64,000 nucleotides of DNA from JAWCQZ01 sp038869515 [NCBI: Halobacteria archaeon]. Its GTDB lineage: Archaea; Halobacteriota; Syntropharchaeia; JACQPP01. Below, one piece after another: positions 1 through 64,000 of this stretch (positions are counted from its first letter, which is position 1; each line of letters opens with the position of its first letter). The notes beneath the pieces are model-generated. The model searched no databases. It was not told the DNA's origin and saw only the letters and a program-made list of their open reading frames with translations. The position numbers were made by a program, and so were the translations under genes. The stretch is from the NCBI GenBank assembly GCA_038869515.1, contig JAWCQZ010000001.1, forward strand, positions 62,001 to 126,000, given 5' to 3'.

Positions 1-93
1 GAACTCCAGGAGGCGGAGGCGCCCCGGGAGGACCCGGCGGGGCGGGCCAAGGGGGCGCTCCCCTTCCGGCCCGCCATCTGGCTGGACTCCTGA
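1..93 (+). CDS. C-terminal end of an unidentified protein, cut by the window edge
   Basis: Reading frame 1 is open from the first base and ends with TGA, giving a 30-residue tail that finishes LPFRPAIWLDS. It lies 36 bp upstream of cbiB on the same strand, so it may be another cobamide gene, but the tail is too short to identify. The frame has the high-GC third positions of the neighbouring genes, which is the main reason for calling it coding. Confidence 0.5.
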   Translation, partial: ELQEAEAPREDPAGRAKGALPFRPAIWLDS

Positions 94-129
94 AGCAAAG
101 ATAGAAGGAGACCCCGGCGGCCACCCTCG

Positions 130-1035
130 ATGGACCCCCTCTGGCTCCTCGCCGGCGCCCTCCTCTGGGACCTCCTCCTCGGCGAGCCCCCGGAGAGGCT
201 CCACCCGGTGGTCGGGATGGGGCGCGCGGGGGGGTGGCTCGCGAAGCGCGCTCCGCCGGGCAGCGAGGGGGGGTTCGGCTGGGCCCTCGCCCTCGGACTC
301 CCTCTGGGGGCCGCCCTCCTGGGGGGCGCGGCGCTCCTCCTCGCCGGCCGCATCCACCCGGCGGCAGGGCTCCTCGTCGGCATTTTCTTGCTGAAGTCCT
401 CCTTCGCCCTCCGCGGACTCGACCGGGCCGCCCGGCGGGTGGCGGAGGGGCTGGAGGCGGGGGACCTGGAGGAGGCGCGGAGGGCGCTCCCCGCCCTGGT
501 GGGCCGCGACCCCGCCTCCCTCGACCGCAGCCAGGCCGCCTCGGCCGCCGTCGAGTCGGTGGCGGAGAACTTCGTCGACTCGGTCCTGGCGCCCCTCCTC
601 TGGTTCGCGCTCCTCGCCCCCTCCGGCCTCGGGGTCGAGGCGGCCCTCTTCTACCGGGCGGTGAACACCCTCGACGCGACGGTGGGGTATCCCCACATGG
701 CGGTGGGCCGGGGGAGCGCCCTCCTCGACACCGGCCTGAACTGGCTCCCGGCCCGGCTCGCCGGACCCCTCCTCACCATTCTTGCCGGGGACCGCGCGCG
801 GGCGAGGCGGATTATGGCCCGCGACCGGCGGGAGCCCCCCGGGCCCAACCGGGGGTGGTCGGTCGCCGCCATGGCGGGAGCCCTCGGGGTGCGGCTGGAG
901 AAGCCGGGGGCCTACATCGCGGGGGAGGAGTTCCCACCCCCCGGAGCTGGGGACATCCGCCGCGCGCTGGGGCTCTTCTGGGGGGCCTGCGCCGTTGCGG
1001 CCGCCGCCGCCCTCGTCGCCGCGGCCGCGGCATAG
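130..1035 (+). CDS. cbiB: Adenosylcobinamide-phosphate synthase CbiB/CobD
   Basis: This 301-residue polytopic membrane protein attaches the aminopropanol (phosphate) linker to adenosylcobyric acid in cobamide synthesis. Family hallmarks are visible: WDLLLGEPP and HPVVGMG near residues 13-31, VESVAENFVDSVLAPL at 141-156, the FYRAVNTLDATVGY segment near 174-187, and GLNWLPARL further on. Length matches the family (about 300-320). The ATG is 27 bp after an A/T-rich stretch (AAAGATAGAA) in an otherwise GC-rich spacer, a plausible leaderless promoter. The C-terminus ends in an alanine-rich membrane segment. No other cobamide gene is seen downstream; a tRNA gene follows. Confidence 0.93.
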   Translation: MDPLWLLAGALLWDLLLGEPPERLHPVVGMGRAGGWLAKRAPPGSEGGFGWALALGLPLGAALLGGAALLLAGRIHPAAGLLVGIFLLKSSFALRGLDRAARRVAEGLEAGDLEEARRALPALVGRDPASLDRSQAASAAVESVAENFVDSVLAPLLWFALLAPSGLGVEAALFYRAVNTLDATVGYPHMAVGRGSALLDTGLNWLPARLAGPLLTILAGDRARARRIMARDRREPPGPNRGWSVAAMAGALGVRLEKPGAYIAGEEFPPPGAGDIRRALGLFWGACAVAAAAALVAAAAA

Positions 1036-1109
1036 GCAAGGTCAATAATGCGGTGAGGGGGTGATGGGTCCGGAGGGACCGCGGGCGCACCCGCCGCCCG
1101 GGTCCTTCG

Positions 1110-1213
1110 GCGCCGATGGTCTAGTGGCATGACACGGGCCTTCCAAGCGTCCCGGCCCCGGGCCGGGACGTCGAAGAGAGCCCTTAGTCCGGGTTCGATT
1201 CCCGGTCGGCGCA
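1110..1213 (+). tRNA. tRNA-Gly(TCC) with a canonical intron
   Basis: The acceptor arm GCGCCGA pairs with TCGGCGC, the D arm is GTC/GAC, and the T arm CCGGG-TTCGATT-CCCGG is perfect. The anticodon loop CTTCCA|A carries TCC at 1142-1144 and is interrupted after position 37 by a 33-nt intron at 1146-1178; the mature tRNA is 71 nt. The 3' end is the discriminator A with no encoded CCA, which fits the archaeal CCA-adding enzyme gene at 56578. Confidence 0.93.
1146..1178 (+). other. tRNA-Gly intron, 33 nt
   Basis: The insert sits at the standard 37/38 position. It folds into a very stable hairpin, CGTCCCGGCC against GGCCGGGACG with a CCG loop, flanked by short unpaired stretches, as expected for the bulge-helix-bulge recognised by the archaeal splicing endonuclease. 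Boundaries are inferred from the tRNA fold. Confidence 0.85.
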
Positions 1214-1413
1214 ACCCCTCGGAGAGGGGGGATGGGGGCTCCGCCCCCCCTCTCGGCCCCCGACTCTCGCGTCGCGGAGCGTGAACGCGGCTGCGCCGGG
1301 GGCCTCGCCCCTCTCCATTCCGGTCCAATTCCTCTCCCCCACCCCCGCTCCTCCGACAACGAGAACCCGCGCGGGCGGGTCAATCCTTTTCTACCCGGCT
1401 CCCCTCTCCACCG

Positions 1414-2601
1414 ATGGCCGCCCAGCCCCCCGCGGGCAAGACCGCCGAGGTGAAGCTCTTCGAACCGGGGCCCCTGAACCCCGTCACCCTGGGCCTCCTG
1501 GGGCTGGTCCTCGGCATGAACCTCGCCGTCCCCTACCTCTTCGCCCACCAGTTCGTCTTTCCCGCCACCGCCTTCACGCTGGGGGTCACCGCCGCCCTCG
1601 CCATCTTCCTGCGGACCATCGCCCACCGGAGCCTGAAGACGGTCATCTACATGGCCCTGGGCTTCGCGGTCTTCTGGAGCGCGGGGGCCCCCTTCGCCGC
1701 CGCCCTCCAGCCTCCCGCCGATTCCGGGGCGGCGACCTTCTGGCCCCAAGCCCTCCTCTCCACCACCGACGCCCCCTCCGCCTACGCCGCCGCTGCTTCG
1801 CTGGGCCTCGCCTCGGCGGTCGCCCTGGTCATCGTCCTCAACGAGGGGGCCCGCCGGGTCTGGACCTTCGGGCTCTGCGGCTTCTCGGCGGCCCTCTTCG
1901 CGGTCGCGACGGGGCAGGTCCCCGGCGGGACGCGGACCGCCATCGTGCTGCTCCTCCTGGCGGTCTTCTGGACGCTGCTGAGCTACCTGATGACCAAAGG
2001 GGTCGCGGGGGGCAAGGCGACCAAATACAAGACCGGCGAGAAGGTCCGGGCCGGGGTCCGCGCCGCCTTCCTCTCCCTCCCCGCCTTCCTCCTGCTCCTC
2101 TTCGCCTTCCGGCTCTCGGCGGCGATGGCCACCTCCGACGCCACCATCGGCTTCGCCGCGTCGGACGTCGCCCGGAGCTTCGCCCGGGCCCCCCTGGCGA
2201 CGGGGCTCTACTTCGGCACGGCGGCGGGACTCTTCGTCCTGTTCCAGATTCTCGTGGTCGCGGTGGCGGCCCTGCTCTACGACGGGGTCCTCCACGCCCT
2301 CGGCGTCGAGCGCCAGCTCCTGAAGAGCGGGGAGACGCGCTTCCTGCGCAGGGTGGAGGCGAAGCCCGCGGCGGCGCCCGTGCCCGCCAAGCCGGCCGAC
2401 CCCTACGCCGAACTCAAGGCGGGCGTCGGGAAGTTCGAGAAGGAGTTCGAGCGGACCGACCGGCTCACGGCCGCCCAGCTCCTGAACCGCTACAAGAGCG
2501 AGTTCGAGATTCTCGCCGAGAAGCACCCCGGCGGCTCCAAGGAGGAGGTCCGGAAGATGCTGAAGGACCTCGAGACCGCCTTCGAGAAGAAATACGCCTA
2601 G
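1414..2601 (+). CDS. Polytopic membrane protein of unknown function
   Basis: This 395-residue protein was not recognised. A short cytoplasmic-looking N-terminus is followed by about nine hydrophobic segments (roughly residues 27-310) with an AAAL/APF-rich composition. The last ~85 residues are soluble and charged, with predicted helices (FEKEFERTDRL... LLNRYKSEFEILAEK) that could form a coiled coil or docking domain. The ATG at 1414 follows a weak pyrimidine-rich A/T stretch (ATCCTTTTCT) at about -26. It stands alone between the tRNA and a repeat-rich gap, and nothing in context suggests a substrate. Confidence 0.75.
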   Translation: MAAQPPAGKTAEVKLFEPGPLNPVTLGLLGLVLGMNLAVPYLFAHQFVFPATAFTLGVTAALAIFLRTIAHRSLKTVIYMALGFAVFWSAGAPFAAALQPPADSGAATFWPQALLSTTDAPSAYAAAASLGLASAVALVIVLNEGARRVWTFGLCGFSAALFAVATGQVPGGTRTAIVLLLLAVFWTLLSYLMTKGVAGGKATKYKTGEKVRAGVRAAFLSLPAFLLLLFAFRLSAAMATSDATIGFAASDVARSFARAPLATGLYFGTAAGLFVLFQILVVAVAALLYDGVLHALGVERQLLKSGETRFLRRVEAKPAAAPVPAKPADPYAELKAGVGKFEKEFERTDRLTAAQLLNRYKSEFEILAEKHPGGSKEEVRKMLKDLETAFEKKYA

Positions 2602-2735
2602 CCCTACCGCTTCCTGGCATTCGAGACACCCATCCCCCCGACTGCTCGCGCTGCGCTCGGGGCTCGCACCAAAAATGGCGCCGGGCCCCGCCTCGCTGCT
2701 GCAAGCGCAAGGACCGCGGCGCGAAGGCGCCCGTA

Positions 2736-2787
2736 GGCGGCATTTGTGTGGTGTGCGCGAGCTTTGCGAGCGCACACCACAGCCGCC
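2736..2787. repeat. Long hairpin with 12-bp stem and 11-nt loop
   Basis: TGTGGTGTGCGC (2747-2758) pairs perfectly with GCGCACACCACA (2770-2781) around the loop GAGCTTTGCGA. An outer GGCGGC/GCCGCC stem extends it across a 5-nt bulge. Stem length, loop length and the loop frame GAGC..GCGA match the first hairpin of the element at 35223, although the stem sequences differ. Confidence 0.75.
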
Positions 2788-2826
2788 GACGAGGCGCGAG
2801 CGAAGCGAGCGCCGAGTAGGGCGCCG

Positions 2827-2901
2827 AGCGCGCGGTCCGTCGAGAAATCCCGCATGGCGTGAAATCGGGGAAGAAACTGTCCGGGATGTTGCGAAGCGGT
2901 A
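2827..2901 (+). repeat. Dispersed repeat B, copy 1
   Basis: About 75 bp starting GCGCGCGG(T/C)CCGTCGAGAA and including CATGGCGTGAAATC and GTCCGGGATGTTGCGAAGCGG. A second copy at 43513-43590 in the same orientation differs at only about five positions including one indel. Neither copy lies in a convincing gene. Confidence 0.85.
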
Positions 2902-3014
2902 GGCCTAGCTCCCTGGAAGGGGCGAGGGGGCTCCGCCCCCCCCTTCCATCGCACCCCACCATCCCCACTCCCCGACCTCCGCAGAGTTAAGGTGGGGGCG
3001 AGACATCTCCCGGG

Positions 3015-3890
3015 ATGGCCCTCCTCACCCGGGACGACTACGCCCGCATCATCGAGACCTGCCCCGTGAAGGGGCAGGACGAGCCCATCCTCAAGGCGCT
3101 CCGCTACGTCAACCTCGGCTACCCGGTCCTCCTCTACGGCCCCGCGGGGAACGGCAAGACCACGGTGGCCGCCCACATCCTCAACTACCTGAAGAAGGGG
3201 TGGGTCAAGTTCGAGGCGACCGAGGGGATGACCGAGTACCACATCATCGGGGGGTTCCACCCCCTGAGCATGAGCTCCGACCCCGGAGCGGCCAAGGAGT
3301 TCCTCTACAAGGACGGCGCCGTGACCCGCTCCCTCCTCGAGAACAAGAACCTCCTCATCGACGAGTTCACCCGGGCCCCCAGCAGCGCCTACTCGGGGCT
3401 CTTTCTGCTCCTCTCCCTCGGCGAGCTGCCCCTGGAATACCGCGAACTGGTCCTCAAGAAGCCCGACGACTGGGTCTTCATCGCCACCGCCAACTTCGGC
3501 GACGACGGGACATTCAAGCTGAGCAGCGCCCTGAAGCGGAGATTCATCCCCGTCCCGGTGGGCTACCCGAAGCGCATCACCGAGGAGAAGCTGGTCCGGG
3601 AGGTGGCCCCGGGGCTGCCCGACCCGGTGGTGCAGGTCATCCTGGACTTCGCGGAGGGGACCCGGGAGATGTGGCGGAAGGAGAAGGTCATCCCCCAGGG
3701 GCTCGCGACCGACGGCATCCTGAAGATGGCGCGCTACTGCGACCTGAGCATGAAGGAGGGGACCGACGCCAAGACCGCCTTCACCGACGCCGCCCTCCAT
3801 CAGGGGGTCATCGTCGCCGACGAGACCGACCCGATGAGCGTGCAGCTGGTCCAGGAGTTCGCCCTGAACGTCGCGAAGAAGTTGAGGTAA
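3015..3890 (+). CDS. MoxR-type AAA+ ATPase
   Basis: This 291-residue ATPase is of the MoxR/NorQ kind, which typically remodels or loads cofactors into partner proteins together with a VWA-domain protein. Walker A is GPAGNGKT (42-49), Walker B is LLIDEF (113-118), sensor 1 lies in ATANFG (157-162), and the arginine-finger region is SSALKRRF (about 169-176). The ATG is 27 bp downstream of GAGTTAAGG, so the mRNA may be leaderless. No VWA partner lies next to it. Its last 83 bp overlap the 3' end of the glycosidase-like gene on the other strand. The specific client is unknown. Confidence 0.9.
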   Translation: MALLTRDDYARIIETCPVKGQDEPILKALRYVNLGYPVLLYGPAGNGKTTVAAHILNYLKKGWVKFEATEGMTEYHIIGGFHPLSMSSDPGAAKEFLYKDGAVTRSLLENKNLLIDEFTRAPSSAYSGLFLLLSLGELPLEYRELVLKKPDDWVFIATANFGDDGTFKLSSALKRRFIPVPVGYPKRITEEKLVREVAPGLPDPVVQVILDFAEGTREMWRKEKVIPQGLATDGILKMARYCDLSMKEGTDAKTAFTDAALHQGVIVADETDPMSVQLVQEFALNVAKKLR

Positions 3891-4842
3891 ACATCCTCCG
3901 GACGGCTCCCCAGGCCCTTTTGGGGACGACCCGGTTCCCCGCCAGCCGGACGATGCCGAAGGAGGCCTTGTCGCTCTCCTCCGTCCCCCCGGGGTCCCCG
4001 GGAAAGGCGCGGGGCATGGCGAAGCAGTAGACGAAGCCCCCGCCGAGGCCCGCCGACCCGATGGCGCGCCACTGGGCTTTGACCGCCTCGGCCTGTGCCT
4101 CCTCGCTCCTCGGGAAGGGGCGGAAGAGGTGCCACCCCGCCCCTCCGAGGAGGGGGGCCCCGGCGTGGGTCGCGGAGCCGAACTCGGTGACGAACGCGGG
4201 CCTCCCAAAGGATTTCAGGGCGGCCAGCCACTCCCGGTAGGTCCACCAGCGGGTCCAGTCCCGGTAGAGGTTCGCCGAGACGAGGTCGAAGGGGCGCCAC
4301 TCCACCCGCTCCCAGAAGCCCGCCGCGTAGGTGAGGGGGCCCCCGAACCCCTCCCGGGCAGCGGCGGCGGCCTCCCGGAGGAGCCGGTTCAGGCGGGTGT
4401 TCACCTGCCGGAGGGCGCCGAGGGCCGAGGCCGCCCCCATCGCCCGGGCGCGCGCCTCGTAGTCCCCCGGGAAAAAGTCGGGGGCGTCGAGGGTGAGCTC
4501 GTTCGCGACCATCAGCACGACGCGCCCCGGGAACTCCGCCCGGAGGGACTCCGCGCCCCGGGCGAGGTGCGCAACGCGCGGCGGGACCCGGCGGGAGGGG
4601 AGATCGATGAAGCGGGGCGAGAGCCACACCTCGAATCCGAGCCCGAGAGCCTCCCGGGCGGCGCGCAGCAAATCGGTCTCGCGCTCGCCGTGGAGGCGCA
4701 CCGCGTCGGCACCGAGCGAGCGCACCATGCGGAGCTCGCGCCGGAGGGTCGCGTCCGGGAGGGGGCGGTGGGTGGTCCAGCGGCGGCTCTCGGGGCCGGA
4801 GATGTAGGTGAGGCCGAGGTCGTAGGAGAGGCCGCGGAGCAT
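3808..4842 (-). CDS. Glycoside hydrolase-like TIM-barrel protein
   Basis: The 344-residue product looks like a clan GH-A (beta/alpha)8 hydrolase. An Asn-Glu pair at 114-115 (LMVANELTLDAPDF) is placed like the acid/base of strand 4, and Glu220 in FVTEFGSATH like the nucleophile of strand 7, about 105 residues apart as is usual for the clan. LGLTYISGPESRRW at the start and FVYCFAMPRAF near the end fit barrel strands. There is no signal peptide, so it is probably cytoplasmic. The last ~25 residues are Arg/Ser-rich and encoded antisense to the MoxR 3' end, so they may be a late extension. The substrate is not predictable from sequence alone. Confidence 0.7.
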   Translation of the reverse strand: MLRGLSYDLGLTYISGPESRRWTTHRPLPDATLRRELRMVRSLGADAVRLHGERETDLLRAAREALGLGFEVWLSPRFIDLPSRRVPPRVAHLARGAESLRAEFPGRVVLMVANELTLDAPDFFPGDYEARARAMGAASALGALRQVNTRLNRLLREAAAAAREGFGGPLTYAAGFWERVEWRPFDLVSANLYRDWTRWWTYREWLAALKSFGRPAFVTEFGSATHAGAPLLGGAGWHLFRPFPRSEEAQAEAVKAQWRAIGSAGLGGGFVYCFAMPRAFPGDPGGTEESDKASFGIVRLAGNRVVPKRAWGAVRRMFTSTSSRRSGRTPGPAARSSGRSRRRR

Positions 4843-4890
4843 GGTGATAGTTGCGAAGTACGCCCATCCGAGTGAAAAAGAAGTAGGGAC

Positions 4891-5046
4891 TTACAGTTTA
4901 ACGGTCTGCTTGAGGCACCGCTTGCACATATACTGCTTGCTGCCCGCGGAAATCACAATCCGGAGACGCTCCAAAAACTCGCCGCGGAAGCCAAACTCGG
5001 CCGCGCGGAAGTCGCGCGGCGATTGATTCTGATTGGGCTGAAGCAT
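4891..5046 (-). CDS. Possible small CxxC protein in a low-GC patch
   Basis: A 51-residue frame runs from ATG at 5046 to TAA at 4891 and ends QYMCKRCLKQTVKL. The same frame is open back to the TGA of fae-hps at 5086-5088, so the tail could be an in-frame continuation beyond that stop. The surrounding 4860-5090 stretch is near 50% GC against about 70% for neighbours. The C-terminal RIVI...MCKRCLK pattern loosely recalls the end of bacterial bL28, but the match is too short to name. It may be a fragment. Confidence 0.35.
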   Translation of the reverse strand: MLQPNQNQSPRDFRAAEFGFRGEFLERLRIVISAGSKQYMCKRCLKQTVKL

Positions 5047-5085
5047 GTGCAGAAAGTCGAAGACCTGCTCGAAATCTGACTCAAT

Positions 5086-6309
5086 TCAAAAGTCCGTCAT
5101 CACCCGGAACTGGTCGATCTCCTCCGCCCGCATCGCCTGGAGGAACGACCACGCCGCGCCCGCGACGTTCCGTGCCTGGGTGATGGCGCGGCCGACGACC
5201 AGGATGTCCGCGCCGGCGTCGAGCGCCAGCGGCACCTTGTCGAGGCGGATGCCTCCCGCCACGGCGACCCTCATCTGGGGGCCGCCGGCGGCCTTGAGCG
5301 CCTTGATGTCCCCCCACTCCAGCCCCCGGACCGCCTTCCCCCCCTTCCCCTCGGTGTCGATGCCCCTGTGGAGCTCCACGATGCGGGGCTTCACCGGCAG
5401 CGACTTCACCAAGGCGAGAGGGTCGGGGACGTTGATCATGTCGATCATCGAGTGGACGCCGACCTTCGCGCACTCGTCGATGAACTTCTCGATGGTGGGC
5501 CGCGACGCCAGGCCCGACACCGTCACCGCGTCCGCGGTGGCGTCGGCGGCGATGCGGGCCTCCAGGTGGCCCGTGTCGAGGGTCTTCAGGTCGCAGATGA
5601 CGAAGGACTCGGGCCGCATCTGGTGGATCTTCTGGCACACCTCGACCCCGTAGCGCTTCACCAGGGGGGTCCCGGCCTCGATGATCAGGGCGTCGCTGCG
5701 GGGCAGGGAGGCGACCACCGACTCCACCCGGCGCCACTCGGGGATGTCGATGGCGACCTCGAGGAGGGGGGGCTTGCTCAGGTTGTTCGGCCGGAAGTTC
5801 ATGCTCGGATGGAGGGCCTTGTCCTTCTCCTCAAGAACCTTGCTCACGCTCGGAAATCCTGTCAGGGCCCGCTGGAGGGCGAGTTTGGTCGCCCCGTAGT
5901 TGTAGCGGTAGAGGCGGTTGTAGTCCTTCGCCCGGGGGTGGATAAAGACAGAGGCGACCACCACCCACTCCTCCGCCTTGTCGCGGGGGAAGAGCCCCTC
6001 CCCCACGGCGTCGGCGATCGCCTTCGCCACGGCGGACTGGGCCGGCCCGAAAATCTTGTCGGCGTCCTCCAAGTTCCGGATGGTCAGCTTCGGCACGATG
6101 AGGGTCGAGGGCTTCACCGGGAGGTTGGGGCGGACCACCGCCGAGATGGCGGTGTGGCCCTGGACCGGGTGGGCCATGGCGATGGCGAAGGCCTGCCCCA
6201 CCGGGCCGCTCTTCGGGCCCACGATGAGGTCGACGTGGGCCAGGTCGGGCTCGTCCCCGATGAGCGCCTCGCCCACGAGGATGGGGGGCTCCCTCCCTTC
6301 CGGCTTCAT
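5086..6309 (-). CDS. fae-hps: Bifunctional formaldehyde-activating enzyme / 3-hexulose-6-phosphate synthase
   Basis: The 407-residue fusion joins Fae (about residues 8-165), which condenses formaldehyde with tetrahydromethanopterin, to Hps (about 175-400), which interconverts formaldehyde plus ribulose-5-phosphate and hexulose-6-phosphate. Fae signatures are VGEALIGDE, the catalytic His in AHVDLIVG (His25), and HPVQGHTAI. The Hps half is an OMPDC-type barrel with VAIDIPEW, VICDLKTLD and VAVAGGI segments. Archaea lacking a pentose-phosphate pathway use the fusion to make ribulose-5-phosphate. An A-tract at 6333-6338 sits about 26 bp upstream as a possible promoter. The mptD gene at 60152 supports a methanopterin-type cofactor. 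Confidence 0.95.
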   Translation of the reverse strand: MKPEGREPPILVGEALIGDEPDLAHVDLIVGPKSGPVGQAFAIAMAHPVQGHTAISAVVRPNLPVKPSTLIVPKLTIRNLEDADKIFGPAQSAVAKAIADAVGEGLFPRDKAEEWVVVASVFIHPRAKDYNRLYRYNYGATKLALQRALTGFPSVSKVLEEKDKALHPSMNFRPNNLSKPPLLEVAIDIPEWRRVESVVASLPRSDALIIEAGTPLVKRYGVEVCQKIHQMRPESFVICDLKTLDTGHLEARIAADATADAVTVSGLASRPTIEKFIDECAKVGVHSMIDMINVPDPLALVKSLPVKPRIVELHRGIDTEGKGGKAVRGLEWGDIKALKAAGGPQMRVAVAGGIRLDKVPLALDAGADILVVGRAITQARNVAGAAWSFLQAMRAEEIDQFRVMTDF

Positions 6310-6448
6310 CTGGGGCCCAACGCACTCCCCGGGAAAAAACCTCGGGGGGCGGGGGGGCGGGCCTGTGGAGGGCGGCCCTGCCCGAAGGGCGAGGCCACGT
6401 GCGCCGATAGGTGCGGGGGGAGAGGGGCCGGGAGCCCCCCGGCGGCAG

Positions 6449-6751
6449 TCAGTCGTGCTGGTCCACCCGGTGGTCGTAGCCCCGGGCCTTGGCGAACTCC
6501 ACCAGGTCGCACTCCTCGGACCAGACCTTGAGGTGGATGAAGCCGCCCCGATCGTCGGCCCCCTGGACCTCCCGGACGAAGGTGGGGAAGTCGGGGGGGA
6601 ACGACCTCTGCCCCCGGACCAGGTAATCGAGGTAGTCCTTGAGGAACTCGACGCGCCCCTCCTTCCCCGGCTGCTTCATCTTCACCTTCAGTTTCCTCGG
6701 AATGAGGGAGTCCTCCGTAAACTCCTCGCCTTCGCCCTCGTCCCCTTTCAT
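6449..6751 (-). CDS. Small acidic protein of unknown function
   Basis: This 100-residue, charge-rich, soluble protein was not recognised. It starts MKGDEGEGEEFTEDSLIP and ends GYDHRVDQHD, with a mixed alpha/beta-looking middle (VEFLKDYLDYLV, GGFIHLKVW). It begins 7 bp after the stop of the SCP2 gene and is almost certainly co-transcribed with it, so it may act with the SCP2 protein. It has no signal peptide or membrane segment. Confidence 0.7.
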   Translation of the reverse strand: MKGDEGEGEEFTEDSLIPRKLKVKMKQPGKEGRVEFLKDYLDYLVRGQRSFPPDFPTFVREVQGADDRGGFIHLKVWSEECDLVEFAKARGYDHRVDQHD

Positions 6752-6758
6752 TTTTCGC

Positions 6759-7175
6759 TCAGGAGCCCGAAGAGATTCCGAGTTCCTGGTTGACGATTTC
6801 GAAGATGGGCCGGAGCTTCATCGCCTCGGCCATGTCCCCGATGAGCTTCACGTCGCCCGCCATGTAGGCGGAGGCGATGTCGCTCTCGCCGGTGATCATT
6901 CCCTTCGCGACATGCTCGGCGATTTCGATGGTGAGGGGCGCGTCGGCGACGTTGCCCTCGCCGCCGGTCAACTTGCCCCCCTCGATCTTCAGGAAGCCGT
7001 TCACCACGTTGGGGATGGTGAAGTTGATGGAGGTGTTCTCGACGTTGGAGAGTTCCTGCTGGAGGTCGGTGTTCCGCTGGGAGATCTCCTGCATCGCCTG
7101 GATGAAGAGGGGGAACTGCTTCGGGTCGAAGTTCTTCGCGGCAATCATCTGCTTGATCTGGTCCACAGCACCCAT
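6759..7175 (-). CDS. SCP2-type lipid-binding domain protein
   Basis: The 138-residue protein resembles stand-alone SCP2 sterol-carrier domains, which bind acyl chains or other hydrophobic ligands in a tunnel. After a helical lead (about 1-40) come the sheet strands INFTIPNVVNGFLKIEGGKL, then APLTIEI, GMITGESDIASAYMAGDVKL and the final helix. The GxS/D..A..Y..G.VK(L) pattern before the last helix is typical. A TATA-like TTTAAATA at 7203-7209 lies 28-34 bp upstream of the ATG, consistent with a leaderless mRNA. It heads a two-gene operon with the small acidic protein. The ligand is unknown. Confidence 0.8.
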   Translation of the reverse strand: MGAVDQIKQMIAAKNFDPKQFPLFIQAMQEISQRNTDLQQELSNVENTSINFTIPNVVNGFLKIEGGKLTGGEGNVADAPLTIEIAEHVAKGMITGESDIASAYMAGDVKLIGDMAEAMKLRPIFEIVNQELGISSGS

Positions 7176-7202
7176 GGCTTCGGCTCAAGGTAGGAGGGAA
7201 GT

Positions 7203-7209
7203 ATTTAAA
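7203..7209 (-). promoter_or_regulatory. TATA-like box for the SCP2 gene
   Basis: TATTTAA (TTTAAATA on the minus strand) is the only A/T-rich run in the spacer and sits 28-34 bp upstream of the SCP2 ATG. It could also serve the divergent small gene at 7272 with a ~40-nt leader. Confidence 0.6.
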
Positions 7210-7271
7210 CCTTGCGGGGCCGGCCCGTTTCCCCGCGGAAACCTATTGGGAGGGGAGCGCGAACCGTGCCG

Positions 7272-7484
7272 ATGGCGACCGAAGCGAACGGAGCGGAGCC
7301 CGACCCGGAGCTCCTCCGCGCCCTCGTCGAGAGGGTGTGGGGCAAGGAGACCGTGGTCCACCTGAAATTCGACCGGTTCGAGGCGGCCCTCGGGGAGTTG
7401 CGGGTCGAACTCGACGGCGACCTCCGCATCAAGGTCGTCCTCGGGGAGCGCCCGAGGCCCGCAGAGCGCGAGGCGACGGCCTAG
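7272..7484 (+). CDS. Small soluble protein of unknown function
   Basis: The 70-residue product starts MATEANGAEPDPELLRALVE and has an alternating pattern (VVHLKFDRFEAALGELRVEL) that suggests a small alpha/beta fold. The ATG at 7272 was chosen over upstream TTG codons because residues before it read like noncoding GC-rich sequence. Its stop overlaps the 3' end of the SDR gene by 4 bp. It was not recognised. Confidence 0.55.
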   Translation: MATEANGAEPDPELLRALVERVWGKETVVHLKFDRFEAALGELRVELDGDLRIKVVLGERPRPAEREATA

Positions 7485-8233
7485 AGCCGCTTCCGGTCCA
7501 CCATCAGCCCCCCGTCCACCAGGAGGGCCGCGCCCGTGATCCATCGCGCGTCGTCGGACGCCAGGAAGAGGGCCGCCCGCGCCACCTCCTCGGGCCAGCC
7601 CGGGTAGGCGCCGAGGACGGGGCTCTTCTCCGGGCCGCGGTCGGGCTCGAACTTGTGGGAGAGGATGCCGGGGAGGAGGCAGTTCACCCGGATGTTCTTC
7701 CGGAGGAGGTCGCCCGCCGCGCTCTGGGTCAGGGAGACCACCCCCGCCTTCGTCGCGTTGTAGGCCGCGAGGTCGGTGACCGGGAAGGCCCCTCCGTAGG
7801 CCGCCGACATGTTCACGATGGCGCCGCCGCCCCGCTTCTCGAAGGGCTCCACGGCCAGCCGGGTCGTGAGGAAGACCGTCCGGAGGTTGAGGGCCACCAT
7901 CTCGTCGAAGGTCGCGGGGTCGGTCCCCTGGAGCGGTTTGGGGGCGAAGCCGCCCGCCGAGTTGACGACGATGTCGAGGCCGCCGTAGGCCGTTTCGGCT
8001 TTCGCGAAGAGGGACGCGACGTCGCCTTCGCGGGTGAGGTCGGCCGGGGCCGCGACCGCCTCGCCACCCCCCTTCCGGGCCATCCGGGCGGTCTCCTCGA
8101 CCCGGGCCGCGGTCCGCGCCGCCACCACCACGCGGGCGCCCTCCCGGGCGAAGAGGACCGCCGTGGCGCGGCCGATGCCGGCTCCCGCCCCGGCCACCAC
8201 CGCGACCTTGCCGGACAGGCGCCCGCGGACCAT
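7481..8233 (-). CDS. Short-chain dehydrogenase/reductase
   Basis: This is a classical SDR oxidoreductase of 250 residues. The nucleotide-binding motif is GAGAGIG at 15-21 (TGxxxGxG class, with Ala for Thr before the first Gly), the NNAG-equivalent is NSAGG, the catalytic Ser lies in IVNMSAAYGG, and the YxxxK pair is YNATKAG. The C-terminus has the usual SDDARWITGAALLVDGG segment. The start at 8233 was chosen because a shared TATA-like box is centred 26 bp upstream. The divergent flavin reductase gene may act in the same redox process. The substrate is unknown. Confidence 0.9.
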   Translation of the reverse strand: MVRGRLSGKVAVVAGAGAGIGRATAVLFAREGARVVVAARTAARVEETARMARKGGGEAVAAPADLTREGDVASLFAKAETAYGGLDIVVNSAGGFAPKPLQGTDPATFDEMVALNLRTVFLTTRLAVEPFEKRGGGAIVNMSAAYGGAFPVTDLAAYNATKAGVVSLTQSAAGDLLRKNIRVNCLLPGILSHKFEPDRGPEKSPVLGAYPGWPEEVARAALFLASDDARWITGAALLVDGGLMVDRKRL

Positions 8234-8253
8234 CGCCGCCCCTTCCCCACCAA

Positions 8254-8264
8254 CCTTTTTAAGG
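8254..8264. promoter_or_regulatory. Shared bidirectional TATA-like box
   Basis: CCTTTTTAAGG is nearly palindromic and is centred at 8259, exactly 26 bp from the SDR start (8233, minus) and 27 bp from the flavin reductase start (8286, plus). Both transcripts would be leaderless. Confidence 0.65.
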
Positions 8265-8285
8265 CTCCCTTCTCCATCCCGCGCC

Positions 8286-8792
8286 ATGGTCGCGGCGCCC
8301 GCGGGCGGTTCCTCCATCTCCCCCCAGGAGTTCCGCAGGGTCATGGGGAGTTTCGCCACCGGCGTCACGGTGGTCACCACCCGGGCGGGAAGCGCGCCCC
8401 AGGGGCTCACGGTGAACTCCTTCGCCTCGCTCTCCCTCGCCCCGCCGCTGGTCCTCGTCTGCATCGACAAGGGGGTGAACTCCCACGGGGCGATTGCCCA
8501 GAGCAAAATCTTCGCCGTGAACATCCTGGCCCGGGACCAGGAGGAGGTCTCCAAGCGGTTCGCCGACAAGGCGTGGGAGGGGCGGCGGTTCGAGGGGCTC
8601 CCCCACCGGAGCGGGGCCACCGGGGCCCCCATCCTCGACGGCGCCATCGCCTACGTCGACTGCCGGGTCTCCTCCGCCCTGGAGGGGGGGGACCACACGA
8701 TTTTCGTCGGGAGGGTGGAGGACCTCAAGGTGCAGCGGGAGACTGAGCCGCTCCTCTTCTACCGGGGCAAGTACGCCCGCATGGGGGCCTGA
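8286..8792 (+). CDS. Flavin reductase-like FMN-binding protein
   Basis: The 168-residue product is a split-barrel flavin reductase of the NADH:FMN oxidoreductase family (HpaC/ActVB type). Typical segments are FRRVMGSFATGVTVVTT near 20-36, GLTVNSFASLSLAPPLVLVCI, and FAVNILA, followed by the GDHTIFVGRVEDL strand. Such proteins supply reduced flavin to monooxygenases or serve as electron carriers. It shares a promoter region with the SDR gene and is followed with no gap by a small membrane protein (TGA then ATG). The partner oxygenase is not visible. Confidence 0.88.
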   Translation: MVAAPAGGSSISPQEFRRVMGSFATGVTVVTTRAGSAPQGLTVNSFASLSLAPPLVLVCIDKGVNSHGAIAQSKIFAVNILARDQEEVSKRFADKAWEGRRFEGLPHRSGATGAPILDGAIAYVDCRVSSALEGGDHTIFVGRVEDLKVQRETEPLLFYRGKYARMGA

Positions 8793-8975
8793 ATGGACCG
8801 GGCCGGAGCGGGGTGGACCCTCTGCGCCCTCGCCGTTTTCGCCGGGACCTACTTCGCCTTCATCGAGCGCGACCTCCTCTGGGGCGGGGTCCTCACCGTG
8901 GGAGGGATGCTCGCCTACTTCTGGGTCCTGGGGCGGGCGATGGTGGGGCGCTGGGACAACTTCAAGAAGTTCTAA
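8793..8975 (+). CDS. Small two-helix membrane protein
   Basis: The 60-residue protein has two hydrophobic segments (about 8-25 and 31-49) joined by a short loop containing ERD, and a basic tail GRWDNFKKF. Its ATG directly follows the stop of the flavin reductase gene, so it is translationally linked and might anchor that enzyme. The stop codon overlaps the stop of the opposing transposase remnant. It was not recognised. Confidence 0.65.
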   Translation: MDRAGAGWTLCALAVFAGTYFAFIERDLLWGGVLTVGGMLAYFWVLGRAMVGRWDNFKKF

Positions 8976-9508
8976 GCAGCCCCAAAAAAGTCCCCCCAGA
9001 TTCCGGTGGGGAACCGGAAGGCCGGTATTTTGCTCCTTTCGCAGCCCCGGAAGAAGCGGTTCACCGCCTCCCGGAGCCGCTCGACTGAGCCATGGAACCG
9101 GTTGCTGGCGGCCCCGGCCTTCACGAACTTCCAGAAAGGCTCGGTGATGTTGAGGTTCGGGGAGTAGGTGGGCAGGAAGACCAGGGCGACCCGCCTGCCC
9201 TCCTCGCCCTCCGCGAACTCCCTGACGCGACGGCTCCGGTGGATGGCGTAGTTGTCGAGGACGAGGTTCTTCCCCTCCCGGAGGCCATTGATGCCCCGCT
9301 CCTCGTAGCGCCGGAGCCACTCCCGGACGGTCTCGGGGCTGATGTCGAGGAGGTCGGCGTTCTCGTTCACGCTCTTGCCCAGGTGGCTCAGCCAGACGAT
9401 CTGGGCCCGCTTCAGCAGGCGGGCATCCTTGCAGGCGCGCATGAAGGCCCGAAGGTCCTCGGCCTGCGGGGGCGTCAGCGACTTCACCCGGAGCCTTTCC
9501 ATCCCCAC
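8972..9508 (-). pseudogene. IS630-family transposase with internal deletion
   Basis: The 178-residue frame keeps both ends of an IS630/Tc1-type transposase. Residues 1-78 are the paired helix-turn-helix region (RAQIVWLSHLGKSVNENADLL-like, ending RRYEERGINGL). Residues 80-178 are the C-terminal part of the DDE domain, including LVLDNYAIHRS with the second Asp and FLPTYSPNLNITEPFWK with the final Glu. The middle ~150 residues, with the first catalytic Asp, are missing; intact members have about 330-360 residues. The junction near GLREGKNLVLD is in frame. It cannot be an active transposase. No clear terminal inverted repeats were found. Its 3' end abuts the small membrane gene. Confidence 0.85.
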
Positions 9509-9576
9509 CCGGAATCATGGCCGCAGGTTCCCTGAATAGTTTCCGGCGGATGCAGGAAGAATTAATTTGGCCCCAC

Positions 9577-10533
9577 TCAGTTCCGCCGCCGCTCCAGGGC
9601 TTCGCGCTTCACCCGGTAGAGGACCTCCTCGTTGATGAGGCTGTTGTGGTGGATGACGTCGGCGAGGAGCCCCACGACCACCACCTGTCCCCCGAGGATG
9701 AGGAGGAGGGCGGAGAGGATGGCGGACGGGAGGAAGCCCCCGACCGCGCCCGTCTGGAGAAAGTGGAGGAGGACCCGGAGGCCGACGAGCCCCCCGGCGG
9801 CGAGGAGGAGAGCGCCGATGTAGAGGAAGGTCTTCAGGGGGCGGTGGTAGAGGTGGGTCCGGAGGATGGTCGCCCCGGCGCGCCGGGCGTAGGACCAGAC
9901 GCCCCGGATGAGGCGCGACTCGCTCCCCGCCCGCTTCCGGAAGGTGACCGGGACCTCGACGACCGCCAGCCCCTTCTGGGAGGCCTGGAGCAGGGTCTCC
10001 TGGACGTAGGTGTAGGAGGAGAAGACCGACATCCGGAGGGCCGCCTCGCGGGAGAAGGCGCGGAAGCCGGTCTGGGCGTCGGTGATGGGGAGTCCCGAGA
10101 GCCACCGGGTGATGCGGGTGGCGACGCGGTTGCCCCACACCTTGGAGGGGGGCATCTCCTCGATGGTTCCGGAGAACCGGGAGCCGAGGACGATATCCGC
10201 CTCGCCCCGCAGGAGGGGGGCGACGAGGGCCGGAATCTCCGACCCCACATATTGGCCGTCGGCGTCGATGTTGACCACGATGTCCGCCCCCCGGGCCAGG
10301 GCGGTGTCGAGGCCGGCCTGGAATGTCGGGGCGAGCCCCCGGTTCCGCTTGAAGGCCACCACCTCGTCGGCGCCGGCGGCGCGCGCCTCCGCCACGGTCC
10401 GGTCGCTGGAGCCGTCGCTGACGACCACCACCTCGACCTGCGACACCCCTTCGACCCGGCGCGGGACGGAGCGGACGACCTCCGCCACCGTCCTCTCCTC
10501 ATTGTAGGCGGGGACGGTCACCACCAGTCTCAT
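9577..10533 (-). CDS. Family 2 glycosyltransferase, dolichyl-phosphate mannose synthase-like
   Basis: The 318-residue protein has a DPM1/DpgS-like GT2 domain (residues 1-225) and two C-terminal membrane helices (about 232-258 and 268-296). The start VVTVPAYNEE, VVVSDGSSD and the Asp-x-Asp at 90-92 in NIDADGQY are classic, as are the GSRF segment and TDAQTGFRAF. Such enzymes transfer a sugar from a nucleotide donor to a polyprenyl phosphate, or modify lipids. An A/T-rich TTATGCTTTATCC lies around -26. It is a single gene facing an ABC exporter operon. Donor and acceptor cannot be inferred. Confidence 0.9.
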   Translation of the reverse strand: MRLVVTVPAYNEERTVAEVVRSVPRRVEGVSQVEVVVVSDGSSDRTVAEARAAGADEVVAFKRNRGLAPTFQAGLDTALARGADIVVNIDADGQYVGSEIPALVAPLLRGEADIVLGSRFSGTIEEMPPSKVWGNRVATRITRWLSGLPITDAQTGFRAFSREAALRMSVFSSYTYVQETLLQASQKGLAVVEVPVTFRKRAGSESRLIRGVWSYARRAGATILRTHLYHRPLKTFLYIGALLLAAGGLVGLRVLLHFLQTGAVGGFLPSAILSALLLILGGQVVVVGLLADVIHHNSLINEEVLYRVKREALERRRN

Positions 10534-10668
10534 CCGGAGGGGCGGAAGGGGGGCGACCTTATGCTTTATCCAAAGTGGACGCGCAGGTCCGGGCCCCGGA
10601 CCGGCATCGGGGGGACGCGAGAGCCCTCCACCGGAACGCCGGGGAGGCGGGACCGCGCCCCTCCTGCA

Positions 10669-10678
10669 GCCTTATAAG
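10669..10678 (+). promoter_or_regulatory. TATA box of the ABC exporter operon
   Basis: CCTTATAAGG is centred 26 bp upstream of the permease ATG at 10699, which implies a leaderless transcript. Confidence 0.65.
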
Positions 10679-10698
10679 GGAGGGTCGGAAGTCGGGGG

Positions 10699-11478
10699 AT
10701 GGCGCTGCTCCGGGACGCCGCTTGGATCGCCTGGCGCGAGATGCTCCACTTCACCCGCTCCCGCGTCTCCATCTCGATGGCGGTGGTCCAGCCCCTCTTC
10801 TGGCTCCTCCTCTTCGGCAACCTCTTCACCCGCTTCGCCGCGGTCCCCGGGTTCCCCGCCGACTCCTATCTCGCCTTCATGACGCCCGGCATCCTCGCGA
10901 TGACCATGCTCTTCGGCGGCGTCTACGCCGGGATGACCGTGGTGTGGGACCGGCGGGTGGGCTACCTGAACAAACTCCTCGCCCTGCCGATTCCGCGGGC
11001 CTCCATCCTCCTCGGCAAGATGGGGGCCCAGACCGTGCGGGCGGGGGTCCCCGCGCTGGTCATCTTCCTCCTCGCCCTGGCGCAAGGGGTCCAGGTCGCG
11101 ACCGGGGTCCCGGGGGCGCTCCTGACGATGGTGTTCGCGCTGCTCCTCTGCTTCTCCTTCTCCGGCATCTCGCTGGTCATCGGCGCCCTGACCCGCCAGC
11201 CCGAAACCTTCTGGTCGGTGACCTCGTTCTTCACCTTCCCGCTCCTCTTCGTGAGCAGCGCGCTCGTCCCGCTGGAGTTCATGCCGGGGTGGCTCCAGGG
11301 GGCGGCCCTCCTCAACCCGGTCACCCACGCCATCGAGCCGATGCGGGCGCTGCTGGTGAGGGGCTGGGAATGGTCCTCCATCCTCCCCGGGGCCGCCGCC
11401 ACCGCGGGCTTCGCGGGGTTCCTCGTGCTCCTCTCGGCCCGCCTCTTCACCCGGCGGGCGGAGCTGTCGGTCCTGTGA
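10699..11478 (+). CDS. ABC-2 type transporter permease
   Basis: This 259-residue integral membrane protein has six predicted membrane segments and the ABC-2 pattern: an N-terminal soluble helix, then segment 1 after SISMAVVQPLFWLLLF. The family signature lies near the C-terminus in FPLLFVSSALVPLEFMPGWL followed by NPVTHAIE. It is of the DrrB/NodJ kind that pairs with DrrA-type ATPases to export drugs, lipids or polysaccharides. The stop overlaps the GTG of the ATPase gene by 4 bp (GTGA), so the subunits are coupled. Confidence 0.9.
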   Translation: MALLRDAAWIAWREMLHFTRSRVSISMAVVQPLFWLLLFGNLFTRFAAVPGFPADSYLAFMTPGILAMTMLFGGVYAGMTVVWDRRVGYLNKLLALPIPRASILLGKMGAQTVRAGVPALVIFLLALAQGVQVATGVPGALLTMVFALLLCFSFSGISLVIGALTRQPETFWSVTSFFTFPLLFVSSALVPLEFMPGWLQGAALLNPVTHAIEPMRALLVRGWEWSSILPGAAATAGFAGFLVLLSARLFTRRAELSVL

Positions 11479-12503
11479 GCGCGGCCATCCGCGCGGAGGG
11501 GCTGACCAAGCACTACCCGCCCCCCGGCCGGAGGCGGAGGGCCAACGGCGAGCTGGTGGTGGCGGTCCGGGGGGTCTCCTTCGACGTCGAGGCGGGGGAG
11601 ATCTTCGGCCTCCTCGGCCCGAACGGGGCGGGGAAGACCACGACCCTCCTCATGCTCTGCACGCTGCTCGCCCCCACCTCGGGGAGCGCGGCGGTGGCGG
11701 GGCGCGACGTCGTCCGGGAGGCGGCGGAGGTCCGGCGCTCCATCGGCTACGTGGCGCAGGAGATCGCGGTGGACGACCTCCTCACCGGACGGGAGAACCT
11801 CCTCCTCCAGGGGAGGCTTTTCCACATGGAGCCCGCGGCGCTCCGGAAGCGGGTGGAGGAGTTGCTGGTTCTCTTCGATTTGACGGCAAGGGCCGACGAC
11901 CGGGTCGCGACCTACTCCGGGGGGATGCGCAAGCGCATCGACCTCGCCGCGGGGCTCGTCCACAGGCCCCCGCTGCTGATCCTTGACGAGCCGACGCTCG
12001 GCCTCGACCTCCAGACCCGGCAGGCCATCTGGGACTACATCCGGCGGTTGCGCGGGGCGGGGCACACCATCCTCCTCACGACCCACTACATGGAGGAGGC
12101 GGACCAGCTCTGCGACCGGGTCGCCATCATGGACCGGGGCGCGGTGAAGGCGCTGGGGCCTCCCGGAAAACTGAAAGCCGATCTGGGGGGAGACCTGGTC
12201 CGGGTGCGCCTCTCGCCCCCGGAGGCGCGGCCCCGGTTCGAAGAGGCGCTGGAGGGGTCCCTCCCGGGGGCGACGGTGGCCGCCGCAGGCGATTTCCTCC
12301 ACATCGGGACCGCCGACGGCGAGCGCGCGGTGGGGGCCGTCGTGGAGGCCGCGCGGCGGGCGGGGGCGGAGGTGGAGTCGCTGACGGTGAAACGGCCCAC
12401 CCTGGACGACGTCTTCCTCCACCACACGGGGCGGGAGATGCGGGACGCGGGGGCGGAGGAGTTTTTGCGGATGCGGGAGGGGCTCCGCAGGGCACGGGGA
12501 TAG
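11475..12503 (+). CDS. ABC transporter ATP-binding protein, DrrA-like
   Basis: The 342-residue protein has the DrrA layout: an ABC domain (about 5-240) and a ~100-residue C-terminal assembly domain. Walker A is GPNGAGKTT, the Q-loop lies near YVAQEI, the signature is YSGGMRKRIDLA (SGGMRKR), Walker B is LLILDEPTLGLD and the switch His is in TTHYMEEAD. The GTG at 11475 overlaps the permease stop and directly precedes the domain (AIRAEGLTKHY). The C-terminal VKRPTLDDVFLHHTGREMR is the typical DrrA ending. It powers the ABC-2 permease; the cargo is unknown. Confidence 0.92.
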   Translation: MSAAIRAEGLTKHYPPPGRRRRANGELVVAVRGVSFDVEAGEIFGLLGPNGAGKTTTLLMLCTLLAPTSGSAAVAGRDVVREAAEVRRSIGYVAQEIAVDDLLTGRENLLLQGRLFHMEPAALRKRVEELLVLFDLTARADDRVATYSGGMRKRIDLAAGLVHRPPLLILDEPTLGLDLQTRQAIWDYIRRLRGAGHTILLTTHYMEEADQLCDRVAIMDRGAVKALGPPGKLKADLGGDLVRVRLSPPEARPRFEEALEGSLPGATVAAAGDFLHIGTADGERAVGAVVEAARRAGAEVESLTVKRPTLDDVFLHHTGREMRDAGAEEFLRMREGLRRARG

Positions 12504-12677
12504 AACGCCATCCGATGTCGCTCGCGCGCGGGTCGACAGTTTGCCGAGGGGGGCGGGTTCTGAATCCGTGCGCGCGCCCGCGCTGTTCCCGGTAGAGGCT
12601 GGATCTGCCTTTTCGGCTCGGGGCCATCGCGGTGGGGTGGATTGACTCGCGAGGTTGGTCGGGGCAAGGACCGCGCC

Positions 12678-13142
12678 TTACGCGGACGGCGGAGTGGCCG
12701 ACTTCGCCCTCCCCATCCCCTTCTCGTAGAGGAGCCCGAAGAGCACCCCGGCCACGAGGAAGACCGCGAATGTGATGCCCAGCCCGGCGAAGCGGGTGGA
12801 GATGAGGAGTTTGAGCACGTCCGACGCGAGGGGGATGCCCTCCGGCGGCGTCATGCCGATGGCGATGGGGGCGGCGAGGAAGAGCGCCCAGCCGAGGAGG
12901 AGGATGGTGAGCGCCCGTGCCATCTCGTTCTTCCCCTTGAAGATGGGCTTCAGGAGCGGGTCGTAGAGGAGGCCGAAGAGCAGGCCGCCGGCGATGAAGC
13001 CGCCATACATGGTGAAGAGTAGGGCGGAGTTGCCGGGGGCGACCGCCATGAACCCCCCGACGCCGATGCCGCCCGCGACGACTCCGGCGATGAGACCGGC
13101 GACGGCGGTCTTGGAGGAGGCCTTGGGCTTTTCGTTCTGCAC
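12678..13142 (-). CDS. Four-helix membrane protein of unknown function
   Basis: The 154-residue protein has a short basic N-terminus and four hydrophobic segments (about 12-32, 37-55, 68-90 and 115-140), including two GLLFGLLY repeats (residues about 46-53 and near 137) that suggest an internal duplication of a two-helix unit. GTG at 13142 is preferred over an ATG at 13193 because a clear TATA box (TATATA at 13165-13170) lies 25 bp upstream of it and would fall inside the longer frame. It was not recognised and stands alone downstream of atpB. Confidence 0.65.
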   Translation of the reverse strand: MQNEKPKASSKTAVAGLIAGVVAGGIGVGGFMAVAPGNSALLFTMYGGFIAGGLLFGLLYDPLLKPIFKGKNEMARALTILLLGWALFLAAPIAIGMTPPEGIPLASDVLKLLISTRFAGLGITFAVFLVAGVLFGLLYEKGMGRAKSATPPSA

Positions 13143-13162
13143 GGTCGGGAATCGGCGCTCTT

Positions 13163-13171
13163 GGTATATAG
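13163..13171 (-). promoter_or_regulatory. TATA box deciding the GTG start at 13142
   Basis: CTATATACC on the minus strand is the strongest A/T-rich box nearby and is centred 25 bp before GTG 13142. Confidence 0.6.
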
Positions 13172-13263
13172 GTTTGTTGGGGAAAAGCGCCATCGGGGTA
13201 GGCCTTTCGCTCCGCCATGATGGCGGGCGTGGAAGGGTTGGAGTGCGGGGCTCCAACCGGCTT

Positions 13264-14649
13264 TTACGCCGCCGCCTTCCGGTGCGCGGGGTGGTACTTC
13301 GCAATCCACTTCTTGTCGAGCCGGGTGAGTTGCGACTCCGGCAGCGCGGCCAGCAGTTCCCACCCGAGGTCGAGCGACTCCTCGATGGAGCGGTCCTCTT
13401 CGCGGCCCTGCCGCACGTAGCGCTCCTCGAAGGCGTCGGCGAACTCGAGGAACCTTCTGTCCCGGTCGGAGAGCGCCTCCTTCCCGACGATGGCGACGAG
13501 TCCCCGGAGGTCGCGCCCCTCGGCGTAGGCGGCGTAGCACTGGTCGGAGACCGCCTTGTGCTCCTCCCTCGTTTTGCCGGGGCCGATGCCCTGGTTCATG
13601 AGCCGCGACAGGCTCGGGAGGATGTCAATGGGGGGGTAGATGCCCTTCCGGTGCAGCTCGCGCGAGACGACGATCTGCCCCTCGGTGATGTAGCCGGTGA
13701 GGTCCGGAATCGGATGGGTGATGTCGTCCCCCGGCATCGTCAGGATGGGGAACTGGGTGATGGTCCCCTTCCTCCCGTGGATGCGCCCCGCCCGCTCGTA
13801 GAGGGTCGCGAGGTCGGTGTACATGTATCCCGGGTAGCCCCGGCGCCCGGGCACCTCCTCCCGCGCCGCGCCGATCTGCCGCAGCGCTTCGCAGTAGTTG
13901 GTGAGGTCGGTGAGGACGACCAGGACGTGGTAGTCATATTCGTAGGCGAGGAACTCCGCCGCCGTCAGCGCCATGCGGGGCGTGATGAGCCGCTCGATGG
14001 CGGGGTCGTCGGCGAGGTTGAGGAACATCACCGTCCGCGCCAGCGCCCCGGTCCGCTCGAAGTCGCGCATGAAATATTGCGCTTCCTCGTTGGTGATGCC
14101 CATCGCGGCGAAGACCACCGCGAACTCCTCGCCGGTGCCGCGCACTTTCGCCTGCCTGGCGATCTGGAGCGCGATGTCGTTGTGCGGAAGTCCGGAACCC
14201 GAGAAGATGGGGAGCTTTTGCCCGCGGACCAGCGTGTTCATGGCGTCAATCGTCGAGATGCCGGTCTGGATGAAGTCCCTCGGGCCCTCCCGGGCGTAGG
14301 GGTTGATGGAGGCGCCGGTGATGTCGAGCCGGTTCTCCGGCACGATGGGCGGGCCGCCGTCCAGCGGGTCCCCCGCCCCGGAGAGGATGCGGCCGAGCAT
14401 CCCTTTCGACACGGGCAACTTGAGGGTCTCGCCCAGGAAGGTGACCGACGAGCCCCGGTCGATTCCGGCGGTCCCTTCGAACACTTGAACCACCACAGAT
14501 TCCTTGGAGGTGTCGAGAACCTGGCCGCGCTTCACGACGCCGTCGGAGGTCCTGACCCGGACCAGTTCCCCGTAGCCCACCGAGTGCGTTTTTTCGACGA
14601 AAACGAGGGGGCCGGCGATTTCGGTGATGGTGCGGTACTCTTTAACCAT
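13264..14649 (-). CDS. atpB: A-type ATP synthase subunit B
   Basis: The 461-residue protein is the non-catalytic B subunit of the A1 headpiece. It has the family's beta-barrel start ([17 protein letters not shown]), a degenerate nucleotide loop [17 protein letters not shown] instead of a P-loop, and [20 protein letters not shown]. It normally directly follows atpA; here a toxin-antitoxin pair lies between. The ATG at 14649 has a strong Shine-Dalgarno AGGAGG a few bases upstream, unusual in this window, which fits translation from an internal message position. The SD overlaps head-to-head with that of the toxin gene. No atpD follows. Confidence 0.96.
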
Positions 14650-14668
14650 CAAAACCTCCTGGGAGGAA

Positions 14669-14938
14669 ATGCCCTACCGAGTCCTCCTGGCCGAACAAGT
14701 AGTGGAGTTTCTCAGGAAACTCGACCGGAAAGAGCAGGAGCGAGACGCCAAGCGCATCGAAAAGCTCTCCACGGACCCGGTCCATTTCGGGGAGAACCGG
14801 GGCGACTTCTGGCTCCTGAAGATGGGGCGCGGAGGCTACCGGGTGGCCTACCGTTTCTCGAAGGAGGAGGGGACCGTGAGGGTCCTCGCCGCCGAGCGGA
14901 GGAGCGGGACCGCCTACGAGCGCCGGTTTTGCCGCTGA
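14669..14938 (+). CDS. RelE/ParE-type toxin, antisense within the atp operon
   Basis: The 89-residue product has the RelE fold pattern: [14 protein letters not shown], then [12 protein letters not shown], then [16 protein letters not shown] and a final [17 protein letters not shown]. RelE-like toxins are ribosome-dependent mRNA endonucleases, whereas ParE-like ones poison gyrase; sequence does not decide. The ATG at 14669 has GGGAGG immediately upstream and a TATA-like CTTTAAC at -27. It is divergent from atpB (starts 19 bp apart) and converges with the antitoxin gene, overlapping its 3' end by 25 bp. Usual RelBE pairs are co-directional, so this layout is odd. Confidence 0.8.
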
Positions 14939-15102
14939 CGGAGATGTTTCCGCCGGAACTCCTCGACCGTGAGGTATTTGCCGGCCCGGACCTGTCTCTC
15001 GCCCCTCTCGACCTTCTCCAGGAACCGGATGTCGTCGAGGACCTTGAGGAGCACCTCGACCTCCTTCTTGGGGAGGCTGAGGGTGACGGTCTCCAGCGCC
15101 AC
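14914..15102 (-). CDS. RelB-like antitoxin
   Basis: The 62-residue protein starts with a short strand (ETVTLSLPKKEVEVLL), continues as a helix (KVLDDIRFLEKVERGERQ) and ends [16 protein letters not shown]. The GKYxTxEEF tail is characteristic of archaeal antitoxins paired with RelE-type toxins. It lies on the atp strand between atpA and atpB, and a TATA-like GGTTAAG about 24 bp upstream could start an antitoxin-atpB transcript. The toxin that it should neutralise is on the opposite strand, tail to tail. Confidence 0.72.
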   Translation of the reverse strand: MALETVTLSLPKKEVEVLLKVLDDIRFLEKVERGERQVRAGKYLTVEEFRRKHLRQRQNRRS

Positions 15103-15250
15103 TTGGATGGGCCGGCCGGAACTTAACCTTTTCCGGCGGGTTTGAGAGAAGGAATCTCATCTTCGATCCCCTCGCCTGGCCCTCACCCCGTGCTTCCTCA
15201 GTAAAATCGCCGCTAAATCGGAAGCCGAATAAGCCTTTCCATCGTTTATC

Positions 15251-15286
15251 AAACTCGGCCTTGCCAACCTCACGACAGCCGAGTTT
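15251..15286. terminator. Inverted repeat after atpA
   Basis: AAACTCGGC and GCCGAGTTT form a perfect 9-bp stem around an 18-nt loop, 12 bp beyond the atpA stop. The surrounding 15150-15290 stretch is A/T-richer than its neighbours. It may terminate atpA transcription or mark an edge of the inserted segment; both are inference. Confidence 0.4.
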
Positions 15287-15297
15287 GCGGCGCCCAT

Positions 15298-17028
15298 CTA
15301 CGCCTTCAGCCCCCCGAATTCGCTCTCCATCTGCTTCAGGACGGTCTGCAGCCTGGGGTCGAAGTCCGCCTCAAACTTCAGTTTGCCCAGTTCGCCCCGG
15401 GAGGCCATCTCCGCGATTTTTCGCACGGAGACCCCGGCCTCCACCGCCCGCGCGGCCCGCTCCGAGAAGGACTTGATGGCGGTGAGATACTTCGACTGCT
15501 TTTCCAGGGCGGAATAGGCGTCGACCTCGTGGAACGCGGACTGCTGCAGGTAGAACTCCCGGAGCATCCGCGCGACCTCCAGCGTCAGTTGCTGGTCCTC
15601 CGGCAGCGCATCGGACCCCACGAGCTGTACAATCTCCTGCAGCTCCGCCTCGCGCTGGAGCGTGGACATCATCCACTGGCGCAACTCGACCCAGGTCTTC
15701 CCCGCCTTCGACTCGAACCAGGGGTCGAGCGTGTTCCCGTAGAGCGAGTAGGAGGTGAGCCAGTTGATGGCCGGGAAGTGGCGCCGCTGCGCCAACTTGG
15801 CGTCGAGCGCCCAGAAGACCTTCACGATGCGGAGCGTGTTCTGGGTGACCGGCTCCGAGAAGTCGCCGCCCGGGGGGCTCACCGCGCCGATGATGGTCAC
15901 CGAACCCTCCTCGCCGCCGAGGGTCTGGACGCGGCCGGAGCGCTCGTAGAAGGCGCTCAACTTGGCGGCGAGGTAGGCGGGGTAGCCCTCCTCCCCCGGC
16001 ATCTCCTCGAGCCGGCTGGAGATTTCGCGCATCGCCTCGGCCCACCGCGAGGTCGAGTCGGCCATGAGCGCGACGTCGTACCCCATGTCCCGGTAGTACT
16101 CGGCGATGGTGACGCCGGTGTAGACCGAGGCCTCCCGGGCCGCGACCGGCATGTTGGAGGTGTTCGCGATGAGCACCGTCCGCTCCATGAGGGGCGCGCC
16201 GGTCCATGGGTCCTGCAACTTCGGGAACTCCTCCAGGACCTCGGTCATCTCGTTGCCCCGCTCGCCGCACCCGATGTAGACGACCACCTTGGCGTCGGAC
16301 CACTTGGACAACTGGTGCTGGGTGACGGTCTTGCCGGAGCCGAAGGGGCCGGGAATCGCCGCGGTGCCCCCCTTCGCGACCGGGAAGAGGGTGTCGAAGA
16401 TGCGCTGGCCGGTGATGAGCGGGATGTCGGGGGTGAGCTTGCGCTTCACCGGCCTCGGCTGGCGCACCGGCCAGGAGTGGGAGAGGCGCAACTCCTTCCC
16501 ATCGACCGAGCCGACGGGGTCGGTGACGGTGAAGGAGCCTTCTCTCAGCTCTTTCAGAACGCCGCTCACCCCGGGGGGGACGAGAATCTTGTGGAGGACG
16601 TTCTTCGCCTCCTGAACCGTCCCGAGGAGGGTTCCCGGCCCCACCTCCTGCCCCTTCCGCGCCGCGGGGGCGAAGGCCCACCTCTTCTTGCGGTCGAGGG
16701 CGTTCGCGGTCGAGCCGCGCTGGATGAAGTCCCCTTCCTTCTCCCTCAGGACCGGCAGGGGGCGCTGGATGCCGTCGTAGATGGAGAGGAGCAGCCCGGG
16801 GCCCAACTCGACCGATAGCGGGAGGCCGGAGTTCTCGACCGGCTCCCCGGGTTTCACCCCGGAGGTGTCCTCGTAGACCTGGACGACCGACTTCTCCCCG
16901 CGCAGCTCGATGACCTCCCCCATGAGCCTCTCCTGCCCCACGTAGACGACGTCGTACATCCGGGGCTGGATGCCGGTGGCGGTGACGACGGGACCGGCGA
17001 TGCGGTGGACCTCGCCCTTCTGGGGCAT
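15298..17028 (-). CDS. atpA: A-type ATP synthase subunit A
   Basis: The 576-residue catalytic subunit of the A1 head hydrolyses or makes ATP. The P-loop is [11 protein letters not shown], followed by [13 protein letters not shown] and the [12 protein letters not shown] stretch. The long non-homologous region characteristic of V/A-type A subunits is present between the barrel and the P-loop, and no intein interrupts the P-loop. The ATG at 17028 has a TATA-like TTTAAA centred 26 bp upstream, so atpA begins a transcript. None of the other expected subunits (H, I, K, E, C, F, D) is in the window. Confidence 0.97.
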
Positions 17029-17050
17029 GGGCTGGTGTCGCGCGGGCGTG

Positions 17051-17057
17051 TTTTAAA
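17051..17057 (-). promoter_or_regulatory. TATA-like box of atpA
   Basis: TTTTAAA (TTTAAAA on the minus strand) is centred 26 bp upstream of the atpA ATG. It could also direct the divergent hydrolase gene with a leader of about 25 nt. Confidence 0.6.
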
Positions 17058-17103
17058 TCTAATGGGTCGGGACGCCTCTTTTCCCCGGGATGCGAGTGGA
17101 GAG

Positions 17104-17880
17104 ATGGAGCGGTGCATATCGGTTCCTTCCGGATCCCTCCAACTGGCGGGGGTGCTCCACCTCCCCGAGGGGCGGCCGGGGAGGGGGGGCGCCTTCCGGG
17201 CGATGGGGGCTCCGGAGGCGGGGCCGGGTCCCCTCCCCGGCGTCGTGTGCGCCCACGGGCTGGAGTCGGGCAAGGAGAGCCGGAAGTTCGTCGAAATCGC
17301 GCGGGCTCTCGAGGGGGAGGTGGCGGTCCTGCGGTTCGACCAGCGCGGATGCGGGGAGAGCCCCGGCGAGGCGCGGGACTGGGAGGGGAGGCTCGGGGAC
17401 CTCCGGGCGGCGGTCGCATTCCTGCGGTCGCAGAAATTCAGGAGGGTCGGCCCGGTCGGGCTGGTGGGCTCCTCTTTCGGCGGTTACATCTCGCTCCGGG
17501 TCGCGTCGGAAGGGGAGGCCGCCGCCCTCGTCTGCCTCGCCAGCCCGGCGCGGATGACCGGGATGGCGGACGGCCGGGAGGCGGCGGCGCGGGTGAAGTG
17601 CCCGGCGCTCTTCATCCACGGGACGCGGGACGCCGTCGTGCCCCCGGCCCGCTCGCGGGAGTTGTGGGAGCGGGTCCCGGCGGTCAAGGAGTTGTGTCTG
17701 GTGGACGGGGCGGACCACCGCTTCTCGGAGGAGGCGCACCGGAGGCTGGCTGTGGACCTCGCCTCCGGATGGCTGCGGGCCCACCTGAAACGGAGGCGGG
17801 AGCCGGGGCGCGGCCCTGTACCCTCTGCGGGGGGCGGCGGGGCTCCGGCTGCGGAGCCGGAATCCGGAGATCGCCGTTGA
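17104..17880 (+). CDS. Alpha/beta hydrolase
   Basis: The 258-residue protein is an alpha/beta hydrolase of the esterase/acylaminoacyl-peptidase type. It has an oxyanion segment CAHGLESG, FDQRGCGES, the nucleophile elbow GSSFGG, an Asp in HGTRDAVVPP and the catalytic His in DGADHRFSE. The start at 17104 follows the divergent atpA promoter; an upstream in-frame ATG at 17062 would lie on the TATA box. The last ~25 residues are low-complexity (Pro/Gly/Ala). The natural substrate is unknown. Confidence 0.85.
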   Translation: MERCISVPSGSLQLAGVLHLPEGRPGRGGAFRAMGAPEAGPGPLPGVVCAHGLESGKESRKFVEIARALEGEVAVLRFDQRGCGESPGEARDWEGRLGDLRAAVAFLRSQKFRRVGPVGLVGSSFGGYISLRVASEGEAAALVCLASPARMTGMADGREAAARVKCPALFIHGTRDAVVPPARSRELWERVPAVKELCLVDGADHRFSEEAHRRLAVDLASGWLRAHLKRRREPGRGPVPSAGGGGAPAAEPESGDRR

Positions 17881-17965
17881 GGACCGCTTCCGACTCGCCA
17901 CCCGCAGACGATATCACGACCGGGGCCCGAAAGAATATCCCCCTCGGGACGATGGGGGGCCTCCG

Positions 17966-18862
17966 ATGGACCCCCACCTCCTTCTCTACCTCTCCGCCCT
18001 CTTCTTCGGCTCGATGTTCGTTCCCCGGAAGTTCGCCCGGAGGCTGGCGGGGCCGGGCTACGCCCTCACGATGGCTTTCGGAATCGTGGCGGTCGCTGGG
18101 CCCCTCGCCCTCGCCGCGGAGCTCCGCCCCCCCGCGGGCGCGGCATCGCTGGCCCTGCTCTCGGGGCTCCTCTGGGCCGCCGGGAACCTCCTCTTCGTCG
18201 AGGCGATTCTCCGCATCGGCATCTCCCGCGCCTTCCTCATCTTCAGCGTCACCTCGGTGAACCAGTTCCTCGCCGGGGTCCTCCTCCTCGGGGAGGGGAG
18301 CGTGACCGGGGCGCGGGTCGCCGGGGTGCTCCTGGTGACGGCGGGCTCCGTGGTCACGGCGAGGAGCGGGGCCGGAGGGGGGGACGGGACCGGGCCGGAA
18401 GGCGCCGCGTCCCGGGAGCGAAGCCGGGACGTCCGGAACGGGGCGCTCTTCGCCGCGGCCTCCACCCTCTTCTTCGGCCTCTTCTACGTGCCTCTGGCGC
18501 GCGCACTGCCGGAGACCGGGGGCTCCGGGGGAATTGCCCTCCTCGGGGCCGCGGGGCTCTTTCCCCCGCTCCTTCTCCTGGCCGCCCGCTCCCGGATGGG
18601 GGAGTGGGTGCGCGCCGGGGGGCGGGACCACTCCGCGGCCCTCGCCAGCGGCTCCCTCTTCGCCCTCGGGCAGGTGCTCGCGGTCTCCGCCATCGGGGTG
18701 GTGGGGCTCTCGGTTGGAGCGCCCGTCATCAACGGCGGGCTGGTCCTCGTCTCGACCCTCTGGGGGACCCTCGTCTTCCGGGAGGTGGGGCCGGGGCGGG
18801 CGCGCCTGCGGGTCGCCGCGGCCTGCGCGCTGGTGGTCCTCGGCGTCGCCCTGATCGCGTGA
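17966..18862 (+). CDS. DMT-superfamily transporter
   Basis: The 298-residue protein has about ten membrane helices in two repeated halves. SGLLWAAGNLLFVEAILRIG followed by a SRAFLIFSVTSVNQFLAG-like helix resembles the sugar/glucose-uptake (GRP/GlcU) and EamA branches of the drug/metabolite superfamily. A charged loop in the middle (RSGAGGGDGTGPEG...RERSRD) separates the halves. A TATA-like AAGAATATC is 27 bp upstream of the ATG. The substrate cannot be read from the sequence. Confidence 0.8.
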   Translation: MDPHLLLYLSALFFGSMFVPRKFARRLAGPGYALTMAFGIVAVAGPLALAAELRPPAGAASLALLSGLLWAAGNLLFVEAILRIGISRAFLIFSVTSVNQFLAGVLLLGEGSVTGARVAGVLLVTAGSVVTARSGAGGGDGTGPEGAASRERSRDVRNGALFAAASTLFFGLFYVPLARALPETGGSGGIALLGAAGLFPPLLLLAARSRMGEWVRAGGRDHSAALASGSLFALGQVLAVSAIGVVGLSVGAPVINGGLVLVSTLWGTLVFREVGPGRARLRVAAACALVVLGVALIA

Positions 18863-18942
18863 ATGCCGCCGGGAAAGCGGGGCGCGCGCCGCACCGCACG
18901 CACTCCGCCCGCGGCGCGATGGGGCGGGGGGCTGCAGCGGAC

Positions 18943-20172
18943 TCAGCCGAAGAGCCACCAGTAGGAACCGTAGCGGATCCAGATGTCGAGCCCCCCCGCC
19001 GCCACCGGGAGGACGGCGGCGAGCAGGGAGAGCCCCGCGACGAGGACCGCGGGCGACGGCCGCAGGATGAGGCGGACGAGCCCCCGCGCCGCGGCGAAGC
19101 CGAGCGCCCCGCCCCCCGCAGCCAGCAGGAGACCGGGGAAGCTCCAGCCGTACAGGGCGTTGTGGAGGAGGCCGAGGGAGAGCCCCGCCAGGGCCCAGAG
19201 AGGGAGGCCGCGCCGGAAGGGGAGGGGCGCCTCCGGCTCCCCGGCTCCGGGAGCCGGGGAGCGCGCCCGCAGCCGCTCGCCGAAATCGGCCAGGATGGCG
19301 AGCGGGAGCCCGAACGCGAGGGTGAAGCGGTAGGAGGGGTTCTGCCCGACCGCCAGGATGGCCGCCGTGAAGGCGAGGAGCCCCCCGAGGAGGAGGGCGA
19401 GGGAGAGCGTGGCGCTCCACCGCCGGGGGCGGAGGGCCTGGGCCATGGCGAGGGGGGTGGCGAGGGCGAGGGTGATGGCGAGCGGGGCCCAGAGCGGGTT
19501 GTCGGCGGTCCAGTTCCACTCCACCGTCGTCCGCCGCAGCGCGAGCGCCGGGAGGTCCGCCTGGAGCGCGGGGTTGCTCAGCGAGGCGATGTAGTCGGCG
19601 CGGGTCACCGCGAAGGAGCCGACGTAGCGGATGAGGCCCGCGGCGAGCCCGGCGCCGAAGGCGAGGATGCCGAAGTCGAGGACCCGCCGGTCGAGGTCGG
19701 TCTTGTCGCGGAGGAGGAGGGCGCCCGAGAGGATGCCGAGGGCCGCGAGGAGCCCGCCGGAGATGGTGAGGTTGTGGGGGAGCGAGTACGCGGATTCCCC
19801 GCCCTTCAGCCGCTCGTGCCAGACGGAGTCCACCATGCCGCTGAAGAGCGCCATGAGGGTGCCGAGGGCGAGCAGGAGGAGGCCGACCGGGAAGCGGACG
19901 GAGAGCGGGGGCAGCGGGAAGGCGGGCCCGTTGAAGGCGCGCCGGACCGGCTCCAGGAGCGCCCCCGAGGCGGCCGAGAGGGCGACGAGGACCCCGGCGT
20001 AGAGGACGAGGTGGGGCGGCGACCAGAACTCCTCGAATGGGAAGGTGCGGTGCCACGCCCCGTCCCACCAGAGCCCCCCCAGGGCGACGGTGAAGCCGAG
20101 GGCCGAGAGGATGAGGACCGCGCGGGCGGGCAGGTGGGGGACGGCTCGGAGGCGGGAGAGGAGCGGCTCCAT
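18943..20172 (-). CDS. Polytopic membrane protein with two D-x3-W-H...P-H motifs (paralog 1)
   Basis: The 409-residue protein has about ten to twelve membrane segments and two repeated motifs at the ends of helices: Asp37-x3-His41-x12-His54 (DGAWHRTFPFEEFWSPPH) and Asp115-x3-His119-x13-His133 (DSVWHERLKGGESAYSLPH). The first has the same spacing as the Asp156/His160/His173 copper ligands of particulate methane monooxygenase subunit PmoC, with the same aromatic-His and Pro-x-His setting. Other CuMMO subunits are absent, so function is open. It starts 1 bp after the acyl-CoA dehydrogenase stop (operon), and a paralog lies at 23334. Confidence 0.8.
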   Translation of the reverse strand: MEPLLSRLRAVPHLPARAVLILSALGFTVALGGLWWDGAWHRTFPFEEFWSPPHLVLYAGVLVALSAASGALLEPVRRAFNGPAFPLPPLSVRFPVGLLLLALGTLMALFSGMVDSVWHERLKGGESAYSLPHNLTISGGLLAALGILSGALLLRDKTDLDRRVLDFGILAFGAGLAAGLIRYVGSFAVTRADYIASLSNPALQADLPALALRRTTVEWNWTADNPLWAPLAITLALATPLAMAQALRPRRWSATLSLALLLGGLLAFTAAILAVGQNPSYRFTLAFGLPLAILADFGERLRARSPAPGAGEPEAPLPFRRGLPLWALAGLSLGLLHNALYGWSFPGLLLAAGGGALGFAAARGLVRLILRPSPAVLVAGLSLLAAVLPVAAGGLDIWIRYGSYWWLFG

Positions 20173-20173
20173 C

Positions 20174-21937
20174 TCAGAGCCCCGCCGCCTTCCGGAGCGC
20201 CTCAGGGGCGATGGTCCGGTACTCCACCAGCGGGTCGAAGAGGTCGAGGAGGGTCCGGTCCTTCGACCCGACGCCCCGCAGGGGGTGGGTCCGCAGGTGG
20301 AGTTCGGCGAAGAGGTGGGCCACCGCCGCCTTCCGGGCGTCCCCCTCCGCCAGATCCTCGGCCGCCTCCCGGAGGAGGAGGGCTCCCTGCAGGCTGTCGG
20401 CCATGAGGTCCACGAGGGCGCGCGCCCGCAACTGCGCCATCTCCGGGTCCATCTTCGGCAGGCGGGCCAGGGCCTCGGCGAGCTCCTTGAGCCCCGATTC
20501 CACCGCCCCCCGGGTCGGGGCGAGGAGGGGGTCGGAACCTCCCCGGGCGAGGGCCGCCCCTCGGGCCAGGAGCGCCTCGTGGGAGCCGTGCTTCGCCACG
20601 GTCCGGAGGACATCGAGGATGAGGATGTTCTCGGTCCCCTCCCAGATGGTGTGGCACTGGGCGTCCCGCAACTGGCGCGCGGCGGGCCACTCCTCGATGT
20701 ATCCATTTCCGCCGAGCACTTCGAGGCCCAGGCTCGCCATCTCCAGCCCCCTCCGGGCGCACCGGATTTTCGCCAGGGGGGCGAGGAGCCGCAGGAGGGG
20801 CTGCCCCTCGACCGGGGCGCTCAGGCCCAGCGCCCCCGAGAGGCGCGCCGCCTCGAAGAGGAGGGCCGCGCCCGCCTCGCTTTCGACCACCATCCGCGCC
20901 AGCATCTCCCGGACGAGGGGCCAGTCGCGGAGCGCGCGGCCGAAGGCGCGCCGGTGGGTCGCGTAGACCATCGCCTCGAGGAAGACCCGCCGGAGGATGC
21001 CCGCCCCCATCGTGGCGACGCCGACGCGGGAGTAGTTCACCATCTCCATCATCCGCTGGAGGCCGCGGCCGTCGGGCTCCTTCGAGCCCTCCGCCAGGAG
21101 GTGGGCCTCCGCCTCCACGAAGTCCACCTCAGCCGTCGGGACCGCCCGGGTTCCCAGTTTCTCCTTGATGCGCCGGATGCGGACACCGTTGGGGCTCCCG
21201 TCCGACCGGAGCTTCGGGACGAGGAAGAGGCCGATTCCCTTCACTCCGGCAGGGCTCCCCTCGGGGCGCGCCAGGGTGGCGATGGCGCCAGCGTCCACGT
21301 TGGAGCAGAACCACTTGAAGCCGTTGAGGAGCCACCGGTCTCCCTCCCTCCGGGCCACCGTCTTCACGCTGGCGCCGAGGTCGGAGCCGCCGTCGATCTC
21401 GGTGAGGAACATTGCGCCGTCCAGCGCCCCGTCGAACCGCGGGGCGGTGAGGTCGGGCAGGAACCGCCTCTTCACCTCGGGGGAACCGAACCGCTCCACC
21501 AGCATCGCGACGCCGCCGGTCATCCCCACCGCGCAGAGCATCCCGGTCTCCGCCTGGCTCAGGAGGTAGGTGAGCGCCGCGGAGACCGCGGCGACGCTCT
21601 CGGGCCTCCGCTCCCTCGCCTCGGGCCACCAGGGGAGGGTGACGGCGCCCAGCTCCCAGAGGTCGCGCTTCGTCTCGAGGGCGCCGGGGTGGTGCTCGAC
21701 CCGGTTCACCTCGTTCCCCCGGGCGTCCCACTTCACCAAGCGGGGCGGGCTCTTGTCGGTCACCTCGGCCCGCGCCGCGACCGGCCCTCCGATGACCTCG
21801 CCGGCGCGGAGCAGCTTCGCCTCGGCCCACGCCCGGTCCTCCCGGGGGACGAGCCGCCCCACGAGCCGCCGGAGGTTGGGGTCGGCCTCGTACCAGTTGA
21901 GCCCGGCCGCCTCCCGGAACTCCCGGTAGTCCACCAT
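20174..21937 (-). CDS. Acyl-CoA dehydrogenase, AidB-like long form
   Basis: The 587-residue flavoprotein belongs to the acyl-CoA dehydrogenase superfamily and is longer than the ~380-residue standard, as in AidB and related forms. It has an N-terminal extension, MTGGVAMLVERF, the flavin-contacting FLTEIDGGSDLGASVKT segment, RWLLNGFKWFCSN, and the C-terminal GGNGYIEEWPAARQLRDAQ with TIWEGTENI. A ~100-residue helical extension follows. Acyl-CoA activity is not assured for this subgroup. It lies between an aldo/keto reductase and a metal-motif membrane protein in a tight same-strand array. Confidence 0.9.
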   Translation of the reverse strand: MVDYREFREAAGLNWYEADPNLRRLVGRLVPREDRAWAEAKLLRAGEVIGGPVAARAEVTDKSPPRLVKWDARGNEVNRVEHHPGALETKRDLWELGAVTLPWWPEARERRPESVAAVSAALTYLLSQAETGMLCAVGMTGGVAMLVERFGSPEVKRRFLPDLTAPRFDGALDGAMFLTEIDGGSDLGASVKTVARREGDRWLLNGFKWFCSNVDAGAIATLARPEGSPAGVKGIGLFLVPKLRSDGSPNGVRIRRIKEKLGTRAVPTAEVDFVEAEAHLLAEGSKEPDGRGLQRMMEMVNYSRVGVATMGAGILRRVFLEAMVYATHRRAFGRALRDWPLVREMLARMVVESEAGAALLFEAARLSGALGLSAPVEGQPLLRLLAPLAKIRCARRGLEMASLGLEVLGGNGYIEEWPAARQLRDAQCHTIWEGTENILILDVLRTVAKHGSHEALLARGAALARGGSDPLLAPTRGAVESGLKELAEALARLPKMDPEMAQLRARALVDLMADSLQGALLLREAAEDLAEGDARKAAVAHLFAELHLRTHPLRGVGSKDRTLLDLFDPLVEYRTIAPEALRKAAGL

Positions 21938-21967
21938 CCGGGGAGGTCGCCGTCCCGGAGGAAAACG

Positions 21968-23026
21968 TCAGCGCCGGGAGAGGTCTGCCAGTCTCCCCAG
22001 GACGGAGGCGGGGGCCCGGGGGATTCCGCGGAGGCCGAGGTTGTGGGCGACGTGCTCCACCCGCCCCATGCCGACGAGCGCCGCGGCCACGCCGGGGGCG
22101 GAGCGGGCGAACTGGAGGGCGCGCTGGGCGTCGCTCCCGAGGCCGGGGAGGAGGGCGGCCAGTTCGGGCGGGAGCCCCCCGGCGAGCCTCCCCTGGAGGA
22201 TGGAGGCCGAGGCGAAGACTGCGACGCCGAGTTTCCGGGCGGCCTCGAGCAGCGTCACCCTCTCGCCGGAGACCTCCTGGCTCGGAGCGAAGGCGGCCTC
22301 CGCCATGGCGAGGTTGAACGGCATCTGGAGGGCGCGGAAGCGGTGGCCCGGGCCGCCGACCCGCTTCGCCAACTCCACGAGTTCCGCCAGCGAGAGGTGG
22401 CCCGGCTCCTCGGGGCCCGCCCGGAGGCCGTTCCAGGTCGCCACGCCATAGGCGCCGACCTTTCCCCGGGAGGCCATCTCCTCCAGGAGCCGGAAGGCCG
22501 CCTCCATGCGCCGCAGGAAGGTCTTCCGGTCCGCCTCGTCGAGCTGCTGCTCCGGGTTGTGGAGGTAGTAGAGGTCCACCGTCTCCAGCCGCAGGTTGCG
22601 GAGGCTGGTCTCCACCTGGTTGCGGAGGTAGGCGGGGGCGAGGCAGTGGATGCCGCCGACGACCTCCTCCTCCTTGGCGAGTCCGGGCCGGAGGACCGTC
22701 TGGTCGAGGTGGGCCCAGTGGTCCCGCGGCGGAGAGGAGTCGTAGGGGACGTAGCCCCCCTTGGTGGAGACGAAGACCTCGTCCCGCTTCAACTCACTCG
22801 CGTGGAGCAGTTCCTCGAGCGCGTCGCCGATGTTCCGCTCCGAGCGCATGCAGCGGTAGTTGATGGCTGTGTCGAGGAGGTTGATCCCGCCGCGGAGGGC
22901 CGCGGCGATGGCTCTCCGGTAGGAGTCGTCGGCCCCGTCGCTGGCGTGGCCGAGGTAGGTGCCGAGGCCGATGGAGGAGATGCGGAGGCCGAGAGCGTCC
23001 GCGGGGCCGCTTTCGGTGGAACCCAT
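21968..23026 (-). CDS. Aldo/keto reductase
   Basis: A 352-residue NAD(P)H-dependent (beta/alpha)8 oxidoreductase. LGLRISSIGLGTYLG opens the barrel, the Asp-Tyr-Lys-His active-site equivalents lie in LLDTAINYR, FVSTKGGY and LYYLHNPE, and ALVGMGRVEHV near the end binds the cofactor. The start at 23026 was preferred because homologous folds begin about 12 residues before the first strand; a longer form from 23140 would add 38 residues of low-complexity, poorly structured sequence. The stop is 30 bp before the acyl-CoA dehydrogenase start, so they are probably one operon. Confidence 0.88.
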   Translation of the reverse strand: MGSTESGPADALGLRISSIGLGTYLGHASDGADDSYRRAIAAALRGGINLLDTAINYRCMRSERNIGDALEELLHASELKRDEVFVSTKGGYVPYDSSPPRDHWAHLDQTVLRPGLAKEEEVVGGIHCLAPAYLRNQVETSLRNLRLETVDLYYLHNPEQQLDEADRKTFLRRMEAAFRLLEEMASRGKVGAYGVATWNGLRAGPEEPGHLSLAELVELAKRVGGPGHRFRALQMPFNLAMAEAAFAPSQEVSGERVTLLEAARKLGVAVFASASILQGRLAGGLPPELAALLPGLGSDAQRALQFARSAPGVAAALVGMGRVEHVAHNLGLRGIPRAPASVLGRLADLSRR

Positions 23027-23211
23027 CGCCTCCTGCGGGAACGCAATGGTGAAGAAATCGGGCGCCGCCTTCTGACGCTCCGCGAAGCGCTCTGTTCCCC
23101 CGGGGGTGGCGCGGCCTTTGTGGGTGTGGAAGCCGGCCATCCACAGACCGGGAGGGGGCTCTACAAGTAGTTTTTCGGAAGCGAGAGCGAGCAGGGTAAA
23201 CGGCCCCGAAC

Positions 23212-23258
23212 TCGCCCCCCGTTTTCGCTTCGAAACGCGAGGGTTCGCGGGCGGTTTC
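23212..23258. repeat. Dispersed palindromic repeat D, copy 1
   Basis: CCCCGAAC ... CGTTTTCGCTTCGAAACGCGAG forms a stem-loop and resembles the nested palindrome at 33684-33742. It lies in the gap between the aldo/keto reductase and the second metal-motif membrane protein. Confidence 0.55.
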
Positions 23259-23333
23259 GGAGCGCGCGGCCCGGCAAGGGGCCCTGAACTACCCGAGCAG
23301 GTGCGGCATTGGACTCATGAAGCGCTCGGTGCT

Positions 23334-24620
23334 TCAGAACCACAGCCGCAGGTAGATGTCAAACACCCCGAACGCCGCCGGCAGCACCAGCGTCATCAGC
23401 AGCAGCGTCCACCCCACCCTCCGGGGGGTCGGTTCGGTGGCGACCTTGGCCACCTTCTCCCCGATCATGGCGCCCGCGACCCCGGCGAAGGGGGCGACGG
23501 CCATTCCGAGCGGGTGGAAGCCGAACCGGAGGCCGTGCAGCGTGGCCATCGCGAGGGCCGCGGCGGCGGGACCGGGCCGGTCCGCGAGCCACTTGAAAGG
23601 CCCGGGCAGAGTGGTGTTGAGCGGTTTCGGGAGCAGGTCCTGCGGCAGGGCGAGCATGACGAGGCCGACGAGCCCTCCGAGGGCGGCCGTGGTCGCGAAG
23701 CGGGAGTCGGTGACGGGGCTGTTGGGGTCGACGAGGCCCGGCTGAGACTTCAGCAGCAGGAAGAACCCGGTGGTCGCCCCCGCGAGGATGGCGACGTTGG
23801 CCAGGGCGGCCCGGGTCGCGATGAGCCGCTTCCCGGGGGCGAGAGCGCGCGCCATCGCGAGGGGGGCGACCAGGGCAAGCGGGACCAGGAGGGGGATCAG
23901 CAACGAGTTGCCCTGGTGGATTCCGCTGGCGAGGAACGCCCGGGCGATCTTGACCGACTGGGGATCGAGCCTGTAGAACTCGGCGTTGGCGAGCCGCTGC
24001 TGGAGGTCCTCCGCGGGCGAGATGAGCGGCACGATGGGGAAGGCGAAGATGATGATGAGCCCGGCGCCGAACATGACGATGGGCCATGCCGGGCGCTGCC
24101 TCTCCCCGAGGGTGGCGCGGAGAGCCTGGGCGCCGCTCATGAGACCGAGCGCCATGAGGACGCCGCCGAGGACGATGAGCATGTGGGGGTAGGACCAGGC
24201 GGTCTCGTTCGCCCCGAGTCTCGCGTGCCACGCCGAGTCGAGCAGCCCCGCCAGGACCGCCTGGAAGGAGCCGAAACCGACCCAGAAGAGGCTCGCCGGG
24301 ACCGGGACGTTGAGGAACGGGACCCGGACGCCGGGGCCGAAGACGGCGTGGGCCCGGAACCAGGGGTGAAAGATGGCGAAGAGCAGCAGCGTGCCGCCGA
24401 CGCCGAACCCTCCGTAGATCATCAGGTGGGGCGGGGACCAGAACTCCTCGAAGGGGTTCACCGTGTGCCAGACGCCGTCGAACAGGAGCCCCAGCAGCGC
24501 GACCAGCATCGAGAGGCCGAGCGACCAGAAGAAGAGGAGGAGCCGCCGGTCGGGGGTCGCCTCCGTCTCCCCGGCCCGCCCCGCGGCGACGGCGGTTGCC
24601 GTAGCTTCTCCGTTCCCCAT
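23334..24620 (-). CDS. Polytopic membrane protein with two D-x3-W-H...P-H motifs (paralog 2)
   Basis: The 428-residue protein is clearly related to the one at 18943. It has Asp48-x3-His52-x12-His65 (DGVWHTVNPFEEFWSPPH) and Asp128-x3-His132-x13-His146 (DSAWHARLGANETAWSYPH), similar helix spacing, and the same ending with an Asp-Ile-x-x-Arg motif (FDIYLRLWF). ATG 24620 follows an A/T-rich AAAACTTTT at about -26. The first motif matches PmoC copper-site spacing. It is likely the first gene of the strand-wise block that continues with the reductase, dehydrogenase and paralog 1, after a 307-bp gap containing a palindrome. Confidence 0.8.
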   Translation of the reverse strand: MGNGEATATAVAAGRAGETEATPDRRLLLFFWSLGLSMLVALLGLLFDGVWHTVNPFEEFWSPPHLMIYGGFGVGGTLLLFAIFHPWFRAHAVFGPGVRVPFLNVPVPASLFWVGFGSFQAVLAGLLDSAWHARLGANETAWSYPHMLIVLGGVLMALGLMSGAQALRATLGERQRPAWPIVMFGAGLIIIFAFPIVPLISPAEDLQQRLANAEFYRLDPQSVKIARAFLASGIHQGNSLLIPLLVPLALVAPLAMARALAPGKRLIATRAALANVAILAGATTGFFLLLKSQPGLVDPNSPVTDSRFATTAALGGLVGLVMLALPQDLLPKPLNTTLPGPFKWLADRPGPAAAALAMATLHGLRFGFHPLGMAVAPFAGVAGAMIGEKVAKVATEPTPRRVGWTLLLMTLVLPAAFGVFDIYLRLWF

Positions 24621-24708
24621 CCCGGGAGTGGGCGGCGGGCGGTCAAAAGTTTTCCCGGGGAGTTCGACGGCCGGGGAAACCTGAATAGGCCCCCTCCCCA
24701 GGAGGGGG

Positions 24709-25464
24709 ATGGGAGGTCCCCGGGTCTCGGTGGTCATCCCCGCCTACAACGAGGAGGCGGTCATCGGCCCCTGCGTCCGCTCCGTGGCCGACCAGACCCT
24801 CCCGCGCTCCGACTACGAGGTGCTCCTGGTGGACGGGCGGAGCCGCGACCGGACCGTCGAAATCGCGCGGCCCCACGTCGACCGGGTGGTCTACGACGAG
24901 GGGCTGGGCTACACCCGCGCCAAGAACCAGGGGGCGCGGGAGGCGCGGGCCCCCATCGTCGCCTTCACCGACGCCGACACGGTGGTCCCGAGGCGGTGGC
25001 TCGAGGCCCACCTCGCCCGCTTCCGGGACCCGCGAGTGGTCGCGGCGGGGGGGCCCACCTACACCCTGGAGAACGAGCCGCTCCGATACGCGGCGTGGTT
25101 CAACGCCCTCTCCACCTTCAACAACATCCTCGGCTACGTCGGCCTCACCCACCTCCCGAGCCCCAACTGCGCCTACCGGAAGGAGGCGCTCCTCCGGGCC
25201 GGGGGGTTTCCCGACTTCCTCCTCACGGACGATTTCTCGCTCAGCCGCTCCATCCGACGGTTCGGAAAGGTCCGCTACGACCCCACCCTGCCGACCTACA
25301 CCAGCCTCCGGCGCCTGCGGGCGATGGGGATCCGGTGGACCTACGGCAAGTGGGTCCTGGGGGCGCTCGGCATCCTGGTGCGGGGGCGCCCCTTCACCCG
25401 CACCTACGTCCGGCTGACCGATCTCCCGAGCGAAGGGGTTCAAGGCGACCCCCGCACCTCCTGA
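24709..25464 (+). CDS. Family 2 glycosyltransferase
   Basis: The 251-residue soluble GT-A enzyme starts VSVVIPAYNEEAVI and has VLLVDGRSRDRT, the donor-binding AFTDADTVVPRRW (Asp-x-Asp-like DAD) and the acceptor-side LLTDDFSLSRSIRRFG with the expected acidic ED-type base. No C-terminal membrane helix is present, unlike the enzyme at 9577. It is followed 84 bp later by a flippase-like membrane protein, which suggests a joint role in polyprenyl-linked glycan or glycolipid assembly. Confidence 0.9.
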   Translation: MGGPRVSVVIPAYNEEAVIGPCVRSVADQTLPRSDYEVLLVDGRSRDRTVEIARPHVDRVVYDEGLGYTRAKNQGAREARAPIVAFTDADTVVPRRWLEAHLARFRDPRVVAAGGPTYTLENEPLRYAAWFNALSTFNNILGYVGLTHLPSPNCAYRKEALLRAGGFPDFLLTDDFSLSRSIRRFGKVRYDPTLPTYTSLRRLRAMGIRWTYGKWVLGALGILVRGRPFTRTYVRLTDLPSEGVQGDPRTS

Positions 25465-25548
25465 CATGGCCCAGCAACCCGGAAATCCGGAGCACGATCG
25501 GCGCCGAAGGGAGGGGGCGGAACCCCCTCCCCCCCTCCCGGAGACGGC

Positions 25549-26541
25549 ATGAAGTGGAAGCGGTGGCTGCTGGTCGCCCTCGCCCTGAGCGTGACGGCCC
25601 TGGTGGCGGTCCTCCTCTGGACGGTGGAGCCCGGGACCTGGTCCGCCCTCGCCTCCCTCCACCCGGGCTGGCTGGCGCTCGCCGTGGGCGTCCACGCCCT
25701 CTCCTGGCTCTTCTGGGGGCTCCGCATCCACCTCCTGGCGGGGGGGCTCGGGGCGCGGGTCGCTCCCGGCCGGGCGACCCAGGTGGTGGTAGCGAGCCTC
25801 TTCCCGGCGGCCATCACCCCGGCCCACTTCGGCGGCGAACTGATGCGCATCTACCTCCTGAAGCAGGAGGGGCTCTCCTACGGCGACGCCACCGCCCTCA
25901 CCATGGGGGAGCGGGTGCTCGACTCACTCCTGCTCTTCGCGGCATTCCCCCTCGGAGTCCTGATGTTCGCCCCGGTCCTGGCGACCCAGGGATGGGCCCA
26001 GTCCTTCCTCTGGGCGACGGTCGGGTTCTTCGTCGGGATCCTGGCGCTCTTCGCCCTCCTCCTCTGGAAGCTGGAGCTGGCGATGGGGCTCCTGGAGCGG
26101 CTCCTGCGGAGGCCCCACCTCAAGGAGCGCATCCGGGAGGAGGTGCTCCGCTTCCGCGCCTCCCTGGTGACGCTCATCCTCCGGCGGCGGGGCCTCGCCG
26201 TCGCGGGGTTCGGGTGCACGGTCGGGTTCTGGCTCTGCGAGTTCGCAGTCCCCTCCTTCGTCCTCCTCGCGCTCGGCCTCGACCCCGCCTGGGCCCTCTC
26301 GATGGCGGCGCAGTCCATCCTCATCCTCTTCATCCTGGTCCCGCTGACGCCGGGCGGCTCCGGGGTGATGGAGGTGACCGCCGCTCTCCTCTACGCGCCT
26401 CTCGGCCTCGGGGGGCTCCTGGGGGTCTTCCTGCTCCTCTGGCGCTCCATCATCTACTACGTGAACCTCATGGTGGGCGCTCTCGCCTCCTTGAAGGAGT
26501 TGGGGGGGATGAATGAGGTCCTGGAGAAGAGGGGGGGCTGA
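25549..26541 (+). CDS. Lysylphosphatidylglycerol synthetase/UPF0104-type membrane protein
   Basis: The 330-residue protein has about eight membrane helices and the LPG_synthase_TM family features: HALSWLFWGLRIHLLAGG early, FPAAITPAHFGGELMRIYLL at the second conserved loop, and FILVPLTPGGSGVMEVT near the C-terminus. Members are thought to act as lipid flippases or lipid-linked modification factors. It follows the GT2 gene on the same strand. Function is by family only. Confidence 0.85.
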   Translation: MKWKRWLLVALALSVTALVAVLLWTVEPGTWSALASLHPGWLALAVGVHALSWLFWGLRIHLLAGGLGARVAPGRATQVVVASLFPAAITPAHFGGELMRIYLLKQEGLSYGDATALTMGERVLDSLLLFAAFPLGVLMFAPVLATQGWAQSFLWATVGFFVGILALFALLLWKLELAMGLLERLLRRPHLKERIREEVLRFRASLVTLILRRRGLAVAGFGCTVGFWLCEFAVPSFVLLALGLDPAWALSMAAQSILILFILVPLTPGGSGVMEVTAALLYAPLGLGGLLGVFLLLWRSIIYYVNLMVGALASLKELGGMNEVLEKRGG

Positions 26542-26595
26542 CGGGGCCCGAAGGAGGAGCCGCGGAGGGAGCGGGCTGCCCGGATCCTCCGGCGG

Positions 26596-28746
26596 CTACG
26601 GGCCCGCCCCGGGAGTGGGCCTCGGAGCCGGACCGGCGGCGCCCGCCGGGGAGGCTGCCCCCGCCGCCCTCTTCGCCCTTTGGTCCGACCACTCCAGGAA
26701 GGAGCAGTAGGGGCAGCCCAGTTTCCACGGCTTCCTCCCCTTCGTGCGGATCTCCGCCAGGCGGATGGGGTGGGTCGCGCACCTCTCCGGCAGGAGGACG
26801 AGGGCGCCGGTCCGGGGCAGGGAGACGGCGAAGTTGCAGTTCGGCCACGCCGAGCACCCCAGGAAGCGCCCCCCCTTCCGGGAGCGCTTCACCGCCAGGG
26901 CCGCGCCGCAGGTGGGGCACTTCCCCGCCTGCTCCCCCTCGCCGATGCGCTTCTGGAGAGCCTCGCCGATGGCGACGCGGTCCCGCTGCAGCTCCTTGAA
27001 GATCCCCCGGAGCATCTCCCGGGACTCCTGGACCACATCCTCCTCTCTCTTCTGGCCCGCGGCGATGCGGTCCATCTCCTCCTCCAGGAGGCGGGTCATC
27101 TCCGGCTTGGTGATGGCGGGGGCGTAGGCGGCGAGGGTCTCGACGACCCCCTTGGCCCGGGCGCTGGGGCGGAGGTCCTTGCCCGAGACGTAGGAGCGGC
27201 CGAAGAGCTTTGCCAGAGTCTCGTGGCGGGTCGACTTGGTCCCCAGGCCGAGGTCCTCCATCTTCTTGATGAGGGAGCCCTGGGAGTAGCGCTTGGGGGG
27301 CTGGGTCTGCTTCTCCTCCCGCTCGCTCTTGGCGACCGGGACGGCCTGCCCCTCCGCCAGGGGGGGGAGGCGCTTCTCCTCGATGCGGAGGAAGGGGTAT
27401 ATCGCCCGCCATCCGGGGACGAGGACCTCGGTCCCCTCGGCGGCGAAGGGCTCGCCGCCGATGTCGAGGTCGGCCCGGACCCGCTTGACGCGGGAGGGGT
27501 CGCTGAGGGTCGCGAGGAAGCGGCGCACCACCAGGTCGTAGACCTTGCGGGCCTCGGGGGCGAGGGGCGCCTTCGGCACCCCGACGGGGTGGATGGGGGG
27601 GTGGTCGGTCGCCTCCCGCTCTCCTCGGACCGGCACCAGCTTCGGCTTCCCCAGGAGGGCCCGGGCGAAGGCCGCGTAGTCGGCCATCCCCCCGATCAGT
27701 TCGAGGAGGGGGCGGAACTCCATGGCCGGGTAGACCGTGTTGTCGGTCCTGGGGTAGGAGATGAGGCCGTTCATGTAGAGGTCCTCCGCAACCGACATCG
27801 CCTTGGGGGCCGAGAGGCCGAGCGCGTTGGCGGCCCGGAGGAACTCGGTGGTGTGGAAAGGGGGAGGGGGCTTCTCCTCCCGCTCCGATGTGCGGACCTT
27901 GGAGACGGTCGCCTGCTTCGCCGACCCGACCCGGGCCAGGGCCCGCTCGGCCTCCCCCCGGGCCGCGGCGAGGTCGAGGAGCTCGAGGAGGGGGAGGCCC
28001 CACCGGCGATACTCGAAGCGGCGGGCGTGCCGGACCTCCAGGCCGCCCTTGAGGTGGGCCTTGATCTCCCAGTAGAGGAGGGGGCGGAACGCCGACACTT
28101 CGGCGTCACGCTCCACCAGGAGGGCGAGGGTCGGGCTCTGGACCCGGCCCACCGAGAGGAACTCGGAGCCGAGGCGACGGGAGGCGAGGGAGATGAAGCG
28201 GGTGAGGGCCGCCCCCCAGACCAGGTCAATCGTCTGGCGAGCCGAGGAAGCGGCGGCCAGGTTGAAATCCACGTCGGCCAGGTTCCGGAACGCCTTGTGG
28301 ATCTCCGCCGGGGTGATGGCGCTGAACCGCGCGCGCGTCACGGGGACCGAGGGGTTCCCCTTGCGCACCGCCTCCAGGGCCTCGACGCCGATGAGCTCCC
28401 CCTCCCGGTCGTAGTCGGTGGCGATGACGACCCGGTCCGCCTCGGGGGCCAAGGAGCGGAGGACCTCCACGTAGGCTTTCTTCAGGGGGACCCTCTCGGG
28501 CGGGGTCCCGATGAGCCCCTCCATGTCGAGGGTCCACCGCTTCAACCGCTTCGGGAAGTCCACCCCCATGACGTGGCCCTTGAGGCCGACGACCACTGCG
28601 GTTCCCTTTCCCCCGGCCACCCGGTCGCCGGGGTCGAACTCGTGGAGGACCACCTCCCCCCTCGCGCGGCTGGACATCTTTCCCCCCGAGAGGATTTCGG
28701 CGATCCGCCGGGCCGCGATGGGCTTCTCGGAGATGATGAGGTCCAT
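26596..28746 (-). CDS. topA: DNA topoisomerase I (type IA)
   Basis: The 716-residue enzyme relaxes negative supercoils through a 5'-phosphotyrosine. The TOPRIM domain has IISEKPIAARRIA and the metal-binding DYDREGE (111-117). The central domain carries SVGRVQSPTLALLVERD, and the catalytic tyrosine is Tyr331 in GLISYPRTDN. Near the C-terminus there are zinc-ribbon cysteines (CPTCG ... CSAWPNC, and a second CxxH/CPYC unit), then a Pro/Gly/Ala tail. Length and domains match archaeal TopA. There is no reverse-gyrase helicase domain, so no hyperthermophily is implied. Confidence 0.97.
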   Translation of the reverse strand: MDLIISEKPIAARRIAEILSGGKMSSRARGEVVLHEFDPGDRVAGGKGTAVVVGLKGHVMGVDFPKRLKRWTLDMEGLIGTPPERVPLKKAYVEVLRSLAPEADRVVIATDYDREGELIGVEALEAVRKGNPSVPVTRARFSAITPAEIHKAFRNLADVDFNLAAASSARQTIDLVWGAALTRFISLASRRLGSEFLSVGRVQSPTLALLVERDAEVSAFRPLLYWEIKAHLKGGLEVRHARRFEYRRWGLPLLELLDLAAARGEAERALARVGSAKQATVSKVRTSEREEKPPPPFHTTEFLRAANALGLSAPKAMSVAEDLYMNGLISYPRTDNTVYPAMEFRPLLELIGGMADYAAFARALLGKPKLVPVRGEREATDHPPIHPVGVPKAPLAPEARKVYDLVVRRFLATLSDPSRVKRVRADLDIGGEPFAAEGTEVLVPGWRAIYPFLRIEEKRLPPLAEGQAVPVAKSEREEKQTQPPKRYSQGSLIKKMEDLGLGTKSTRHETLAKLFGRSYVSGKDLRPSARAKGVVETLAAYAPAITKPEMTRLLEEEMDRIAAGQKREEDVVQESREMLRGIFKELQRDRVAIGEALQKRIGEGEQAGKCPTCGAALAVKRSRKGGRFLGCSAWPNCNFAVSLPRTGALVLLPERCATHPIRLAEIRTKGRKPWKLGCPYCSFLEWSDQRAKRAAGAASPAGAAGPAPRPTPGAGP

Positions 28747-28879
28747 CGCGGACCCTGGAAGCGAGGAGGGGCATAAGGCCTGCGAGGGGGCGCCAACGGT
28801 ATCACGGGCACGCGCGGAGTCGCGAGAGGCGCGCGGGAGACCTCATAATCTTTAATGTTATCAACCTCCATACCTGGGG

Positions 28880-30502
28880 TTGCGAGCCGTGGTCAACGAG
28901 AACCTCTGGAACCTGATACCCGCGTACCGCCGGGTCTACCGCTGGAAGCGGTGGGCCCAGCTCCTGGGAATCTGGTTCTACCACAAGGGCTGGTCCGTCG
29001 GGGTCCGGGTCAAGCGGAAGATATCCCGCCGCGGCCCCCCGGTGACCAAGGGGGAGCTGTTGCGGCGCCTGTTCGAGCGCCTCGGCCCCGCCTGGATCAA
29101 GTGGGCCCAGGTCCTCTCGACTCGGCCCGAGATGCCCGACGACGTCCTCCGCGAACTGAAGAAGCTCCAGGACCGGGTCCCCTTCTTCCCTTACGGGGAG
29201 GTGGAGGCCGCCATCAAGCGGGAGCTCGGCGCCTCCGTCGAGGAGCTCTTCCTCTACTTCGAGAAAGAGCCCATCGCGGCCGCCTCCATCTCCCAGGTCC
29301 ACCGGGCGGTCCTCAAGGACGGGCAGAAGGTCGCGGTGAAAATCCAGCGGCCCAACATCCAGTACAACGTCGAGAGCGACATCGACATCATGGAGGCCCT
29401 CGTCCGGTTCTTCGAGTGGCTCTCGAAAGGGTTCGCGGGCCTGGGCATGAGGGACACCATCAAGGCCTTCCGCATCGCCACACTGAGGGAGTTGGACTTC
29501 ATCATCGAGGGGCGGAGTGCGGAGAAATTCGCGAAGCTCTTCGCCAACGAGCCGTGGGTCCACATCCCGAAGATCTACTGGGACCACACCTCGAAGCGGG
29601 TGCTGACCATGGAGTTCATCGACGGGGTGAAGATCGACCAGACCGAGGAACTGAACCGCATGGGGTGCGACCGGCGGCAGATCTCGATCCGGGCGGTCCG
29701 GGCCTTCCTGAAACAGATTTACGAGGGGGGCTTCTTCCACGCCGATCCCCACCCCGCCAACGTCTTCATCATGAAGAACAACGTGATTGCGCTGCTCGAT
29801 TTCGGCATGGTGGGGCAGTGCCCGCAGGAGACGCTCGACATCTTCGCCGACCTCTTCCTCGCCATCCTGGCCCGGGATGTGAACAAGATGCTGGAGAAGA
29901 CGCTGACCATCTGGAAGCCTTCGGAGCACACGGACGTCGCGGCCTTGAAGCAGGACCTGCAGGACTTCGTGGACCGGGCGTTCACCGCCGAGGGCGGCCT
30001 GGCCGTGAACCAGTCGGGGGTCGGCTCCTTCATGGACGAGACCATCTACCGGTTCGCCAAGCACCGCCTCAAGGTTCCCCAGGAGATGATCTATCTCGGG
30101 AAGGTGATGATGTACGCGGAGGGGACCGCCCGGATGCTGGACCCGGAGTTCGATTTCCTCGTCGAAGTGACGCCCTACGTGCGGAAATACGTGGCCGGAC
30201 GCATCCAGCGGAGGACCGCAGGGCTCCTCGACCTCCGGAACCCGACCAAGGCCCTCTCGGGGCTCCTCGACGCCTTCTCCGGGGTCAGCGACGTGGTCCG
30301 GCGGCTGCCACGGACCGCGACCTCCGTCCTCGACCGCATCGAGAGGGGGGAGATCACCCTCCGGATGGTCAACCCCGAGGCGCAGGAGTGGAACCAGATC
30401 GTCCACCGCTCCCTGCGGCGGCAGACCGCCGCCCTGGCGGGGCTCATCGTCGGCCTCATCGCCTTCGGAGTCCTCTACCTGGGGCGCGTGGGGCCCTTCT
30501 GA
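28880..30502 (+). CDS. ABC1/UbiB-family atypical kinase
   Basis: The 540-residue protein is an ABC1/ADCK/UbiB family member, proteins linked to isoprenoid-quinone or membrane-lipid metabolism. The N-terminal KxGQ-type motif reads KWAQ (74-77, in WIKWAQVLSTRPE), so the glycine is alanine. The Ala-rich loop is AAASISQVH (133-141), the catalytic loop is HADPHPAN (287-294) and the metal-binding loop is DFGMVG (307-312). The C-terminus ends with hydrophobic segments, expected for membrane anchoring. The start is TTG at 28880 or GTG at 28889, about 26 bp after TTTAATGTTA. Confidence 0.9.
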   Translation: MRAVVNENLWNLIPAYRRVYRWKRWAQLLGIWFYHKGWSVGVRVKRKISRRGPPVTKGELLRRLFERLGPAWIKWAQVLSTRPEMPDDVLRELKKLQDRVPFFPYGEVEAAIKRELGASVEELFLYFEKEPIAAASISQVHRAVLKDGQKVAVKIQRPNIQYNVESDIDIMEALVRFFEWLSKGFAGLGMRDTIKAFRIATLRELDFIIEGRSAEKFAKLFANEPWVHIPKIYWDHTSKRVLTMEFIDGVKIDQTEELNRMGCDRRQISIRAVRAFLKQIYEGGFFHADPHPANVFIMKNNVIALLDFGMVGQCPQETLDIFADLFLAILARDVNKMLEKTLTIWKPSEHTDVAALKQDLQDFVDRAFTAEGGLAVNQSGVGSFMDETIYRFAKHRLKVPQEMIYLGKVMMYAEGTARMLDPEFDFLVEVTPYVRKYVAGRIQRRTAGLLDLRNPTKALSGLLDAFSGVSDVVRRLPRTATSVLDRIERGEITLRMVNPEAQEWNQIVHRSLRRQTAALAGLIVGLIAFGVLYLGRVGPF

Positions 30503-31071
30503 GCCCCCTCCCGCTCGGGGGGGCGCAGCCACCAGTAGCGCGCCGGGGCGTACTCCACGGAGGGGAGGGTGAGGCCCGCGGCCCTGTGGCGCTCCACGAA
30601 GGCCCGGAAGGGGGCCTCCTCCGCCGCCAGCGCGTCCCGCAGGGAAGGAGAGACCAGCCCACGAGGCTCCAGCACCTCGCGGAGGACCTCGATGCAGGTC
30701 CTCTCGGCGAGGACGCCGAGGAGCTCCGCCCCGGAGGAGAGGAGGGCCGCCGCCACCCCGCGGGCGGCGAAGGTCTCCGCGAGGGTCTCCAGGTCGGCGC
30801 GGAGGCGCGGCCAGTAGTCGGTCCGCTCCCGCTGGAGCGCCTCGAACTCGGCGTCGAGGGCGGCCGCGCGGGCGCGCGCCTCGGCCGGAGCGTCGGGCCC
30901 GAGGGCCCCCAGCAGCCACTCCACCGCCCGGCGGTCCACCCAGGGCTTGAGGCCGCTCCCGGGGTCGTGGGGGGTGGCGGGGAGGAGCCCCTGCCCCGCC
31001 TCGTCGAGGTGGGACCGGTAGGAGGCGAGGGCGAGGGAGAGGTCGCGGAGGAGGTCTCGGGAAGAACCCAT
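30475..31071 (-). CDS. Unrecognised helical protein
   Basis: The 198-residue protein is soluble and rich in helices, with two blocks separated by a Trp/Asp-rich middle (LKPWVDRRAVEWLLGAL). The C-terminal region has LPSVEYAPARYWWLRPPERE. It is not recognised. The ATG at 31071 is preceded by GC-rich sequence without a clear promoter. Its final 28 bp overlap the 3' end of the UbiB-like gene on the other strand. High GC third positions and a normal residue composition support coding. Confidence 0.6.
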   Translation of the reverse strand: MGSSRDLLRDLSLALASYRSHLDEAGQGLLPATPHDPGSGLKPWVDRRAVEWLLGALGPDAPAEARARAAALDAEFEALQRERTDYWPRLRADLETLAETFAARGVAAALLSSGAELLGVLAERTCIEVLREVLEPRGLVSPSLRDALAAEEAPFRAFVERHRAAGLTLPSVEYAPARYWWLRPPEREGAQKGPTRPR

Positions 31072-31187
31072 GGCCGGAGTTGGAGGTGCGCGCCCATCCG
31101 GGTCAAGTTTTCCTTCGCCGGCGGGGGACCCTCCGCTTTCACCGACCTCAAGCTGGCGGATAGGTTGTGGCTGCCGGAAACCGGGGG

Positions 31188-33575
31188 TCACATGAACGAA
31201 CTTAAACTCCGCTGCTTGTGCCTCTGCCCCAGCAGCTCCTCCTCGGTCACCCCGAAGTATCCGAGGACCCGCAGCGCCGCCGGGACGAGCTGGTGCCGGA
31301 TGTAGTATTCGGCGTCGAGCGCCCGCTTCTCCTTCAGGAAGAGTTCCACGGGGTAGGCCCGCTCGGAGATGGACTCGGTCCCCTGGGCGATGACGAAGGC
31401 GAGTTTGCTCCCCACCTCGACGTCGAGGTCCGCGGCCTCGGCCCGCTCCGCGGCCCGGACGTGGGCCTGCCGCGACTCGTAGTCGCCGAGGCGCCGGGTC
31501 ACCGTCTTGTGGATCACCATCTTCTCCAGCGGCACGCGGCCCTCGCGGAGGGCCTTCACGGTCCCGGCGGCCTGGGCCGCGGCGCCGGCGACGTCCCGCT
31601 CCCGGAGGACCGTGCGGATGACCTCCTGCTGGAGCTCCTTGGCGAGGGCGCACCAGTCCCCCCGCCTCACCTCGAGCCCCCGGACCACCACCTCGCCGTC
31701 CGCCGTGAGCCCCGCGTAGCGCTTCTTCTTCTCGGTGAAGAAGATGGCCGTGTAGAACTTGTCGAGGTCCAGTTCGAGGGAGAACTGGGCGGAGACCTTC
31801 CCGGCCAGCGTCAAGGCGCGCGCCTCCAGCTCCTTCGGGGTCCCCGGGGCCTTGAGGAAGAGCGAATCGGTGTCCCCGTAGATGACCTCGAAGCCCGCCT
31901 CCCGGGCGCGCTCCATCGCGAGCCGGACGATGTGGCGCCCCCAGGCGGCGGTCGCCTCGGCGCACTCCTTCCGGTACCAGCGGGCCGCGCGCCACCCGGT
32001 GTAGCCGTAGAAAGAGTTGGAGAGGACCTTCAGAGCCTTCTGGCGCACGTCGAGGACTGTGGCCTCGGGGCTCCCCCGGGAGAGGGCGGCTTTCTGCTTC
32101 TGGACCGCCCTCCGGCGCGCGATCAGCTCGGCGAGGAGGGCCTTGAAGAAGCCGTCGGGGCTCTTCCGGAAGCGGTGGCCCACCTCGGGGGCGGTGTGGA
32201 CCTCGCCGACGAACCCCGGCGGCGCCACCGTGTCGGGGGAGATGTTGTAGGCGACCATGATGGAGGGATACATGGCGGAGAAGTCGAGGCTCACCACGTT
32301 CTCGTGGATGCCCTTCACCGGCTCGAGGACGTAGCCCCCCTCGTAGGACTCCCCCGCCTCCGCCGGCTTCGCCGGGACCAGTTCGTCCCGAGGGTGCGCC
32401 TCGGCGGTGAGGTAGGCCTCCACCTGGCGGCCCCGGCCCATCTTGGCGACATCCTCGGGCGCGTGGCGGGTCATGCGGGCGAACTCGTACTGCATCGGGA
32501 GGAGGCGCTCGGCGAGGCCCAGGGTGGAGATGACGTCGGCGCGGGCGTAGTCCATGAGGGTGGGCCTCTTTTTCGGGTCGTGCCACGCCTCGTAGATCTC
32601 CCAGGGCTCCAAATCCACCCGCTTCCCCTTCTCCAGAACGCCGAGGTAGTCCGCCACATTGACCAGGGTCTTCACCTTCACCTCCCCCATGTCCCGCTGG
32701 GCGATGCGGAAGAGGTCCACGACCTGGCGGCCGGCCGCCTCCACCACCGGCAGCGCCCCGGGGCGGAACCGGATCTCGCTCCCGTCGCGACCCAGGGCGA
32801 GCGGGACCTTGTGGCCCGCGGCCCGGTCCCGGAGGAAGGGCCAGTCGAAGCCGTCGGAGTTGTAGCCGACGATGAAATCGGGGTCCTCCTCCCGGACCGC
32901 GGCGACGAACCCCTCGAGGAGGGCCCGGTCGTCCTCCCGGTCGAGGGTCAGGAGCTCGGTCCGGCCCCCAGAGGAGGCGTGGGAGAGGATGATGACGGGG
33001 TCGCGGGAAGGGTTGGGCATCCCGGCGGCCACCGCCATCTCGGTGTCGAAGGCGAGGGTCTTCAGGGGGGGGAGGCCGGGGCGCGGGGCGGGGCGGGCCG
33101 CGGAGAGGTCGAGGGCGAGGTCCCCGTAGCCCGGGTCGGCCTTCGCGCCCTCCGCCCGGAGCCCCTCCATGGGGGCGAGGCCCCGGTCGATGGTGTAGCG
33201 CACTCCGAACGGGATGTCGGCCTCCAGAACCTCCCCGTGGCGCGCAAGGGCCTCCCGGAGGGCGGGGACGTGCCCGGGGTGGCGCGCCGTGACCCGGAGC
33301 CCCTCCACGGGCCTCCCCAGGACGCGCTTCTTCACCGGCTCCACCCGCCGGGGGGAGACCGCCTCCGACCCCCGGGAGGCCTGGAGCCGCTCCACGGCCG
33401 CCGCGCTCTGCAGGGGGGCGGCTCCCCGGGGGAGGAGGTAGAAGTAGGGCTCGAAGGAGCGGTCGAAGAGGACCGCGGTCCGCCCCTCCGCGTCTTTGCA
33501 CCAGAGGCGGATGACCGCCCTCCCCTCCTCGGTGACCGAGTCGACATCGAGCAGCCATCCCTCGAAAACGGCCAT
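31188..33575 (-). CDS. polB: Family B DNA polymerase
   Basis: The 795-residue replicative-type polymerase has intact proofreading motifs Exo I FDTE (176-179), Exo II YNSDGFDWPF (238-247) and Exo III YARAD (343-347). Polymerase motifs are A SLDFSAMYPSI (429-439), B LKVLSNSFYGYTG (515-527) and C YGDTDS (566-571). The C-terminus QRSLSSFM is a PCNA-interaction (PIP) box. No intein interrupts the motifs. The gene is divergent from the uS12-uS7 operon across a 241-bp spacer with a nested palindrome. ATG 33575 gives the usual MxxFxGWLLD start. Confidence 0.97.
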   Translation of the reverse strand: MAVFEGWLLDVDSVTEEGRAVIRLWCKDAEGRTAVLFDRSFEPYFYLLPRGAAPLQSAAAVERLQASRGSEAVSPRRVEPVKKRVLGRPVEGLRVTARHPGHVPALREALARHGEVLEADIPFGVRYTIDRGLAPMEGLRAEGAKADPGYGDLALDLSAARPAPRPGLPPLKTLAFDTEMAVAAGMPNPSRDPVIILSHASSGGRTELLTLDREDDRALLEGFVAAVREEDPDFIVGYNSDGFDWPFLRDRAAGHKVPLALGRDGSEIRFRPGALPVVEAAGRQVVDLFRIAQRDMGEVKVKTLVNVADYLGVLEKGKRVDLEPWEIYEAWHDPKKRPTLMDYARADVISTLGLAERLLPMQYEFARMTRHAPEDVAKMGRGRQVEAYLTAEAHPRDELVPAKPAEAGESYEGGYVLEPVKGIHENVVSLDFSAMYPSIMVAYNISPDTVAPPGFVGEVHTAPEVGHRFRKSPDGFFKALLAELIARRRAVQKQKAALSRGSPEATVLDVRQKALKVLSNSFYGYTGWRAARWYRKECAEATAAWGRHIVRLAMERAREAGFEVIYGDTDSLFLKAPGTPKELEARALTLAGKVSAQFSLELDLDKFYTAIFFTEKKKRYAGLTADGEVVVRGLEVRRGDWCALAKELQQEVIRTVLRERDVAGAAAQAAGTVKALREGRVPLEKMVIHKTVTRRLGDYESRQAHVRAAERAEAADLDVEVGSKLAFVIAQGTESISERAYPVELFLKEKRALDAEYYIRHQLVPAALRVLGYFGVTEEELLGQRHKQRSLSSFM

Positions 33576-33683
33576 CGGGCTCCGGCGGACTCTCAAGAAG
33601 AGAACCTGTCGCCGCCACGTAGAGCCGGAAGAGGGGTGGGGGAGCGGGGCGGGAGCACCGGGAGGTGCGACGGGAGGGGGGGA

Positions 33684-33742
33684 GGCCCCCGACGCAACCC
33701 CGAACCCCCGCGTTTCGCATCGAAACGCGAGCGTCGGGGGCC
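33684..33742. repeat. Nested palindrome (repeat D, copy 2) between polB and uS12
   Basis: An outer perfect 12-bp inverted repeat (GGCCCCCGACGC at 33684-33695 with GCGTCGGGGGCC at 33731-33742) encloses an inner perfect 9-bp stem CGCGTTTCG-CAT-CGAAACGCG (33709-33729). The inner unit resembles that at 23212. It lies in the divergent spacer and could affect either promoter. Confidence 0.7.
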
Positions 33743-33816
33743 GAGAGGGGGGAGTCCCCCGCCCCCCCCGGAGAAAGGCGACAGTTTGATAGCCCGCGAC
33801 CGGCCCATGCGGGGTG

Positions 33817-34245
33817 ATGGCCCAGGGACTCTTCGCGGTCCGGAGCCTCCGGAAGAAGCGGAAGCGGCTCCGGTGGAGCGACCGGGACTACGTGGCCCGG
33901 GAGCTCCGGCTCAACCTGAAGGCCGACCCCCTCGGGGGGGCCCCCCAGGGCAAGGGCATCGTGCTGGAGAAGGTCGGCATCGAGGCGAAGCAGCCCAACT
34001 CGGGCATCCGGAAGGCGGTGAAGCTCCAACTCATCAAGAACGGGAAGAGGATCACCGCGTTCGCCCCGGGCGACGGCGCAATCAACTTCATCGATGAGCA
34101 CGACGAGGTCATCATCGAGCGCATCGGGGGGCGCATGGGGGGCTCCATGGGAGACATCCCCGGGGTCCGGTTCAAAGTCATCGGCGTGAACGGCGTCAGC
34201 CTCAACGAACTGGTCCACGGGAGGGCGGAGAAGCCCACACGGTGA
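33817..34245 (+). CDS. rps12: Small-subunit ribosomal protein uS12
   Basis: The 142-residue decoding-centre protein is typical of archaeal uS12: [19 protein letters not shown](IRKAVKLQL) and the [17 protein letters not shown] segment near the C-terminus. ATG 33817 is preferred over the adjoining GTG at 33814; a weak TTTGATA is 27 bp upstream. Its stop overlaps the uS7 start by 1 bp, so translation is coupled. Usual archaeal neighbours L30e/NusA upstream and elongation factors downstream are absent here. Confidence 0.97.
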
Positions 34246-34928
34246 TGGCTGACGCGCCCGAGGGGCCGCGCCCCTCCGCCCCGACGCCCGCCCCGACGGA
34301 AGGGAGCCCGTCACCGCCGGCCCCGCCTCCGGGGGGCGCGGTTCAGACCGCCCCCGGAGCCTCCGCGCCTCCCGCCGCTGCGCCCCTCCTCTTCGGCCGG
34401 TGGGACCTCTCCGCACTCAAGGTGAACGACCCGAGCCTCCAGCGCTGCCTCCGCCTCTCCGCCGCGGTCCACACCGGCGGCCGCCCCGGGCTCTTCGGCC
34501 GCGCCGGTGTGTCGGCCGTGGAGCGCCTCACCAACAAGCTGATGCGGCGGCGCGAGGGGGGGGGAAAGAAGCACGCCGCCTACCGGACCGTCCGCGAGGC
34601 GTTCGAGCGGGTCCACGCCCAGACGAAGCAGAACCCGGCCCAGGTCTTCGTGGACGCCATCGCCAACGCGGGGCCGCGGGAGGAGACGGTGCGGCTGAAA
34701 TATGGAGGCATCGCGGTGCCGAAGGCGGTGGACACGAGCGCCCAGCGGCGGGTGAGCCAGGCCCTGATGGTCCTCGCCGAGGGGGCCCAGAAGGCGGCCT
34801 TCTCCAGCAAGCGGAGCCTGGCGGAGTGCCTCGCCGCCGAGATCATCTCGGCATCGAAGAACGACGCCAAATGCTTCTCCATCGCCCGCCGCGAAGAGAA
34901 GGAGCGGATGGCGAAGGCGTCGAGGTAA
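34245..34928 (+). CDS. rps7: Small-subunit ribosomal protein uS7 with Pro/Ala-rich N-terminal extension
   Basis: The 227-residue protein joins the conserved archaeal uS7 (about residues 45-227; LFGRWDLSALKVNDPSLQRC, VERLTNKLMRR, KKHAAYRTVREAFERV, NAGPREETVRLKYGGI, ALMVLAEGAQKAAF) to an N-terminal tail of ~44 residues composed mainly of Pro, Ala, Gly and Thr. The family is normally about 185-215 residues. The tail is probably disordered. It is coupled to uS12 by overlap. uS7 nucleates the head of the 30S subunit. Confidence 0.96.
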   Translation: MADAPEGPRPSAPTPAPTEGSPSPPAPPPGGAVQTAPGASAPPAAAPLLFGRWDLSALKVNDPSLQRCLRLSAAVHTGGRPGLFGRAGVSAVERLTNKLMRRREGGGKKHAAYRTVREAFERVHAQTKQNPAQVFVDAIANAGPREETVRLKYGGIAVPKAVDTSAQRRVSQALMVLAEGAQKAAFSSKRSLAECLAAEIISASKNDAKCFSIARREEKERMAKASR

Positions 34929-35033
34929 TCCGGGCGTCCGGCCGCCAGCTTGGTTTCTCGGAAGACGATGGGGCGCGATGGGGGATTTGGGCAGATCGTG
35001 GAGCGGTCGCCCTCCACCGGCCAGCTCTCCCCG

Positions 35034-35170
35034 GCCCGCCACCCGCCAGAGCGGGCGGGGACGCGAAACGGGGCGGAAAACGCCGTCGTTCGGCGGGGGT
35101 GGGTGAGTGGAGGATGATGGAGGCGCAGGCCGCTTTCTCGCTCTCTTGTCGCGCCCGGTGGCGATTCATT
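35034..35170 (+). repeat. Dispersed repeat C, copy 1
   Basis: About 135 bp, including GACGCGAAACGGGGCGG, GGGTGGGTGAG, GGATGAT(G/A)GAGGC, CTTTCTC and CGCCCGGTGGCGATTCAT. The same blocks in the same order occur inverted at 46225-46335, with two short gaps, so this is a dispersed element and not chance composition. Confidence 0.8.
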
Positions 35171-35222
35171 CTCCCAGTCGCACCCAGCGCCGCTCCCCGC
35201 CCCGCTCTCCGGGCCTGGCGAT

Positions 35223-35327
35223 GTGACAGAACTCGCGCGAGCGCAGCGAGCGCGAGTTCTGCGACGCCCCGGCCTGAAGGCCGGGGCGTCCGCCGGCGGG
35301 CCTTTTAAGAATTTTCGCGCAGTGAAA
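35223..35327 (+). repeat. Multi-hairpin element R, copy R1 (downstream of mcm)
   Basis: It starts GTGACAGAACTCG. Hairpin 1 is CAGAACTCGCGC (35227-35238) with GCGCGAGTTCTG (35250-35261) around loop GAGCGCAGCGA. Hairpin 2 is ACGCCCCGGCC-TGAA-GGCCGGGGCGT (35264-35289). Then CCGCCGGCGGGCCTTTTAAGAAT follows in two pieces, with the right end weaker than in R2 and R3. There is no gene inside. The palindromes with a short TGAA loop recall IS200/IS605-type ends, so a MITE-like origin is plausible. Confidence 0.85.
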
Positions 35328-35407
35328 CCGGCACGTTCGCGCCACCCAACCGGCAACGGCGGGGCCCGGCAGAGTGCGGGACGTGGCCGGCCAGCGGGGA
35401 ACCCCGC

Positions 35408-37510
35408 TCACCCCTTCCGGGTCCGCATGACCTTGCCGGTCGCCGGGTAGTAGATCTCCCCGTTCCGGTGGAGCTGCTCCAGGGTCTTCTCCGCCTTCTC
35501 CCGGTCCATGCCCCGGTCCACCGCCTCGCGGAGGAGGTCCTCCTCGGAGACCGGGTGCTCCTGGCCCCCCATCTCCTCCAGAATCTGCTCGACGCGCTTC
35601 GCCCGCTCCTTCTGGGGCTTGCCGATCCCGGTGAATGCGAAGTCCACGTCGAGGTCCCCGGTCTCGGGATTGATGCCCACCTTCTTCAGGCAGTCGTGGA
35701 CGAGGCGGATCGCCCGCTCTGCGTCCGAGACCTCCACCACGCCGCTGAGGCGGAGGCGGGCCGAGGCCTCGCCGAGGCGGACGAGCCCCTCCAGTTGCCG
35801 GGCGGTGACGGGGACGGCCATCTGGGCCTCCTCGCTGGCGCTCTTCCGGAGGGAGACGTAGAACTCCCGGAACTTCTCGAGCGCCTCGGAGCCCATGACG
35901 GGGAAGACGCGGGTCCGGGCGTAGGCCACGTACTTCCTCAGGAAGTCGGGGGGGATCTCGGGCCGGATCTGGAGGGCCTCGGCGCCCCCCTCCCGTCCCG
36001 CCCGCGCCATCTCCCCGGCGTGGTGGCTCCGGAGGACGTGCTCGGCGAGGCGGCGGTCCTCCTCGTCCCGCGGCTCGTCGGTGAGGGGAAAGATGAGGTC
36101 GAAGCGGGACATGAGGCCGGGGGGGAGGTCGACCTGGGTGGCGATGGACTCGTAGCGGTCGAAGCGGCCCAGTTTGGGGTTGGCCGCCCCCAGGAGGGAG
36201 CACCGGGAGCGGAGGGTGGCGGTGATGCCCGCCTTCGCGACGCTCACCGTCTGCTGCTCCAGGGCCTCGTGGAGCGCCGAGCGGTCCTCCTCCCGCATCT
36301 TGTCGATTTCATCGACGCAGGCCACGCCGTTGTTGGCGATGACGAGGGCCCCCGCCTCGAGGCTCCACCGCCCCTCGTCGTCCCGGATGGCGGTGGCTGT
36401 GAGGCCGGCCGCTGTGGAGCCCCGGCCCGAGGTGTAGATGGAGCGGGGGGCGAGCTGGGTGACGTAGCGGAGGAGCATCGACTTCGCGGTGCCGGGGTCC
36501 CCCACCAGGAGAATGTGGATGTCGCCCCGGATGTGGGAGCCGTCGGGCAGCTCCTTCGAAACCCCGGCGAAGAGCTGGAGGGCGATCGACTCCTTGATGG
36601 CGCGGATGGGGCCGCAGTCATAAATGGAGGGGGCGATGGAGCGGATCACCTTGTCGTAGACTGCGGGGTCCTTGGCCAGGGAGTGGATGGCGGAGATGTC
36701 CTCCTCGGTGATGGAGCGCTCCACGTCGGCGAACTCCTTCTCCCGGACCTCCACCGAGAGGCCGTCCAAGAGGATGTCGAAGGTGGTGGACTTCTCGTTC
36801 CGGATGACCCGCTGGTAGGAGCGGAGGATGCCGTTGAGGACGACGCGGTCGCCGGGGGCGGCAGCCCCCGCCAAGTCGTCCTCCACGACGACCGGGAGCT
36901 TCTGGGGCTGCTGGCCGCCGCTGAGGTCCTCGGGGTACTCCTCCAGCCGGAGGCGCTGGGAGTCCACGAAGGTGGAGCGCTTCACCAGGAGGCGGAAGGG
37001 GCGCCCCCCGCGGCGGCAGGAGTCGTTGGCACACCGGCCGGGTTCCGCGAACCGCCCGCTCTCGGGCTGCTCCACCTCCTGCTCCTCCCCGCACCAGGGG
37101 CACTGGAAGGCGGCCCGGACCAGCCGGGGGCGGATCTCCTGCGCCTGGCGGACGAGGGCCTCCACGGCGATGAGTTTGCCGATGTGGTGGCTCCGGAGGT
37201 CCCGGATGGGGACGACACGGTCCCTCGACAGGCCGTGAATGCGGACGTTGATGCGGCCCGGGAGGCCCCCGGGGACCTCCACCGCGCGGAGGGCCGCCTG
37301 GATCTCCCGAAGCGCGGCCTCCGGCTCCTCGTAGAGGGCGTCGGCCAGGGCGGGGTCGAACCGGAGCACCTCCTCGACGGAGATGGGGAGGCTCCGCTCC
37401 TCAGGATAGCGGCTGGCGGTGCGGTCGAGCTCCCGGAGCTTATAGCGCTCGAGGAACGCCTGCCACGCCGCCGCCCGTCCTGGGGCCGTTTTCGGGTTGA
37501 GTTCTTCCAT
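35408..37510 (-). CDS. mcm: Replicative helicase MCM
   Basis: The 700-residue helicase has an N-terminal OB/zinc region with Cys137, Cys140, Cys160 and Cys165, the AAA+ core with Walker A GDPGTAKS (337-344), Walker B CVDEID (398-403) and the arginine finger in LMSRFD (467-471 region), and a C-terminal winged helix (about 615-700). No intein is present. The gene is bracketed by element R copies, R2 just upstream of the start and R1 beyond the stop, both in plus orientation. No GINS gene is adjacent, unlike many archaea. Confidence 0.97.
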   Translation of the reverse strand: MEELNPKTAPGRAAAWQAFLERYKLRELDRTASRYPEERSLPISVEEVLRFDPALADALYEEPEAALREIQAALRAVEVPGGLPGRINVRIHGLSRDRVVPIRDLRSHHIGKLIAVEALVRQAQEIRPRLVRAAFQCPWCGEEQEVEQPESGRFAEPGRCANDSCRRGGRPFRLLVKRSTFVDSQRLRLEEYPEDLSGGQQPQKLPVVVEDDLAGAAAPGDRVVLNGILRSYQRVIRNEKSTTFDILLDGLSVEVREKEFADVERSITEEDISAIHSLAKDPAVYDKVIRSIAPSIYDCGPIRAIKESIALQLFAGVSKELPDGSHIRGDIHILLVGDPGTAKSMLLRYVTQLAPRSIYTSGRGSTAAGLTATAIRDDEGRWSLEAGALVIANNGVACVDEIDKMREEDRSALHEALEQQTVSVAKAGITATLRSRCSLLGAANPKLGRFDRYESIATQVDLPPGLMSRFDLIFPLTDEPRDEEDRRLAEHVLRSHHAGEMARAGREGGAEALQIRPEIPPDFLRKYVAYARTRVFPVMGSEALEKFREFYVSLRKSASEEAQMAVPVTARQLEGLVRLGEASARLRLSGVVEVSDAERAIRLVHDCLKKVGINPETGDLDVDFAFTGIGKPQKERAKRVEQILEEMGGQEHPVSEEDLLREAVDRGMDREKAEKTLEQLHRNGEIYYPATGKVMRTRKG

Positions 37511-37877
37511 AGGGGATGTCCCCGGAGCGGCCGCGGAAGGTGCCCGACGCCGCGCCCCCCCCGGGGGTTTCCACTTCAGGTCGGGTGGCGGAGCCCATCG
37601 GTCCGAGCCGAGCGGGGTGAAAGTGACAGAACTCGCGCTCGCTGCGCTCGCGCGAGTTCTGCGATGCCCCGGCCTGAAGGCCGGGGCGTCTCGGGTCGGG
37701 AGAGGTCCCAGGCCGGGCCGTCGCTGCCCGGCCTCTCCAGCGCAGGCTCAAGAGGTGCCGGCCCGCCGGCTCCTCCCCGGTCTGAAGCCCGGGGCATCCG
37801 CCGGCGGGCCTTTTAAGAATGCTCGCGCAGCGAAAATTCTTGTGACGGGGCCGCTCCCCGGGCCCCCGCCGAGAGGC
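37511..37877. other. 367-nt gap upstream of mcm
   Basis: It holds the 224-bp composite element R2 (37623-37846). The first ~110 bp after the mcm start show no clear TATA box and no gene. Confidence 0.65.
37623..37846 (+). repeat. Composite multi-hairpin element R2
   Basis: It begins GTGACAGAACTCG and ends AAAATTCTTGTGAC. Hairpin 1 has the same 12-bp arms as R1, but its loop is TCGCTGCGCTC, the exact reverse complement of the R1 loop. Hairpin 2 occurs twice: CCGGCCTGAAGGCCGG near 37668-37690 and CCGGTCTGAAGCCCGG near 37778-37793, separated by ~85 bp. This looks like two elements fused end to end after a deletion. Confidence 0.8.
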
Positions 37878-39200
37878 TCACCCCTTCCTCCGGACGAGGA
37901 GGATCAGCCCCTTCCGCCCCTCCACCACCACCCGCTCCCCCGCGGCGGCGTGACACTGCCCCTCCTTCAACCGCGCCTGCCACAACTCGCCGCGTATCTT
38001 CACCTGCCCCTCCGGCTCCAGGGGCGACGCCGCCTCCGCCTCGGCCCCCAGCAGCTCCTCCTCCCCCGTAGTTGCCGTCCTCCGCCGGAGCTGGAGCGCC
38101 CGGGTCAGGGCGAAGCCGAAGAAGCCCCCCACGAGGACCGTGGCGGCGACGGTGGTCCAGAGGAAGGTGTGCCACCACTCCGGGGAGGCGAAGAAGCCGG
38201 TCGGACCCGGCGCCGCCCCCGGGGCGCGCGGGATGAAGAGGAGCCCGAGGGTGATCGAGATGAGTCCGCCAGCCAGGAGGGCGCCGTGGGTGCCCGCGAT
38301 GAAGATCTCAGCCACCAGGAGCGCCACGCCGACGACCAGGAGCAGGACCGACGCCCCGCTCGCCCCGACGACCCCGAGGCCGTAGAGGGCGAGGAGGATG
38401 GCGATCGCCCCGCCCACCTCCGGGAAGATGCCGCCCGGGTTGGAGAGGCCGAAAATCAGCGCGAGGATGCCCAGCATGAGAAGGAGCGAGGCGACCTGGG
38501 GGTCTCCGAGGATGGCGAGGGCGCGCGTCCGCAGGCCGGGCGCGTGGTGCTCCACCGCGACCCCCTCGGTCCGCAGGGTGGCGTTCTGCCCCCCGGCCCG
38601 GACCGCCCGACCATCGAGCGCCCGCAGGAGGGCGGCTCCGTCGGGGGCGACGAAATCAACGAGTCCCCGGCTCAGCGCCTCCCGGGCGGTGAGGCTGGAG
38701 CCCTCGGAGACGAACGCCTCGGCGGCGGTCGCGTTCCTCCCCCGCAATTCAGCGAGCCCCCGCATCCGGGCGGCGAAGGCGTTCACCACCTTCTTCTCCA
38801 CCGCCGAGACCCCCTCGCTGCCGAACGCGACCGGGGTCGCGGCCCCGGTGGCGGTCCCCTCGGCCATGGCTGCGACGTGGCTGCCGAGGAGGAGGAAGGC
38901 GCCGGCGGAGAAGGCGCGGGCCCCGGGGGGGACGTAGGCGACCACCGGGACCGTCGAGCGCTCCAATGCGGTCAGCATCCGCTCGGTGGCGTCGGCCGAG
39001 CCCCCAGGGGTGTTCAGGAGGAGGAGGAGCGCCTCGGCGTTCCGGGCCCGGGCGGTCTCCAGGAGCCCCTCCAACTCCTCTGCGGTGGCGGGGGTGATGA
39101 CGCCGGAGATCTCCGTCGAGAGGACAACGGCGGCGGCCGGGGGGGCGCAGAGGGCGAGGGCGAGCAGGGCGCCGAGGAGGAGCGTGGCGGGGGGCCCCAT
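37878..39200 (-). CDS. nfeD: NfeD/STOPP membrane serine protease
   Basis: The 440-residue protein has a signal-like N-terminus (about 1-25), a ClpP-like protease domain with Ser98 in AFSAGAF and a Lys at 136/137 in EKKVVN (the Ser97/Lys138 dyad of the Pyrococcus 1510-N protease), four to five membrane helices (about 245-385) and a C-terminal OB-like NfeD domain (about 395-440). Such proteases cleave stomatin-like partners at the membrane. A stomatin gene lies divergently 345 bp away, so partner genes are together but not co-transcribed. Confidence 0.93.
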   Translation of the reverse strand: MGPPATLLLGALLALALCAPPAAAVVLSTEISGVITPATAEELEGLLETARARNAEALLLLLNTPGGSADATERMLTALERSTVPVVAYVPPGARAFSAGAFLLLGSHVAAMAEGTATGAATPVAFGSEGVSAVEKKVVNAFAARMRGLAELRGRNATAAEAFVSEGSSLTAREALSRGLVDFVAPDGAALLRALDGRAVRAGGQNATLRTEGVAVEHHAPGLRTRALAILGDPQVASLLLMLGILALIFGLSNPGGIFPEVGGAIAILLALYGLGVVGASGASVLLLVVGVALLVAEIFIAGTHGALLAGGLISITLGLLFIPRAPGAAPGPTGFFASPEWWHTFLWTTVAATVLVGGFFGFALTRALQLRRRTATTGEEELLGAEAEAASPLEPEGQVKIRGELWQARLKEGQCHAAAGERVVVEGRKGLILLVRRKG

Positions 39201-39545
39201 CCCACCCCACTGGCGGAGGCCCGTCTTTACCTTCACCCTCTCCAGCCCCCGTTTCCTCGGCCGGGCACGGCCCGAAAGCCGCGAAACAACCCCATTTTTG
39301 CAAAAACCGCGAAGGCGCCCCGTTCGCGGACGCCTGTTTCGGGGGAAAGTGAGGGGGCCCGTCCACGGACGAGGCGGGGGCCCTGAGACCGGCCCCGTTT
39401 CGTCTGTGGGCGGTGGGGCGGCTCTCCCGAAAAACCGGCATCCATGGAGGGAGCGGCTTTGCGGTTTTTTTGGCCACTCCCCCCGCGGAGAAACAGAACC
39501 CAGAGGCAAAAGATTCAAACCCATAGGGCGCCATCTGGGAGCGCG
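39201..39545. other. Divergent control region between nfeD and the stomatin gene
   Basis: No gene is seen. It is less GC-rich than average, with a perfect 12-bp palindrome TTTTTGCAAAAA (39295-39306), about 95 bp upstream of nfeD, and T/A tracts near 39468 and 39500. These could be regulator sites or promoters for both genes. Confidence 0.55.
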
Positions 39546-40325
39546 ATGGCGGGCGTTCCGTTCCTCCTCCAGGCGGCGGGGGACGCCGTCTTGGCGCTCC
39601 TGGTCCTCATCGGCATCGGCCTCCTCGTCTCCGTTTTCCGCATCGTCCGGGAGTATCAGCGGGCGGTGGTCTTCCGCATCGGCCGGCTGCTCGGGGCGAA
39701 AGGTCCCGGGCTCTTCATCCGGATTCCCTTCATCGACAAGCTGGTCATCGTGGACCTCCGCACCGTCGCCTTCAACGTGCCCCCCCAGGAGGTCATCACC
39801 CGGGACAACGTGACGGTCAAGGTGGATGCCATCGTCTTCTACCGGGTCATCGACGCCGCCCGCGCCATCACCCAGGTGGAGCGCTACCACGTGGCGACTT
39901 CCCAGATTGCGGTCACGACCCTCCGCTCGGTCATCGGCCAGGAGGAGCTCGATGCCCTCCTCGCCCACCGGGAGAAACTGAACTCCCAAATCCAGAAAAT
40001 CGTGGACGCCGCCACCGACCCGTGGGGGGTCAAGGTGACCTCGGTCGAGATCAAAGATGTGGTTCTCTCCGAGAACCTCCAGCGCGCCATGGCGGCCCAG
40101 GCCGAAGCGGAGCGGAACCGGCGCGCGCGCATCGTGGAGGCGGAGGGGGAGTTTCAGGCCTCGCAGAAGCTCGCCGAGGCGGCCAAGGTACTCGCCGAGA
40201 CCCCCGGGGCGATGTTCGTGCGCTACCTGAAGACCATCGCGGAGGCGACCAACCAGAAGTCGGGGACGGCCGTGGTCATCCCGATTCCGGTGGAGTTGCT
40301 GCAGGCGCTCGGGATGAAGAAATAG
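39546..40325 (+). CDS. Stomatin-like SPFH protein
   Basis: The 259-residue protein has one N-terminal membrane helix (about 9-31) and an SPFH/Band 7 domain (VREYQRAVVFRIGRLLG, GPGLFIRIPFID, RTVAFNVPPQEVITRDNV, VDAIVFYRV) with a C-terminal helical coiled region (AAQAEAERNRRARIVEAEGE) and ending GTAVVIPIPVELLQALG. ATG 39546 is preferred over upstream TTG/ATG codons, which would add basic, unconserved residues. It forms oligomeric scaffolds at the membrane and is the usual partner of NfeD proteases. Confidence 0.93.
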   Translation: MAGVPFLLQAAGDAVLALLVLIGIGLLVSVFRIVREYQRAVVFRIGRLLGAKGPGLFIRIPFIDKLVIVDLRTVAFNVPPQEVITRDNVTVKVDAIVFYRVIDAARAITQVERYHVATSQIAVTTLRSVIGQEELDALLAHREKLNSQIQKIVDAATDPWGVKVTSVEIKDVVLSENLQRAMAAQAEAERNRRARIVEAEGEFQASQKLAEAAKVLAETPGAMFVRYLKTIAEATNQKSGTAVVIPIPVELLQALGMKK

Positions 40326-40539
40326 AAGCAAGGGGAGAAACGGAACCGGACGGCGCTGGTGCACTCTCTGCAGCAAAACCAAAACGGAGGTCCGCGCCCC
40401 CTTCGCTTTTGTGGTTTTTGGTTCGTCCACGGCGCGAGCGCAGCCGATCGGACCGGCAATCCTGGGATGTTCGCGGTGGCCGCCGAATCTGTGGCTGTGG
40501 CGGGCTTCAGCGCCGCCTCGTGGGCTATGGCGAGAGGCG

Positions 40540-41301
40540 CTAATCTTTTGGCGCCGGGGGAGCACTCTCTTTCAATCTCCCCCAAACCTCCCCGAACCGC
40601 TGCGCCACCGTCACCCCCCCCAGCACCGCGAACCCCGCCACCAGCCACCCGAGCAGCGTGAACCCGAGCACCGGCCACGGGACCACGAACTGCAGCCCCG
40701 CCACCACCGCAATCGCGAGCATCCGATCGAGCCTCCCGAGGAGCCCGCCGTAAGTCCTGCCGAGCCCGAGCGCCTGGGCCTGCGTCCCGAGGTAACTCGT
40801 GAGCAGCATCGTCGCGAGCGCAGCAAACCCCCACGGGAACGGGGCGTGCCCCCCGAAGACGATTCCACCCAGGAGCAGCACATCCCCAAACCGGTCGAAA
40901 CTGTGGTCGAGAAAGTCGCCGCGTTTCGTCGGACCGACCTTCCGGGCGAGCGCGCCATCGAGGGCATCGAGGGCGCCGCTCAGGAGGACCAAGAAGGCGG
41001 CCAGAATCAGGAGGGGGAGGCGCGACCACTCCGCCCCCGCGGGGGCGGAGCCGAGTTCCCCGGCCGGACCCGCTACGGGAAAGCTGGCGGCGCCGCCCGG
41101 GGGGCTGGCGGGCCCGGCAGGCGGAATGGAGGGGCCTGCCAGAGGGAGTGCGGGGGCTAGGAGGAAGAGGAGCGCGGAGGCGAGCGCGAGCAAGAGACTC
41201 CAGACCGTCAGGGTGTCGGGCCTCGTCCCGCGCTTCAGGAGCCTCTGCACCGTCGGCTCCATCCAGCGTCCCGCCTGGGGGCGGAGGTGGCGGTCGAGCA
41301 C
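40540..41301 (-). CDS. CDP-alcohol phosphatidyltransferase, archaetidylinositol-phosphate synthase-like
   Basis: The 253-residue membrane enzyme carries the CDP-OH signature D-x2-DG-x2-AR-x8-G-x3-D-x3-D at 112-136 (DALDGALARKVG ... GDFLDHSFD) and several membrane helices. Together with a CDP-archaeol donor it makes a polar lipid headgroup; the N-terminal KRGTRPDTLT and overall pattern favour inositol-phosphate or similar acceptors over serine. A Pro/Gly/Ala-rich insert of about 35 residues (about 55-90) lies between helices. GTG 41301 follows an in-frame stop two codons before. A strong TATA-like box lies 270 bp upstream. The serine enzyme is probably the gene at 60517. Confidence 0.82.
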   Translation of the reverse strand: MLDRHLRPQAGRWMEPTVQRLLKRGTRPDTLTVWSLLLALASALLFLLAPALPLAGPSIPPAGPASPPGGAASFPVAGPAGELGSAPAGAEWSRLPLLILAAFLVLLSGALDALDGALARKVGPTKRGDFLDHSFDRFGDVLLLGGIVFGGHAPFPWGFAALATMLLTSYLGTQAQALGLGRTYGGLLGRLDRMLAIAVVAGLQFVVPWPVLGFTLLGWLVAGFAVLGGVTVAQRFGEVWGRLKESAPPAPKD

Positions 41302-41897
41302 CGCCCGTTACCCTCCCAGGAGGGGGAGGCCGCGCAGGAGCCCCCCCTCCCCAACCCGGCGGCGGAGCGGGACGCCGCCCGTGGCCCCCGCCCCGGAGAG
41401 GTGCGGATGCGGCGCGGAGCTCCCGGCCTCGACCCCGCCCGAGGCTCGGCCACGGCGCGGCGCCCCGCGAGGGGGGCCGTCCGAAAGGGTGGGGCGGGGG
41501 CGGTCCCATCCCTCCCGGACCACCGGCATCGGGAGGGGGAGGACGGCCATGGGCCTCCTCTCGCGGCCCCGACTATAATTTTGCGATGGGTTTCGCCGGG
41601 CTCTCAGGCCGCTCTCCGCCGGCGGAACAGGACCGGAGCCGGCCTGAGGAAAAGAGGGGCCCGACCTCTCCCGCGCCGCCCGGCCTCCCCCCCCGCACCT
41701 TCCGAAGGGCTTTCTGGGTCGGGCCGACGGCGAGACCGCAAGGCTCGCGTGCTCGCCGGGGGCGGGTCGCCCTCTGCAGGCCCGGGTCACAAGAATTTTC
41801 ACTGTGCGAACATTCTTAAAAGGCCCGCCGGCGGACGCCCCGGGCTTCAGACCGGGGCGTCGCAGAACTCGCGCGAGCGCAGCGAGCGCGAGTTCTG
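41302..41897. other. 596-nt gap with a promoter-like box and element R3
   Basis: The minus-strand frame 41308-41550 (80 residues) is Gly/Pro/Arg-rich and not convincing. TATAATTTT at 41572-41580 is the strongest A/T box in the region. R3 occupies 41786-41901. The rest is GC-rich spacer with CTCCGCCGGCGGA-type palindromes and no other gene. Confidence 0.6.
41572..41580 (-). promoter_or_regulatory. Strong TATA-like box, possible start of a long leader
   Basis: TATAATTTT reads AAAATTATA on the minus strand. Initiation about 25 bp downstream (near 41550) would give the CDP-alcohol transferase gene a ~250-nt leader or a small upstream frame. Confidence 0.4.
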
Positions 41898-41901
41898 TCA
41901 C
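41786..41901 (-). repeat. Multi-hairpin element R, copy R3 (3' end of the signal peptidase gene)
   Basis: Full-length, 116 bp, in minus orientation: the element start GTGACAGAACTCG is at 41901 and its end ATTCTTGTGAC is at 41786. Hairpin 1 arms are the same 12 bp with loop TCGCTGCGCTC in element orientation, as in R2. Hairpin 2 is CCCCGGTCTGAAGCCCGGGG and hairpin 3 pairs AAGAAT with ATTCTT. Its terminal bases form the stop codon of the signal peptidase gene. Confidence 0.87.
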
Positions 41902-43295
41902 ATCCCGTCGGCGCAGTTCTTCGGCCAGTTGAGGGGGTTGAGGAGCAGCCGGACGTAGCCGAGCCAGGGGACCCGGAACTTGGCCACCCCGACCATCCAC
42001 TCGGGCTGCACCGGCTCCGTGTTCCGGCAGGCGGCGGAACCGCCGCGGGCGACCTGGTCGGCGGCGCGGGAGGGGTCGTCCCCGGCGGCAGGCCCGTTGT
42101 TGTCCCCCTTGGTGATGAAGCCGCCCCGGGCGAACGCTCGGCCGCCGTAGGACGCGTTGTCGGGAATCCAGGCGCGGGCGCGGTGGATGATGGGGGTGCA
42201 GGCCGCGTTCCCGTTGGGATAAAAGACGATGACGTCGCCAGCGAGGGGCTCGCCTCGCGCGCCGCACCCCGCCCCATCGGGCCGCTCCGCGACGCAGCCC
42301 GGCGCGAGGGCGAAGGCGCGGTGGTCGGGGGGCGAGGGGGGTGGACGCGGGGCTCCCGCTGGGAAGGGGGGACTCCCCGGGGACGAGGTGGGGGGGGAGG
42401 TCGCGGGCGAGAGAGCCGGCCCCGGCCCCTCGCCTCCGGAGGCCCCCCCGCCTCCGGCCGCCCGAGAGGGCGGGAGGATGACCGCGGGCTCCAAACCGGG
42501 CTCCCGGAACTCGACCCGGTCCCCCTCCTGGGTCACGACCGCCGAGCGGGAGGGGCCCACCACCAGGACGAGATCGCCCACCCGCACGTTGGGCTCCATC
42601 GAGCACGACTCGACGGCGACCATCGCGGGCCAGGTGGCGGTCCCCTGTTGGAGGAGGGCCACCACGAGGGCGACGGCGCCGAGGGCGGTCACCAGCTCGT
42701 AGAGGGTGCGGTTGGCGAGGAGGCCGCTCCCTGGGCCCGGTGGCCTCCGCGAGGCTCGGGGAGGTCGGGCGGAGGGTGGCGGTGTTCGAGGCGCGGCGGC
42801 CCCTCCTCCCGCGGACGGGCCCCGTGCCGCTTTCCTGAAAATCGAGAGGGAGCGGGAAGGCCCCGGCCCGGAGTCCTTCCCGCGTAGGTGGGCGTCGGGG
42901 CCCCATCGGCTCCGGGTGAAGAGGTAGAGTCCCGCCGCGAGCAGCCCGAGGCCCGGGTAGAGGGAGCGGGCCGTGACCCACACCCCAACACCCAGAACCG
43001 AGAGGAGGACCCCGGCGCCCCTCTCGCGGGCGGGAGAGAGGAGGAAGAGGAGAACGAGGGCGACGACCCCCGAGGCGAGCCCCGCTTCGGGGGAGAGGGC
43101 GAAGCCCGCGCCTGCGAGGAGGGCGCAGGGAATCCAGAGGCTGGACCTCCACTCCCGACGTCGGAGAGCGGGAATCTGGCCGTCCGGTCGGCGCCGCCCG
43201 AAGAAGCGGAGGCGTGCGGCCAGGGGGCCACCCCCCCTCGGGCGACCGACCGGGCGGGCCTCCGGGATGGGGGGGGACGGGCCGGTGGAGTCCAT
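41898..43295 (-). CDS. Signal peptidase I (S26B)-like protein with extra membrane domain and inserts
   Basis: The 465-residue protein has an N-terminal domain with three or four membrane helices (about 52-128) absent from simple Sec11-like enzymes. Then comes a Pro/Arg-rich linker (about 140-190), one membrane helix (200-217) and the catalytic region. Ser232 lies in ESCSMEPNVRVGDLV, the second catalytic residue is His371 in TPIIHR (His, not Lys, as in archaeal/ER type) and GDNN is at 397-400. A ~70-residue Gly/Pro/Ser-rich insert (about 275-330) divides the catalytic domain. The stop codon is inside element R3. It processes secreted or membrane preproteins. Confidence 0.88.
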   Translation of the reverse strand: MDSTGPSPPIPEARPVGRPRGGGPLAARLRFFGRRRPDGQIPALRRREWRSSLWIPCALLAGAGFALSPEAGLASGVVALVLLFLLSPARERGAGVLLSVLGVGVWVTARSLYPGLGLLAAGLYLFTRSRWGPDAHLRGKDSGPGPSRSLSIFRKAARGPSAGGGAAAPRTPPPSARPPRASRRPPGPGSGLLANRTLYELVTALGAVALVVALLQQGTATWPAMVAVESCSMEPNVRVGDLVLVVGPSRSAVVTQEGDRVEFREPGLEPAVILPPSRAAGGGGASGGEGPGPALSPATSPPTSSPGSPPFPAGAPRPPPSPPDHRAFALAPGCVAERPDGAGCGARGEPLAGDVIVFYPNGNAACTPIIHRARAWIPDNASYGGRAFARGGFITKGDNNGPAAGDDPSRAADQVARGGSAACRNTEPVQPEWMVGVAKFRVPWLGYVRLLLNPLNWPKNCADGM

Positions 43296-43435
43296 CGCCC
43301 CACTCGTCCGACGCCGCCAAATGGTTTCTGCCAGCGGGCGCAGCCCCGACGATGGACGGCGGAACTCGGTCCGCAGGACGGCCCCCCCGGAGTGTCAATT
43401 CCGCCGATGGCCGCGACCCCCCGCCGAGGAAACGA

Positions 43436-43459
43436 ATCACAAGATTCGCGTTCTGTCAC
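43436..43459 (-). repeat. Mini-remnant R4 of element R
   Basis: ATCACAAGATTC joined to GCGTTCTGTCAC consists of the two termini of element R (compare GTCACAAGAA and GTTCTGTCAC in R3) with the whole interior gone. The right flank ATCCCG is shared with R3. It may be the trace of a deletion or excision. Confidence 0.6.
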
Positions 43460-43512
43460 ATCCCGCGCGCTCGCTGCCCCCTCGGGCCCCACGACGGGGA
43501 AGACGCGGGTCG

Positions 43513-43590
43513 GAGCGCGCGGCCCGTCGAGAAGTCCCGCATGGCGTGAAATCTGGGGAAGAAACCGTCCGGGATGTTGCGAAGCGGCAG
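43513..43590 (+). repeat. Dispersed repeat B, copy 2
   Basis: It matches 2827-2901 almost base for base, including CATGGCGTGAAATC and CGGGATGTTGCGAAGCGG, with T/C changes and one inserted T. It lies just beyond the Orc1/Cdc6-like gene's 3' end. Confidence 0.85.
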
Positions 43591-43668
43591 GGCTCACTCA
43601 TGCGCCATCACGAACGGCGGTGCCGGACAGGTTCTCCGGCCGGGGGGTTTGGAGAATGGTGTGGCGCT

Positions 43669-44838
43669 TCAGCCCTCTGTGGCGGGGGGTGAAGCGGCCG
43701 CCTCCATCTCCTGCAGGGCCCCCCTCGCCTCTTCGGTGAGGATCGCCCATTTGGTCCTCCCCCTCCGTCCCCGGCTCAGGACCGGGGCGGAGACCAGGTC
43801 CGCCGCCTCCAGTTCGCGGAGGAGCCCCGAGACCCTCCTGAGGGTGAGCGGGCGGAGACCCGTCCCGGGAGCGGCGCGGCGGTAGGCGCGCCAGAGGTGG
43901 CCGGTCGTCGCCTTCCCCTCCTCGCGGGCCAGGAGGGCCAGGAGGAGCCGGGGGGCGTCGTCGAGAAGGGCCACCCGCCGTAGGGGAGAGGGGCCCCCGT
44001 TGCCACCCCCCCCGCCCCATCCGCCGCCCCCGGTGGAGCGCGCGGCCCCCTCCGCCCGGCGCGGGCTCCGCATCTCCGGGCGTGGAGGCGCCGGGCGGTC
44101 CGCTGCGCCGCTCCGTGCGTCGGGCGATTCCGGGGAGGGTGGAGGAGGAGCGGGGGAGGCCTCCCCCGGCTCCGAAGTCGGGACGCCGGCGGCTGCGGCG
44201 ACCCCCCTCGGGCCTCCTGCGTCGGGCCACAGCCAATCCCTTCCCTTGATGGCGTCGGCGGTGGCGACAACCCCCCCTCGCCCCTCCACTGGAACCGCAG
44301 GGGGGGGAGGAGATGGTCGGAGCACCAGCAGGAGGACTCCCGGCTGCCTCCGGGCGAGGCTGGAGCCGCTCCGCACGGCGAGTAGGAGCCCCCCGCGGTT
44401 GGGGGCGAGGGCACGGAGGAGCCGCTCCACCCCCCCCGCCTCGTCGGCGTGGTCCACCGCCACGGCCGCCGGACCCGGGACCCGGGCGCGCCACGACTCC
44501 ACCAGCCGCCCCCACGACCAGCCGCTGGCGGGCTCGCGCCCCCCCGCGAGGCGGACGAGGGCGGCCAGGAGGCCGTAGGCTGTCCGGGCCGTGCGGCCGT
44601 CCACGAAGTAGACCGGGAGCGGGAGCCCGCGCCCCGCAGCGGCTCGGTGGAGTTCGGGGAGGAACTCCCTGAGAAGGCCGCTCTTCCCCGAACCCGGGGG
44701 CCCGGCGATGCAGACCCTCGCCTCCTCGCCCCGCAGGAGGGGGGCCGCCGCGCGGGCGAGCGCGTGGAGGAGCTCCCGGTGCGGGGTCGCCGCGGAGGGG
44801 GGCGGCGTCCCCGGTGCCGGGGCGGCTGCGGCGTCCAT
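43669..44838 (-). CDS. Divergent Orc1/Cdc6-like AAA+ protein
   Basis: The 389-residue protein resembles the origin-recognition ATPase Orc1/Cdc6. It has Walker A GPPGSGKS (46-53), the VYFVDGRTARTAYGLL strand-helix and a weak Walker B AVAVDHADE (125-133; DH instead of DE). The C-terminal winged helix (about 305-380) has the family's LTLRRVSGLLRELEAADLV and RGRRGRTKWAI. A Pro/Gly/Ser-rich linker of about 110 residues (180-295) replaces the lid region. It probably binds DNA, but a normal ATP-switch role is doubtful. A true origin-binding paralog would have a conserved lid, so this may be a regulator or degenerate paralog. Confidence 0.65.
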   Translation of the reverse strand: MDAAAAPAPGTPPPSAATPHRELLHALARAAAPLLRGEEARVCIAGPPGSGKSGLLREFLPELHRAAAGRGLPLPVYFVDGRTARTAYGLLAALVRLAGGREPASGWSWGRLVESWRARVPGPAAVAVDHADEAGGVERLLRALAPNRGGLLLAVRSGSSLARRQPGVLLLVLRPSPPPPAVPVEGRGGVVATADAIKGRDWLWPDAGGPRGVAAAAGVPTSEPGEASPAPPPPSPESPDARSGAADRPAPPRPEMRSPRRAEGAARSTGGGGWGGGGGNGGPSPLRRVALLDDAPRLLLALLAREEGKATTGHLWRAYRRAAPGTGLRPLTLRRVSGLLRELEAADLVSAPVLSRGRRGRTKWAILTEEARGALQEMEAAASPPATEG

Positions 44839-44916
44839 TCCTCCCCGTTTCCGGACCCGGCGGGCGCAGGTCGGCGCGCAGCCCCCCCCACCGGTTCGCG
44901 TGGTTCGGGTGGGTCG

Positions 44917-46134
44917 CTACTTCAGCTGCTCCCTCGTGTATCCCAGGATCCGCCGCGCGATGATGAGCCTCTGGATCTCCCCGGTCCCCTCGGCGATGTT
45001 GGTCACCTTGGCGTCCCGCAGCCACTTCTCCAGCATCTCCTTCTCCGAATAGCCAAGGGCGCCCGCCAGCTCCACGCACTTCTGGGTGACCTGGGCCACC
45101 ACGGTTCCAGCCATCGCCTTCGACATCGAGGCCTCGGCGTTGTTCGGCAGCTTGCGGTCCGCCATCCAGCATGCCCTCCAGGCGAGGAGGCGGGCCGCCT
45201 GCAGTTTCGCCTCCGCCTCGATGAAATCGCGCTCTGCCGCGGCCATCTGGGCGGGGGAGAGGCCGTAGCGGATGGGCTGGCCCGCCCTGCGGAAGAGTTC
45301 CCGCGTGGCCTCCAGGGCGGCCCGCGCGCACCCGATGCCGGCGGCGGCCACGATGGGCCGCATCGTGTCGAAGGCGGCCATCGCCCCCTTGAACCCCTTC
45401 GCCTTGGCTGCGTCCTCGGGCCAGGGGAGGATGTGGTCGAGCGGGACCCGGCAATCCTCCAGGACCACGTCACAGGTATTCGAGGCGCGGATGCCCAGCT
45501 TCTTCTCCACCTTGGCGATCCTCGCGCCCGGCGTCCCGGCGGGAATCACGAAAGGGCGCATGGCGGCCCGGGTGGTCTGGTCCGGCGAGGCGCCCCTCTC
45601 CACCACCTTGGCCCAGACCACCATCAGCCCCCGGGTCTTCTCGATGGCCATCTGGGCGTTGGAGCAGAAGAACTTCTCGCCGTTGAGGACCCAGTGGTCC
45701 CCCTCCCGGTGTGCGGTGGTGCGCACCGCCGCAGTGTCGGAGCCCGCCCCGGGCTCGGTCATCGCCATCGCCCCGAAGGCGGGCTCGGGGCCGGAGTAGC
45801 GCTTCAGGAAGCGTTCAATCTGCTCGGGCGTCCCGTTGGCCATGATGGCGGCGCCCCCGAGGCCCGGGCCGGGGAGCATCCGCATGAGGCCCGGGTCGCC
45901 CCACGCCATCTCCTCGGCGAGGATCGCCGCCGCCAGCGTCCCGCCGGGGGTCGCCGTGCCCCGCTTCACCGGCATGGAGGCTTGCATCCGGTGGACCTCC
46001 CGGATCAGGTCCCAGGGGATGGCGTGCTCGTTCCGGTCGAACTCCCGGGCGATGGGCCGGAGGCGGCCCTGGGCGAAGGCGTGGACGAGCCGCCGGGTCT
46101 CCCGGACCTCCTTCGCGAGCTCGAAATCGACCAT
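44917..46134 (-). CDS. Acyl-CoA dehydrogenase
   Basis: The 405-residue protein is a standard-length acyl-CoA dehydrogenase. It has AMAMTEPGAGSDTAAVRTTA (flavin-binding), WVLNGEKFFCSN, and LGYSEKEMLEKWLRDAKVTN with the C-terminal EGTGEIQRLIIARRILG. The catalytic base position in the late helix carries EGTGEIQ, typical of medium/short-chain or glutaryl-type enzymes. It would pass electrons to ETF, not seen here. The substrate chain is unknown. It is upstream of the Orc-like gene on the same strand with a 78-bp spacer. Confidence 0.93.
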   Translation of the reverse strand: MVDFELAKEVRETRRLVHAFAQGRLRPIAREFDRNEHAIPWDLIREVHRMQASMPVKRGTATPGGTLAAAILAEEMAWGDPGLMRMLPGPGLGGAAIMANGTPEQIERFLKRYSGPEPAFGAMAMTEPGAGSDTAAVRTTAHREGDHWVLNGEKFFCSNAQMAIEKTRGLMVVWAKVVERGASPDQTTRAAMRPFVIPAGTPGARIAKVEKKLGIRASNTCDVVLEDCRVPLDHILPWPEDAAKAKGFKGAMAAFDTMRPIVAAAGIGCARAALEATRELFRRAGQPIRYGLSPAQMAAAERDFIEAEAKLQAARLLAWRACWMADRKLPNNAEASMSKAMAGTVVAQVTQKCVELAGALGYSEKEMLEKWLRDAKVTNIAEGTGEIQRLIIARRILGYTREQLK

Positions 46135-46224
46135 CGCCAGCGGAGGCCGCCTCCGTCAAAAAGGTCTCGGGCGATATCTGGGGGGTTACGGGGTGGCGGG
46201 AACGCCCCGGGAGCCATCCCGGGG

Positions 46225-46335
46225 ATGAATCGCCACCGGGCGCTGCAGAAGAGTGAGAAAGTGCCTCTATCATCCCCGCTCACCCACCCCCCGCCCCGTT
46301 TCGCGTCCCCCGTCCGCTTTGGCGGGTCGGCGGGG
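46225..46335 (-). repeat. Dispersed repeat C, copy 2
   Basis: In minus orientation the segments GACGCGAAACGGGGCGG, GGGTGGGTGAG, GGGATGATAGAGGC, TTTCTC and GCGCCCGGTGGCGATTCAT follow the same order as at 35034-35170, lacking a ~19-bp and a ~5-bp piece. It fills most of the gap between the dehydrogenase and the next gene. Confidence 0.8.
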
Positions 46336-46346
46336 CTCTCGGACCT

Positions 46347-46754
46347 TCAGAACCGAAGGGCCCCGAACCCCTTTTGCTTCGGCGTCTGGCCGAAGAGCGC
46401 CTTGCCCTGGCCGATGCCCACGTAGAGCCAGAGGGGGTAGGAGAGGAAGATGACCAGCGCGAGGGGCCACGCCCCGGGGCTGGGGGTGATGCCAAGCGGC
46501 AGGCAGGAGTTCCACATGAAGTAGTTGGAGTCGCCGCACGCGCCGGGGCCGAGGAAGGCCTCCATCACCGGGGCGAAGGGGTTGGGGATGAGGTTCAGGT
46601 AGAGGGGGACCGAGACGGCGTAGAAAACGATGATCCAGATGGCCGAGAGGAACTGGAGCCAGTCCTTGTTCCGCTTCGCCAGTTTCTGGTTGTAGAGCTT
46701 GACCGTGATGACGCCGAGGCCCAAGAGGAGAAACGGGTCGAGCAGGAAACTCAT
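46347..46754 (-). CDS. Three-helix membrane protein of unknown function
   Basis: The 135-residue protein starts MSFLLDPFLLLGLGVITVK and has hydrophobic segments at about 5-18, 38-56 and 95-115 separated by loops. The N-terminal loop is basic (KLYNQKLAKRNKDW) and the second contains a Cys pair (GPGACGDSNYFMWNSCLP) that could form a disulfide if extracellular. The C-terminus FGQTPKQKGFGALRF is soluble. It was not recognised. It lies downstream of the epimerase gene on the same strand. Confidence 0.65.
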   Translation of the reverse strand: MSFLLDPFLLLGLGVITVKLYNQKLAKRNKDWLQFLSAIWIIVFYAVSVPLYLNLIPNPFAPVMEAFLGPGACGDSNYFMWNSCLPLGITPSPGAWPLALVIFLSYPLWLYVGIGQGKALFGQTPKQKGFGALRF

Positions 46755-46868
46755 GCGCGCCCCCCGGTCCCGCCGGTCGGGGCCGCGCGCGGAGCCCCGC
46801 CCCACCTCCCGGCCCAAGGAGGGCCGGAACCGGGACGGGCGGGAGCCATCACCGCCATCGAGGCCTTC

Positions 46869-47912
46869 CTATACATCAAGCCACCCCTGCTGGCGGTACC
46901 AGCCCACCGTCTCCCAGACCCCCCTGCGGAAGTCGGCGTAATCGAACTCGAAGCCCAGATTCTTGATTTTCGCGTTGCTGAAGAGATAGGAGTTCATCAT
47001 GTAGTTCACCGTGTCCACCTCGAGGGGCGGGCGGACCCCCGGCCCCCGCTTCTTCGCCTTGGCTTCCATCTTCACGGCCATGCGGTGGAACATCTTGTGG
47101 AACAGGGGGAACACGGCGGCGGGCACGATGAGCCGGTGGGCCTTCACGTTGAGGAGGGGGAAGACGAACTCCATCAGCTCGTCGGCGGTGGGGTGGGTGT
47201 CGGCCACCACGTTGTAGACCTCGCCGACCGTCCGCTCCTTGTCGGAGAGGAAGAGGGCAGCCCGGCAGACGTCGGTCACGTGGACCATGGGGATCCGAAT
47301 CCGCTTGCTCCGGGGATAGAGGGAGGGGATGATGGTGAGGATGCCCTGCGAGAAGAGCTTGAACATGTTGAACATCCCGTAGCGGTTCCGGGGGCCGTAG
47401 GTCGGGGCGGGCCGGATCGCCGTGAGGGGCAATCCGTTCTCCTTCACCCACTTCATCGCGATCTGCTCCTGCTCCCACTTCGTCTTCTCGTAGTTGTTGC
47501 TCGGGTTCTTGGGAGAGTCCTCCGTCGTGGGGAACTCGACGCATGGGCCGTAGACCCCCACGGTGGACCAGTGGATGACCCGCTTCACCTTGCTGTCCGC
47601 CACCGCCGCGCAGAGGTTCTTCATCCCCTCCACGTTCACCTTGTGGAGGAGTTCGTAGGGGGCGAAGTAGTCGAAGACCGAGGCGATGTTGAAGACCATG
47701 TCCACGTCCTTCAACGCCGGTTTCAGGGTCTCGGGCTTGGTGAGGTCGCACGGGACGAACTCCGCGCCGATCTGCTTCACGTAGTCCTGGTTCGCGCTCG
47801 GGAGGTCGGTCGCCCGGACTGTGTAGCCCCGCGCCTGGAGGAGGTCCATGGCGTGGGAACCCATGAAGCCGCACGCGCCGGTGACGAGCACTCGCCCCCC
47901 GTCGCCCTTCAT
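46869..47912 (-). CDS. NAD-dependent epimerase/dehydratase-like protein
   Basis: The 347-residue protein is an extended SDR. The dinucleotide motif is GACGFMGSH near 10-18 (the GxxGxxG pattern), the active site is Ser/Thr in HWSTVGVYG with the YxxxK pair in NNYEKTKWE, and HVTDVCRAALFL is the typical late segment. The C-terminus has a sterol/3-beta-HSD-like arrangement, so sugar-nucleotide epimerase, reductase or hydroxysteroid-type activities are all possible. Its ATG overlaps the uppS stop (ATGA), so it is translationally coupled to polyprenyl synthesis. Confidence 0.88.
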   Translation of the reverse strand: MKGDGGRVLVTGACGFMGSHAMDLLQARGYTVRATDLPSANQDYVKQIGAEFVPCDLTKPETLKPALKDVDMVFNIASVFDYFAPYELLHKVNVEGMKNLCAAVADSKVKRVIHWSTVGVYGPCVEFPTTEDSPKNPSNNYEKTKWEQEQIAMKWVKENGLPLTAIRPAPTYGPRNRYGMFNMFKLFSQGILTIIPSLYPRSKRIRIPMVHVTDVCRAALFLSDKERTVGEVYNVVADTHPTADELMEFVFPLLNVKAHRLIVPAAVFPLFHKMFHRMAVKMEAKAKKRGPGVRPPLEVDTVNYMMNSYLFSNAKIKNLGFEFDYADFRRGVWETVGWYRQQGWLDV

Positions 47913-48733
47913 GCCGGGTGGCCCCCCGCCGCCCCGTGGACCGGCCGGGGCGCGGGCCCCGGGGCGGGGGCCTCCGCCATCCGCCGCTGGAAGGTCCGGA
48001 CCGCCCTCAAGAAGTCCACCTTCCGGAACTCGGGCCAGTATGGGGCGCAGAAGTAGGCTGCCGACTCGTTGCCCGCGGCCTGCCACGGGAGGAAGTTGCT
48101 GGTCCGGAACTCGCCGCCCGTCCGGATGATGAGGTCCACCGAGGCGGCCTCGGGCCCCGCGTAGAGGTGGCGCGCCACGTCGTCGGAGGTCAGCGCATTC
48201 GGCTCCAGCTCCCCCGCCTCCACCCGCCGGGCGAGGGCGCGCGCCGTGTCCACGATCTCCTGGCGCCCGCCGTAGGCGAGGGCGACGTAGAGGTCGTAGC
48301 GGGTGTGGCCCCGGGTCTGCTCCTCGAGGCGCCGGGCCGCCTCCCGGACCTCGGGGGGCAGGAGGTCGGTCCGGCCGATCGTGCGGACCCGGATGGAGTC
48401 CCGCTCCAGCCGCCCGTCCCGGGCCGCGGCCTCGATCTTCTCTTTCATGAGGCGGAAGAGCCCCCCCTTCTCCTCGGAGCTCCGCTCGAAGTTCTCAGTC
48501 GAGAAGGCGAAGAGGGTGAGGGTGGGAATCCGCAGCTCGCCGCACCAGTCGAGGACCCGCTCCGTGGTGTCGGCCCCCCTCCGGTAGCCCTCCTCCCGGG
48601 GGAGGCCGCGCTCCGCGGCGTACCTGCGGTTCCCGTCCATGATGACCGCGACGTGGCGGGGGAGGGGGCCACGGCGGACCTCCCGCAGGAGGCGCCACTC
48701 GTAGAGCCGGTAGAGGGGCCCGAGCCGCCGCAT
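47909..48733 (-). CDS. uppS: Cis-prenyltransferase (undecaprenyl/polyprenyl diphosphate synthase)
   Basis: The 274-residue enzyme extends an allylic diphosphate with Z-configured isoprene units to make the C50-C60 lipid carrier of archaeal N-glycosylation. HVAVIMDGNRRYA contains the catalytic Asp33, FAFSTENFERS is the second motif, and LIIRTGGEFRTSNFLPWQ with PYWPEFRKVDF the third and fourth. The archaeal MRR(L)GPLYRLYEWRL start is present. A low-complexity Pro/Ala tail of ~25 residues is added. ATGA links it to the following epimerase gene. Confidence 0.96.
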   Translation of the reverse strand: MRRLGPLYRLYEWRLLREVRRGPLPRHVAVIMDGNRRYAAERGLPREEGYRRGADTTERVLDWCGELRIPTLTLFAFSTENFERSSEEKGGLFRLMKEKIEAAARDGRLERDSIRVRTIGRTDLLPPEVREAARRLEEQTRGHTRYDLYVALAYGGRQEIVDTARALARRVEAGELEPNALTSDDVARHLYAGPEAASVDLIIRTGGEFRTSNFLPWQAAGNESAAYFCAPYWPEFRKVDFLRAVRTFQRRMAEAPAPGPAPRPVHGAAGGHPA

Positions 48734-48895
48734 CGGGGGAAATCCCCCAGGCCCCTCTTAACGTTTCGCCCTCCGTCCCCGGGCCTCTCCCGGCGACCCC
48801 GGGGCCGGGAGGCGCGGACCTCCCCACCCCCTCCCGCCGTTCGGGCGCTGGCTGCGGGCCGGTCCCGCCCCCGCCCGACTCCTCCCCCCCGCGCT

Positions 48896-49885
48896 CTATT
48901 TGGACGCCGCCCGGCGCGCGCCCGCCGGCGGACCCTCTTCGGCGCCCCCCCGCGCCTCGCTCCGCAACGTGCGGGCCGCCTCTTCGGGAGGGAGCGGGTT
49001 GATGTAGACCCCGGTGCTCTTCTCGAAGCCGGCTGCGGTGGCGAGCTCGGGCTCGACCCGGAGGCTCAGGTGGTAGTCCCCCTCCCCGAGTTGGAAGAGC
49101 ATGGCGTTGTAGGGGAAGTCCCCCAGGACCCCCTCTATCCGGGCCAGGAGGTCCCGGGCGAGGAGGGCGAAGTCCCGCAGGTCGGACCCCTCCACCTCCC
49201 GGAGGGAGGGGAGGTGGCGCTCCGGGACCACCCACGCCTCGAACGGCTTCCGGGAGGCGCGCGGGGCGAAGGCGACCCACGCCCCCCGGCGGAGGAGGAA
49301 GCGCCCCCCCCGCGCCTCCTCGGGGGCGACCCGGCAGAGGGCGCACTCCCGCGCGAGGGCCCTCTGCTCGGCCGCCATCTTCGGCGGCACCAGGGGGAGC
49401 GAGATGAGCTGGGAGTGGGGGTGGGAGAGCGAGGCTCCCGCCTCGGGGCGGTGGTTCCGGAAGAGCGAGACGTAGCGCGCCCCCCGGGCGGTGTGGTGGA
49501 GGAAGCGGTCCCGGAAGACGCGGAGGAGCAGGACCGCCTCCCCGTCGTCCAGCCGCGAGGGGTGGCGGTCGTGGGCGGGCGTCTCGGCGATCACCTCGTG
49601 GGCCCCATGCTCCGGCCCCACCGCCGGGAAGAGGTTCGGGAAGACCCGCGCCGACCACCCCCGGACCCGCTCCTCCCCGTCGGCGAGGAGTTCGATCTTC
49701 TCACCCCTTCGCACGTAGGCGGCCACGGCGGGGGGCGTCCTCTCCTCGCGCCCGGGGCAGAAGGGGCAGGTCTCGGGCCCCGCGGCGGGGGGCCTCGGCT
49801 TCCGGAAATCGGTCGGGCGCTTCGCCCTCTCGGTCGCGATGAGGACATACTCGTCGAGGAAGTCGTGCTTCCGGAGTTCGGGCAT
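48896..49885 (-). CDS. galT: Galactose-1-phosphate uridylyltransferase-like protein
   Basis: The 329-residue protein is a GalT-type nucleotidyltransferase of the HIT superfamily. Two half-domains hold Cys40/Cys43 (CPFCPG, zinc site) and the active-site HPHS at 155-158, where His157 would be nucleophile, and a second Cys pair (CALC). VFPNLFPAVG and SLFRNHRPEAGASLSHPH are typical. The start at 49885 was chosen because the upstream extension is unconserved. Related archaeal enzymes can be ADP- or UDP-sugar specific. It is followed by uppS and preceded by a glycogen-synthase-like GT4, consistent with a sugar-nucleotide/glycan cluster. Confidence 0.9.
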   Translation of the reverse strand: MPELRKHDFLDEYVLIATERAKRPTDFRKPRPPAAGPETCPFCPGREERTPPAVAAYVRRGEKIELLADGEERVRGWSARVFPNLFPAVGPEHGAHEVIAETPAHDRHPSRLDDGEAVLLLRVFRDRFLHHTARGARYVSLFRNHRPEAGASLSHPHSQLISLPLVPPKMAAEQRALARECALCRVAPEEARGGRFLLRRGAWVAFAPRASRKPFEAWVVPERHLPSLREVEGSDLRDFALLARDLLARIEGVLGDFPYNAMLFQLGEGDYHLSLRVEPELATAAGFEKSTGVYINPLPPEEAARTLRSEARGGAEEGPPAGARRAASK

Positions 49886-49960
49886 CGAAGGACTAGGGGA
49901 GAGGGGAGCCTCTTTCTGTCGCAATCCGGCGGGTGAGCAACCGTCCCCCCTCCCCTTCCG

Positions 49961-51211
49961 TCATCTCTTCGCCGCCGCGACGGCTTCCTGGTAGACCTCG
50001 AGGGTGGCCTTCGCGGCCCGCTCCCACGTGAAATATTTCAGGACCCTCTGGCGCCCCCGCCCCCCCATCTCGCGCGCCCTCTCCATGTCGTGAAGCAGCG
50101 CCTTGATTCCCCAGGCGATGTCGGAGGGGTTCCGCCCGTCGACGTGGACGCCGGTCTGCTCCTCGCCGCTGGGAACCACCTGGTCTTTGAACCCGCTGAG
50201 CCCCGAGGCCCCCACAACCACCGGCTTCCCCATCGCCATCGCCTCCAGGGAGACGATGCCGAAGGGCTCGTAGAGGCTCGGGAGGACGGCGACGTCGCAG
50301 GCGGCGTAGTGGAGGATGCGCTCCTCCTCGGAGACGAAGCGGAGGCAGGTCTTCACCTGCCTCTCCAGGCCGAGAGTGCGGATGAGGCCCGCGACGGTCT
50401 GGTCCAGCTCCCCCGCCCCGAGGATGACCAGCCGCGCCCCGGGGTGGGCGGAGAGGACCTCCGGGAACCCCTGGACCAGTTGGACCGCCCCCTTGACCGA
50501 GGTGAGGCGGCCCACGAAGAGGACCAGGGTCTCGCCCTTGCCGATTCCGTAGTGGGCCCGGAGCGCCTCGACCTTGCGGGGGTCGGCGGCCGCCGGGTTG
50601 TAGCGGTCGGGCCAGACGCCGTTCCACACGACCCGGATTTTCGACGCGTCCCACCCGTGGCGGACCAGGTCTTCCTCCATGGGGTAGGAGACGGTGACGA
50701 CCCGGTCGGCGCGGCGGCCCGCCGTCTCCTCGATGTTGCGGACCGTCTCGGAGCCCGAGTCCATCGCCCGCCCCCACTCGGTGGAGTGCATGTGGAGGAC
50801 GAGGGGGGCCTTCAGCTCCTTCTGAAGGATCATGCCGCCCATGGCGCTCAGCCAGTCGTGGGCACAGATGACGTCGAACCTCTCGCCCCCCCGGCGGACC
50901 AAGTTCACCGCGGCGGAGGCGCTCAGGAGGTTGTAGACGAAGAGGTCGGAGAAGAACTTCAGTGCCTTCCCCCAGCGCCGGAGGTCCTCGGCCACCACCC
51001 CCGGGAAGACGTCGCTCGCGTCCACCAGGAGGGGCCGGAAGACCCGGACCCCCTCCATGACCTCCTCGGTCTTCAGGTCCCCCGGGTTGATGGTGAAAAT
51101 GGTGACCTCGTGGCCCTGCCGGACCATCTCGGGGGCGATGTTCTGGGCGAAGGTGCCGAGGCCGCCGACGATGCGCGGGGGGTACTCCCAGACGAGGAAG
51201 GCGATTTTCAT
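49961..51211 (-). CDS. Family 4 glycosyltransferase, glycogen synthase-like
   Basis: The 416-residue GT-B enzyme starts KIAFLVWEYPPRIVGGLGTF, the glycine-rich loop of starch/glycogen synthase-like GT4 enzymes. It has FDVICAHDWLSAMGG, HMHSTEWGRAMDSG, VLFVGRLTSVKGA, and the C-terminal donor motif PSLYEPFGIVSLEAMAMGKP (E-x7-E). The full two-domain structure is present. It may transfer glucose or mannose onto a growing glycan or a compatible solute. A TTTAAT box lies near -28. It precedes the GalT-like gene by 75 bp. Confidence 0.92.
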   Translation of the reverse strand: MKIAFLVWEYPPRIVGGLGTFAQNIAPEMVRQGHEVTIFTINPGDLKTEEVMEGVRVFRPLLVDASDVFPGVVAEDLRRWGKALKFFSDLFVYNLLSASAAVNLVRRGGERFDVICAHDWLSAMGGMILQKELKAPLVLHMHSTEWGRAMDSGSETVRNIEETAGRRADRVVTVSYPMEEDLVRHGWDASKIRVVWNGVWPDRYNPAAADPRKVEALRAHYGIGKGETLVLFVGRLTSVKGAVQLVQGFPEVLSAHPGARLVILGAGELDQTVAGLIRTLGLERQVKTCLRFVSEEERILHYAACDVAVLPSLYEPFGIVSLEAMAMGKPVVVGASGLSGFKDQVVPSGEEQTGVHVDGRNPSDIAWGIKALLHDMERAREMGGRGRQRVLKYFTWERAAKATLEVYQEAVAAAKR

Positions 51212-51277
51212 GGAGGTGGGGAGGCGCGCCGCGCCGCTTTAATCTTGCCGTATGACATTTTCAGGGAGGGGGGAGAG

Positions 51278-52537
51278 TCAGAACACCATGAACTTCCGCT
51301 CGAGGAACCCCTTCCAGAGGGTGCCCATCTCGTCGAGGACCCCCGCCGCGATCTCCTCGGCGTTCTTCTGCGTCGCCTTGGAGCCGCCGTGGATCTCGAC
51401 ATCGACCACCGTCGGCTCGTGGATGGGCGCGCCGATGCGGGAGACCATGTTCACGTGGACCTGCTTCAGCGCGGGCTCTCGCTCGACGAGCCGCTCCGCC
51501 ACCAGGCGCGCCGCGATGTTGTAGATTTTTCCCACGTGGGTGATGGGGTTCTTGCCCGCCGAGGCCTCGAGCGTCATCGGCCGGTAGGGAGTGATGACGC
51601 CGTTGGCCCGGTTGCCCCGCCCCACCTGCCCGTCATCGCCGTGCTCCGCGCTGGTCCCCGTGACGGTGAGGTAGAAGGAGCCCCTCTCGGGCCTGTCGGC
51701 GGTGTTCATGCTCACCGCGACCTCCCGGCTCGTGAGCTTGCCCGCGCGCTTCGCCACCGCCGACTCGACCGCGGCCTTCATCGAGAGGTAGGCCTCCTTG
51801 CTCTTCACCTGCGAGGCGACGATGGCGCAGGCGATGGTGAGGCCGATGGTGTCGCCCCGCCGCACCCCCATCACCTTGATGTCTTCGCCGAGGGCGGGGT
51901 GCTTCCGCTTCATCTCCGGGCCGTTGAGGAACTGCTCGGTGTCGAGGACGATGCGCTCGGTGTCGCTGAAGGGGGCGAAGCCGACGCCGAACGAGGTGTC
52001 GTTCGCCATCGGCACCTGGGAGTCCTCATCGAAGACGTGGACCAGGTCCACGCTCCCGGGGCGGATGCGGGAGTCGACCACGAGGTGGCGCGTCGGGTCG
52101 AGGAAGCGCATCGCCCCCCTCACCCACTTCCGGGTCTCCTCGACCGCCATCGTCCCCGCGGGGACCTTCACCGCCCTCTTCTTGTACTCGACCGCGAGCG
52201 CGGCCCGCCCCACGAGGAGAAGGTAGATGGGCTCCAGCACCTCGCCCCCGCCGAAGGTCGCCTGGCTCTGCCCCCCGACCAGCACGCACTTGTCCACATT
52301 GTGGTGGAGGACCCGGCCGAACTCCTTCAAGTAGAACTTGCTCAGGGCGATGCTCAGTTCCTCCGAGGCGCGGTCGCAGAGGGAGTCGGGGTGGCCCCTC
52401 CCCTTCCGCTCCACCATCTCCACCGGGACCTCCTCTACCCGGGCCCCCCGGCCGGGGCGGACGACGATGGGGGTTGAACCGCCCCGGACTCTCGCGTTCC
52501 TGGACCAAACGGGGTTGAGTTCCGGGCGGTTTGTCAT
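51278..52537 (-). CDS. mat: Methionine adenosyltransferase (archaeal type)
   Basis: The 419-residue enzyme makes S-adenosylmethionine from methionine and ATP. Archaeal MAT hallmarks are VERKGRGHPDSLCDRASEEL, HHNVDKCVLVGGQSQ, EHGDDGQVGRGNRANGVITP and HVGKIYNIAA. The ATG at 52537 adds about 20 residues to the usual start but has a TATA-like TTATGT box centred 27 bp upstream. It is a single gene divergent from the UbiA gene across 250 bp. Confidence 0.96.
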   Translation of the reverse strand: MTNRPELNPVWSRNARVRGGSTPIVVRPGRGARVEEVPVEMVERKGRGHPDSLCDRASEELSIALSKFYLKEFGRVLHHNVDKCVLVGGQSQATFGGGEVLEPIYLLLVGRAALAVEYKKRAVKVPAGTMAVEETRKWVRGAMRFLDPTRHLVVDSRIRPGSVDLVHVFDEDSQVPMANDTSFGVGFAPFSDTERIVLDTEQFLNGPEMKRKHPALGEDIKVMGVRRGDTIGLTIACAIVASQVKSKEAYLSMKAAVESAVAKRAGKLTSREVAVSMNTADRPERGSFYLTVTGTSAEHGDDGQVGRGNRANGVITPYRPMTLEASAGKNPITHVGKIYNIAARLVAERLVEREPALKQVHVNMVSRIGAPIHEPTVVDVEIHGGSKATQKNAEEIAAGVLDEMGTLWKGFLERKFMVF

Positions 52538-52560
52538 GGGACGCCGATGGGGGCGGCAGG

Positions 52561-52568
52561 ACATAAGG
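52561..52568 (-). promoter_or_regulatory. TATA-like box of the MAT gene
   Basis: CCTTATGT on the minus strand is centred 27 bp before ATG 52537. Confidence 0.5.
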
Positions 52569-52791
52569 CCAACGGTGGCGGGTCTGGAGGAGGGGAGCGC
52601 GCTCCTCTCCCTCGCGCCCTCCTCGGCGTCGGCGGGGGGGCGGAGCGGGTCCGGGGGCGGTCGGACCACCCCACCACCACCCTCCGCGCGGGAGCCTGCA
52701 AGAAGGAGTTTCAACGCCGCCCTTATTCCGTCGTTTGAAGAATCGGGAGCCGCCTGCAATGGTTCATAAAGCACCCCCACCACCCCCCTCC

Positions 52792-53688
52792 ATGGCCTCC
52801 CAGCCGGTGCACGGCGGGCATCCCCTCCTGGCGGCCCCCCTCCACCCCTCGGTCGCGGCCGAGGGCCTCCCCAGCAAGGCGCGCGCCTCCCTCGAACTCT
52901 TCCGCGTCTGGAACGGGGCGGTGGCGGCCCTCGGCGCCCTCCTGGGGGCCTCCCTCGCCGCCGGCGGAATCGAGGTGACGCTCCCTGTCGCTCTCGCCGC
53001 CCTCGGCGCCCTCCTGGTGAACGGCGGGGGGAACGGGCTGAACGACTACTTCGACCTCGCCGTGGACCGGGTGAACCGGCCCGACCGCCCCATCCCCTCG
53101 GGGCGGCTGACGCAGCGGGGGGCCCTCCGGCTCTCCCTCGGGGCCTCCGCGGCCGGCGTCGCCCTCGCCTTCGCGGCGGCCCCCGCTGCCGGCGCTGTGG
53201 CGGCGATGAACGGCGGCCTCCTCGCCCTCTACGCCCGCCATTCGAAGCGGATGCTGGTCACAGGCAATCTCCTGGTCAGCGCCCTCGTCGCCTCGGTCTT
53301 CCCCTACGGGGCCCTCGTGACCACCGGAAACATCGCCTCGGTCCTCCCCATCACCCTCTGCGCCTTCCTCTCCGGCCTCTCCCTCGAGGTGGTGAAGGAC
53401 ATCGAGGATGTGCGGGGGGACGCGGCGAACGGCGCCCGGACCCTTCCCCTCTACGCCGGGACCGGCGCTAGCCGGATCATCGCCGTGGGCTCCATGGCGG
53501 CGGCGGTCGCCCTGAGCCCCGGCCCCTTCCTCGCGGGGGGGTTGAGCCCCCTCTACTGGGCCTTCGTCGGGCCCGCCGACGCGCTCTTCATCGCCGCCGT
53601 CCTTGTCCGCCCCTCCCTGGGCCGGAAGGCAATCTCCCTCGGCATGGGCCTCGTCCTGGCGGGGCTCGCCGCAGGGCTCCTGTTCTGA
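52792..53688 (+). CDS. UbiA prenyltransferase, digeranylgeranylglyceryl-phosphate synthase-like
   Basis: The protein has about eight membrane helices and the two Asp-rich UbiA motifs, GNGLNDYFDLAVDRVNRPDRP and LEVVKDIEDVRGD. The pattern and length fit the archaeal enzyme that adds the second geranylgeranyl group to geranylgeranylglyceryl phosphate, building the archaeol core. ATG 52792 is preferred because TCATAAA lies 25 bp upstream; ATG 52759 would give 11 more residues of Pro/His-rich sequence. It works upstream of the CDP-archaeol enzymes (40540 and 60517). Confidence 0.88.
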   Translation: MASQPVHGGHPLLAAPLHPSVAAEGLPSKARASLELFRVWNGAVAALGALLGASLAAGGIEVTLPVALAALGALLVNGGGNGLNDYFDLAVDRVNRPDRPIPSGRLTQRGALRLSLGASAAGVALAFAAAPAAGAVAAMNGGLLALYARHSKRMLVTGNLLVSALVASVFPYGALVTTGNIASVLPITLCAFLSGLSLEVVKDIEDVRGDAANGARTLPLYAGTGASRIIAVGSMAAAVALSPGPFLAGGLSPLYWAFVGPADALFIAAVLVRPSLGRKAISLGMGLVLAGLAAGLLF

Positions 53689-53764
53689 CTCTCTCCGGCG
53701 AGTCACGACCGGTCACCCCCCGGGGCTCTCGCCCCGCGCGACGGGGTCCCCGGGGGTCGGCCCT

Positions 53765-53818
53765 CGCGGAACCCGCCCGGAGCGAGCGCGAAGCGCGAGC
53801 GGAGGGCAGGGTTCCGCG
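53765..53818. repeat. Long hairpin with GAGCG-rich loop
   Basis: CGCGGAACCC (53765-53774) pairs with GGGTTCCGCG (53809-53818), and GCCC pairs with GGGC across a one-base bulge. The loop GGAGCGAGCGCG...CGCGAGCGGA echoes the GAGCG/GCGAGC loops of element R. It is in the gap upstream of the MGMT gene. Confidence 0.6.
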
Positions 53819-53885
53819 CCATAATTTCCTTACACAAGAACATCGGGACCCCTCCCTTTTTTCAGGCGGAGGTTCCATCTGCCCG

Positions 53886-54380
53886 ATGGCCCGGCGGCTC
53901 CTCGTCCCCCTCCCCGCCCTCGGCTGCGCCGCCGAGGCGGAGGTGGAAGGGCGGCGCGTCCTGCGGATCCGCCTGAAGCGCGGCCGCCGGGCCTCCGCCC
54001 CGCGGAACCCCGAGGCGCGCGCCCTCTTCCGCGCCCTCGAAAGGTGGGTGGAGAGCGGTCGCGCCGGCTCCTGGCGCGCCGCTCCGCGGCTGACCCCCTT
54101 CCAGCGGAAGGTCCTGGGCCACGTCGCCCGCATCCCGCGGGGGGAGACCCGCACCTACGGGGAGGTCGCGCGGGCCCTCGGGACGGGCCCCCGGGCGGTG
54201 GGCCGGGCGTTGGGGGCAAATCCCGTCCCCCTGCTCATTCCCTGCCACCGCGTCGTCGCGGCCGGCGGAATCGGCGGGTTCTCGGGCCCCGGAGTCGGGA
54301 CGAAGCGGAGACTCCTCGCGTTGGAGGCTCCATCCCGCCCTTCCAGCCTCCGCCCGCGCCGGCGGCCCCGCTCTCGTTGA
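53886..54380 (+). CDS. ogt: Methylated-DNA--protein-cysteine methyltransferase
   Basis: The 164-residue suicide repair protein transfers alkyl groups from O6-alkylguanine to a Cys. The active site is Cys120 in IPCHRVVA, preceded by the helix-turn-helix region FQRKVLGHVARIPRGETRTYGEVARALG and followed by GGFSGPGVGTKRRLLALE. A short basic tail (about 20 residues) is Arg/Ser/Pro-rich. It has no N-terminal extra domain and stands just upstream of the ThrRS gene on the same strand. Confidence 0.94.
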   Translation: MARRLLVPLPALGCAAEAEVEGRRVLRIRLKRGRRASAPRNPEARALFRALERWVESGRAGSWRAAPRLTPFQRKVLGHVARIPRGETRTYGEVARALGTGPRAVGRALGANPVPLLIPCHRVVAAGGIGGFSGPGVGTKRRLLALEAPSRPSSLRPRRRPRSR

Positions 54381-54524
54381 GCGCATCCCCTCTGCCGCGC
54401 CTTCGGTGCGGCCCCGCACCTCCTGCGGATGCGCCCCGCGGGTCTGCTGGCGCAGCCCCCGCGCGCCCTCCGTCGGAGCGCGCCCGCCGAGAAACCCTTT
54501 AGCCTCCCGGCCCACGTTTCGGCC

Positions 54525-56426
54525 ATGCAGTTGCTCCTGGTCCACGCCGACTTCTTGGAGTTTGAGTCGCAGCAGAAGACCAAGGTCGCGGAGGCGACCG
54601 AGAACCGGAACGGGAGGTTCGAGGAGGTCCTGGTCGCGTTCACCGCCGTCGAGAAGGCGGATGAAGCCGACGAGTCCTGCGTGGTCGGCGAGGGGGCCCG
54701 GGCCATTCGGGAGGTCGCGAGCCAAGTCAAGGCGCCGCGCGTCCTCCTCTACCCCTACGCCCACCTGAGCCCCTCCCTCGCCTCGCCCGGGGTGGCGGTC
54801 CGCATCCTCCGCAGCTTGGAGGCGGAGCTCGCGAAGTCGGGCGAGGTCCACCGCGCCCCCTTCGGCTGGTACAAGCGCTTCACGCTCGCCTGCAAGGGGC
54901 ACCCGCTGAGCGAGCTCTCACGGACCATCCGCCCCGGGGAGGGGGGGAAGGGCCCGAAAGGAGCGAAGGGAGACTCCCCTCGGGCGGCCGCGGTTCCCCC
55001 GGAGTCGTTGGCCCTGGCCGCGGAGAAGAGGGCGAAATCCTCTTTCCTCATCCTCGCCCCCGGCGGCCGCCGCTCCGAGGTGGGAAGGTTCGACTTCCAG
55101 GCGCGCCCCCGCCTCGGGGAGCTCGCCCGATATGAGATGGCGAAGGTCCGCGCGGCCGAGCAGGAGCCCCCCCACGTGGAGTTGATGCAGCGTCTCGAGT
55201 GGGTGGACCACGAGGCGGGGAGCGACCCGGGGAACCTGCGCTTCTACCCCAAGGGGCGGCTGGTGAAGGCGCTGCTGGAGTCCTACGTCTCCCAGCGCGT
55301 CGCGGAGTATGGCGCCCTGGAGGTGGAGACCCCCATCATGTATGACCTCCACCACCCGACCCTCCGCTCCTACCTCGACCGCTTCCCGGCCCGCCAGTAC
55401 GCGGTCTCCTCGGAGAGCAAGGAGCTCTTCCTCCGCTTCGCGGCCTGCTTCGGCCAGTTCCTCATGGGGCACGACATGGTGCTCTCCTACCGCCACATGC
55501 CGGTGAAACTCTTCGAACTCACCCGCTACTCCTTCCGGCGCGAGCAGTCCGGGGAGTTGACCGGCCTCCGGCGGCTCCGCGCCTTCACGATGCCCGACAT
55601 GCACACCCTCTGCGCCGACATGGAGCAGGCACTCCAGGAGTTCAAGTCGCAAATCCTCCTCTGCCGCGACGTCCTGCGGGGCGCCGGCGTCGAGCCCGCC
55701 GACACCGAAATCGCCATCCGCTTCACCCGCGACTTCTACGCGAAAAATTCCGGCTACCTCGACTCGCTGCTGAAGGAGCTGGGCCAGCCCGCATTCGCCG
55801 AGGAGTGGGAGGAGCGCTTCTTCTACTTCGTCTGCAAAGCGGAGTTCAACTTCGTGGACAACTCGGGGAAGGCGAGCGCCCTCGCGACGGTGCAGATCGA
55901 CGTGGAGAACGCCGAACGATACGGGATCAAGTTCATCGGCGAGGACGGGAAGGAGCGGCTGCCGGTCATCCTCCACGCCTCGCCGACCGGGGCGGTGGAG
56001 CGCATCCTCTACGCGCTGCTGGAGAAGGCCCACCGCGTGGCGAGGGGGGGCGGGGTGCCGAACATCCCGGTCTGGCTCGCCCCCACCCAGGTGCGCTTGG
56101 CGCCGGTGAGCGCCGATTTCGTCGGCCCGGCGGAGAAGGTGGCCAGGGCCCTCGCGGGCCTCCGCGTGGACCTCGACGACCGGGACGAGTCTGTGGGACG
56201 GAAGGTCCGGGACGCCGGGATGGATTGGGTCCCCTACGTGGCGGTGATTGGCGAGAAAGAGGCCAAGTCCGGCAAACTCGCCGTCACCGTGCGGAGCGGG
56301 CCGAAGGGGCCCGTCGAGATGACGGCGGCGGAGTTGCGGGAGCGGATTTTAAAGGAGACGGCGGGGTTGCCGACGAGGCCGCTGCCGCTGCCGCAGAAGT
56401 TGAGCCAGAGGCCGAAGTTCAGGTAA
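54525..56426 (+). CDS. thrS: Threonyl-tRNA synthetase (archaeal type)
   Basis: The 633-residue class II synthetase has the archaeal N-terminal editing domain (about 1-145, MQLLLVHADFLEFESQ; related to D-aminoacyl-tRNA deacylases), not the bacterial TGS/editing pair. The core has motif 2 RYSFRREQSGELTGL with RRLRAFTMPDMH, motif 3 GAVERILYALLE, and Cys/His zinc ligands around AACFGQFLMGHD and ILHASPTG. The C-terminal anticodon-binding domain (about 500-610) is complete. A CCCTTTAGCC box at about -27 suggests a leaderless mRNA. Confidence 0.97.
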   Translation: MQLLLVHADFLEFESQQKTKVAEATENRNGRFEEVLVAFTAVEKADEADESCVVGEGARAIREVASQVKAPRVLLYPYAHLSPSLASPGVAVRILRSLEAELAKSGEVHRAPFGWYKRFTLACKGHPLSELSRTIRPGEGGKGPKGAKGDSPRAAAVPPESLALAAEKRAKSSFLILAPGGRRSEVGRFDFQARPRLGELARYEMAKVRAAEQEPPHVELMQRLEWVDHEAGSDPGNLRFYPKGRLVKALLESYVSQRVAEYGALEVETPIMYDLHHPTLRSYLDRFPARQYAVSSESKELFLRFAACFGQFLMGHDMVLSYRHMPVKLFELTRYSFRREQSGELTGLRRLRAFTMPDMHTLCADMEQALQEFKSQILLCRDVLRGAGVEPADTEIAIRFTRDFYAKNSGYLDSLLKELGQPAFAEEWEERFFYFVCKAEFNFVDNSGKASALATVQIDVENAERYGIKFIGEDGKERLPVILHASPTGAVERILYALLEKAHRVARGGGVPNIPVWLAPTQVRLAPVSADFVGPAEKVARALAGLRVDLDDRDESVGRKVRDAGMDWVPYVAVIGEKEAKSGKLAVTVRSGPKGPVEMTAAELRERILKETAGLPTRPLPLPQKLSQRPKFR

Positions 56427-56577
56427 CCGTCGCCGGGAGGGAGGAGGGGGCAGACCCCCCCGTCCAAAGGCCCGCCCCCCCTCCCTCCACCCCCGTACTC
56501 CGACCATTCCACTCCGGCGAGGACCGAGCGCGGACCCCTTCGGGAAGGTTGATTCGACCTGTGGAGCATCACCGGCA

Positions 56578-57912
56578 ATGGTCCTGCCTCCCCAACTCCG
56601 CACCCGCCTCCTCTCCCGCCTCCGCCCCACCCCCGCCGAGGAGTCGGCCCTCCGGTCGGCCGTGGAGACCCTCTTCGCCCGCGCCCGAGGGGCGGCGCGC
56701 TCGCTCGGGCTGCAGGTCGAGCCCCTCCACGTCGGCTCCTCCGCCCGGTCCACCTGGCGCCGCGGCGAGCGCGACATCGACATCTTCCTCCTCTTCCCCC
56801 CCGGGACCCCGCGCGAGGACCTCGAACAGCGGGGCCTCGCCCTCGCCCGGAAGGTCTGCCCGAAGGGGCGGGTGAAGTATGCCGAGCACCCCTACCTCCG
56901 TGGCCAATGGGAGGGGTTCGGGGTGGACCTCGTCCCCGCCTACAAACTGGAGAGCGCGGCGGAGAGGAAAACGGCCGTGGACCGGACCCCCTTCCACCAC
57001 GACCACGTGAAGCGGAGGGTGGCGGGCCGGGAGGAGGAGGTTCTGCTCCTGAAGCAGCACCTCGCGGGCGCGGGGGTCTACGGGGCGGAGGCGAAGACCC
57101 GGGGCTTCTCGGGCTACCTCTGCGAACTGCTCATCCTCCACTTCGGCTCCTTCGAGAAGTGTGTCGAGGCGATGGCGAAGTGGCGCCCGCCGGTCCACCT
57201 TGACTCGGAGGGAGAGGGGACTTTTGCGGGCGAAGACCCACTCGTTTTCATCGACCCGGTCGACCCGGGGCGGAACGTGGCGGCCGCCCTTTCCCGGGAG
57301 TCCCTGGCGCGGGCGGTGGAGCATGCGCGGGCGCTGCTCCGGAAGCCGTCGTTGGCGCTCTTCTTCCCGGAGCCCCCGGCCCCCCTGAAGCCCGGGGAGT
57401 TGGGCCGCCGCCTCCGTGCGCGGGGGACGGAGATGACGGCCTTGGTGCTGCCCGCGCCCGACCGTCTGGTGGACGACACGGTCTACCCCCAGTTGAGGAG
57501 GGCGGAGGAGTCGCTCACGGCGCTCCTCAAGAAAAACGAGTTCCACATCTTCCGGAGCGGCGTCCACAGAATCGGAGGGCGCGGATTCGTCCTCTTCGAG
57601 CTCCCCGCGGCCCCCCTGCCGCGGCTGCGGCTCCACGAGGGGCCGCCCCTGTTTTTCGAGGGGGACAGCCGGAGGTTCCTCAAGGCGCACGGGGGGAGGC
57701 CGAGGTTCATGCGGGGCGACCGGTGGGTGGTGGAGTTGGAGCGGAAGCACCGCACGGTCCCAACTTTCCTGGAGGCGGAGGCGAAGAGGGCGGGGCTGGG
57801 GAGGGATTTGGCGAAGGGGCGGTTTGAGGTGTGGGATTCCCGGAAAATCGAGAGGAGCAAGGAACTCAGGGAGTTTCTCGGAGGATATTTTGCGGGGAGA
57901 GAACCAGTCTGA
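56578..57912 (+). CDS. cca: CCA-adding tRNA nucleotidyltransferase (class I)
   Basis: The 444-residue archaeal enzyme adds CCA to tRNA 3' ends without a template. The nucleotidyltransferase head has HVGSSARSTW with Asp66 and Asp68 in RDIDIF and Asp117 in GVDLVPAY as the metal ligands. The following tail region, with GYLCELLILHFGSF and later FELPAAPLP, matches the class I structure. It is required because tRNA-Gly at 1110 lacks an encoded CCA. It lies just downstream of the ThrRS gene. Confidence 0.96.
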   Translation: MVLPPQLRTRLLSRLRPTPAEESALRSAVETLFARARGAARSLGLQVEPLHVGSSARSTWRRGERDIDIFLLFPPGTPREDLEQRGLALARKVCPKGRVKYAEHPYLRGQWEGFGVDLVPAYKLESAAERKTAVDRTPFHHDHVKRRVAGREEEVLLLKQHLAGAGVYGAEAKTRGFSGYLCELLILHFGSFEKCVEAMAKWRPPVHLDSEGEGTFAGEDPLVFIDPVDPGRNVAAALSRESLARAVEHARALLRKPSLALFFPEPPAPLKPGELGRRLRARGTEMTALVLPAPDRLVDDTVYPQLRRAEESLTALLKKNEFHIFRSGVHRIGGRGFVLFELPAAPLPRLRLHEGPPLFFEGDSRRFLKAHGGRPRFMRGDRWVVELERKHRTVPTFLEAEAKRAGLGRDLAKGRFEVWDSRKIERSKELREFLGGYFAGREPV

Positions 57913-57914
57913 GA

Positions 57915-59162
57915 CTATCCCGGAAACTCCGTCAGCCGCTTCTGCTTCCGCAACTCCTCCGCCAGCATCGGCAGGAAGGACCCCACGTCGGTCACGACCC
58001 CCACGGCCTGGGCGGTCCCCCGGTCCATCAGTTTCGTCACCACGCTCGGGTTGATGTCGACGCAGACGGTCTTCACGTTGCTGGTGAGTTTGTTCCCGAC
58101 CGCGATGGAGTGGAGCATCGTCGAGACCATGAGGACCAGTTCCACATCCCGCAGGGCGGTGCGCATCCTCTCCTGCGCCTCGATGACGTCGGTGATGACC
58201 TCCGGCAGCGGCCCGTCGTCCCGGATGGAGCCGGCGAGGATGAAGGGCGTCTTCGACTTGACGCACTCGTAGAGGATGCCCGACTTCAGCACCCCCGACT
58301 TCACCGCGCCCTCGATGGAGCCGCACCGCAGGATCTCCGAGATGGCGTAGATGTGGTTCTTGTGGCCCCCGGGGGTGGGCTCCGCCTTCTTGACGTCCAT
58401 CCCGAGGCTGGTCCCGAAGAGGGCGTGCTCGATGTCGTGGACCGCGAGGGCGTTCCCCGCCAGCAGCAGGTCCACCGCCCCGAGCCGGATCATCTCCGCC
58501 AGCGCCGGGGCGGCCCCCGTGTGGACCACGGCGGGCCCGGCGACCACGGCGATTTTCGCCCCCTCCCTCCGGGTCTCCGCGATCTCCTCCGCGATCTGCT
58601 TGATGAGGTTGCGGGAAGGGCGCTCCGAGGAGACGGTTTTCCCCATGAACTCGAAGAGCGAGCGGCCCCGCGGGCGCTCCGGCGGGACGACGCGGACTCC
58701 CTTCTCGCCGACCAGCACCCTCTCCCCTTTCTTCAGCCGCGCGATGGGCTTGGCCGACGCCTTGCCGTCCTCCACCACCACGAGGCAATCCATGCCCATC
58801 GACTCCACCGGGAGCCACTTCCCCTTCCAGTGGATGAAGGTCGGGTGGTGGGTCGTCGAGTAGAATCCGCGCGGCGCGACCTTGTCGTCGGGCGCCGCCT
58901 CCACCTGCGCCTGCTCCGCCTCCGGCACCCGCGCGCCGAGCCGATGGACCTCGGTGAGGATCTGGTCGAGGTGGGCGTCGTTCCGCCCCCGGATGAGGAT
59001 GCGGGCGTAGGAGGGCTGCTCCTTCTTCTTGCCGATTTCGAAGCGGGTGACCTCGAACTCCCCCTCCATGTCCATGACCCGGTCGAAGATCTGGCTGAGG
59101 ATGTTGGAGTCGATGATGTGCCCTTCCACCTCGACCTCCCGGACCGCCTGCTTCTTCCCCAT
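57915..59162 (-). CDS. TIGR00300-family protein, ornithine cyclodeaminase-like
   Basis: The 415-residue protein has an N-terminal ~120-residue domain (REVEVEGHIIDSNILSQIFDRVMD) and a nucleotide-binding C-terminal domain (VVAGPAVVHTGAAPALAEMIRLGAVDLLLAGNALAVHD). It matches the LOR/SDH-related TIGR00300 family; a methanogen member has been reported as an ornithine cyclodeaminase making proline. The gene starts at the argB stop (TGATG overlap), supporting a role in arginine/ornithine/proline metabolism. The NAD-site HTGAAPA is visible. Confidence 0.85.
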   Translation of the reverse strand: MGKKQAVREVEVEGHIIDSNILSQIFDRVMDMEGEFEVTRFEIGKKKEQPSYARILIRGRNDAHLDQILTEVHRLGARVPEAEQAQVEAAPDDKVAPRGFYSTTHHPTFIHWKGKWLPVESMGMDCLVVVEDGKASAKPIARLKKGERVLVGEKGVRVVPPERPRGRSLFEFMGKTVSSERPSRNLIKQIAEEIAETRREGAKIAVVAGPAVVHTGAAPALAEMIRLGAVDLLLAGNALAVHDIEHALFGTSLGMDVKKAEPTPGGHKNHIYAISEILRCGSIEGAVKSGVLKSGILYECVKSKTPFILAGSIRDDGPLPEVITDVIEAQERMRTALRDVELVLMVSTMLHSIAVGNKLTSNVKTVCVDINPSVVTKLMDRGTAQAVGVVTDVGSFLPMLAEELRKQKRLTEFPG

Positions 59163-60100
59163 CACTTCCTCCCGCTCACCATCGTCCCGACGCCGTGCGG
59201 GGTGAAGAGCTCCAGGAGCAGAGCGTGGGGCTTCTGGCCGTTGATGATGTGCGCCTCCACCCCCGCCTCCGCGGCGCGGACGCACGCCCGCAGTTTGGGC
59301 GCCATCCCCCCCTCCACCCTCTTCAGCCTCTCCCGCGCCTCCGCGACCGTCAGCCTCTCCACAAGCGTCTCCGGCCGCTCCGGGTCCTCCAGGAGGCCGT
59401 CCACGTCGGTCATCAGGAGCAGTTTCCGCGCCTTGAGGGCCGCCGCGATCGCCCCCGCCGCCTCGTCGGCGTTCACGTTGAAGGAGTGGCCCGAGAGGTC
59501 CACCGCCACCGGCGCCACCACCGGGATGTAGCCCCCCTCCACCCCCATCCGGAGCACCTCGGGGTTGACCGTTTCCACCTCCCCCACGTAGCCCAGGTCG
59601 ACCCGCTTCCCCCCCTCGGCCACCGGTTTCATCTTCTTCGCGACGAGGAGGCTCGCGTCGCCCCCGCTCAGCCCCAGCCCCTTCACCCCGTGCCGCTCCA
59701 GGGCCGCCACCAGCCGGTGGTTCACCTTCCCGAGGAGCATGATGACCAGGTCGAGGGTCGCCTCGTCGGTCACCCGGAGGCCCGAGACGAACTTCGGCTC
59801 CATCCCGAGCCTCTCCATGAACCCGCTGATCTCCGCCCCGCCCCCGTGGACCACCACCGGCCGGATGCCCACGAAGCGGAGGAGGGCCAGGTCTTTGGCG
59901 ACCGTATCCATCGCCTCCTCCCTCTCGAGGACGCGGCCCCCGAGTTTGACCACCAGCGTCTGGCCGTGGAACTCGCGGATGTAGGGCAGGGCGGAGAGGA
60001 GAACCTCCTCGGTCCGCGACCACGAGCGTCGCTCATCGGCGCCCGCTTGCGACTGAGGTCGCAAGGTGCGCGCGTCGGCAGCCCCGGTTCGGGTGGACAT
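59162..60100 (-). CDS. argB: Acetylglutamate kinase
   Basis: The 312-residue amino-acid kinase phosphorylates N-acetylglutamate in arginine synthesis. It has VVKLGGRVLE at the start of the fold, VVVHGGGAEISGFMERLG (the usual PEI is AEI), KFVSGLRVTDEATLDLVIML and FNVNADEAAGAIAAALKARKLLLMTDV. GLRVTD favours ArgB over LysZ. About 40 extra N-terminal residues precede the fold. Its stop overlaps the next gene's start. No other arg genes are present. Confidence 0.88.
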   Translation of the reverse strand: MSTRTGAADARTLRPQSQAGADERRSWSRTEEVLLSALPYIREFHGQTLVVKLGGRVLEREEAMDTVAKDLALLRFVGIRPVVVHGGGAEISGFMERLGMEPKFVSGLRVTDEATLDLVIMLLGKVNHRLVAALERHGVKGLGLSGGDASLLVAKKMKPVAEGGKRVDLGYVGEVETVNPEVLRMGVEGGYIPVVAPVAVDLSGHSFNVNADEAAGAIAAALKARKLLLMTDVDGLLEDPERPETLVERLTVAEARERLKRVEGGMAPKLRACVRAAEAGVEAHIINGQKPHALLLELFTPHGVGTMVSGRK

Positions 60101-60151
60101 CCCTCCCCCTGGCCGCCCCTCCGTAATGAACCTTCGGCCCGGGGGAGTGGT

Positions 60152-60520
60152 CTACCGATAGCGATTCCTCCCGCTCCCGCGGACCCCGGTTAACTCCATC
60201 CAGGGATACGCCCCCCGCCTCACCACTCGGGAGCGGGCGCGGGCCCCCGGGACCGCCACCTCCACCTCGGCGCTCAGCATGGAGCCCTTCAGCTCGGCGT
60301 AGCCGAACCGGTTCAACCCCTTCCGGAGCGCTCTCCGGTCGATGCGGACCCGGGCCCGGGTGCAGAAGGGCATCGCCCGGAGCGCCCCCTCCATCGCCCG
60401 CTCCAGGGCGCGGGCCGTGGCGGGGGTCACCGGCGTCCCGATGAATTGGTGGTAGATCGCCCCGAGCTTGATCCCCGCCTCGAAGGCGGCGACCTCCGTC
60501 CGGGCGGCCCGCGCCCTCAC
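60152..60520 (-). CDS. mptD: Archaeal dihydroneopterin aldolase MptD
   Basis: The 122-residue protein has the MptD/DUF372 pattern: FEAGIKLGAIYHQFIGTPV near the start, a TPATARALERAMEGAL helix, RVRIDRRALRKGLNRFGYAELKGSMLSAEV, and the ending YPWMELTGVRG. MptD cleaves dihydroneopterin to the hydroxymethyl pterin of (tetrahydro)methanopterin. GTG 60520 overlaps the pssA stop (GTGA) and gives the family's length. It complements the H4MPT-using Fae domain at 5086. Confidence 0.85.
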   Translation of the reverse strand: MRARAARTEVAAFEAGIKLGAIYHQFIGTPVTPATARALERAMEGALRAMPFCTRARVRIDRRALRKGLNRFGYAELKGSMLSAEVEVAVPGARARSRVVRRGAYPWMELTGVRGSGRNRYR

Positions 60521-61227
60521 GGGGCCTCCCGGGGCCCCGCCTCGAGGGGCTTCCGCCGGAGGAGGGGGGCGGCGAGGTAGACCGACACCATCCCGAGCAG
60601 GGCGAGGGCGGTCCAGGGGCGGGCGGGGGGGAAGGCGAGCTGGGAGGCGAGCAGGGCGGCGGCGAGGGAGCCCACCGGGAGCAGGATGGCCCGGCCCCGC
60701 AGCTTGGGGTAGCGGAGGTTGCTCACCATGAGGCAGGAGAGGAGCGCCCCCCACGGGGCGAGACCCCACGGTGGAAGTCCGACCGGCGAGGCGAGGAGGA
60801 AGAGCGCCGCCGCGAGCCCCGCGGCGGTGATGGGGAGCCCCTGGAACGACTCCCGGCTCGGTCCCCGGAGGTGGAAGCGCGCCAGGCGGAGCGTCCCGCA
60901 GGCGAGGAAGCCCCCCCCGAGAGCCGGCCCCGCCGGCGGCCACGGCGCGAGGACCAGGGTGAGGAGGAGGGCGGGGGCGACCCCGAAGGCGACCACGTCG
61001 GCGAGGCTGTCGAGCGCCTCCCCGAAGGGGCTCTGCTCCGCCCCGCGGGCGAGAAGGCCGTCCGCTCCGTCCCCCAGTACCGCGGCGAGGATGAGCAGGC
61101 TTCCCGCCAGCGTGTCGCCGTTCACGAGGGCGATGAGGGCGGCGAACCCGAGGAGAAGGTTCAGGATCGTGACCAGGTCGGCGATGCTCAGGAGCGAGTA
61201 GATGGGCTTGGGCCCAGGAACCACCAT
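60517..61227 (-). CDS. pssA: CDP-alcohol phosphatidyltransferase, archaetidylserine synthase-like
   Basis: The 236-residue membrane enzyme has about seven helices and the CDP-OH motif D-x2-DG-x2-AR...G-x3-D-x3-D (DGADGLLARGAE...FGEALDSLAD). The start YSLLSIADLVTILNLLLGF is typical of serine-type transferases. It would make archaetidylserine from CDP-archaeol and serine. ATG 61227 has a TATA-like CCTTAAGAC centred 26 bp upstream, within the 3' end of the preceding hydrolase gene. Confidence 0.85.
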   Translation of the reverse strand: MVVPGPKPIYSLLSIADLVTILNLLLGFAALIALVNGDTLAGSLLILAAVLGDGADGLLARGAEQSPFGEALDSLADVVAFGVAPALLLTLVLAPWPPAGPALGGGFLACGTLRLARFHLRGPSRESFQGLPITAAGLAAALFLLASPVGLPPWGLAPWGALLSCLMVSNLRYPKLRGRAILLPVGSLAAALLASQLAFPPARPWTALALLGMVSVYLAAPLLRRKPLEAGPREAP

Positions 61228-61248
61228 GGGCACCCTCGGCGGGCGGGG

Positions 61249-61257
61249 CCTTAAGAC
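61249..61257 (-). promoter_or_regulatory. TATA-like box of pssA inside the hydrolase stop
   Basis: GTCTTAAGG on the minus strand is centred about 26 bp before ATG 61227 and includes the TAA stop of the upstream hydrolase gene. Confidence 0.5.
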
Positions 61258-61976
61258 TGGCGGGAGGCCTCTCCGAGGAAGCGCTCCACCTCGGCCGCCA
61301 GCATCGGCCCCCCCTCCCAGACGAGCCAGTGGCTCCCCCGCATCACCAGGAGGCGCGCCCCCGGAATGCGCTCCGCCAGCTCCCGGCCGTGCTCCGCGGG
61401 CAGCGTCCTGTCGCGGGAGCCCGCCACCACCAGGGTCGGCGCGCGGATGTCGCGGGCCCGCTCGAGCCCGTCGAACGCGAGGTAGGCGGAGGCCTGGGCC
61501 ACGAGCCCCCGGAGGTCCCACCACGCCTCGATGGCCCGCCCGTGGAAGGCGGGGGGGAAGGAGTGGACCGCCCGCCCCGCGGTCGAGGCGAGGACCAGCC
61601 GGTCCACCCTCTCGGGCCACCGGAGCGCGACCTCCTGGGCAATCATGCCCCCCAGGGAGACGCCGAAGATGTGGGCGCGGGGGACCCCGAGGTGGTCGAG
61701 GAGCCCGACCGCGTCCTCCGCCAGCTGCCCAACCGTGTAGGGCCCCCGGGGGCGGCTGCTGAGCCCCCAGCCCCGGTTGTCGTAGGCGATGAGCGTGAAC
61801 CGCCGGGCGAGGGAGCGCTGCATGAGCCAGAACTCCTTCTGCATCGCCAGGCCGCAGATGAGCAGGACCGGAGGCCCCGAACCGCGGACCCGGTAGCGGA
61901 GGCGGGCGCCGCGGACGGGGGCGAACCCGGAGCTCCCGCCCCGGCCGCCGTCGGCCCCCCCGGTTCCCGCGCCCAC
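61251..61976 (-). CDS. Alpha/beta hydrolase (first of a related pair)
   Basis: The 241-residue hydrolase has YDNRGWGLSSRPRGPYTV, the nucleophile elbow GVSLGGMIAQEVAL, an acid in VVAGSRDRTLPAEH and a His in RGSHWLVWEGG. It is clearly related to the next gene upstream (the same DNRG-GxS and GGMIAQEVAL-WP pattern), suggesting duplication. GTG at 61976 starts 7 bp after the upstream gene's stop, so both are probably one transcript. Such proteins are esterases, lactonases or 3-oxoadipate enol-lactonase-like. Confidence 0.85.
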   Translation of the reverse strand: MGAGTGGADGGRGGSSGFAPVRGARLRYRVRGSGPPVLLICGLAMQKEFWLMQRSLARRFTLIAYDNRGWGLSSRPRGPYTVGQLAEDAVGLLDHLGVPRAHIFGVSLGGMIAQEVALRWPERVDRLVLASTAGRAVHSFPPAFHGRAIEAWWDLRGLVAQASAYLAFDGLERARDIRAPTLVVAGSRDRTLPAEHGRELAERIPGARLLVMRGSHWLVWEGGPMLAAEVERFLGEASRQS

Positions 61977-61983
61977 CGCCGCC

Positions 61984-62808
61984 TCAGGAGGGGCCCAGGA
62001 AGTCGAGGAGCTCCTGGTTGAACCGGGCCGGCATCTCGAAGTTGAACCCGTGGCTCCCGCCCTCGATTTTCACCAATTTTGCTCCCGGGATTCTCGACGC
62101 GATGAACTCGGAGTTTTTGGGGTGGACCAGGATGTCCTTCGTCCCGGTGAGGACCAGGGTGGGCGCCCGGATGGACGGGAGACGGTCGGCGGCGTCGTGC
62201 TCCTGGGTCGCCACGACCTGCCCGAGGAACCCCTCGACGGAGGCCTTCTTCAGGACCTCCTGCATGAAGGGGACCACCATCGCCTTGTTCTTCTCGTAGA
62301 ACTCCTTCGAGAGCACGAGGGGCAGCATGAACTCGGCGATTTTGTCGATCTGCGTCTTGGAGGGGTCCACCGTCCGCAGGTCGGCGACGCCCCCCAGGAG
62401 CGTCTTCATCCCCTGGTCGACGATTTTCTTGGCCAGGGGGTCGGGGCGAGCGTAGGTGCAGGCGAGGACCAGCCTCTCCACTCGCCGCGGCCACCCGAGG
62501 GCGACCTCCTGGGCGATCATCCCCCCCATCGAGTCGCCCACCACGTGGGCCTTCTCGACGCCGAGGCGGTCGAGGAGGGCCACGGCGTCCTCCGCCATCA
62601 TCCGGGTCGAGTAGGGCCCCTTCGGCTTGTCGGTGAGGCCGCACCCGCGGTTGTCCGGCGCGATGACCCGGAACCTCTTGGCGAGGGCGGGGGTCTGGAA
62701 CATCCAGCCGGTGGAGTCCATCCCGAGCCCCATGAGGAGGAGGACCGGGAACCCCTTGCCCTGGTCGCTGTAGTACATCGAGATTCCGTTGGCCTGGGCC
62801 CGGGGCAT
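61984..62808 (-). CDS. Alpha/beta hydrolase (second of a related pair)
   Basis: The 274-residue protein has DNRGCGLTDKPKGPYST, the nucleophile elbow GDSMGGMIAQEVALGWPRRV, an acid in TGTKDILVHPKN and the His in EGGSHGFNFEMP. It differs from its neighbour in a longer cap region (about residues 125-195). ATG 62808 has a CCTTAAGTC box centred 25 bp upstream, so it heads the pair's operon. The substrate is unknown. Confidence 0.88.
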   Translation of the reverse strand: MPRAQANGISMYYSDQGKGFPVLLLMGLGMDSTGWMFQTPALAKRFRVIAPDNRGCGLTDKPKGPYSTRMMAEDAVALLDRLGVEKAHVVGDSMGGMIAQEVALGWPRRVERLVLACTYARPDPLAKKIVDQGMKTLLGGVADLRTVDPSKTQIDKIAEFMLPLVLSKEFYEKNKAMVVPFMQEVLKKASVEGFLGQVVATQEHDAADRLPSIRAPTLVLTGTKDILVHPKNSEFIASRIPGAKLVKIEGGSHGFNFEMPARFNQELLDFLGPS

Positions 62809-62828
62809 CGGGGGGGATGGGGACCCCG

Positions 62829-62837
62829 CCTTAAGTC
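62829..62837 (-). promoter_or_regulatory. TATA-like box of the hydrolase pair
   Basis: GACTTAAGG on the minus strand is centred 25 bp upstream of ATG 62808 and overlaps the end of the aIF6 gene. Confidence 0.5.
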
Positions 62838-63535
62838 TCTGTCGGCTTTGCGGCGCCCGGTCGCGGAGACAGAAACCCGAGCGCCTCTTCGATCCGCCCC
62901 ATCTCGTGGCCGGTGGTCTCCGAGCCGGCGACATATCCCCGGGAGTTGGCGAGGAGGCCCGAGCCCACGTAGGGGAAGCCGCCGTTGACAGTCCCCACAT
63001 CCACCGGCAGCCGAAAGACCCGCTCCAGGAGAGCCAGCTCCCGCTCGGTCGCCCGCGGGCTGGCGAGGACCCCGGCGTCGGTCGCCACCGCCGCCATCCC
63101 CACCGTCGACGCCCCTCCCACGAGGCCCGGCGTCGCCTTCACCCCGAGGAACCGCTCCACCGCCTCCACCGCGCGGGCCCCGAGTCGCGGGCTCACCACC
63201 GCCGCGCTGTCGTTGGCGAGGATGAGGGAGCCGGCGGCGTTGAGCACCCCCGGCAGGCGGTGGACCGGGAGGCCCGTCGACTCCAGCCGGTGGATCTCGC
63301 CGGGCGTCGCCATGGAGGCGACCAGGAACCCGTGGGAGTTTCCCGCCGCCAGGGCCCCCACGGCGTAGGAACCCCCGATGGTCAGGGCGAGGACCGGGGC
63401 CCCGAGGGCCCTCTCCAACCGGCTCCGACCGCGCTCGTCGAGCCCCTCCGGGACCAGGACCCACTCCTCGGCGCAGGTCGCGAACAGGCCGATGGTGGGG
63501 TTCCCGTCGAAGGCGAGGCGGCGGGCCTCAATCAC
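62831..63535 (-). CDS. eif6: Translation initiation factor aIF6
   Basis: The 234-residue protein binds the 50S subunit and keeps the subunits apart. The fivefold pseudo-symmetric eIF6 repeats are visible as FDGNPTIGLFATCAEEWVLVP, LTIGGSYAVGALAAGNSHGFLV, VNGGFPYVGSGLLANSRGYVAG and related units. GTG 63535 overlaps the eL31 stop by 8 bp, so it is coupled. Length fits (about 220-225 plus a short C-terminal addition). Confidence 0.95.
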   Translation of the reverse strand: MIEARRLAFDGNPTIGLFATCAEEWVLVPEGLDERGRSRLERALGAPVLALTIGGSYAVGALAAGNSHGFLVASMATPGEIHRLESTGLPVHRLPGVLNAAGSLILANDSAAVVSPRLGARAVEAVERFLGVKATPGLVGGASTVGMAAVATDAGVLASPRATERELALLERVFRLPVDVGTVNGGFPYVGSGLLANSRGYVAGSETTGHEMGRIEEALGFLSPRPGAAKPTET

Positions 63536-63911
63536 CCTTCTCTCCCTTCTCCCGCGTCTCCTTCGCCGCGGCCCCATTTCCCGCTTTCGACTTCGCGGGA
63601 GCCGCCCGCTGCTGCGCCTTCTCGGCGGTTTCCGCCTCCACCCCGCCGTCCTCGAACTTCATCGCCCGGACCCGGATGCGGGGCGGGGGCTTGCGGATGC
63701 CGCGGGCGAAGAGGAGTTCGTTGATGGAGCCGTCGATCTTCACCGCACCCGGGTCCGCTTTCAGGTGGCGGGCAAGGTAGGCGCGGACCCGCTGGACCGC
63801 CTTCTCCCCCCTCCGCCACCTGGGGTCGAGGCCCCGCAGGGGGATGGTGAAAAGGCGCTCCACGTGGACCGCCGGCCCCCCGTCGCCCTCTGTTTTTTTC
63901 TCCTCGGCCAT
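63528..63911 (-). CDS. rpl31e: Large-subunit ribosomal protein eL31
   Basis: The 127-residue protein has the eL31 core VERLFTIPLRGLDPRWRRGEKAVQRVRAYL (in two parts), VKIDGSINELLFARGIRKPPPRIRVRAMKFEDG, and a long Lys/Ala/Gly-rich C-terminal tail (about 35 residues). The family is usually about 85-125 residues. CCTTTAACC is centred about 27 bp upstream, consistent with a leaderless start. It heads the aIF6 transcription unit; no eL39 precedes it. Confidence 0.94.
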   Translation of the reverse strand: MAEEKKTEGDGGPAVHVERLFTIPLRGLDPRWRRGEKAVQRVRAYLARHLKADPGAVKIDGSINELLFARGIRKPPPRIRVRAMKFEDGGVEAETAEKAQQRAAPAKSKAGNGAAAKETREKGEKGD

Positions 63912-63936
63912 GGGGAGAGCCGCGCGCCGGGGCCCT

Positions 63937-64000
63937 TTAACCTTTCCCGGTTTCGAAGGCGGCCACCGCCGCCCGCTGCCGGGAGTTGAGAAGGAAGTAG
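63937..64000 (-). CDS. Possible C-terminal tail of a gene beyond the window
   Basis: On the minus strand the window edge opens with YFLLNSRQRAAVAAFETGKG and a TAA at 63937. It is plausible as the end of a protein-coding gene, with the stop overlapping the eL31 promoter box, but 20 residues give no identity. Confidence 0.35.
   Translation of the reverse strand, partial: YFLLNSRQRAAVAAFETGKG

What the first reader, a model, noticed from the sequence alone, without database searches (positions are those of the whole stretch)
18943..24620. Paralogous membrane proteins with PmoC-spaced Asp/His motifs flanking redox enzymes
Two polytopic proteins (18943-20172 and 23334-24620) each carry two D-x3-W-H motifs followed by a Pro-His: D37/H41/H54 and D115/H119/H133 in one, D48/H52/H65 and D128/H132/H146 in the other. 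The first motif in each (spacing 0, 4, 17) is the same as the Asp156/His160/His173 copper site of PmoC, and the surrounding residues (D..WH ... P.H) also resemble it. Between them are an aldo/keto reductase and an AidB-like acyl-CoA dehydrogenase on the same strand. PmoA/PmoB equivalents are absent. A duplicated, PmoC-like metal membrane protein linked to redox enzymes could be an undescribed oxidation or metal-handling system.
Basis: partly seen in the sequence, partly recalled or inferred. Interest (0 to 1): 0.75.

Follow-up and report, generated by a model that had tools for sequence, protein, structure and literature searches.

The report
Widespread relatives of methane-enzyme copper subunit
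Two neighbouring archaeal membrane proteins belong to a large, unnamed family, found across bacteria and archaea, that is distantly related to the copper-binding subunit of the methane- and ammonia-oxidising enzymes and keeps both of its metal sites, in many hosts without detectable genes for that enzyme.

Summary
Neither protein matches Pfam or NCBIfam, but homology to PmoC/AmoC is well supported. A 45-sequence profile without CuMMO members gives PmoC/AmoC as its top seven PDB chains (two below E 0.001) and hits the AmoC gene in 13 of 21 ammonia-oxidising archaeal genomes checked. Profile-profile comparison gives 97% (reversed 0.6%; 85% with ligands masked), and the two halves match CuC and CuD in order. 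Relatives occur in eight phyla; all six ligands are present in 80 of 80 loci and in 24 of 24 divergent members with altered loops. In 43 of 80 loci the next gene encodes a secreted-looking, His-rich protein; in 15 a related domain is fused on. AmoC and PmoB models are over cut-off in 0 of 40 sampled host genomes; PmoA could not be tested. Most likely a copper-handling membrane protein; oxygen chemistry is not excluded. The aldo/keto reductase link is not general. Structure searches did not recover PmoC.

The parts
23334..24620 (-). P0003, PmoC-like polytopic membrane protein, 428 aa
   Evidence: first row of the family alignment A3; AlphaFold pLDDT 80.7, pTM 0.82; no Pfam or NCBIfam match at E up to 1
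24426..24479 (-). site 1 of P0003: D48/H52/H65, spacing 0,4,17 as CuC
   Evidence: invariant in A3; half 1 of A3 matches half 1 of CuMMO C subunits at 96%
24183..24239 (-). site 2 of P0003: D128/H132/H146, spacing 0,4,18 as CuD (Asp instead of Asn)
   Evidence: invariant in A3; half 2 of A3 matches half 2 of CuMMO C subunits at 83%
18943..20172 (-). P0004, second PmoC-like paralogue, 409 aa
   Evidence: 38% identical to P0003 over 240 aa; no Pfam or NCBIfam match at E up to 1
20011..20064 (-). site 1 of P0004: D37/H41/H54
19774..19830 (-). site 2 of P0004: D115/H119/H133
20174..21937 (-). AidB-like acyl-CoA dehydrogenase; its stop lies next to the start of P0004 (co-transcription is an inference)
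   Evidence: PF18158, PF02770, PF00441; sequence; 31% identical to a dehydrogenase beside the family gene in L009
21968..23140 (-). aldo/keto reductase, 30 bases upstream of the dehydrogenase gene
   Evidence: PF00248 E 1.3e-28

Best explanation
P0003 and P0004 belong to an uncharacterised, patchily widespread family homologous to the C subunit of copper membrane monooxygenases (PmoC/AmoC). A duplicated two-helix unit makes a four-helix core with two Asp-His-His metal sites, equivalent to CuC and CuD, probably on the extracytoplasmic face. I think the sites bind copper and that the protein takes up or passes on copper at the membrane surface, for example towards cytochrome oxidase or other copper enzymes. 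In many bacterial relatives it works with a His-rich extracytoplasmic partner whose mature end is probably a histidine, encoded next door or fused. Shown: motifs, profile-level homology to PmoC/AmoC, ligand conservation, gene adjacency and fusion. Inferred: that the metal is copper, the membrane side, and the relay role. The window pair has no such partner and may work as a pair of paralogues.
For: PDB profile search: 11 of 13 listed chains, including the top seven, are AmoC/PmoC, two of them below E 0.001 (best 1.3e-4), aligned across both sites. In Thermoproteota genomes the same profile has hits at the place where PF04896 finds AmoC over cut-off in 13 of 21 AmoC-bearing genomes, E 4.5e-8 to 9.2e-4 (my comparison of the two lists). 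HHalign core against nine CuMMO C subunits 97.0%, reversed 0.6%; ligands masked 84.7%; half 1 to half 1 96%, half 2 to half 2 83%, half 1 to half 2 0.4%, half 2 to half 1 24.5%. Ligands present in 80 of 80 loci, 23 of 23 and 6 of 6 AOA paralogues, 24 of 24 divergent Chloroflexota ORFs with altered loops. Partner downstream in 43 of 80 loci, fused domain in 15 of 80; fused domain matches partner at 78.6%, reversed 0.6%. Copper context: Streptomyces plasmid locus with multicopper oxidase, CcsB/ResB and a cupredoxin-domain protein; archaeal L009 followed by COX2 and COX1; weak likeness of the fused domain and the partner to the H. pylori copper protein CrdA (Foldseek E 0.018; profile E 0.041). 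AmoC and PmoB models over cut-off in 0 of 40 sampled host genomes.
Against: Foldseek and VIA-align did not list PmoC for either model. Single-sequence PDB searches gave nothing relevant, and the fused-type profile reaches AmoC only at E 0.14-0.29. With ligands masked, the fused-type and AOA sets fall to 12.7% and 25.8%. In 8 of 21 AmoC-bearing genomes the profile did not report the AmoC place (at most six candidates a genome were scored). In VIA-align the CrdA likeness (Z 8.4) is tied with unrelated Ig-type domains (Z 9.0). No test here says which metal is bound. Among neighbour proteins, the shown families hold no copper enrichment in the Acidobacteria-type set (25 of 151 families shown) and few in the fused-type set (25 of 86 shown). 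Co-occurrence with COX1 in Chloroflexota is weak (42 of 44 against 165 of 207, p 0.015, not corrected for kinship). The window's flanking genes that I scanned are not copper genes.
Confidence: 0.5

Rival explanations
1. A small copper oxidase or monooxygenase: the PmoC-like sites activate oxygen on an unknown substrate, with the extracytoplasmic partner (or paralogue) delivering copper or electrons, without PmoA.
For: Both membrane metal sites of PmoC are kept; PMC12576850 passages describe CuC, and CuD, as proposed active sites; the partner carries invariant His-x-His-Pro motifs; the window operon holds an aldo/keto reductase and a flavin dehydrogenase family member; the window also encodes a Fae-HPS type fusion.
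Against: PmoB over cut-off in 0 of 40 sampled host genomes and no PmoB match in window ORFs; the PmoA search was uninformative. Site 2 is Asp, not Asn as in the nine CuMMO C subunits compared. The partner shows no sequence relation to PmoB (0.5%).
Confidence: 0.2
2. A membrane protein whose Asp-His-His sites bind zinc or another metal and serve a structural or sensing role.
For: Asp/His/His is also a common zinc ligand set (recalled); PMC12576850 passages say that zinc can occupy CuC and that this abolishes activity.
Against: Homology to a copper protein; copper-linked neighbours in some lineages.
Confidence: 0.2
3. The resemblance to PmoC is convergent: a short D-x3-H...H motif in unrelated helical proteins.
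For: Structure searches did not list PmoC; AmoC model matches in relatives are weak, best E 0.0048.
Against: Profile hits to AmoC with AmoC absent from the profile; signal stays for A3 with ligands masked (84.7%); halves match in order rather than crosswise.
Confidence: 0.06

Closest known systems
PmoC/AmoC, C subunit of copper membrane monooxygenases (PF04896)
   Same: Core with Asp-His-His at CuC spacing and a second triad at CuD spacing; profile-level homology
   Different: Asp instead of Asn at site 2; window proteins do not match the family model; separate branch in the tree (SH-aLRT 98); long extra C-terminal helical part; no PmoB found nearby
PmoB (PF04744), compared with the bacterial partner protein
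   Same: Predicted N-terminal His after signal cleavage, extracytoplasmic domains, hydrophobic segments in the middle, His-x-His motifs (by eye)
   Different: No sequence relation detected (0.5%); analogy only
CrdA copper protein of Helicobacter pylori; FixH/YtkA-like domains
   Same: First Foldseek row of the fused model and best PDB row of the partner profile; weak FixH and YtkA matches
   Different: All matches weak; VIA-align ties CrdA with unrelated Ig-type domains
Extra AmoC copies of ammonia-oxidising archaea (PMC10030591, passages)
   Same: Additional AmoC-like genes in these archaea
   Different: The 360-aa and 200-aa paralogues found here lie outside the AmoC branch (14 of 23 and 6 of 6 distinct ones placed)

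Membership tests
CuMMO C subunit (PmoC/AmoC) | match to PF04896 or TIGR03078 | tested here: not met
   no match for either window protein at E up to 1; in relatives only weak matches, best E 0.0048
CuMMO C subunit (PmoC/AmoC) | CuC triad Asp-x3-His-x12-His | tested here: met
   aligned to the AmoC motif
CuMMO C subunit (PmoC/AmoC) | second triad at CuD position with Asn-His-His | tested here: not met
   position and spacing as CuD, but Asp instead of Asn
CuMMO C subunit (PmoC/AmoC) | branches within the CuMMO C clade | tested here: not met
   nine CuMMO C subunits form one branch at SH-aLRT 98, window proteins outside (quick tree of 88 rows, midpoint root)
CuMMO C subunit (PmoC/AmoC) | encoded with PmoB | tested here: not met
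   profile of four PmoB: no match in window ORFs at E up to 10; PF04744 over cut-off in 0 of 40 sampled host genomes, and in the AOA control
CuMMO C subunit (PmoC/AmoC) | encoded with PmoA | tested here: inconclusive
   PF02461 rang in no genome, not even the AOA control; window not searched
PmoC/AmoC superfamily (homology) | significant profile similarity beyond the ligands, in order | tested here: met
PmoC/AmoC superfamily (homology) | same three-dimensional fold | tested here: inconclusive
   whole 428- and 486-aa models searched; core not folded alone
copper-binding protein | binds copper | not testable with these tools
   needs metal analysis

The most novel reading that the evidence does not exclude
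The family is the broader stock from which the C subunit of methane and ammonia monooxygenases arose, and its two-part form (PmoC-like membrane protein plus secreted N-terminal-His partner) is itself an oxygen-activating copper enzyme that lacks PmoA, spread over bacteria and archaea.
Probability: 0.15. Interest if true: 0.95.

Novelty: new variant of a known kind. Interest (0 to 1): 0.78.

Why it matters
Where methane is oxidised in pMMO is still debated, and CuC and CuD are proposed active sites (PMC12576850, passages). A family that keeps both sites, in sampled hosts without detectable AmoC or PmoB (0 of 40 over cut-off), gives a natural way to ask what those sites do alone. It also suggests that CuC and CuD descend from one duplicated site: the two halves still match in this family (96%) but not in the CuMMO set (0.3%). 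I found no description of such relatives in nine searches of open-licence papers (two searches asked most directly); subscription papers and preprints were not searched.

Tried and rejected
Structure route: Foldseek and VIA-align on the P0003 model (pLDDT 80.7) gave no match at E below 0.001 and no PmoC in the rows shown. The fused L031 model (pLDDT 85.4) gave CrdA first (E 0.018); pMMO chain A (PmoB by recall) appears only at probability 0.13-0.30, and VIA-align ties CrdA with unrelated Ig-type domains. Single-sequence PDB searches found no PmoC. Partner as a PmoB homologue: no support (0.5%). Viral relatives: two pattern matches, none confirmed. PmoA absence: PF02461 rang nowhere, even in an AOA genome, so it proves nothing. 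PF04896 at E up to 0.1 matched 6 of 40 genomes below cut-off, some of these places being family members, and also rings below cut-off in E. coli and Haloferax, so weak hits are near noise. Two of 14 fused-type members match acyltransferase PF01757 (best E 2.9e-7), unexplained.

Neighbours: I scanned 113 of 188 called genes near fused/Chloroflexi-type members and 95 of 185 near Acidobacteria-type members, chosen by hand from the lists; only 25 of 86 and 25 of 151 families are shown. Shown in the first set: ResB 3, HMA 2, YHS 2. COX1 co-occurrence in 251 Chloroflexota genomes is weak (the 42 and 2 were read by hand from the lists). The family is patchy: 4 of 149 Acidobacteriota genomes, 44 of 251 Chloroflexota, 51 of 300 Thermoproteota, the last including true AmoC hits.

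Biases: the collection scan used patterns around site 1, so site 1 conservation in those 80 loci is partly by construction; site 2 was not in the patterns. The A3 profile favours ligand-bearing hits, and HHalign cores were cut by the motifs. The 20 divergent places were picked by me from the weaker hits; with strict spacing the count there is 0 of 24, with free loop length 24 of 24. From the AOA set I dropped L122 (truncated, lacks site 1) and L089. The 40 host genomes and the 23 AOA-check genomes were my choice from larger lists. Gene starts, and so the partner distances, were set mechanically; L013, L026, L059 and L075 partners are cut or split.

Full report
Observation. The window encodes two paralogous polytopic proteins, P0003 (23334-24620, minus) and P0004 (18943-20172, minus), 38% identical over 240 residues. 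Each carries two Asp-His-His triads at the stated residues. The first triad has spacing 0,4,17 and the second 0,4,18. Both spacings together occur by chance in 7e-5 and 2e-5 of shuffles of these proteins. The genes between them are an aldo/keto reductase and an AidB-like acyl-CoA dehydrogenase. Neither paralogue matches Pfam or NCBIfam at E up to 1.

What the triads are. Passages of PMC12576850 give the PmoC ligands as Asp156, His160, His173 for CuC and Asn227, His231, His245 for CuD, that is 0,4,17 and 0,4,18. The window proteins therefore match both sites in spacing and order, with Asp for Asn at the second.

Homology. A profile from 45 family members that holds no CuMMO sequence (A3) was searched against all PDB chains. 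Of 13 listed, 11 are AmoC or PmoC, including the top seven; two are below E 0.001 (best 1.3e-4), and the alignments span both sites. The two others are gustatory receptors at E 1.7. In 300 Thermoproteota genomes the same profile matched 51. I checked 23 of these with the AmoC model PF04896: 21 have AmoC over cut-off. In 13 of the 21 the A3 list holds a hit at the AmoC place, at E 4.5e-8 to 9.2e-4; in the other eight it does not (comparison; A3 scored at most six candidates a genome). HHalign of the A3 cores gives 97.0% against nine CuMMO C subunits (reversed control 0.6%); the fused-type, AOA 360-aa and AOA 200-aa sets give 89.1%, 90.1% and 50.5%. With the six ligands masked, A3 keeps 84.7%, while the fused-type and AOA 360-aa sets fall to 12.7% and 25.8%. 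Half 1 matches CuMMO half 1 (96%) and half 2 matches half 2 (83%); half 1 against CuMMO half 2 gives 0.4%, half 2 against CuMMO half 1 24.5%. Within the family the two halves match each other (96% in A3, 97% fused-type, 92% AOA 360-aa, 42% AOA 200-aa), which indicates an internal duplication; in the CuMMO set this is not visible (0.3%).

Distribution and conservation. A scan of genome contigs found 343 relatives, of which the best 80 were kept. They lie in Chloroflexota, Thermoproteota, Acidobacteriota, Gemmatimonadota, Verrucomicrobiota, Actinomycetota, Deinococcota and Myxococcota (titles). Both triads at exact spacing were found in 80 of 80. In A3, 13 columns are invariant and six of them are the ligands. 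Twenty places of weaker Chloroflexota hits gave 24 ORFs; none has the strict spacing, yet all 24 have all six residues, with site 1 spanning 16-19 and site 2 spanning 18-23. Loop length changes while the ligands stay. Ammonia-oxidising archaea carry two further paralogue classes of about 360 and 200 aa besides AmoC; 23 of 23 and 6 of 6 distinct sequences hold both triads. The family is patchy: 44 of 251 Chloroflexota and 4 of 149 Acidobacteriota genomes. Host genomes hold one to seven matches. Five Chloroflexota loci carry adjacent pairs of family genes (L139-L142, L148), a little like the window pair.

Fold. The P0003 model (pLDDT 80.7, pTM 0.82) places D48/H52 near the end of helix 25-54, H65 at the start of helix 63-84, D128/H132 near the end of helix 109-135 and H146 at the start of helix 144-171. 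By alternation of helices all six should face one side (inference; no coordinates were measured). Ligand-side loops hold fewer Lys/Arg per residue (0.078) than the other side (0.131) over the 45 sequences, which points to the outside. Structure searches did not list PmoC; I count the fold as untested.

Partner. In 43 of 80 loci a gene just downstream, on the same strand, encodes a protein of about 480 aa (shorter where the contig or frame is broken). Twelve of 43 overlap the family gene and the median gap is 21 bases, with mechanically chosen starts. By eye it has a signal-like start, then a His directly after Ala or Gly (for example ARA-HVGSPNVFFEG) and two hydrophobic stretches; the 30-sequence alignment shows the His in at least 90% of rows and invariant DH, H, HxHP and GM..H..HxHP motifs. 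In 15 of 80 loci, fused type, the family protein itself ends in a domain beginning AHDPGQG. That fused domain matches the partner at 78.6% (reversed 0.6%), so partner and membrane protein are linked by fusion as well as by adjacency. Of the remaining 22, four Chloroflexota proteins have another C-terminal Ig-like domain by eye, and L014 is cut by its contig end. The architecture recalls PmoB, but no sequence relation was found (0.5%). The best PDB row of the partner profile (E 0.041), and the first Foldseek row of the fused model (E 0.018), is the copper protein CrdA of H. pylori; both are weak, and VIA-align ties CrdA with unrelated Ig-type domains.

Context. The Streptomyces plasmid member lies among multicopper oxidase, CcsB, ResB and cupredoxin-domain genes. 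The Desulfurococcales member L009 is followed by COX2 and COX1, with an AidB-like dehydrogenase 123 bases away on the other side, 31% identical to the window's. Remote dehydrogenase homologues lie 2.2-4.0 kb from the family gene in L024, L030, L044 and L063; no ORF in the loci resembles the window's aldo/keto reductase at E 1e-5. AmoC and PmoB models are over cut-off in 0 of 40 sampled host genomes. The window is archaeal by content (MCM, archaeal CCA-adding enzyme; A/V-type ATPase genes judged by eye) and 70.9% G+C; the organism is not known. No partner-like protein was found in the window.

Tree. On 88 cores, the nine CuMMO C subunits form one branch (98) apart from the rest; the window pair groups with three Thermoproteota proteins (94, unstarred, long branches). 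The root is not inferred, so ancestry is open.

Mechanism. Shown: the family, its profile-level homology to PmoC/AmoC, ligand conservation and the partner link. Inferred: copper as the metal and relay of copper as the role. I prefer copper handling because some members sit with copper enzymes, sampled hosts show no AmoC or PmoB, and the two sites are symmetrical Asp-His-His. An enzyme is not excluded.

Literature. Nine searches gave no description of PmoC relatives outside CuMMOs in their listings. I read passages only of PMC9038741, PMC12576850, PMC10030591, PMC12533140 and PMC6215863.

Noticed in passing
5086-6309, minus: Fusion of formaldehyde-activating enzyme (Fae, PF08714) and an OMP decarboxylase/HUMPS-family domain (PF00215).
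   Followed up: no
L109, L117, L124, L126 (AOA), gene just upstream of the 360-aa paralogue: A 186-195 aa protein with one N-terminal hydrophobic segment precedes the PmoC-like gene in four AOA loci; no clear Pfam match. It may be the archaeal counterpart of the bacterial partner.
   Followed up: partly
L111, L123, L128 (AOA): The 200-aa AOA paralogue lies some kilobases from a cytochrome oxidase-like gene cluster (judged by eye from ORF starts).
   Followed up: no
L139, L140, L141, L142, L148: Tandem pairs of family genes in Chloroflexota.
   Followed up: no
L015:2986-3711, minus: A separate protein with the partner's HxHP-type domain near a fused-type family gene (E 3.5e-19).
   Followed up: no
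1110-1213, plus: A 104-base tRNA match in Rfam that ARAGORN does not report; possibly an intron-bearing archaeal tRNA.
   Followed up: no
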